A DNA stretch of 43,701 bases from an uncultured Rhodospirillales bacterium. Its GTDB lineage: Bacteria > Pseudomonadota > Alphaproteobacteria > Ferrovibrionales > Ferrovibrionaceae. The stretch lies in NCBI GenBank assembly GCA_937905845.1, contig CALCYJ010000311.1:1-43701 (forward strand), written 5' to 3'. This document shows, in pieces, positions 1 to 43,701 of the stretch (the first letter of the stretch is position 1; every line of letters begins with the position of its first letter). The translations under genes and the position numbers were made by a program. The notes beneath the pieces are model-generated. The model saw nothing but the letters and a program-made list of their open reading frames with translations. It was not told where the DNA came from and did not search any database.

Positions 1-4091
<4,091 letters not shown>

Positions 4092-4102
4092 GACCGCCTC
4101 CC

Positions 4103-5566
4103 TCAGGATGCCGCGGCGAGCGGCAGGGCCTGCGCCGCCGCCCGGGCCGCCAGATAGCGATGCATCGCCGCCGCCGCCTCCCGGCCATCGCGGATCGCCC
4201 AGACCACGAGCGAGGCGCCGCGCCGGATGTCGCCGGCGGCAAAGACACCCTCGAGGCTGGTGGCGCCGGTCTCGGGCCGGACGGAAATCGTGCCATCGGC
4301 CCGCACCGTCAGCCCCGGCTCACCGAACAGAAGCGGCAGGTCTTCCGCATCGAAACCCAGGGCCTTGATCACCAGATCGGCCTCGATATGGAGGCTCGCG
4401 CCGGGAATGGCGGCAACCCCCGCCCGGCCGCCGGGACCGGGTGCTGCAAGCCGCATCGGGACCGCTTCGACGCAAGTAATCTTCTGACCGCGACCGCGAC
4501 CACGGCCGAGGAAGGCTTGCGGCGCCGTCAGCCAGGTGAAAACGACCCCCTCCTCCTCGGCATGCCGCACCTCGCGCGCGGAGCCCGGCATATTGGCGCG
4601 GTCGCGGCGATAGAGGCAGGTGACGCTATCGGCGCCCTGACGCACCGCGGTGCGCACGCAATCCATCGCCGTATCGCCGCCGCCGATCACCACCACACGC
4701 TTGCCGCGGGCATCGAGCAGGCCGCTCTCATGCTCGGGAACGCGGTCGCCAAGGCCGATGCGGTTGGCCGCCGTGAGATAGGGCAGCGCTGCGATAATGC
4801 CGCCGAACCCCGCCCCCGGCAGATCGATGTCGCGCGCGCGATAGACGCCGGTGGCGATGAGGATGGCATCGTGCCGCGCCCGCAGATCGGCGAGAGAGGC
4901 ATCGCGCCCGACCTCGAAACCCGGATGGAAGATCACGCCGCCTGCGGCGAGCAGGCGGATGCGGCGCTCCACCACCGCCTTGTCGAGCTTGAAGCTCGGG
5001 ATGCCATAGACCAGCAACCCGCCCATCCGATCGTAGCGGTCGTAGACATGCACCTGATAGCCGCGGCGGCGCAGCTCTTCGGCCGCGGCGAGCCCCGCCG
5101 GGCCGGCGCCGATGATGCCGGCGGAAAGCGGCAGTTCGCGCGCGGGCCGCACCGGCTTGACCCAGCCTTGCTCGAAAGCATGGTCGGTGATGAATTTTTC
5201 CACCGCGCCGATGGTCACCGCCTCGAAATCCTTCTCGATGACGCAATGGCCCTCGCACAAACGGTCCTGGGGACAGATGCGACCGCAGATCTCCGGCATG
5301 TTGTTGGTCGCCTGCGCCAACTCAAAAGCCTCTTCGAGCCGCCCCTCCGCGGTCATGCGCAGCCAGTCGGGGATATTGTTGCCGAGCGGGCAATGCACCT
5401 GGCAGAACGGCACGCCGCATTGCGAGCAGCGCGCCGCCTGTTCTTGCGCCTTATCGCGGGCGTAGGTGGCATAGATCTCGGTAAAATCCTGGCGGCGCTG
5501 CCCGGCCGCGCGCTTCTCCGGCATGGCCTGGGGCAGTGTGACGAACCGCAGCATCTTCTCCGCCAT
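4103..5566 (-). CDS. gltD: Glutamate synthase small (beta) subunit
   Basis: NADPH-dependent FAD flavoprotein that feeds electrons to GltB. Seen: 487 residues, the usual length. The N-terminal Fe-S domain holds two Cys clusters (Cys47, 50, 55, 59 and Cys94, 98, 104, 108). The FAD Rossmann motif is GAGPAG at 153-158 and the second (NADPH) motif is GGGDTA at 295-300. The start is supported by an AGGAG ribosome site nine bases upstream of the ATG. It is the promoter-proximal gene of gltD-gltB, an order opposite to the Escherichia coli gltBD arrangement. The 403-base gap upstream holds the likely promoter and two hairpins. Confidence 0.96.
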   Translation of the reverse strand: MAEKMLRFVTLPQAMPEKRAAGQRRQDFTEIYATYARDKAQEQAARCSQCGVPFCQVHCPLGNNIPDWLRMTAEGRLEEAFELAQATNNMPEICGRICPQDRLCEGHCVIEKDFEAVTIGAVEKFITDHAFEQGWVKPVRPARELPLSAGIIGAGPAGLAAAEELRRRGYQVHVYDRYDRMGGLLVYGIPSFKLDKAVVERRIRLLAAGGVIFHPGFEVGRDASLADLRARHDAILIATGVYRARDIDLPGAGFGGIIAALPYLTAANRIGLGDRVPEHESGLLDARGKRVVVIGGGDTAMDCVRTAVRQGADSVTCLYRRDRANMPGSAREVRHAEEEGVVFTWLTAPQAFLGRGRGRGQKITCVEAVPMRLAAPGPGGRAGVAAIPGASLHIEADLVIKALGFDAEDLPLLFGEPGLTVRADGTISVRPETGATSLEGVFAAGDIRRGASLVVWAIRDGREAAAAMHRYLAARAAAQALPLAAAS

Positions 5567-5969
5567 GACCTTAATCTCCTGCGAGATCTCCTGTGAGCCG
5601 GGCCGCCGCCGGCCGAACCGGCCCGGGCGGGACCCGGCTTTTTACCCCCGGGCTCATTCGCCCGGGGTCAGCCCCTCGTTTCTAGCTGCAATCACCCAAG
5701 ACCGCGACCGAAAACAAGGCAATATGTCATCAATACTGTCTTATTATGACAAAAAATCCCCCGCCGGCAATAAGATTCCACAAAAATACATGAAGAATCT
5801 CACAAATAGATCCGATCCGGATCTATTTCGCCGGAACAGCCGCCCCGAAGCGGCGGCGAGCGGACAAGCGGGCGCGCCCCCGCCGGGCGAGCGGCGGTGC
5901 GTTTTTCTTAGGGCGATACGTGTTGGAGATGCGTGTTGGAAGGGTTCGGCGCGCGATCCGGGGCGGACG
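5567..5969. other. Intergenic region between gltD and the NDUFA9-like gene
   Basis: No credible gene. It holds the gltD leader, with a GC-rich perfect hairpin at 5646-5667 (8-base arms, 6-base loop). An AT-rich patch follows at about 5690-5830, unlike the GC-rich surroundings. On the minus strand a possible promoter for gltD is TTGCCG, 18 bases, TAATAA, ending near 5750. A perfect 10-base inverted repeat lies at 5804-5828. The DNA also contains the 3' flank of the NDUFA9-like gene. Confidence 0.6.
5804..5828. repeat. Perfect 10-bp inverted repeat, operator or weak terminator
   Basis: AAATAGATCC at 5804-5813 and GGATCTATTT at 5819-5828, separated by GATCC. It lies about 240 bases upstream of the gltD start and 142 bases beyond the stop of the NDUFA9-like gene. 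Arms this AT-rich in a GC-rich genome could be a protein-binding dyad or a termination hairpin for the upstream minus-strand gene. There is no clean U-tract on the minus side. Confidence 0.4.
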
Positions 5970-6920
5970 CTAGCCCAGGCGGGGGATGATGGCGGCGCCA
6001 CCGCGGCGGAAGCGCAGGAGATAGGTCGGCGCGATCGCTTCCAGCGCGGTCGGCAGGATGCCGAGGGCGGCGAGGCCCGGCGCCTGCGGGTTGGCGACAT
6101 TATCCCGCTGGAGCAGATGCACCTGGTCGCGGGTGAGGGGCGGCACCGGCAGCCGTTCGCAGAAGAAGGCCTGGAGCAGCCCCAGCGAAACCGGCATCGG
6201 CAGCAGCAGCCGCTTCCGCCCGGTCTCGTTCAGCACGAAGCGCAGCAGATCGGCGAAGGTCAGGATGCGGGGACCGCCAAGCTCGAAGGTCTGCCCCGCC
6301 GTCTCCGGCCGCTCCAGGATGCGCACGATCGCCGCCGCGACATCGCCGGCATAGACCGGCTGGAAGCGGGTCTTGCCGCCGCCGATCAGCGGCAGTACCG
6401 GCGAGAGGCGGGCGAGGCTCGCGAAACGGTTGAGGAACTGGTCCTCCGGCCCGAAAACGACCGAAGGCCGGACGATCGCGGCACCCGGGACAAGCCCGCG
6501 CACCGCCGCCTCGCCCGCGGCCTTGCTGCGGGCATAGCGGGCGGGCGATAACGGATCGGCGCCGATCGCGGAAACCTGCACCAGCCGGGCGACCCCGGCA
6601 CGGACGGCGGCCGCGGCCACCGTTTCCGCCCCTTGCGCCTGCACGGCATCGAAACTCTGGTGGCCGCGCTCATAGAGAATGCCGACCATATTGACCACGG
6701 CATCGGCGCCGGCCACCGCCGCCGCCACCGAGGTCGGCACGCGCAGATTGGCTTGCATCGTCACGATCTGGCCGACGGCGCCCATGGGCTTCAGGAACAA
6801 AGCCTGGTCGGGCCGGCGCACCGCGACGCGCACGCGGACCCCGCGCGCCACGAGATGCTTCACCACATAGCGGCCGACAAACCCCGACCCGCCGAACACC
6901 GTCACCAGACGATCGTGCAT
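5970..6920 (-). CDS. NDUFA9-like complex I-associated NAD(P)-binding protein
   Basis: Atypical short-chain dehydrogenase/epimerase-fold protein of 316 residues, of the family annotated as complex I NDUFA9 subunit family. Seen: an N-terminal Rossmann motif GGSGFVG at residues 10-16, a run ending VVNMVGILYE near 75-84 that is typical of the family, and Tyr129-x3-Lys133 in the extended-SDR position. In mitochondria and many alphaproteobacteria the homologue binds complex I or acts near quinone/lipid metabolism; its enzyme activity here is not known. It appears monocistronic. Confidence 0.85.
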   Translation of the reverse strand: MHDRLVTVFGGSGFVGRYVVKHLVARGVRVRVAVRRPDQALFLKPMGAVGQIVTMQANLRVPTSVAAAVAGADAVVNMVGILYERGHQSFDAVQAQGAETVAAAAVRAGVARLVQVSAIGADPLSPARYARSKAAGEAAVRGLVPGAAIVRPSVVFGPEDQFLNRFASLARLSPVLPLIGGGKTRFQPVYAGDVAAAIVRILERPETAGQTFELGGPRILTFADLLRFVLNETGRKRLLLPMPVSLGLLQAFFCERLPVPPLTRDQVHLLQRDNVANPQAPGLAALGILPTALEAIAPTYLLRFRRGGAAIIPRLG

Positions 6921-7101
6921 CTTACGCCTTCTCCCCGCTCAGCCCATTCTCTCCGGCCGCAAGCCGGGCGAACTATATCGCCTGCCTCGCCACAGGGCAG
7001 CGAAAAAGTGCGGCACGGCTCTTTTGTTACCCGCAATCAAGCCCTCAAAGCATCCTAATTGCTGCATCCGTGAAACAGGTATCCGAAGCGGGTAACATCA
7101 T

Positions 7102-7941
7102 CTATTCGTCGTATATCTTACTGACCCGAACATCGGTGGGTTCGTTGCCTGGCATCTCGCCGAACTGCCGCAGCTTGTCTGCAACCCTCCGCTGGAACTG
7201 CGACGCAAGTATCCGAGTGAACGGCTCCGCGGCCCATATGAACGCCATGCAGGCCATTTGCACTACCTCCACCATATCGCTGAAGTCCGGCCCGATCTGT
7301 AAGATCCATTGGCCGGTTTCGTTAAGTTTAACGAAGCGCTTGGCCGCAATGATATTGGTGTGTGTCCCGTCGTTTGACAGCAAGCGATAGAGCGTCTGGT
7401 AAAGCGCTGGACAATGCTTGGTAGCCACGTCAGCCCAGTTGATCTTGCAAAATTTTCGATTTGCTGCGCGTTCCTCAGCGTCGACCTCCCTTATCGCAGC
7501 TTTCATCTCATCAACTTGGGATTGTGTAAGGGCCGGTTCGTACTCATCTTTATTTCTGAGGACATCGTTCGCTTGTTTCCGTCGATTGAAATGATGTGCG
7601 TCTTCAAGCTGATCAACGAAAGCGATATTGTGGGCCAGAGCATGCAACGCGATTGCCCCTTCAACGGCGCTGCGCAGCACCGCCCGAGCGTCCGAAAGGA
7701 TGCCCTTCTCGCTAAGGATAATAGCCGCCTGAAAGGATCGATGGGCGCGGACGAACAGCAGGGATATCCACAGGCGTGGATCGTTAGCCGCAGGTGGGCC
7801 GTGAACCGCTAGCATTTCCCACCCCAAGCGGTTCAGTTCCTCGGCGAATTCAAACCATAGCTTATAGGCGGATACCTTCCGCAGGCCGGTGGTAAATTCC
7901 TCCATCTCCGGAGACAGGAAGCCATCCGTCTGGAATGCCAT
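7102..7941 (-). CDS. DUF5677-type hypothetical protein, lower GC, probably acquired
   Basis: A protein of 279 residues with no function I can assign. The segment LLFVRAHRSFQAAIIL followed by a conserved Arg/Glu stretch (RSAVEGAIALHAL) resembles DUF5677 helical-bundle proteins, which are often found near mobile DNA or defence genes. The start is set at 7941 because GGAGG lies seven bases before that ATG, while the upstream in-frame ATG at 7965 has no ribosome site. Base and codon use is visibly less GC-rich than in neighbours, which suggests horizontal transfer. It sits alone between the NDUFA9-like gene and tRNA-Leu; no integrase or att repeat is visible. Confidence 0.65.
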   Translation of the reverse strand: MAFQTDGFLSPEMEEFTTGLRKVSAYKLWFEFAEELNRLGWEMLAVHGPPAANDPRLWISLLFVRAHRSFQAAIILSEKGILSDARAVLRSAVEGAIALHALAHNIAFVDQLEDAHHFNRRKQANDVLRNKDEYEPALTQSQVDEMKAAIREVDAEERAANRKFCKINWADVATKHCPALYQTLYRLLSNDGTHTNIIAAKRFVKLNETGQWILQIGPDFSDMVEVVQMACMAFIWAAEPFTRILASQFQRRVADKLRQFGEMPGNEPTDVRVSKIYDE

Positions 7942-8116
7942 ATTCAAGCCTCCAATTCGGTGCATGCACCAGGACCATTCGGACGCTGCTTAGCGGTGCG
8001 TGGCAAGCATTGAACAAATATCCATCGCAAATTTCCGCGAGGTCATATGCGCACGCGAAATCCGATGAGGGAGACGGCGGCCCGTGAGCAAAACAGCCGG
8101 CCGATGCGGATCAATC

Positions 8117-8145
8117 TTGACATCGCCCTCACCGGGCGGTAACCA
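8117..8145 (+). promoter_or_regulatory. Sigma-70-type promoter of tRNA-Leu
   Basis: TTGACA at 8117-8122, a 17-base spacer, and TAACCA at 8140-8145. Transcription would start near 8152, a few bases before the mature tRNA 5' end at 8159. Confidence 0.65.
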
Positions 8146-8158
8146 GTCGCGCTCCACT

Positions 8159-8245
8159 GCCCAGGTGGCGGAATTGGCAGACGCGCTAGTTTCAGGTACT
8201 AGTGGCCGAAAGGTCGTGGAAGTTCGAGTCTTCTCCTGGGCACCA
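8159..8245 (+). tRNA. tRNA-Leu (CAG)
   Basis: The 87-base sequence folds as a class II tRNA: acceptor GCCCAGG pairs with CCTGGGC, the D stem is GCG/CGC, and the anticodon stem CTAGT/ACTAG closes the loop TTCAGGT (anticodon CAG). A long variable arm (TGGCCGAAAGGTCGT) and a T arm with loop TTCGAGT follow. A73 and an encoded CCA complete the gene. The size class and anticodon agree on leucine. Confidence 0.95.
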
Positions 8246-8360
8246 ACCGCTTTTCGATCCGGCCGCGTGAGCGGGCCTCTTTAAGACCGGGCCGGCCTCC
8301 CCTGGTCGGGTGCCTGGCGCGGCCGGCAATTCAAAAAAAGCGCGGGGACGAGAGGCGGCG

Positions 8361-8972
8361 ATGGCCAATTACCTTCATCAGGGCGACCTGCCGGACGGGC
8401 TCGGCTTTGGCACCAGCGTCGCCATCGATACCGAGACGATGGGGCTCAATACCCACCGCGACCGGCTGTGCCTGATCCAGCTTTCGGCCGGCGATGGCCA
8501 TTGCCACCTGGTGCAATTCTCCCGCGGCCGCTATGAGGCGCCCAACCTCAAGCGCCTGCTGACCGACCCGGCGGTGGTCAAGATCTTTCACTTCGCCCGC
8601 TTCGACCTGGCGGCGCTGCGCCATTATCTCGGAGTGACCTGCGCCCCGGTCTATTGCACCAAGGTCGCCTCGCGCCTCGCCCGCACCTTCACCGACCGCC
8701 ATAGTCTGAAGGACCTCTGCCGCGAGCTTCTGGGCGTCGATCTCTCCAAGCAGCAGCAATCCTCCGACTGGGGCGCCCAGGCCCTGAGCGAGGCGCAGCT
8801 CGATTATGCCGCCTCCGACGTCCTCTACCTACACCGGCTGGCGGCGGCCCTCGATATCATGCTGGCGCGCGAGGGACGGCAGGACATGGCGGCGGCCTGC
8901 TTCGCCTTCCTGCCGACGCGGGCGGCGCTCGATCTCGCCGGCTGGGCGGATTTCGATATTTTCCAGCATTAG
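8361..8972 (+). CDS. rnd: Ribonuclease D, short form
   Basis: DEDD-family 3'-5' exoribonuclease that trims tRNA and other RNA 3' ends. Seen: 203 residues consisting almost entirely of the nuclease domain, without the HRDC domains of the E. coli enzyme, as is common in alphaproteobacteria. Catalytic acids: Asp23 and Glu25 (AIDTET), Asp82 (HFARFD), and the DEDDy pair Tyr149/Asp153 (LDYAASD). The start at 8361 is chosen over an in-frame ATG at 8310 because GAGAGG precedes it and the domain begins immediately after. It lies downstream of tRNA-Leu on the same strand, a suggestive but unproven link to tRNA maturation. Confidence 0.92.
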   Translation: MANYLHQGDLPDGLGFGTSVAIDTETMGLNTHRDRLCLIQLSAGDGHCHLVQFSRGRYEAPNLKRLLTDPAVVKIFHFARFDLAALRHYLGVTCAPVYCTKVASRLARTFTDRHSLKDLCRELLGVDLSKQQQSSDWGAQALSEAQLDYAASDVLYLHRLAAALDIMLAREGRQDMAAACFAFLPTRAALDLAGWADFDIFQH

Positions 8973-9035
8973 AACGCTACCTATAGCCGCAGCAGGGTGG
9001 AAACGCCTAGCACCGGTAGGCCGGTCGCGCGGGGT

Positions 9036-9080
9036 TTGCTTTCCGTCCGCCGCGGCGGCATAATTGGCATGAATCTTGTA
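9036..9080 (+). promoter_or_regulatory. Putative promoter region of the kdsD-lptCAB-rpoN cluster
   Basis: TTGCTT at 9036-9041, a 17-base spacer, and CATAAT at 9059-9064 form a plausible sigma-70 promoter. Directly after it, TTGGCATGAATCTTGTA (9064-9080) matches the sigma-54 consensus except for C to T at one position of the -24 block and GT instead of GC at -12. The sigma-54 reading is weak because the GC is usually required. Confidence 0.45.
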
Positions 9081-9135
9081 GCTCCACGCCTTTCGGCCGC
9101 TCGGCGCCGGGCCTGTGGTTAAGGATGGCCGATAG

Positions 9136-10215
9136 ATGACAGCACGTATCGAGCCGGCGCAGGCCGGCGCCCGCGAGGCAACCGGCGCCTGCGCCGATGC
9201 GGGATCGGGCGGCGGGGAAGTGGCCGCGGGCGACGTGGCCGCGCGCGATATCGCCGCGGCCCGGCATGTGCTGCAACTCGAGGGCCAGGGCCTGGCGGCG
9301 CTTGCCGCCGCGCTCGACGACAGCTTCAGCCGCGCCCTCGATCTCATGGCCGGGGTCGGCCGCGGCCGGGTCGTCGTCAGCGGCATGGGCAAGAGCGGCC
9401 ATGTGGCGCGCAAGATCGCGGCGACGCTGGCCTCCACCGGCACGCCGGCGATCTTCGTCCACCCCTCCGAGGCCAGCCACGGCGACCTTGGCATGATCGC
9501 CCGGCCCGACGGCGGCGGCCGGGACGGCGATGTGGTGATCTGCCTGTCCAATTCCGGCGAGACGCTGGAGCTTGGCGATCTCGTCGCCTATACGCGGCGC
9601 TTCGCCATTCCGCTCATCGCCATCGTCGGCCGGGCCCCCTCGGCGCTGGGTCAGGCGGCGGATGCGACGCTGCTCCTCCCGCCGGTGACGGAGGCCTGCC
9701 CGATGGGCCTTGCCCCCACCACCTCGACCACCACAATGCTCGCGCTCGGCGATGCGCTGGCGGTGGCGCTGCTCTCGCGCAAGGGCTTCACCGCCGACCA
9801 GTACCAGGTGCTGCATCCCGGCGGCAACCTGGGCCGGCGGCTGATCCGGGTCAGCGACATCATGCATGGCGGCGACAGCCTGCCGCTGGTCGATGCCACG
9901 ACGCCGATGAGCGAGGCGCTGGTCGAGATGACGGCGAAAAGCTTCGGCTGCGTCGGCGTGCGGGCGCCCGATGGACGGCTCGCCGGCGTCATTACCGATG
10001 GCGACTTGCGCCGTCACATGGCTCCCTCGCTCCTCCAGCGGACGGCCGGCATGGTCATGACGCCGCAGCCCAAGACCATCCGGCCGAGGGCACTGGCCGC
10101 CGAGGCGCTCGGGCAGATGAACGCCAACAACATCACCAGCCTGTTCGTCGCCGAAGACGGGCGCGCCGTCGGCATCATCCATGTCCATGACTGCCTCCGG
10201 GCCGGGGTGGCGTGA
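9136..10215 (+). CDS. kdsD: Arabinose-5-phosphate isomerase (KpsF/GutQ family)
   Basis: Converts ribulose-5-phosphate to arabinose-5-phosphate, the first committed step to Kdo for lipopolysaccharide. Seen: 359 residues. After an Ala/Gly-rich N-terminal stretch of about 40 residues comes a SIS sugar-isomerase domain (SGMGKSGHVARK near 80-95, SNSGET, then HPGGNLGR), followed by two CBS repeats, the first starting with VSDIMHGGD. It opens the plus-strand cluster leading to lptC, lptA, lptB and rpoN, fitting its role in supplying LPS precursors beside LPS export genes. Confidence 0.95.
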   Translation: MTARIEPAQAGAREATGACADAGSGGGEVAAGDVAARDIAAARHVLQLEGQGLAALAAALDDSFSRALDLMAGVGRGRVVVSGMGKSGHVARKIAATLASTGTPAIFVHPSEASHGDLGMIARPDGGGRDGDVVICLSNSGETLELGDLVAYTRRFAIPLIAIVGRAPSALGQAADATLLLPPVTEACPMGLAPTTSTTTMLALGDALAVALLSRKGFTADQYQVLHPGGNLGRRLIRVSDIMHGGDSLPLVDATTPMSEALVEMTAKSFGCVGVRAPDGRLAGVITDGDLRRHMAPSLLQRTAGMVMTPQPKTIRPRALAAEALGQMNANNITSLFVAEDGRAVGIIHVHDCLRAGVA

Positions 10216-10219
10216 GCCG

Positions 10220-10900
10220 ATGGTGATGACAGCGCCGGACCCGGACAGGCCGCATTCCGAACGCCAGGGCCGCTTCGTCGCTTCGCGCCACGACCAGCCG
10301 CTCAACCAGCGGGCGCTCAAGCGCAGCCGCTTCGTCACGCTGATGAAGCTGCTGCTGCCGGCGACCGCCCTGCTTCTGGTCGTCCTGCTCGTCGCCTGGC
10401 CGCAGATCTACCGGCATTTCAACGGCTTCTCCATCGGCTTCGCCGATGTCCAGGTGAAGGACCAGCAGCTCCGCATGGTGCAGCCGCGCTATCAGGGCGC
10501 CGACGCGCAGGGGCGGCCCTATATCGTCACCGCCACCACCGCCACCCAGGACCCGGCCAACCAGAAACTCATCCATCTGGTGCAGCCCAAGGGCGACATG
10601 CAGTTCGACAACGGCACCTGGGGGTTCCTGAGCGCCGACCGCGGCCTCTACAACGAAGATACGAAGATGCTTCACCTCGTCGGCCATGTGAGCATCTATT
10701 CCAACCGCGGCTACGAGTTCCATGGCTTGGTCGCCGATATCGACATCAACGCCGGCACCGCGGTCTCCAACCAGCCGGTCCATGGCCAGGGTCCGATGGG
10801 GCTGATCGCCTCCAAGACGTTCAACGCCTATGACAAGGGCAACCGCATGGATTTCAACGACGGGGTGGTCGTGACCCTGTTCCCGCACTCGCGGAGCTGA
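10220..10900 (+). CDS. lptC: LPS export ABC transporter periplasmic protein LptC
   Basis: Bitopic inner-membrane protein that passes LPS from LptB2FG to LptA. Seen: a short cytoplasmic N-terminus, one transmembrane segment (LLLPATALLLVVLLVAW), then a periplasmic beta-jellyroll of about 160 residues. The length of 226 residues is normal. An in-frame ATG at 10181 would overlap kdsD by 35 bases without a ribosome site, so the ATG at 10220 just after the kdsD stop is preferred; 10226 is also possible. It lies between kdsD and lptA. Confidence 0.9.
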   Translation: MVMTAPDPDRPHSERQGRFVASRHDQPLNQRALKRSRFVTLMKLLLPATALLLVVLLVAWPQIYRHFNGFSIGFADVQVKDQQLRMVQPRYQGADAQGRPYIVTATTATQDPANQKLIHLVQPKGDMQFDNGTWGFLSADRGLYNEDTKMLHLVGHVSIYSNRGYEFHGLVADIDINAGTAVSNQPVHGQGPMGLIASKTFNAYDKGNRMDFNDGVVVTLFPHSRS

Positions 10901-10905
10901 TAGCG

Positions 10906-11706
10906 ATGCGCCACCCGTTCCCTCTTCTTCTGGCCCTGCCCCTGATGCTGGCGGCGCCGCGCCTTGCGGCGGCGGCACCGGCACCGGCTTCCGCTTCGGC
11001 GCCTACCGCGGCTTCGGCGGCTGCCGCCCCGACCGCCGTCCAGCCGTTCGGCGGCCATCACGACAACAGCCAGCCGATCCATATCGTCGCCGACAAGCTC
11101 GAAGTGCAGCAGGACAACCAGGTCGCCATCTTCACCGGCCACGTCGATGCCGTGCAGGGCGAGGTCCGCCTGCGTTCGGACGTGCTGAAAATCTTCTATC
11201 GCCAGAACAATCCGCCGGGAGGTGCGAGCGGCGCCGCGGGCACGGCAAAGAACCCGGCGGCTCCCGCGGCAAAGCCCAAACCCGTGGCCAAACCCGCATC
11301 GGCGACCGATCCGGCGACCGGAACCAAGCCCGGTGCCGCACCCGGTGCGGAACCGCTCTCGGGCGGCGCCATCACCCGCATCGAGGCGGATGGCCATGTC
11401 TTCGTCTCGCAGCCCGGGGAAACGGCGCAGGGCGACCACGGGGTCTATGACGTCGATACGCGGATCATCACGCTGACCGGGACCTCGGTGGTGCTGACGC
11501 GGGAGAAGGACGTGCTGCACGGCCAGAAGGCGGTGATGAATCTCAATACCGGGGTGAGCACCCTCGTCCCCGGCACCGCCGGCGGCCGCGTGCAGGGGCT
11601 GTTCATCCCCGAGCAGAAGAACTCGCCCGCCGGGACGGCCCCGGGCGACGCCGCGACGTCCAAGAGTGGCGCGGCGGCAAAGCCCGCGGCGAAACCCGTG
11701 CAATGA
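10906..11706 (+). CDS. lptA: LPS transport periplasmic protein LptA, with low-complexity insertion
   Basis: Periplasmic bridge protein for LPS transport. Seen: signal peptide (about residues 1-24, ending AAAA-AP), an Ala-rich spacer, then an OstA-type jellyroll beginning QPIHIVADKLEVQQDNQ at about 56-72. Residues about 103-152 are a Gly/Ala/Pro/Lys-rich insertion that splits the fold before it resumes at AITRIEADGHVFVSQ. A second Ala/Lys/Pro tail closes the protein. At 266 residues it is longer than the roughly 185 of E. coli LptA. Context (lptC upstream, lptB downstream) settles the identity. Confidence 0.92.
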   Translation: MRHPFPLLLALPLMLAAPRLAAAAPAPASASAPTAASAAAAPTAVQPFGGHHDNSQPIHIVADKLEVQQDNQVAIFTGHVDAVQGEVRLRSDVLKIFYRQNNPPGGASGAAGTAKNPAAPAAKPKPVAKPASATDPATGTKPGAAPGAEPLSGGAITRIEADGHVFVSQPGETAQGDHGVYDVDTRIITLTGTSVVLTREKDVLHGQKAVMNLNTGVSTLVPGTAGGRVQGLFIPEQKNSPAGTAPGDAATSKSGAAAKPAAKPVQ

Positions 11707-11757
11707 TCAGGAGCCGTCGTTGAGGAATAATCAAGGTCTGGATGGGATAAACAGCCA

Positions 11758-12531
11758 GTGACAGAACAAGCCCCCTCTCCGCAACCAGGACCGCGCGTTG
11801 TTGTCGATAACGCCGGCCTCGCCGCGCATAACCTTGGCAAGCGCTTCAAGAAGCGGCCGGTGCTGCGCGACGTCAATCTGAACCTCCAGCGCGGCGAGGC
11901 GGTGGGCTTGCTCGGCCCGAACGGCGCCGGCAAGACCACCTGCTTCTACATCATCACCGGCCTGATCACCGCCGATTACGGCACGATCACGCTCGACGGC
12001 CACGACATCACCACCCTGCCGATGTACCGCCGCGCCAGGCTTGGCATCGGCTATCTGCCGCAGGAGGCGTCGATCTTCCGCGGCCTCACCGTCGAGCAGA
12101 ACATCCGCGCCGTGCTGGAATCAGCCGAGCCGATCGCGGAAAAGCGCGAGGCGATGCTGGCGGACCTGCTGGCGGAATTCTCCATCACCCATCTGCGGCG
12201 CACGCCGGCGCTGGCGCTTTCGGGCGGCGAGCGGCGCCGGGTCGAGATCGCCCGCGCGCTGGCCTCCCAACCCTCTTTCATGCTGCTGGACGAGCCGCTC
12301 GCCGGCATCGATCCGATCGCGGTGGGAGAGATCCGCGAACTGGTCTCCCACCTCAAGGACCGCGGCATCGGCGTTCTCATCACCGAACATAACGTGCGCG
12401 AGACGCTGAGCCTGATCGATCGCGCCTATATCCTGCACGAAGGCCAGTTGCTCATGGAGGGCGGGCCCGAGGAGATCGTCGCGCACGAGGGCGTGCGGCG
12501 CGTCTATCTCGGCGAGCGCTTCAACTGGTGA
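11758..12531 (+). CDS. lptB: LPS export ABC transporter ATP-binding protein LptB
   Basis: Cytoplasmic ATPase that powers LPS extraction with LptF and LptG, which are not in this window. Seen: 257 residues with Walker A GPNGAGKT at 53-60, signature LSGGERRR, Walker B FMLLDEP and switch His in ITEHNVRE. The N-terminal extension of about 20 residues is mild. The frame begins with GTG at 11758; no ATG lies near enough to replace it. It precedes rpoN by 25 bases, the classical linkage. Confidence 0.95.
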   Translation: MTEQAPSPQPGPRVVVDNAGLAAHNLGKRFKKRPVLRDVNLNLQRGEAVGLLGPNGAGKTTCFYIITGLITADYGTITLDGHDITTLPMYRRARLGIGYLPQEASIFRGLTVEQNIRAVLESAEPIAEKREAMLADLLAEFSITHLRRTPALALSGGERRRVEIARALASQPSFMLLDEPLAGIDPIAVGEIRELVSHLKDRGIGVLITEHNVRETLSLIDRAYILHEGQLLMEGGPEEIVAHEGVRRVYLGERFNW

Positions 12532-12556
12532 TGCGGGGCAAACCGTAAAAATCGCC

Positions 12557-14089
12557 ATGGCGGTGACCCCGAGGCTCGAACTCCGTCAATCCCAGTCTCT
12601 GGTGATGACACCCCAGTTGCAGCAGGCCATCAAGCTGCTGCAACTCTCCAACCTCGAATTGAGCGAGTTCGTCGATCAGGAGCTGGAGCGCAACCCGCTG
12701 CTGGAGCGGGCGGAGACCGCGGGCGGCGATGGCGACGGCGAGAGCGCGGGCGCGGCGCCCGACGAGACGGCGGCAGCCGATCCGGCGCCGGCCATGCCCG
12801 ACAGCGCGCTCGATCTCGGCAGCGACCGGCCGGAGGCGGCGGCACGCGAACTCGACACCGATTTCACCAATGTCTTCACTAACGACGCCGCGAGCGACAC
12901 CGGCCTGCTCCCGGGCCAGGGGAGCGAGGGACTCTATCCCGACCGCGGCGGCAACAGCCGCTTCGAGAATTCCGACTTCGGCCTCGAACACACGCTGTCC
13001 GAGGCGGCCACCCTGCACGAGCATCTGCTGCGCCAGCTTCATATGGAAACCATCGATCCGGTGGAGCGGCTGATCGGCGCCCATCTCATCGGCCTTGTCG
13101 ACGAGGCCGGCTATATCGCGCTCGACGAGGCGGAGGCGGCCGAGCGGCTCGGCTGCGAGCCGGCGCAGATCCTGGCGATCCTCGCCCGCGTGCAGAATTT
13201 CGAGCCGACCGGCGTCTGCGCCCGCTCGCTGAAAGAATGCCTGGCGCTCCAGCTCAAGGAGCGCGACCGGCTGGACCCGGCGATGGCGGCGATGCTCGAA
13301 CATCTCGATCTCGTGGCCCGGCGCGAGTTCGCGGTCCTCGGGCGGATCTGCGGCGTCGATGCCGAGGATATCGCCGACATGCTGAGCGAGCTGAAGCGCC
13401 TCGACCCCAAGCCCGGCCATGTTTTCGGCGCCGAAATCGCCCAGACGCTCATCCCCGACGTCTATGTCCGCCTGGCGCCGGACGGCACGTTCCTGATCGA
13501 GCTGAACAGCGAGACGCTGCCGCGGGTGCTGATCAACCGGCGCTATTATGCCCGCGTCCTCGGCTCCGCCCTGAGCAAGAGCGAGAAGACCTATGTCTCC
13601 GACTGCTTGAATTCCGCCAACTGGCTGGTGAAGTCGCTCGATCAGCGCGCCAATACCATCCTCAAGGTGGCGAGCGAGCTGGTGCGCCAGCAGGAAGCCT
13701 TTTTCCGCCGCGGCGTCCGGCACCTCCGGCCGCTCAACCTGCGCGCCATCGCCGAGGCGATCAGCATGCACGAGAGCACGGTAAGCCGGGTTACCGCCAA
13801 TAAATACATGGCGACGCCGCGCGGCACGTTCGAAATGAAATATTTCTTTACCTCCGCCATTGCATCCTCTTCGGGCGGCGAGGCGCATTCGGCGGAAGCG
13901 GTACGCGATCGCATCCGCGCCCTGATCGATGCCGAGAGCGCCGAGGAAGTCTTGTCCGACGACCGCCTGGTCGAGGTCCTGATGGCGTCGGGGGTCGATA
14001 TCGCCCGGCGGACGGTGGCGAAATACCGCGAGGCCATGCGCATTCCCTCGTCGGTGATGCGCCGCCGGCTCAAGCGGGCGCAGAAATGA
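12557..14089 (+). CDS. rpoN: RNA polymerase sigma-54 factor
   Basis: Alternative sigma factor that recognises -24/-12 promoters and needs an AAA+ enhancer-binding protein to open DNA. Seen: 510 residues. Region I is Gln/Leu-rich (RLELRQSQSLVMTPQLQQ), followed by an acidic, low-complexity region II (about 55-130), the core-binding domain, an HTH (STVSRVTANKYMATPRG) and the RpoN box ARRTVAKYRE at 483-492. All three PEP-CTERM genes in this window have promoters of the type it reads. It is probably cotranscribed with lptB. Confidence 0.97.
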   Translation: MAVTPRLELRQSQSLVMTPQLQQAIKLLQLSNLELSEFVDQELERNPLLERAETAGGDGDGESAGAAPDETAAADPAPAMPDSALDLGSDRPEAAARELDTDFTNVFTNDAASDTGLLPGQGSEGLYPDRGGNSRFENSDFGLEHTLSEAATLHEHLLRQLHMETIDPVERLIGAHLIGLVDEAGYIALDEAEAAERLGCEPAQILAILARVQNFEPTGVCARSLKECLALQLKERDRLDPAMAAMLEHLDLVARREFAVLGRICGVDAEDIADMLSELKRLDPKPGHVFGAEIAQTLIPDVYVRLAPDGTFLIELNSETLPRVLINRRYYARVLGSALSKSEKTYVSDCLNSANWLVKSLDQRANTILKVASELVRQQEAFFRRGVRHLRPLNLRAIAEAISMHESTVSRVTANKYMATPRGTFEMKYFFTSAIASSSGGEAHSAEAVRDRIRALIDAESAEEVLSDDRLVEVLMASGVDIARRTVAKYREAMRIPSSVMRRRLKRAQK

Positions 14090-14115
14090 CGGCAAGCTTG
14101 GCCGCCGCAGCGCTG

Positions 14116-14144
14116 TTGACAGCCACGGGCCGCTCTCTTATGGT
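14116..14144 (+). promoter_or_regulatory. Sigma-70-type promoter for hpf (and ptsN)
   Basis: TTGACA at 14116-14121, a 17-base spacer, and TATGGT at 14139-14144, in the 144-base gap between rpoN and hpf. It would give a leader of about 80 bases before the hpf ATG and let hpf-ptsN be expressed apart from rpoN. Confidence 0.65.
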
Positions 14145-14233
14145 CCCGGCTTCCTCAGCACCGCTGGACCCGCCCGGATCGTCGCGCGGGGTATTGGAAC
14201 GGCAAGATTGCCGTCGCTAGATGGGTTTCCGGC

Positions 14234-14818
14234 ATGCAGGTACAGATTTCGGGCAAGCAGATCGATATCGGGGACGCGCTCAGGACCCATGTCGGCTCAA
14301 GGCTTTCCGAGCTGGTCGGGAAATATTTCGACGATGCCATCGACGGCAGCGTGGTGTTCTCGCGCCAGGGTTCGTTCTTCCGCGCCGATTGCTCGGTGCA
14401 TGTGGGCGGCGGCATTTCGGTCCAGGCGCAGAGCGAGGCGGCCGACATCTACGCCGGCTTCGATGCCGCGGCCGACCGGATCGACAAGCAGCTCCGCCGC
14501 TACAAGCGGCGCCTGCGCAAGCATCACCTGAGCCGCCGCAGCACCCTCACCGACGAGGCGCTGGCGGCGCAGGCCTATGTGCTGGCGCCCGAGCCCGAGG
14601 ACGAGGGCGAGGAGGAGCCGGCCGATTTCGCGCCCCTGGTGGTGGCCGAGACCACGACCGAGATCGCTACCTTGACCGTAGGCGAGGCGGTCATGCGGAT
14701 GGATCTGGCGAGCCAGCCGGCGCTCATGTTCCGCAACCGCGGCCACGGCGGGCTGAACGTCGTCTATCGCCGGCCCGACGGCAATATCGGCTGGATCGAT
14801 CCGCGTCAGCCGGGATGA
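14234..14818 (+). CDS. hpf: Long-form ribosome hibernation-promoting factor
   Basis: Binds the 30S subunit and drives 100S ribosome dimer formation in stationary phase. Seen: 194 residues with an N-terminal RaiA/S30AE domain (start MQVQISGKQIDIGDALR), an acidic linker (EPEDEGEEEPADF near 120-132) and the C-terminal dimerisation domain of long HPFs (TLTVGEAVMRMDL then FRNRGHGGLNVVYRR). The rpoN-hpf-ptsN order is conserved across Proteobacteria. It has its own candidate promoter. Confidence 0.95.
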   Translation: MQVQISGKQIDIGDALRTHVGSRLSELVGKYFDDAIDGSVVFSRQGSFFRADCSVHVGGGISVQAQSEAADIYAGFDAAADRIDKQLRRYKRRLRKHHLSRRSTLTDEALAAQAYVLAPEPEDEGEEEPADFAPLVVAETTTEIATLTVGEAVMRMDLASQPALMFRNRGHGGLNVVYRRPDGNIGWIDPRQPG

Positions 14819-14869
14819 ACGGCCACGCCTTGCTCCGCACCCCGTCCCGGACGGATCCCCAGGGCGAAT

Positions 14870-14917
14870 GCCAGCGCGAACGCCAGCGCGAACGCCAGCG
14901 CGAACGCCAGCGCGAAC
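14870..14917 (+). repeat. Four perfect 12-bp tandem repeats upstream of ptsN
   Basis: Unit GCCAGCGCGAAC at 14870-14881, 14882-14893, 14894-14905 and 14906-14917, all identical. They end 16 bases before the ptsN ATG. Read in frame from the ATG at 14868 they would encode a Pro-Ala-Arg-Thr repeat, but the conserved IIA-Ntr N-terminus begins after them, so I place them in the untranslated leader. Confidence 0.9.
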
Positions 14918-14933
14918 GAAAGTATCAGGTGTC

Positions 14934-15398
14934 ATGGAGATTGCCGATCTGCTGCTTCCCAAGAGCGTGATCGCCCAGCTCAAGGCGACCAGCAAGAAGC
15001 AGGCATTGCAGGAGCTTTCGACCCGCGCCGCCGAACTTACCGGCCTGAGCGAGCGCGTCCTCTTCGACACGCTGATGGAGCGCGAAAGGCTCGGCACCAC
15101 CGGTGTCGGCCACGGCATCGCCATTCCCCACGGCAAGATCGGCGAGCTTGGCCGGCTCTGCGGCCTGTTCGCCCGGCTTGAGGAAGCGGTCAATTTCGAT
15201 GCCATCGACGAGGTGCCGGTCGACCTCATCTTCGTGCTGCTGGCCCCCGAAGGCGCCGGCGCCGACCATCTGAAAGCCCTGGCGCGGGTCTCGCGGCTCC
15301 TGCGCGACAAGACGATCTGCGAGAAGCTGCGCGGCACCGACAATCCCGATGCCCTCTATGCGCTCTTGACCCACTCGACGGCATCCCACGCCGCCTGA
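14934..15398 (+). CDS. ptsN: Nitrogen-PTS EIIA component
   Basis: Phosphoryl acceptor of the nitrogen phosphotransferase system (PtsP-PtsO-PtsN), which regulates potassium, nitrogen and carbon responses. Seen: 154 residues forming a single PTS EIIA type 2 domain; the phosphorylated residue is His66 in GIAIPHGK. The start is at 14934 (MEIADLLLPKSVI), where family members begin. An upstream in-frame ATG at 14868 would add 22 residues made largely of the 12-base repeats. It follows hpf by 115 bases and ends at the strong hairpin at 15430. Confidence 0.94.
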   Translation: MEIADLLLPKSVIAQLKATSKKQALQELSTRAAELTGLSERVLFDTLMERERLGTTGVGHGIAIPHGKIGELGRLCGLFARLEEAVNFDAIDEVPVDLIFVLLAPEGAGADHLKALARVSRLLRDKTICEKLRGTDNPDALYALLTHSTASHAA

Positions 15399-15412
15399 AA
15401 CGACCAGCCGGC

Positions 15413-15527
15413 ACAAGCGGAACAGCCTCAAGGGCGGCTCCCCTCTCGGGGAACCGCCCTTTCCTGTCAGACGGGCCGGTCTTGTTCTTTGATGAAACTA
15501 CTCGAAATCAGAAGCGGCTCAGGCCTT
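15413..15527. repeat. Direct repeat copy 1 (terminator plus PEP-CTERM 3' end)
   Basis: 115 bases matching 16898-17012 without gaps and with six mismatches. It holds the terminator hairpin, a spacer (with GATGAAACTACTCGAAATCA) and the last codons, Lys-Ala-stop, of the minus-strand PEP-CTERM gene. It marks the left edge of a tandem duplication. Confidence 0.93.
15430..15465. terminator. Terminator between ptsN and PEP-CTERM gene A, probably bidirectional
   Basis: AAGGGCGG and TCCCC pair with GGGGA and CCGCCCTT around a short loop (15430-15461), with TTTCC after it on the plus strand. It lies 31 bases beyond the ptsN stop and 58 bases beyond the stop of the convergent PEP-CTERM gene. Confidence 0.8.
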
Positions 15528-16187
15528 GTTACGACGACGGCGCGCCATGCCCAGCATGCCGAGGAGGCCGAGGCTGGCTCCCATGATCGCGAGCGACGAA
15601 GGTTCAGGCACCGCGGCCACGTTGAAGTCGAGCACCGCCGGCAGCCCGTTTGCTTCGACATAATAGAGCGTGAAGGCGCCGGTCACGTCGTTGTACGAAG
15701 TAGCCTCGGCGCTGGTCGGCAGCGCGCTGTCGAATACCAGGCCCGACGAATCGTACAGAGAGGCGCCATCATCATGCGTCACCGTGCCGGAAATGCCACC
15801 ACCGGTGATCGTGCCGGTGATCACCATCAGCGTCGTCTGGGAGAAGCCGCTAGCGCTGAGCTCGTTATCGGAAACGCTGCTAAGCCCGGTCGTGGTGCCG
15901 CCATCCGACGCGAAGAAAGCGCCCACCGTATCGGTGGCGCCGCCGCCGAGATCGAGATTGAGCGCACCGGTATAGGTGCCGGTGGCCAGCGCCAACCCAA
16001 GCAGTAAAGGATTCGACGGAGCGGCCTGCTCGACCGGGTCATTTATCGAACCGCCAGTATTGTCAATCTGCCAGACCGAGACGTTGAAGGTGCCGGTGAG
16101 GGGCGAGGCCTGGGCGATCCCCGCTGTCGCCAGCGCGGCGACTGCGGTCAGAGCCACGGCGAGAAACGAATTCTTGAACGACACCAT
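15519..16187 (-). CDS. PEP-CTERM sorted exported protein (copy A)
   Basis: Secreted protein of 222 residues. Seen: signal peptide of about 27 residues (MVSFKNSFLAVALTAVAALA, cleavage after IAQA), a mature region rich in Thr/Ser/Gly/Asp without Cys, and a C-terminal sorting signal: VPEPSS, a hydrophobic span, then RRRRNKA. PEP-CTERM proteins are cleaved by an exosortase (encoded elsewhere) and delivered to the cell surface or matrix. The start at 16187 is set by the signal peptide and GGGG just upstream; the longer open frame to 16634 is not used. A sigma-54 promoter lies 47-63 bases upstream. Signal peptide, tail and flanks match copy B but the mature domain does not. Confidence 0.88.
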   Translation of the reverse strand: MVSFKNSFLAVALTAVAALATAGIAQASPLTGTFNVSVWQIDNTGGSINDPVEQAAPSNPLLLGLALATGTYTGALNLDLGGGATDTVGAFFASDGGTTTGLSSVSDNELSASGFSQTTLMVITGTITGGGISGTVTHDDGASLYDSSGLVFDSALPTSAEATSYNDVTGAFTLYYVEANGLPAVLDFNVAAVPEPSSLAIMGASLGLLGMLGMARRRRNKA

Positions 16188-16233
16188 GGGTTCCCCCGTT
16201 TTAATCGATATTGCAACTGATTCTTCGCACAAA

Positions 16234-16250
16234 TGCAAAATTCTTGCCAT
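16234..16250 (-). promoter_or_regulatory. Sigma-54 promoter of PEP-CTERM gene A
   Basis: On the minus strand ATGGCAAGAATTTTGCA. TGGCA and TTGC are separated by six bases, so the GG and GC are 12 apart, as required for sigma-54. The -12 GC lies about 48 bases before the ATG at 16187. Confidence 0.82.
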
Positions 16251-16311
16251 TCCAATATTTCCAATAGAATCAAGGACACAAGCCCATAGAGGCCACAAAG
16301 CCCGCGATAAT

Positions 16312-16328
16312 TGTAAGATTCCTCGACA
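16312..16328 (-). promoter_or_regulatory. Proximal enhancer-like box of gene A
   Basis: On the plus strand TGTAAGATTCCTCGACA, about 63 bases upstream of the -24 element. It matches the box of gene B at 16 of 17 positions and that of the third PEP-CTERM gene in the outer TGTAA and CGACA. Read as an activator site by inference. Confidence 0.6.
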
Positions 16329-16588
16329 AATATGCACTTCCCCCGACAGAAAACCGCTGTGACAACACGCCAAAGACGGTGATGACGCCCTGAGCGCGAT
16401 GGGCATCCGCGCCGCGGGCCGGCCGCCCGCTTGCTTCGGGGAGATCTTCAACGGCCGGGCAGGGAAATTGTAATCCCATGATATAAATGGGTAATTTCGT
16501 GGATTCCGGATCCAGCCATCCGCCATCGCCGCCCTTCGCGGTGGGACTATGTCGGAAAATGTCCCCAGGCGACGGGCATTGGGGATGC

Positions 16589-16605
16589 TGTCAAATTCTT
16601 CGACA
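16589..16605 (-). promoter_or_regulatory. Distal enhancer-like box of gene A
   Basis: TGTCAAATTCTTCGACA on the plus strand, 14 of 17 positions equal to the proximal box; the outer TGTC/GACA form a dyad. An identical copy lies at 18064-18080 upstream of gene B. Confidence 0.5.
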
Positions 16606-16856
16606 GGGCGGCCTCGGGCACAGCCCGGATGCAATCGATTCGACGCATCCGCCGTCAGGGCATCCCATGATCCTCTGTCTCATGAAATGCTCTCAACCCG
16701 TTATTCCGAAATTAATTCCTGTCGGAAAGCGCGAGCCGGCCCTTTCCAAAGAGGATCGAGGCTCTACCGTGGCGCCGGTCCGGGGGTGGCAAACTTTTCG
16801 CCACGAGGCCCGAAACCGCATCTGGACGGCGGCCCGGGCCCGGCTTTGCGCAAGAA

Positions 16857-16898
16857 TGGCAACCCCAACGGGATTCGAACCCGTGTTTTCACCTTGAA
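16857..16898 (-). pseudogene. tRNA-Glu 3' fragment at the duplication junction
   Basis: 42 bases identical, apart from one mismatch, to the 3' part of the intact tRNA-Glu (18162-18203): CCA end, 3' acceptor strand, full T arm, variable loop and part of the anticodon arm. The 5' half is missing and is replaced by the copy of the ptsN-side flank, so it cannot make a tRNA. Confidence 0.9.
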
Positions 16899-17012
16899 CA
16901 AGCCGGACAACCTCAAGGGCGGCTCCCCTCTCGGGGAACCGCCCTTTCCTGTCAGACGGACAGGTCTTGTTCTTTGATGAAACTACTCGAAATCAGGAGC
17001 GGCTCAGGCCTT
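16898..17012. repeat. Direct repeat copy 2 (terminator plus PEP-CTERM 3' end)
   Basis: 115 bases matching 15413-15527 with six mismatches. It starts exactly where the tRNA-Glu fragment ends, which fixes the junction of the tandem duplication at about 16898. It contains the second terminator (16915-16950) and the 3' end of gene B. Confidence 0.93.
16915..16950. terminator. Duplicated terminator downstream of PEP-CTERM gene B
   Basis: The stem-loop (AAGGGCGG...CCGCCCTT) is identical to the one at 15430-15465, now 54 or more bases beyond the stop of gene B on the minus strand. Confidence 0.78.
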
Positions 17013-17666
17013 CCGGCGGCGGCGGACCAAGGCAAGACCCGCAAGACCCGCACCGAACAGCGCCAGAGTGGCCGGTTCCGGAACGGGGTTGATATTGTGC
17101 ATGCCAAGGATGAGATCGTTATAGTCGTAATCGCTGCCTTGGCTGGCGAGCAGATCTTCCAGACCCACGAAGTCCCAGTCGTTGATCGGGGCGATTGCGG
17201 TCATCACGCCATAGGACGAGCCGAGGTCCGCCTGGGTCAAAGTGCTGCGCGGCGGATCCGTCTGATAATCCGTATAGCTCGATTGAACGGCGACATGCTG
17301 CTCCCCGTCGGCAGCCAGAACGCCCGGTGCGAAGCTGGTTCCGGTCGTCTGGTTGGTGAAGGAGAAATTGAGCGTCTCGCCAACCGTGAGGCCGGAGAGC
17401 GTCACCTCGGTACCGACCGAACTCTGATTGCCGAGAAGCACCGTCGCACCGTTAAGAAACACGTCCACGTCGGCGGCGTTGCTAAAGGCGAAGACGACCT
17501 GCACCGTCGAAGCGGAGGCCGTGATCGAACAGGTCGTGCCGGCGAGTGGGTTCGGTGCACTGATGGGCGTGCTGGACACGCACGTCGCCTGGGCGATCCC
17601 CGCGGTCGCCAGCACGGCGGCGGAGGTTACAGCGGCGGCGAGAAACGTATTCCTGAACGAAACCAT
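17004..17666 (-). CDS. PEP-CTERM sorted exported protein (copy B)
   Basis: Secreted protein of 220 residues. Seen: signal peptide nearly identical to copy A (MVSFRNTFLAAAVTSAAVLA, then TAGIAQA), a different mature domain with two Cys near its start, and the sorting tail VPEPATLALFGAG ending RRRRKA. Just before the tail, WDFVGLEDLLASQGSDYDYN continues into DLILG; this acidic DxDYNDL motif resembles the end of DUF4114-type domains, which suggests calcium binding (inference). GAGGGG precedes the ATG at 17666. A sigma-54 promoter lies 44-60 bases upstream. It is presumably processed by an exosortase encoded elsewhere. Confidence 0.88.
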   Translation of the reverse strand: MVSFRNTFLAAAVTSAAVLATAGIAQATCVSSTPISAPNPLAGTTCSITASASTVQVVFAFSNAADVDVFLNGATVLLGNQSSVGTEVTLSGLTVGETLNFSFTNQTTGTSFAPGVLAADGEQHVAVQSSYTDYQTDPPRSTLTQADLGSSYGVMTAIAPINDWDFVGLEDLLASQGSDYDYNDLILGMHNINPVPEPATLALFGAGLAGLALVRRRRKA

Positions 17667-17709
17667 TGTTTCCCCTCGTCTTGATCGTTATTGCAGCTAA
17701 ACCGCTACA

Positions 17710-17726
17710 AGCAAGATTTCTGCCAA
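17710..17726 (-). promoter_or_regulatory. Sigma-54 promoter of PEP-CTERM gene B
   Basis: On the minus strand TTGGCAGAAATCTTGCT: TGGCA, six bases, TTGC, with GG and GC 12 apart. The -12 element lies about 45 bases before the ATG at 17666. Confidence 0.82.
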
Positions 17727-17787
17727 TTCGAGAACATGCGTGGAATCAAGGACCATGTCTTAAAGAGGTCACAAAGGCCGGCAAAAT

Positions 17788-17804
17788 TGTAAGATTCCCC
17801 GACA
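17788..17804 (-). promoter_or_regulatory. Proximal enhancer-like box of gene B
   Basis: TGTAAGATTCCCCGACA on the plus strand, at the same distance from the -24 element as the box of gene A. A second TTTCTGTCGG half-site follows further upstream in both copies. Confidence 0.6.
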
Positions 17805-18063
17805 AATGCTCGCCTCCACCGACAGAAAGTCATCGGGGCGACACGCCAGAGACGCCGATCGCGCCTCGCGGACGATAAAGTGCCCGGGCCGCCGCAGGGC
17901 CGCCACCCGTTCCGGCGACAGATCCGACGCGCGGGGAACAAAATTCTAATCCCGTGCGGCGGAAGGATAATTTGGTGATTTCAGGGGCCGGCCATAGGCC
18001 GCCGCCGCCCTATAACGCGACGAAATCGGGGCATGCCGGCCAGGGGGTCGGCATTGAGGATTC

Positions 18064-18080
18064 TGTCAAATTCTTCGACA
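18064..18080 (-). promoter_or_regulatory. Distal enhancer-like box of gene B
   Basis: TGTCAAATTCTTCGACA, identical to the distal box of gene A, about 340 bases upstream of the gene B promoter. Confidence 0.5.
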
Positions 18081-18161
18081 GGGCGACCTTGGCTGCGGCC
18101 CGGATGCGACTGGCCCGGGGGCATGCGCCGCCGGCGGCCCGGGCCCGGCTTTGCGCGAGAA

Positions 18162-18239
18162 TGGCGACCCCAACGGGATTCGAACCCGTGTTTTCACCTT
18201 GAAAGGGTGGCGTCCTGGGCCGGGCTAGACGATGGGGTC
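18162..18239 (-). tRNA. tRNA-Glu (UUC)
   Basis: 78 bases on the minus strand. Acceptor GACCCCA pairs with TGGGGTC, then G73 and an encoded CCA. The anticodon loop CTTTCAA (anticodon TTC) closes the stem CACC/GGTG, with a C-A mismatch at its outer pair. The T arm is ACGGG/CCCGT with loop TTCGAAT. Its 3' 42 bases are repeated at 16857-16898. Confidence 0.93.
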
Positions 18240-18251
18240 TCTGGCCGGCCT

Positions 18252-18280
18252 TCTGTACTGGGAGTAGCGGCAGAAATCAA
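18252..18280 (-). promoter_or_regulatory. Sigma-70-type promoter of tRNA-Glu
   Basis: On the minus strand TTGATT (18280-18275), a 17-base spacer, and TACAGA (18257-18252). Transcription would begin near 18245, just before the tRNA 5' end at 18239, in the short gap after recJ. Confidence 0.6.
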
Positions 18281-18298
18281 GCCGCTTGCGGCCGAAGG

Positions 18299-20071
18299 CT
18301 ATCGGCCGGACCAGGCGGCGTCCTCGATGACGAACTGGACCCGCCGCTCTCCCCGCCAATGATCGGCCCGGAGCGCGCCGGCGATCAGGAGCGACGCACC
18401 GTCCCGGCTGAACAGGGCTTCGCCGAGCGCGGTCTCCCGCGCCCGGAAGGCGATGGCTTTCAACCGGGCGCCGTCGGCGCCGAGAAGCAGGCAGCGGACA
18501 TGATTCTCTCCGACCGCCGCCGGCTGCACCACGCGGGCACCGGCGATGACGAAGCGGGGCTCCGCGTGGCCGGCGCCATAGGGCCCCGCCTGTTCCAGCA
18601 GATCGAGCAGTTCGGCGGTGGCGCCTCCAACCGCGAGAACCCCGTCGATGCCGAGGCGAGCGGCCGCATCCCCGCCCTGCGGCCCGATGCGGCCGGCGAG
18701 AAATTCGGCGAGCGGGGCGAGGTTCTCGGCCGCAATCGTCAGGCCGGCCGCCATGGCATGGCCGCCGCCGTTGATCAGCAGCCCCGCCTGGCGCGCCGCC
18801 GTCACCGCGGCGCCAAGATCGATACCCTTGACCGAGCGGCCCGAGCCGCGTCCGATCCCGTCCGCCAGGGCGATGACCAGCGCCGGCCGGCGGTAATGAT
18901 CCTTCAGGCGGCTGGCCACGATGCCGACCACGCCGGGGTGCCAGCCCTCGCCCGCCGCGATGACGACAGGCCCGGGCGGCCCCGCCGCCGCTACCTGGGC
19001 GAAAGCCTGCTCCTGCACCGCCGCCTCGATCTCCCGGCGCTCGGCGTTCAATTGGTCGAGCGCGCGCGCAAGCTCGGCGGCTTCCCCCTCGTCCTCGGTG
19101 GTCAGCAGCCGGGCGCCGAGGTCGGCCTGGCCGACCCGCCCGCCGGCATTGACCCGCGGCCCGAGAAGAAAGCCCAAATGATAGGCCCCCGGCGGCTCGG
19201 CCAGGCCCGCCACATCGGCCAGCGCCGCCAGTCCGACATTGGCGCGCCCGGCCATCACTTTCAGCCCCTGGCCGACCAGCGCGCGGTTGACGCCGGTGAG
19301 CGGCACCACGTCGCATACGGTACCGAGCGCGACGAGGTCGAGCCATTGCCGCAGATCGGGCTCGGGCCGCGTGCCGTACCAGCCTTCGGCCCGCAAGGTC
19401 CGGTTCACCGCCACCACGAGCAGGAAGGCGACGCCGACGGCGGCGAGCTGGCCAAGGCCGCCCGCCTGGTCGAGCCGGTTGGGATTGACCACGGCCAGGG
19501 CCTGCGGCAGTTCCGGTTCGGCTAGGTGATGATCGATCACGATCATTTCGAGCCCGGCTGAGGCCGCGGCGGCGAGCGGCGCATGGGCCACCGTGCCGCA
19601 ATCGACCGTGACCACGAGCGCAATCCCAGCCTCCCGCAACCGGAGCAGCGCCGGCGCGTTCGGGCCGTAACCCTCCTTGAGCCGGTCGGGGATATAGAGG
19701 GTCAGATCCCCGCCCACGGCGGCGAAGAAGCGCTTGAGCAGGGCGGAGGAGGTGGCGCCGTCGACGTCGTAATCGCCGAACACCGCCACCCGTTCGCCGG
19801 TGCGGATGGCGCGGGCAAGGCGGGAGGCCGCCTCATCCATGTCGCGCAAGGCGGAGGGATCGGGCAGGTGATCGCGCAGGCGGGGTGCGAGGAAGGTTTC
19901 CGCCGCGTCCAGGCCGACGCCGCGCCCCGCCAATACGCGCCCCACCACCTCGGGCAGCGCCAGCCGCTGGGAGAGGGCCTGCGCCAGCCGCTCGTCGTCG
20001 TTGCGCGCTTCCCAGAACCGCCCGCTGAGCGAGCGGGCAACGCCGAGGACGGGCTCCGCCGCCCGACCCAT
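18299..20071 (-). CDS. recJ: Single-stranded-DNA-specific 5'-3' exonuclease RecJ
   Basis: Processes 5' ends in RecF-pathway recombination and mismatch or base-excision repair. Seen: 590 residues, normal length. The DHH phosphoesterase metal motifs are GDYDVDGATS (Asp100, 102, 104), Asp157 in VTVDCGT and Asp180-His181-His182 (VIDHH). The DHHA1 motif is GGGHAMAAG, followed by the OB-fold C-terminal region. It is the last gene of the minus-strand alaC-hom-glpX-recJ run, 21 bases after glpX, and ends just upstream of the tRNA-Glu promoter. Confidence 0.96.
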   Translation of the reverse strand: MGRAAEPVLGVARSLSGRFWEARNDDERLAQALSQRLALPEVVGRVLAGRGVGLDAAETFLAPRLRDHLPDPSALRDMDEAASRLARAIRTGERVAVFGDYDVDGATSSALLKRFFAAVGGDLTLYIPDRLKEGYGPNAPALLRLREAGIALVVTVDCGTVAHAPLAAAASAGLEMIVIDHHLAEPELPQALAVVNPNRLDQAGGLGQLAAVGVAFLLVVAVNRTLRAEGWYGTRPEPDLRQWLDLVALGTVCDVVPLTGVNRALVGQGLKVMAGRANVGLAALADVAGLAEPPGAYHLGFLLGPRVNAGGRVGQADLGARLLTTEDEGEAAELARALDQLNAERREIEAAVQEQAFAQVAAAGPPGPVVIAAGEGWHPGVVGIVASRLKDHYRRPALVIALADGIGRGSGRSVKGIDLGAAVTAARQAGLLINGGGHAMAAGLTIAAENLAPLAEFLAGRIGPQGGDAAARLGIDGVLAVGGATAELLDLLEQAGPYGAGHAEPRFVIAGARVVQPAAVGENHVRCLLLGADGARLKAIAFRARETALGEALFSRDGASLLIAGALRADHWRGERRVQFVIEDAAWSGR

Positions 20072-20092
20072 GCGCCCCGGCCCCGCCCGCCT

Positions 20093-21058
20093 CTAATCCT
20101 TGCCCATGAGGTGGCGGGCCTTGAGCCAGCGCACCGTGCCGGTATGCGAGCGCATGGCGATGGATTCGGGGGTGATGCCGCCGGGCACCCGCCGCACCCC
20201 TTCGAGCATGGCGCCGTCGGTAACGCCGGTGGCGGCGAACATCACATCGCCCCCCGCCATGTCCATCATCGTGTAGATGCGGTTGAAGTCCTTGATGCCG
20301 AGGCGGACGGCGCGGGCGCGCTCGTCGTCGTTGCGGAACAGCAGCCGCCCCTGCATCTGGCCGCCGATGCAGCGCAGCGCCGCCGCCGCCAGCACCCCTT
20401 CCGGCGCGCCGCCCGAACCCATGTAGATATCGACGCCGGTGGAGGGATCGGAAGTGGCGATGACGCCGGCGACATCGCCGTCGGTGATCAGCTTCACCCG
20501 CACGCCGGCGGCGCGGCAGGTGGCGATCAGCTCGGCATGGCGCGGCCGATCGAGGATGCAGACCACGAGATCGCTCATCGCGATTCCCTTGGCCCTTGCC
20601 GTCGCCTCGAGATTTTCCGCCGGCGGCGCGTCGAGATGCACCAGCCCATCGGGCAGGCCGCCGCCGACCGCGATCTTGTCCATATAGACGTCGGGCGCAT
20701 TGAGGAAGGATCCCGCCTCGCCGAAGGCCAGAACCGCCATGGCGTTCGGCCCGCCCTTGGCGGTGAGCGTCGTGCCTTCGAGCGGATCGAGGGCGATATC
20801 GATTTTCATCTTGGTGCCCGCGCCCACCTTCTCGCCGATATAGAGCATCGGCGCCTCGTCGCGCTCGCCCTCGCCGATCACCACGGTGCCGTCGATATCC
20901 ATCTTGTTCAGCGCCTGGCGCATCGCATCGACCGCGGCCTGGTCGGCCGCCTTCTCGTCGCCCCGGCCCATCAGCCGCGAAGCCGCGATCGCCGCCGCTT
21001 CGGTGACCCGGACGGCTTCGAGGATCAGATTGCGCTCCATGGCGGGTTTCTTGGCCAT
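20093..21058 (-). CDS. glpX: Class II fructose-1,6-bisphosphatase
   Basis: Hydrolyses fructose-1,6-bisphosphate in gluconeogenesis (some class II enzymes also use sedoheptulose-1,7-bisphosphate). Seen: 321 residues. Metal and active-site residues line up with E. coli GlpX: Asp34, Glu63 in VVIGEGERDEAPM, and Asp91 and Glu94 in ALDPLEGTT. Lies 13 bases after hom and 21 before recJ, so very likely in one operon. No class I enzyme is seen in the window. Confidence 0.95.
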   Translation of the reverse strand: MAKKPAMERNLILEAVRVTEAAAIAASRLMGRGDEKAADQAAVDAMRQALNKMDIDGTVVIGEGERDEAPMLYIGEKVGAGTKMKIDIALDPLEGTTLTAKGGPNAMAVLAFGEAGSFLNAPDVYMDKIAVGGGLPDGLVHLDAPPAENLEATARAKGIAMSDLVVCILDRPRHAELIATCRAAGVRVKLITDGDVAGVIATSDPSTGVDIYMGSGGAPEGVLAAAALRCIGGQMQGRLLFRNDDERARAVRLGIKDFNRIYTMMDMAGGDVMFAATGVTDGAMLEGVRRVPGGITPESIAMRSHTGTVRWLKARHLMGKD

Positions 21059-21071
21059 CTGTCTCTCAACC

Positions 21072-22370
21072 TCACAATTGCTCGATGCGGATCATGCGCG
21101 CAGGCTCCAGGACGGCGTCAAGACCGGCGATGCGCTCCAGGGCGCGCAGCATCGCCACCTCCACCGTTTCGTGCGTGATCATCACCACCGGCACCGACTG
21201 CCCCGGCGCCGCGGCGCGGCCGTGCTGGAGCAGCGATGCGATGGAGATCCGCTCGTCGCGCAGCACGGCGGTGATATCGGCGATCACGCCCGGCCGGTCG
21301 GAAACCATCAGCCGCACGTAATAGGGCCCGACATGCGCCGCCATGGGCGAGGCCGCCAGGGTCTTGAGCGATGCTGTCGGCACGCCGAAGGCCGGCGCCC
21401 GGCGGCCCGAGGCGATATCGGCGAGATCGGCCACCACCGCCGAGGCGGTCGGCCCGGCGCCGGCGCCGCGGCCCGAGAACATGGTGCGATCGGCGAGGTT
21501 GCCTTCCACCACCACGGCGTTGAAGACATCCGAAACATGGGCGATGGCGCTGTCGGCGTCGATCATGCACGGGTGCACCCGCTGCTCCAGCCCGAGCGGC
21601 GTCAGCCGCGCGATCGCCAGCAGCTTGATGCAATAGCCAAGCTCGCGCGCAAAGGCGATATCGCGGGCCGAGACATGGCGGATGCCCTCGACATGGACGG
21701 AAGGAAAATTCACCCGGGCGTTGAAGGCGAGGCTCGCGAGCAGCGCCAGCTTGTGGGCGGCATCGATACCATCGACATCGAAGCCCGGATCGGCCTCGGC
21801 ATAGCCCAGGCTCTGCGCCTCCGCCAGCACGGCGGCGAAGTCGCGTCCCTGCTCCTGCATCTGGGTCAGGATGTAGTTCGACGTGCCGTTGAGGATGCCG
21901 AAGACGCGGCTGATGGCATTGGCCGCGAGCCCTTCGCGGATCGCCTTGACGATGGGGATGCCGCCGGCGACCGCCGCCTCGAAGGCGAGGGCGACGCCCG
22001 CGCTCTCCGCCGCCTCGGCCAGCGCCGTGCCATGGATGGCGAGCAGCGCCTTGTTCGCGGTCACCACCGGCTTGCCGCGCGCGAGCGCCGCCTCGACGAG
22101 CGATCTCGCCACGCCCTCGGCGCCGCCGATCAGCTCCACCACCACCTCGACCGCGGGGTCGGCGGCAAGCGCCAGCGGATCGTCGTGCCAGCGCACCGCC
22201 GAGAGGTCGATGCCCCGGTCCTTGTCGCGCGAGCGCGCCGAAACCGCCACCACCCTCAGGCGCCGGCCGCTGCGCTGTTCCAGCGTCGGGGCTTCCGCCG
22301 CCAAAAGCCCGAACACGCCCGCGCCGACGGTGCCGAGCCCGGCGATGCCGATGTTCAGCGGCAGCGTCAA
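21072..22370 (-). CDS. hom: Homoserine dehydrogenase, TTG start
   Basis: NAD(P)H-dependent reduction of aspartate semialdehyde to homoserine, the branch point to threonine and methionine. Seen: 432 residues. Rossmann motif GLGTVG at 11-16, catalytic region with KPVVTANKALLA and DPGFDVDGIDAAHKLALLA, and a C-terminal ACT domain (from about 350) for feedback control, probably by threonine. The frame begins at a TTG whose TTGA overlaps the alaC stop by four bases, implying translational coupling. Longer readings run into alaC and are not plausible. Confidence 0.94.
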   Translation of the reverse strand: MTLPLNIGIAGLGTVGAGVFGLLAAEAPTLEQRSGRRLRVVAVSARSRDKDRGIDLSAVRWHDDPLALAADPAVEVVVELIGGAEGVARSLVEAALARGKPVVTANKALLAIHGTALAEAAESAGVALAFEAAVAGGIPIVKAIREGLAANAISRVFGILNGTSNYILTQMQEQGRDFAAVLAEAQSLGYAEADPGFDVDGIDAAHKLALLASLAFNARVNFPSVHVEGIRHVSARDIAFARELGYCIKLLAIARLTPLGLEQRVHPCMIDADSAIAHVSDVFNAVVVEGNLADRTMFSGRGAGAGPTASAVVADLADIASGRRAPAFGVPTASLKTLAASPMAAHVGPYYVRLMVSDRPGVIADITAVLRDERISIASLLQHGRAAAPGQSVPVVMITHETVEVAMLRALERIAGLDAVLEPARMIRIEQL

Positions 22371-23596
22371 GATGCCATCGCCTGCTTCTCGATCCCCTCC
22401 AAGCGGGCCGCAGCCCGGCCGGGATCGGTCAGGAGGCGGCGGATGCTCTTGCAGGCCTGACGGATGCGCTGTTCGTTCTCCACCAGCGCGATGCGCACAT
22501 GGCCATCGCCGTATTCGCCGAAGCCGATGCCCGGCGCCACCGCCACCTTGGCCTCCTGGAGCAGCAGCTTGGAAAATTCCAGCGAGCCCAGGGCGGCGAA
22601 GGCCGGCGGGATCGGCGCCCAGGCGAACATGCTGGCCTTGGGGCACGGCACGTCCCAGCCCGCCTGCGCCAGGCCCTTGATCAGCACGTCGCGGCGCGTC
22701 CGATAGATCTCCCGCACCTCGGCGACGCATTCCTGCGGTCCGTTGAGGGCGGCGGTCGCCGCCACCTGGATGGGGGTGAAGGCGCCGTAGTCGAGATAGG
22801 ATTTGATCCGGGTCAGCGCCTGCACCAGCCGGCGGTTGCCGGTGGCGAAGCCGACGCGCCAGCCCGGCATCGAATAGGTCTTGGACAGGCTGGTGAATTC
22901 GATCGCCACGTCCTTGGCGCCGGGGATTTGCAGAATCGAGGGCGGCAGCACCCCGTCGAAATAAATCTCGGAATAGGCAAGGTCGGACAGGACATAGAGG
23001 CCGCGGCTGCGGGCGAATTCCACCACCTCGCCATAGAAGTCGAGACCAACGGTCATCGCCGTGGGATTGGCCGGGAAGCTCACCACCAGGGCGACCGGCG
23101 CCGGCACGGAATGGCGCATGGCGCGCTCCAGCCCGGCCAGGAAATCCACCTCGGGGCCGATCTGTACGTGGCGGATCACCGCCCCGGCGATGATGAAGCC
23201 ATAGGGATGGATGGGATAGCTCGGGTTGGGCACCAGGATCGTGTCGCCCGGCGTCGTGATGGCCATGGCGAGATTGGCCAGGCCCTCCTTGGAACCGAGG
23301 GTGACGACGGTCTCGCCGTCGGGATCGATCTCGACGCCGAAGCGCCGGCCGTAATAGGCCGCCACCGCCTTGCGCAGGCCGGGAATGCCGCGCGAGGTGG
23401 AATAGCGATGGGTTTTCGGATTGTGCACCGCCTCGATCATCTTTTCGACGATATGGGGCGGCGTCGGCATGTCGGGATTGCCCATGCCGAAATCGATGAT
23501 GTCGTCACCACACGCTCGCGCCCGGGCCTTCATCCGGTTGACTTCCTCGAAGACGTAGGGCGGCAGGCGTTTGATGCGGTGAAATTCGGGGTCCAT
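22367..23596 (-). CDS. alaC: AlaC-like / LL-diaminopimelate-type aminotransferase
   Basis: PLP-dependent class I aminotransferase of 409 residues. Seen: N-terminus FHRIKRLPPYVFEEV, FGMGNPDMPTPPHIV, substrate/PLP residues NPT and Asp205, and the Schiff-base Lys239 in SLSKTYSMPGWR. It is close along its whole length to E. coli AlaC, a glutamate-pyruvate aminotransferase; automatic pipelines often call this family LL-diaminopimelate aminotransferase. Coupling to hom would suit a role in aspartate-family or alanine synthesis, but substrate is not decided by sequence. First gene of the alaC-hom-glpX-recJ run. Confidence 0.88.
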   Translation of the reverse strand: MDPEFHRIKRLPPYVFEEVNRMKARARACGDDIIDFGMGNPDMPTPPHIVEKMIEAVHNPKTHRYSTSRGIPGLRKAVAAYYGRRFGVEIDPDGETVVTLGSKEGLANLAMAITTPGDTILVPNPSYPIHPYGFIIAGAVIRHVQIGPEVDFLAGLERAMRHSVPAPVALVVSFPANPTAMTVGLDFYGEVVEFARSRGLYVLSDLAYSEIYFDGVLPPSILQIPGAKDVAIEFTSLSKTYSMPGWRVGFATGNRRLVQALTRIKSYLDYGAFTPIQVAATAALNGPQECVAEVREIYRTRRDVLIKGLAQAGWDVPCPKASMFAWAPIPPAFAALGSLEFSKLLLQEAKVAVAPGIGFGEYGDGHVRIALVENEQRIRQACKSIRRLLTDPGRAAARLEGIEKQAMAS

Positions 23597-23833
23597 GGTT
23601 TCGACCGTTTGCGAGAGAGGGTCACACGATAGCGCGTTTTCCGGGCTGGCAACCGGGGCTTGCATATCCAGCGGAAGACGCCTAGCCGGCGGCGAGATCA
23701 CCGAGCGGTATTTCGCCGCACGCCATAGGCCTGTTCCGCCACGTACGCATAACGGGTCGCGGGGCCGCCCGCCCGGTGACAGGTCGGCCGCCCGCCACCG
23801 GCGTCCCAACCCTGGTGTTTACCCCATCCGCGG

Positions 23834-25186
23834 TTAATTTTCGAGGAAGATTTCCACCCGCTGCGCCGCATCCGGCGAGGCGGCGGCACCGGCATCAGCC
23901 TCGGGTCCGGGCATCTCGCGGGCTTCGACGAAAACATCCCCCGGCCGCACGCCGGAGCGCTCCAGCGCTTCCGCCACCGCCACCGCGCGGCGATCGGCCA
24001 GATCGAAGGCGGCGATCTTGCGCGCCCCCTCGCCTGCCGCCGCACTCTCGGCCGGCGCGGCATAGCCGACCACCCGCAGCGTACCGCCCTGGCGGTGATA
24101 ATCCTGCACCAGACGGGCCAAGAGCGGGCGCTCGCCCGGCGCAAGACGGCTGGAACCCCGGCTGAACTCCACGGTGCCGCCCAGCCTGGACCCGGCGGCG
24201 CCGAAGGCACCGGCCGAGCGGGACGCCACCATGGCCGCACCACTCGCAGTGGCCGCGCCACCGGCGGTGCGGATGGCGGCATTATAGCTTTGCTGCACGA
24301 CGGGCGGCACGCTGGTGGCGAACTGACCGACCGGCGCCGCTGTCGAGGGCGCGAAGCCGGCGCTCTGCGGTCCCGCGACCTGATTTGCCGCCGAGGCCCT
24401 GAGCTGCGCCTGATAGACCTGCTCGGCCGAAGCCGGCTGCGGTGCGACCGCCGCGGGCGGTGCGACCGCCGCGGGCGCCGCAACGGGCGGCGCGGCCGCG
24501 GCGGGCTGCGCGGCCGCAACAGATGGTTTCATGGCCGGCGCAGCGGGCACGGCCGGCGCAGGCGTCGCGGCGGCGGCGGGCAGCGGCGCAACCGGCGCCG
24601 TGGCGACGGATCCGAGCGGCGCCGTGCCGGCCGGCGGTGTCGATGAAGCCGGTGACGCCGGTGACGCTGAGGGTACCGGTGGCGCGGCCGGGATTGCCGC
24701 GGCGGCCGGTGCAGGCGCCGGTGCAGGCGGGGGCACGGACGGCGTCGCGGGCGGATTGGTGGCGGCGCTGCTATCGGGCGAGGGTCCGGCGCGCAAGGTC
24801 TGGTCGGTATATTCGGCGGCCGAGCGGTCGGCGACCAGCCCCTTCATGTCGGCCGCCCGGGCTGCCGTCGGCGAGATGGTCGGCCGCGGCGGCACATTGG
24901 CGAGGTTCGGCGTCGTCGCCGGCTCGGACGCCGCCGTCTTGGCCATGGCCTGGGTCTGCGGGCTCATGGGCTGGGGCGGCGGCGCTTCGTCGTCATCGCC
25001 CGTCACCAGGCCGACGGTGCTGTGATACCAGTGGACGGGATTGGCCCAGTCCGGCACGTCGCTGCACCCTTGCAGGAACGTGAGCGCCAAGGCCGCCGCC
25101 GCCAGGACCGCAATGCGCCGGCCCGACCGCAGGCCGACCGCCGCTTCCCCGTCACCCCGATGCGCTCGTCCCGCCACCTTGACCAT
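23834..25186 (-). CDS. OmpA-family lipoprotein with long Pro/Ala-rich linker
   Basis: Predicted outer-membrane lipoprotein of 450 residues. Seen: a basic N-region, hydrophobic core and lipobox LQGC with Cys41 as lipidation site. Residues about 70-330 are strongly biased to Ala, Pro and Ser. The C-terminal OmpA-like domain (about 340-445) runs from GTVEFSRGSSRLAPGERPLL through LRVVGYAAP to RRAVAVAEALERSGV. The domain typically binds peptidoglycan, so a tether between outer membrane and wall is inferred. The start at 25186 is uncertain; 25228 and internal codons are possible. Downstream of the carbonic anhydrase gene on the same strand. Confidence 0.8.
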   Translation of the reverse strand: MVKVAGRAHRGDGEAAVGLRSGRRIAVLAAAALALTFLQGCSDVPDWANPVHWYHSTVGLVTGDDDEAPPPQPMSPQTQAMAKTAASEPATTPNLANVPPRPTISPTAARAADMKGLVADRSAAEYTDQTLRAGPSPDSSAATNPPATPSVPPPAPAPAPAAAAIPAAPPVPSASPASPASSTPPAGTAPLGSVATAPVAPLPAAAATPAPAVPAAPAMKPSVAAAQPAAAAPPVAAPAAVAPPAAVAPQPASAEQVYQAQLRASAANQVAGPQSAGFAPSTAAPVGQFATSVPPVVQQSYNAAIRTAGGAATASGAAMVASRSAGAFGAAGSRLGGTVEFSRGSSRLAPGERPLLARLVQDYHRQGGTLRVVGYAAPAESAAAGEGARKIAAFDLADRRAVAVAEALERSGVRPGDVFVEAREMPGPEADAGAAASPDAAQRVEIFLEN

Positions 25187-25244
25187 CCTCGCATGAGAGC
25201 CCGCCGGCCCGGGGGCGCAGTCTGCCACGATCGGCGTGCGCAGG

Positions 25245-25808
25245 CTACCCCTCGTCGCCCGTTTGCAGCGCCGCCAGGCGCGGTTCGCTCAGGGCCTGGC
25301 GATACTCCGCTCCGAGTTCCACGTAATGCCGGGCGATATCGGTGAAGCCGGCCAGATCGGCCGCTTTCAAGCGGCGCAGGAAGATCGCCGGCCGGCCGCC
25401 CCACAACTCGCCCGCCGGCACCCGCTTGCGCGGCGCCACCAGCGCCCCCGCCGCCACCATCGCGCCGCTCTCCACCACGGCGCCGTCCATCACCACCGCG
25501 CCCATGCCGATGAAGCAGCCGTCTTCGAGGCGGCAGCCGTGGATCAGCGCCATATGCCCGATCGTGACATCGGCGCCGATCACCGTCTCGTATTTCGCCC
25601 GCGTGACATGGACCACGGTGCCGTCCTGGATATTGGTGCCGGCGCCGACGCGAATGGCATGGACATCGCCGCGCAGCACGCACTGGAACCAGATGCTGGC
25701 GCCCGGGCCGATCTCGACATCGCCGATCACGGCCGCGCCGGGCGCGATGAAGGCCTCGCCGCTGATCCTGGGCCGCTTGTCGCGATAGGGCAGGATCAGC
25801 CCGCTCAT
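25245..25808 (-). CDS. Gamma carbonic anhydrase family protein
   Basis: Left-handed beta-helix hexapeptide protein of 187 residues. Seen: many hexapeptide turns (GDVEIGPGASIWF, IRVGAGTNIQDG) and the three zinc-ligand-type His residues, His67, His85 and His90, spaced as in Cam-type enzymes. It may hydrate carbon dioxide or act as a YrdA/CaiE-like protein with unknown substrate; the family is often annotated gamma carbonic anhydrase. The ATG overlaps the argC stop by four bases (ATGA), indicating coupling. Confidence 0.9.
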   Translation of the reverse strand: MSGLILPYRDKRPRISGEAFIAPGAAVIGDVEIGPGASIWFQCVLRGDVHAIRVGAGTNIQDGTVVHVTRAKYETVIGADVTIGHMALIHGCRLEDGCFIGMGAVVMDGAVVESGAMVAAGALVAPRKRVPAGELWGGRPAIFLRRLKAADLAGFTDIARHYVELGAEYRQALSEPRLAALQTGDEG

Positions 25809-26863
25809 GGGAACAGCGGCGCCTGTTCGAGCCCCGTCGTCTCCGCCAGGCCGAGCGCGAGGTTCATGTTCTGCACCGCCTGGCCCGACGCGCCCTTCAC
25901 CAGATTGTCGATGGCCGAAACCAGGATCGCCCGCCCCGCCGTCCGGCCGGCGAAAATGCCGATGAGGCAATGGTTGGAGCCGCGGACATGGCGCGTCGCG
26001 GGCGTCATGCCCTGGGCCACCACGCGCACGAACGGCTCGGCGGCATAGCGGCGGAGCAGCGTCGCCCGCAGGTCCTCCACTCCGGCGCCGTTCGCCGTGC
26101 GGACATAGATGGTCGAGAGGATGCCGCGGTTCATCGGCACCAGATGCGGGGTGAAGGTGACGGCCACGGGACGCTTCGCCGCGATCGCGAGCTGCTGCTC
26201 GATCTCGGGCGCATGGCGATGGCCGGTGAGGCCGTAGGGATGGATGCCCTCCGCCACTTCGGCGAACAGGCTCGCTTCCTTGGCGGCGCGCCCCGCCCCG
26301 CTCACTCCCGACTTGGCATCGATGATGATGTCGTCGGGATCGATCTGGCCGGCTTCGAGCAGCGGCACCAGGGGAAGCTGCGCGCCGGTCGGATAGCAGC
26401 CCGGACAGGCGATGAGCCGGGCGGTGGCGAGCGCCTCGCGGGCAAGCTCGGTCAGGCCGTAGACGGCGCCGGGCTGAAGCTCGGGCGCGCGGTGGGCATG
26501 GCCGTACCATTCGGCGTAAAGGGCGGGATCGGCCAGGCGGAAATCGGCTGAAAGATCGATCACCAGCAGATGCGCCGGCAGGGCCGCCACCACCTCCTGC
26601 GTCGTCCCGTGCGGCAGGGCGCAGAACACCACATCGACGCCACTCCAATCGACATCGGCGATGGCGACGAGATCGGGCAGGCCTAAGCCGCCCAAATGGG
26701 GAAAGACCGCCGTCACCGGCTCGCCGGCGCGGCGGTCGGCGGTCAGCGCCACGAGACGCACCGATGCGTGCCGGACCAGCAGGCGCAGCAATTCCGCGCC
26801 GGTATAGCCGCTGGCGCCGAGAATGGCCACCCGTACCCTGCCGTCGTCTCCAACCCTCACCAT
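25805..26863 (-). CDS. argC: N-acetyl-gamma-glutamyl-phosphate reductase
   Basis: Third step of arginine synthesis: NADPH reduction of N-acetylglutamyl-phosphate to the semialdehyde. Seen: 352 residues, normal for the long type 1 enzyme. NADP motif ILGASGYTGAEL at 14-25, catalytic Cys156 in ACPGCYPTG, then KSGVSGAGR and the conserved PHLVPMNRGI. Start at 26863 follows AAGGATGCGGCG. Placed 134 bases after rpsI, a pairing common in alphaproteobacteria. Confidence 0.96.
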   Translation of the reverse strand: MVRVGDDGRVRVAILGASGYTGAELLRLLVRHASVRLVALTADRRAGEPVTAVFPHLGGLGLPDLVAIADVDWSGVDVVFCALPHGTTQEVVAALPAHLLVIDLSADFRLADPALYAEWYGHAHRAPELQPGAVYGLTELAREALATARLIACPGCYPTGAQLPLVPLLEAGQIDPDDIIIDAKSGVSGAGRAAKEASLFAEVAEGIHPYGLTGHRHAPEIEQQLAIAAKRPVAVTFTPHLVPMNRGILSTIYVRTANGAGVEDLRATLLRRYAAEPFVRVVAQGMTPATRHVRGSNHCLIGIFAGRTAGRAILVSAIDNLVKGASGQAVQNMNLALGLAETTGLEQAPLFP

Positions 26864-26997
26864 CGCCGCATCCTTAATCTTGCCCTGGGCTGGGAAGAAC
26901 CAATCCCAGGAACGATAGCCCCTCACGCGCCAACGGGCGACCCGCGAGGAGCCCTTCCGATCCATCCGGCCGGAAATTTCCGGACCGCGGCGCGCCT

Positions 26998-27471
26998 TCA
27001 GCGTTTCGAGAACTGGAAGCTTCGGCGGGCCTTCGCCTTGCCGTACTTCTTGCGCTCGACGACGCGACTGTCGCGGGTCAGGAAGCCGCCCGATTTCAGC
27101 ACCGGCCGCAGGCCCGGCTCGTAATAGGTCAGCGCCCGGCTGATGCCATGACGCACGGCGCCGGCCTGGCCCGACAGGCCACCGCCCTTCACCGTGCACC
27201 AGACGTCGTACTGCTCGCTGCGGTTGGCGACGAGGAAAGGCTGCGCCAACAGCATGCGCAGCACCGGCCGCGCGAAATAGGTATTGCTGTCGCGGCCGTT
27301 GATGACCATGCGCCCCGAGCCCGGCTTGAGCCAGACGCGCGCCACCGCGTTCTTCCGCTTGCCGGTGGCATAGGAGCGGCCCTGGGCATCGATCTTCGTC
27401 TCGGCCGCCTCGGGCTTGCTCTCCACCTTGGCCAGGCCCCTCAGATCTTCCAGCGTGCGGGTCTCCGCCAT
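26998..27471 (-). CDS. rpsI: 30S ribosomal protein S9
   Basis: Component of the small-subunit head, near the P-site tRNA. Seen: 157 residues; an N-terminal extension of about 30 residues typical of alphaproteobacteria, then [19 protein letters not shown] and the basic C-terminal tail ending SFQFSKR, whose last residues reach the P site. Starts two bases after the rplM stop. Confidence 0.98.
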
Positions 27472-27473
27472 GC

Positions 27474-27941
27474 TCAGGCACTCCTCGAATTCTTGCGGTT
27501 CAGCGACGCGATATCCACGACCTCGGGCTGTTGCGCGGCATGGGGATGCTCGGCGCCGGCATAGACCCTGAGATTGCCAAGCTGGCGGCGCGCCAGCGCG
27601 CTATCCTTGGGCAGCATGCGCTCCACCGCCTTCTCGATCACCCGGTTGGGGTGCTTGCCGTCGAGGATCTTGCCGAGCGTGCGGCCCTTGATGCCGCCGG
27701 GATAGCCGGTATGCCAGTAGAAGACTTCCCGCTCCCGCTTGCGACCGGTGAGCTGCACCTTCTCGGCATTGATGATGACGACATTGTCGCCGCAATCGAC
27801 ATGGGCGGTGTAGTTCGGCCGGTGCTTGCCCCGCAGGCGCAGGGCGACCAGGGTCGCGAGGCGGCCCAGCACCAGGCCATCGGCATCGATCAAGACCCAC
27901 TTCTTGACCACGTCGGCCGGCTTCATCGAAAAGGTTTTCAT
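27474..27941 (-). CDS. rplM: 50S ribosomal protein L13
   Basis: Early-assembling large-subunit protein. Seen: 155 residues from [19 protein letters not shown]; the body contains [26 protein letters not shown] and RMLPK. The start at 27941 matches the usual alphaproteobacterial N-terminus, so an in-frame ATG 30 bases upstream is not used. First gene of the rplM-rpsI pair. Confidence 0.98.
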
Positions 27942-28056
27942 AGGCGCAGATCCCAAGGACTGGCGGAGCACGGGAGATCAGGAAACGCCGGCGGCGCCGG
28001 TCGATCGACCGGACCCTTGAGGCCGAGCCATGCCATCCCTCACTCCGAGGCGCCGG

Positions 28057-28084
28057 AAGATAGCAGACCGCTAAGGCCTGTCAA
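28057..28084 (-). promoter_or_regulatory. Sigma-70-type promoter of rplM-rpsI
   Basis: Minus strand TTGACA (28084-28079), a 16-base spacer, and TATCTT (28062-28057). The leader would be about 108 bases, long enough for ribosomal-protein control, but no specific structure was identified. Confidence 0.7.
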
Positions 28085-28221
28085 CCGGAATTGGCGTTGA
28101 AATTACAGAATGTTAGAATGCGGTATCCTGGTAGTCAGAGGGCGGATCCCGCATCGATCCTGAAGGAATCCCGTCGCCGATGCCTCGACTTGACCCTCCG
28201 GCTCCGACATCCGCTCCGGCC

Positions 28222-28647
28222 TCAGCTTCGGCCGGGCGGGATCGAATAGGTCATGGTCGAATGGGCGACCGGCTCGCCCTCGCCCTCGCTATAGAGCGAA
28301 ACCTCCCCCACCAGCAGGCGCTTGCCGCGCTTGAGCACCCGCGCCTTGGCGATCATGTCGCGGGTCGCCGACGGCTTGCGCAGGAAATTGATGTTGAGGC
28401 TGGTGGTGACCGCCAGCGCCACCGGCCCAAGCTGCGCCAGCGTGAGCGCGTACATCGTATTGTCGCACAGCGCCATCTGCGTCATGCCCGAGACCGTGCC
28501 GCCCGGGCGCAGATGCTGCTCGCCGATCGGCATGCGCACCGTCACCGAGCCGTTCTCCACCTGCTCCACCCGCATGCGCATGGGCTCGATCTGGGGAAAA
28601 TGCTCGGCCAGGAAGCTCTGCACTTCCGTCACCGACATCACAGCCAT
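28222..28647 (-). CDS. PaaI-family hotdog thioesterase
   Basis: Predicted acyl-CoA thioesterase of 141 residues. Seen: one 4HBT/hotdog domain with the family helix GGTVSGMTQMALCDNTMY, whose Asp is the expected catalytic residue, and a strand region ALAVTTSLNINFLRKP. The ATG at 28647 is preceded by GGGAGGGG; a second ATG three codons on is possible. Acyl substrate is unknown. It is divergent from the crotonase-like gene. Confidence 0.88.
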   Translation of the reverse strand: MAVMSVTEVQSFLAEHFPQIEPMRMRVEQVENGSVTVRMPIGEQHLRPGGTVSGMTQMALCDNTMYALTLAQLGPVALAVTTSLNINFLRKPSATRDMIAKARVLKRGKRLLVGEVSLYSEGEGEPVAHSTMTYSIPPGRS

Positions 28648-28945
28648 CGCAGCCCCTCCCGTCGCAGCGCCGACAGCGGTCTTCCGCCGACAGTTACGCT
28701 AGCCAATGACGGGGCCGCAATCAACTGATAGGACTTCATCTCGCCGCGAATCATCTTCACAAGAGAGAAAAATAACGATCAATACACTTTATAGGAGCAA
28801 GAAGCGAGACTTTCCCGCCGCAAAAGCCACGGCGATACCGGCCTCCCCGAAGCCGCATCCGCGCGGCTCCCGGGCTGGTCATGGCCGGGCAGGAGCGCTA
28901 TCATCCGCGCCGATGCCCTGACATTTTGCGCATCGGGAGATTTTC
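28648..28945. other. Divergent intergenic region, thioesterase / crotonase-like gene
   Basis: No gene. An AT-richer patch at about 28725-28810 probably holds the promoter of the plus-strand gene (for example TATAGG at 28790), but no clear -35 pairs with it. A GC-rich, hairpin-prone leader follows up to the ribosome site GGGAG before 28946. Confidence 0.45.
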
Positions 28946-29752
28946 ATGAACCTATTGGAAACGACTATTGGTACGACCGAACCTATACTTTTACGACATG
29001 ATTCTGACAGCATTACAACCTTGACCCTGAACCGGCCGGCCGCCCGCAATGCCTTGAGCACCGGGCTGATGACGGCGTTGCAGGCGGCACTCGATGCCAT
29101 CGCCGGCGATCCCGCGGTCAAGGTGGTGGTGATCCGGGGCAGCGGCACCGCCTTCTGCGCCGGCCACGATTTGCGCGAGATCCGGGCGACGCCGACGCCT
29201 GCCGCCTACGAGGCGCTGTTCGCCCAGTGCAGCAGGCTGATGCAGAGCCTGGTCCGCCTGCCCCAGCCGGTGATCGCCGCGGTGAACGGCGTGGCCTCCG
29301 CCGCCGGCTGCCAGCTCGTCGCCACCTGCGATCTCGCGGTCGCGGCCGAGAGTGCGCGCTTCGCGACGCCCGGGGTGCATATCGGTCTGTTCTGCTCGAC
29401 GCCGATGGTGGCGCTCTCGCGCAATGTCGGGCGCAAGCACGCCATGGAGATGCTGCTGACGGGCGAGATGGTCGATGCCTATGGCGCGCTTCGCTTCGGC
29501 CTCGTCAACCGGGCGGTGCCCGATGCCGAGCTGGACGAGGCGGTGGGCAAGCTTGCCGCCGTCATCGCGTCCAAGTCGGCGCTGACGCTGCGCATCGGCA
29601 AGGAGGCTTTCTACCGCCAGCTCGAACAGGATCTGGCCGGCGCCTATGATTATGCGAGCGAAGTGATGACGCGCAACATGCTGGCACGCGATGCCGAGGA
29701 AGGGATCGACGCCTTCCTCGCCAAGCGGCCACCGGTCTGGCAGGGCTGCTGA
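28946..29752 (+). CDS. Crotonase-fold protein, ECHDC3-like, catalytic Glu residues absent
   Basis: Enoyl-CoA hydratase/isomerase superfamily, 268 residues. The oxyanion-hole segments are present (FCAGHDLREI near 70-79 and VASAAGCQLV near 116-125), so CoA-thioester binding is likely. The two catalytic glutamates of classical enoyl-CoA hydratase are replaced: Gln123 (GCQL) and Gly143 (TPGV). This pattern, with HIGLFCSTP, matches the ECHDC3-like subgroup, whose reaction is poorly known. GGGAG lies six bases before the ATG. Its stop overlaps the start of the CoA-binding gene by one base, and metY follows. Confidence 0.88.
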   Translation: MNLLETTIGTTEPILLRHDSDSITTLTLNRPAARNALSTGLMTALQAALDAIAGDPAVKVVVIRGSGTAFCAGHDLREIRATPTPAAYEALFAQCSRLMQSLVRLPQPVIAAVNGVASAAGCQLVATCDLAVAAESARFATPGVHIGLFCSTPMVALSRNVGRKHAMEMLLTGEMVDAYGALRFGLVNRAVPDAELDEAVGKLAAVIASKSALTLRIGKEAFYRQLEQDLAGAYDYASEVMTRNMLARDAEEGIDAFLAKRPPVWQGC

Positions 29753-41166: not shown

Positions 41167-43407
41167 TTGTTCACCCGCCTTCGCCTCGCCGGCTTCAAAT
41201 CCTTCGTGGAGCCGACCGAGCTTGTCATCGAACGCGGCCTGACCGGCATCGTCGGCCCGAATGGCTGCGGCAAGTCCAACCTTGTCGAGGCGGTGCGCTG
41301 GGTGATGGGCGAGACCTCGGCGCGCAAGATGCGCGGCGGCGCCATGGAGGACGTGATCTTCGCCGGCACGGCGACGCGGGCGGCGCGCAATCTCGCGGAA
41401 GTGACGCTCAAGCTCGACAATGCCGAGCGCAAGGCGCCGCCGGCCTTCAACGAGACGGCGGAGATCGAGATCACCCGGCGCATCGCGCGCGATCAGGGCT
41501 CGCTCTACCGCGTCAACGGCCGCGAGGTGCGCGCGCGCGACGTGCAGCTTCTCTTCGCCGATCTGGCGACGGGCGCCGGCTCGACGGCAATGGTGAGCCA
41601 GGGGCGGATCGGCGCCCTGATCAGCGCCAAGCCGGTGGAGCGCCGCGGCCTGCTCGAAGAGGCGGCCGGCATCGGCGGCCTGCATGCGCGCCGGCACGAG
41701 GCGGAACTGCGGCTGAAGGCGGCGGAGGCCAATCTCACCCGCCTCGACGACGTCACCAGCCAGATCGACGGGCAGCTTCAGGCCCTCAAGCGCCAGTCGC
41801 GCCAGGCCAGCCGCTATCGCAACCTCTCCGAGCTGATCCGCCGCGCCGAGGCGATCCAGCTCCACCTGCGCTATCTCGAAACGGCGGCAGCCCTCACCGC
41901 CGCCGAGGCGGCCCTCGAGCAATCCGTGCAGCGCGTGACCGTGGAAACGGCTTCGGCTTCGGCGGCGGCGCAAGCCGAAGCGGAAGCCGCGGCGGCGCTG
42001 CCGCCCTTGCGCGAGGATGCGGCGGAAGCGGCGGCGGTGCTGCAACGGCTCGGCGCGGCGCGCGACGGGCTGGAGGCCGAGGAGCGCCGGGCCCGCCAGG
42101 AAGCCGCCCAGCTTGAGGCCCGCCTCGCCCAGGTCAAGGCCGATGCCGAGCGCGAGCGCGGCCACCAGCGCGACGCCGAGGGCGCCATGGCGCGGCTGGA
42201 GGCGGAGGCGGCCGGCATCGTGAACCTTCAGGCCGGCGAAGCGGAGGCCGCCGCCACGGCCGAAGCCGCCGTCAGGCGCCATGACGACGAGGTCACGGCG
42301 CGCCAGAAGAGCCTCGACGAACTGACCCACCAGGCGGCCGAACTCAGGGCACGCCGCCAGGCGCTGGGCCAGCAGCGCGAAGCCCTGGCGCAGCGGCTGC
42401 TGCGGCTGGAGACGCGAGCGCGGGAAATCACCGCCGAGCGCGAGCGGCTCACGGCGCAGGAATCCGAATTGCTAGCCGCGGAAGCGGCCGGCGCCGAGGT
42501 CGCGCGGATCGCTGCCCTGGCGAGCGCCGCCCGCGAGCGCCTCGATCAGGTCGAGCGCCGCCGCCTTGAAACCCAGGCCGCGGATGGGGTGGCGCGCGAG
42601 CGGCTGCAAGAGCATCAGGGGAGTGTCGGCCGCCTCGCCGCCGAGGAAAAGGGCTTGGGCCGGCTGCTGGCGGTCGCCGAGGACAATCTGTGGCCGCCAC
42701 TGATCGATGCGGTGCAGGTGGCGCCGGGCTTCGAGGCGGCCTTGGGCGCGGCGCTGGGCGATGATCTCGGCGCCTCGGGCGAGACCGGAGCGCCGGCCCA
42801 TTGGCGGGCGCTGCCGCCGCTGCCCCATGCCCATGCGCTGCCGCCGGGCGCGGAACCCTTGAGCGCGCGTGTGAGCGCGCCGCCGGCGCTCGCCCGCCGC
42901 CTGAGCCAGATCGGGCTGGTGGCGGCATCGCAGGGCGCCGCGTTGCAGGCGGACCTGGCTCCGGGTCAGCGGCTGGTGAGCCCGGAGGGCGATCTGTGGC
43001 GCTGGGATGGGTTTACGAGGCGCGCCGGCGCTCCCTCGCCCACGGCGGTCCGGCTGGCGCAGCGCAACCGGCTGGCCGATCTCCGCCAGCAGCTCATCGA
43101 AGCCGAAACGGCGCTGGCCATCGTGCGCGCCGATGCCGAAACAGCCCATCAGCGGGCGGTGCAGGCGCAGGCCGAGGAAACCGCGGCGCGGACCGACGCG
43201 CGGACGCAGGACCGCGCGCTGGCCGACGCCCAGGCGGTGGAAGCCCGGGCCATTCAGCAGGCGGCGGCACGGTCCGCCCGTCTCTCCGCCCTCGCCGGTT
43301 CGGCGCAGCAGCTCGGGGCCGATCTCGCCGAGGCCCGCGGCCAGCAGGCCGAGGGGGTGGCGGCCGAGCAGGCGCTGCCGGCGGAAGCGGTGCATCACGA
43401 GGGGTGA
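41167..43407 (+). pseudogene. smc: Chromosome segregation protein SMC, 3'-truncated
   Basis: SMC ATPases form condensin with ScpA/ScpB. Seen: 746 codons from a TTG at 41167. The ABC half-head has Walker A GPNGCGKSN at 30-38, with SFVEPTELVIE and AAGIGGLHARRHEAELRL following. A long Ala/Glu/Arg-rich coiled coil precedes a short hinge (from about LLAVAEDNLWPPLIDAVQ). The reading frame then ends about 100 residues into the returning coil, at PAEAVHHEG-stop. The second coil, the LSGGE signature and Walker B (about 400 residues of a usual 1150) are absent from all frames up to the window end. Either the gene is disrupted, or the sequence is chimeric from about 43390. Confidence 0.88.
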
Positions 43408-43572
43408 GCAGACGTTTATATCGGTTCGATCCGCTCGCATGGGTAGTATCGGGAAACGTTCCGGTGCCGGGTGTGGGTTCTGCGTCAATCCTTTCCAGGA
43501 TCAAGGTCGTTTCGTCTTGCCGGGTGTGCAGGCAGCAGCGATTCTGGAAACCGCGCAAGGCGATCTGTTGCG
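43408..43572. other. Unassigned sequence after the smc breakpoint
   Basis: 165 bases less GC-rich than the surroundings, with no SMC homology and no gene I can support. It could be the end of an insertion sequence or other mobile DNA, but no inverted repeat or transposase motif is visible within the window. Confidence 0.4.
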
Positions 43573-43701
43573 TCACGGACTTGCCGTGCAGCTCACGCAA
43601 GTCGCGGTGATGACCAGGGTCAGCGCCAAGCCGATGACGAAGGGGGGCGTGATGATGGGCAGGATCGACAGGAACGGCGCCGAGTTCATGCGAGGAACGG
43701 T
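43573..43701 (-). CDS. ABC transporter permease fragment (partial, possibly broken)
   Basis: 42 codons on the minus strand, open to the right edge and ending at 43573. The stretch FLSILPIITPPFVIGLAL is typical of the membrane core of iron(III)/thiamine-type (FbpB-like) permeases, where LILLFGR usually follows. Here TLVITATCVSCTASP and a stop follow instead, so the frame appears cut at about 43600-43615 by unrelated DNA. An internal ATG at 43689 exists, but homology suggests the gene extends beyond the window. Confidence 0.5.
   Translation of the reverse strand, partial: TVPRMNSAPFLSILPIITPPFVIGLALTLVITATCVSCTASP

Follow-up and report, generated by a model that had tools for sequence, protein, structure and literature searches.

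A tandemly duplicated PEP-CTERM gene unit whose two copies carry unrelated mature-protein modules between matching ends

Two neighbouring genes of an uncultured Rhodospirillales bacterium raise the question of how a pair of transcription units can be copies of one another at their ends and in their signal peptides and yet encode mature proteins without resemblance. The window analysed is a stretch of 43,701 nt from a metagenome-type draft assembly (374 contigs, ~88% complete), of which 3.49 Mb were searched, and the two units lie in it side by side at 15413-16897 and 16898-18203, joined at 16897/16898, with all of their parts on the minus strand. Repeat searching and base-by-base global alignment both uphold the unit limits and the list of parts that had been given in an earlier note on this DNA; the duplication is genuine and its anatomy is the one described there. 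Read in the direction of transcription, each unit consists of the 3' part of a tRNA-Glu gene with the next 30 nt, a distal box, a proximal box, a sigma-54 promoter, the start of a gene with its signal peptide, a mature domain, a PEP-CTERM tail, the codons Lys-Ala-stop and a 3' untranslated region with a strong hairpin. Gene B (17004-17666, 220 aa) comes first on the minus strand and gene A (15519-16187, 222 aa) follows, with ptsN converging on the pair from the opposite side.

Optimal segmentation of the alignment between the units yields five blocks, and identity changes from one to the next in steps rather than along a gradient. The 3' block of unit 1 (15413-15527), with the Lys-Ala-stop codons of A, the 3' untranslated region and a terminator-like hairpin that folds in both units, is 94.8% identical to the corresponding block of unit 2, which ends gene B in the same way (16898-17012); the 109 matches in 115 positions leave exactly the six differences that had been counted earlier. 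Identity is 44.9% in the second block (15528-16107), a figure that we read as the level reached by a gapped alignment of unrelated DNA, 84.3% in the third (16108-16215), 63.7% in the fourth (16216-16826), the 5' blocks as a whole lying at ~64-66%, and 97.2% in the last (16827-16898), where 70 of 72 positions agree with 18132-18203. The limits at 15527/15528, 16107/16108, about 16215 and 16826/16827 are sharp, and identity is lost within one or two codons. Within the fourth block, a stretch of ~170 nt (about 16638-16806) is peculiar to unit 1, facing a gap in unit 2, and no second copy of it was detected in its own genome.

Both genes encode PEP-CTERM proteins, each with the PEP motif, hydrophobic stretch and basic cluster at its C-terminus and with scores above the cut-offs of PF07589 (A 23.9 and B 33.4 bits against 20.7) and TIGR02595 (A 22.4 and B 32 against 16). 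By inspection, both translations begin with a basic residue, a hydrophobic stretch and an AQA cleavage site, and the signal-peptide coding parts (16107-16187 in A, 17586-17666 in B) agree in 68 of 81 nt and 20 of 27 residues. The modules that lie between these parts and the Lys-Ala codons, at 15528-16106 in A and 17013-17585 in B, agree with each other only at the level of chance. Local (z = -0.8) and global (z = -0.3) alignments of the mature domains score lower than those of shuffled sequences, and a shuffle test at the DNA level gave no signal; the absence of resemblance claimed in the earlier note is borne out, as is its observation that A has no Cys while B has two together with a DxDYNDL motif, which reads DYDYNDL. 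That note had confined the unrelated part to the mature domain, which is correct as far as it goes, but the PEP-CTERM tail belongs to it as well, up to the codons just before Lys-Ala. The further statement that signals and flanks were kept holds for the signal peptides and for Lys-Ala-stop but not for the 5' blocks, which are poorly conserved.

The two mature domains also differ in their relationships outside this locus. That of A shares 46% identity along its entire length with a counterpart in genome G307, from another family of the same class, and its alignments stand far above those of shuffled sequences both for G307 (z = 34.9) and for a PEP-CTERM protein on an Acidiphilium plasmid (z = 21.9); the plasmid search gave two partial matches for it. 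These homologues have different signal peptides, and the alignments place the mature domain of A in an old, separate family with an origin independent of B. The mature domain of B is DUF4114-like at a score below the Pfam cut-off (21.3 bits against 27) and matches NF033554, the model of the floc protein PepA, weakly, over part of PepA and again below cut-off (39 bits against 80). It had no match outside its own genome among 385 genomes of the class, two weak and partial matches among 399 genomes of the phylum, and none among plasmids. A search of PDB sequences with the mature domains found no match, and single-sequence AlphaFold models of them are poor (mean pLDDT 42 and 38).

The assembly contains 15 PEP-CTERM matches above the Pfam cut-off, and against this background the shared flanks are confined to the pair: outside the two units, the 3' and upstream blocks gave no more than tRNA and brief matches at the level of chance in the genome, and the other PEP-CTERM genes bear no notable similarity to A or B over their first 84 nt. 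This confinement argues that the flanks reflect duplication, and neither a general feature of PEP-CTERM genes nor chance. Probably, in our judgement, one of the two units had its mature-plus-tail module replaced after the tandem duplication. The duplicated stretch, a whole transcription unit under PrsR and sigma-54 control, begins inside tRNA-Glu and stops shortly before the convergent ptsN, and the join that produced the tandem has almost no homology. One copy would then have exchanged everything between the signal-peptidase site and the last codons for a mature-plus-tail module from an unrelated PEP-CTERM gene, with the promoter, boxes, signal peptide, stop codon and terminator left in place. 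Replacement of the middle was one of two possibilities raised in the earlier note, and both the sharp steps in identity and the occurrence of the A-type mature domain in an older family with other signal peptides favour it; since this domain is recognisable elsewhere behind other signal peptides and is dissimilar to B, one of the modules appears to have been replaced. The joints fall at the signal-peptidase site after Ala-Gln-Ala and at the codons just before Lys-Ala-stop, where brief stretches of similarity, in the Ala-Gln-Ala codons and in the Arg-rich ones, might have guided the exchange. The proposal that exchange took place at conserved ends therefore fits one joint, since the one before Lys-Ala borders a highly conserved end, but not the one at the signal-peptidase site. 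No donor for either module was detected in the assembly at its ~88% completeness, and a search with the N-terminal and C-terminal DNA of the genome's own PEP-CTERM genes brought out no prominent candidate.

The ends of the units have diverged by 3-5%, against ~36% of aligned positions in the upstream blocks. Even at an assumed difference of 29%, a rate chosen as conservative, the probability of two or fewer differences in 72 nt would be 9e-9 and that of six or fewer in 115 nt 1e-10, which argues that the ends and the 5' blocks did not share one common, unconstrained history. The likeliest cause of the two levels of divergence would be either later homogenisation of the unit ends by gene conversion or the import of one interior as an already diverged allele, and constraint on the hairpin and the tRNA could account for part of the conservation of the ends, although the tRNA fragment of unit 1 is not a tRNA gene and is not known to have a function. 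The second of these routes, in which the second unit or one interior came from the locus of another strain by way of the conserved ends, is a version of module replacement rather than an exclusive rival to it, with homologous recombination taking the place of exchange inside a duplicated copy. We regard it as a tentative possibility. The older, separate history that the interior seems to have had would suit it, as would the presence of A-type PEP-CTERM genes beside a transposase on conjugative Acidiphilium plasmids; against it, no such locus was found in the relatives examined and the ORFs adjoining the pair include no recognised mobile gene. On the conjugative Acidiphilium cryptum plasmid pACRY03 (L193, 54-2764) an IS1595-like transposase has two PEP-CTERM genes beside it, of which one encodes an A-type mature domain, and this neighbourhood suggests that A-type modules may travel.

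Very fast divergence, the other possibility that had been raised, would derive both mature domains from one ancestor through accelerated change after the duplication. The nearly equal lengths of the modules (579 nt in A, 573 nt in B) speak for it and are not predicted by replacement, and the signal peptides have likewise changed, at 7 of 27 residues. The mature domain of A, however, is still recognisable in G307 and in Acidiphilium, which implies that its family changes slowly, whereas its similarity to B is at chance; the loss of identity within a codon or two at the joints counts in the same direction, and we consider common descent of the two domains very unlikely.

The tRNA end of the repeat has to be weighed separately, since 3' ends of tRNA genes are common sites of integration. 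The complete tRNA-Glu (ttc) gene lies at 18162-18239, and its 3' 42 nt together with the 30 nt beyond form the 72-nt repeat, whose copies at 16827-16898 and 18132-18203 are 1305 nt apart; ARAGORN makes no call on the unit 1 copy, an incomplete tRNA, and Rfam finds only tRNA, apart from a sub-threshold match on the opposite strand of the tRNA. A small mobile cassette inserted at the 3' end of tRNA-Glu, with the repeat as its attachment site, would fit the position of these copies. It would not by itself account for the duplicated 3' block, which tandem duplication explains; no integrase was seen on reading the ORFs of the units, no other copy of an element was found in the genome, in viral contigs (searched with a 21-nt probe) or, beyond short matches, in plasmids, and such a cassette is highly improbable. 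An assembly artefact that fused the alleles of two strains, which a draft in 374 contigs might invite, is likewise highly improbable, since the junction joins the middle of a tRNA to a 3' block without meaningful overlap and an assembler would not produce it from two alleles unless reads spanned it.

PEP-CTERM/exosortase proteins under PrsK-PrsR/sigma-54 control were described by Haft et al. 2006 (PMC1569441), with a 17-nt motif 1 that ends in TTTACA and is sometimes repeated, a spacer of 32-92 nt and a sigma-54 motif 2. The predicted regulatory parts of A and B are those of this arrangement (PMC1569441): proximal PrsR-type boxes at 16312-16328 (TGTCGAGGAATCTTACA) and 17788-17804 (TGTCGGGGAATCTTACA) are followed at the published spacing by sigma-54 promoters at 16234-16249 (TGGCAAGAATTTTGCA) and 17710-17725 (TGGCAGAAATCTTGCT), and the genome encodes a PrsR response regulator (669 bits against a cut-off of 502.6). 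The single-gene units with their long upstream region, signal peptide and PEP-CTERM tail are likewise as described there (PMC1569441); what sets the pair apart is that the DNA repeats take in promoter, boxes, signal peptide and terminator while leaving out the mature domain, and that each unit has an extra, distal box. A search of the 3.49 Mb for TGTC-N9-KACA with a sigma-54 site 40-70 nt further on gave seven places, six of them upstream of PEP-CTERM genes examined and the seventh, on contig C31, ~0.75 kb before a PEP-CTERM match; read backwards, the pattern had no occurrence in the same genome. Boxes and promoter stand at nearly equal distances from the start codon in A and B, which suggests that both copies may be in use; PrsR and sigma-54 would then switch them on together, and the products would be exported by Sec and handled by an exosortase. 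The exosortase search gave no more than a partial hit on contig C116, to positions 2-48 of TIGR02602 and below cut-off. The distal boxes (16589-16605 and 18064-18080, both TGTCGAAGAATTTGACA) lie ~415 nt upstream of their genes, exceed the proximal boxes in symmetry and, among the PEP-CTERM genes examined, are limited to A and B.

Dependence of a PEP-CTERM gene on RpoN has been shown in Aquincola for PepA, a floc protein (PMC9850573). Gene B resembles that case in being a PEP-CTERM gene with a predicted sigma-54 promoter and a weak match to NF033554 (PMC9850573), and differs from it in scoring below the cut-off and in having no full-length similarity. A more distant parallel is offered by secreted protein families such as the Phytophthora CRN effectors, in which duplication is reported to be followed by recombination of fragments and a conserved N-terminal export part is joined to differing downstream parts (PMC3726527); those effectors belong to another kingdom and another export route, and A and B are a single pair.

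About 108 loci of relatives, some of them short or ending near recJ, were compared by using RecJ as an anchor, the nearest RecJ being at most 67% identical. Many of these loci have a tRNA-Glu after recJ; in none of them was ptsN detected beside recJ and, the window itself excepted, none has a convincing PEP-CTERM gene there, nor did the relatives examined include an intermediate form of the locus. In the window, ptsN adjoins tRNA-Glu and recJ (14937-20071), and the failure to detect ptsN beside recJ in the relatives makes this join look specific to the source lineage. The locus had been likened to a cassette for surface variation, a comparison that the present data do not sustain: there are two units only in the genome, no third or alternative unit came up, and ptsN was not detected beside recJ in the relatives examined. 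Recurrent switching in the manner of antigens is not supported, and a wider role of the locus in variation is possible.

Module exchange at this locus is a clear but single case, in which a new surface protein would have been fitted into an existing bacterial expression shell, with the PrsR/sigma-54 promoter and signal peptide on one side and the stop-terminator block on the other. It is characteristic of PEP-CTERM proteins that their ends are alike and their middles highly diverse and for the most part unassigned, and the pair appears to catch one exchange whose joints, one at the signal-peptidase site and one immediately ahead of the stop codon, can still be read. Should the same joints turn up in further pairs, module exchange would become a testable source of PEP-CTERM diversity. 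The more general proposition, that PEP-CTERM loci are shells that repeatedly accept new mature-plus-tail modules and so diversify the exopolysaccharide-associated surface proteins of this lineage, seems unlikely to us.

Two further features of the window deserve mention. A third PEP-CTERM gene (33051-33638, plus strand; region 32908-33638) has its own box (TGTCGGAATACTTTACA) and its own sigma-54 site (TGGCATAGCGATTGCT), and its signal peptide and flanks are unrelated to those of A or B. Between hpf and ptsN, at 14866-14918, about four tandem copies of a 12-nt sequence (GCCAGCGCGAAC) coincide with the ambiguous start of ptsN.
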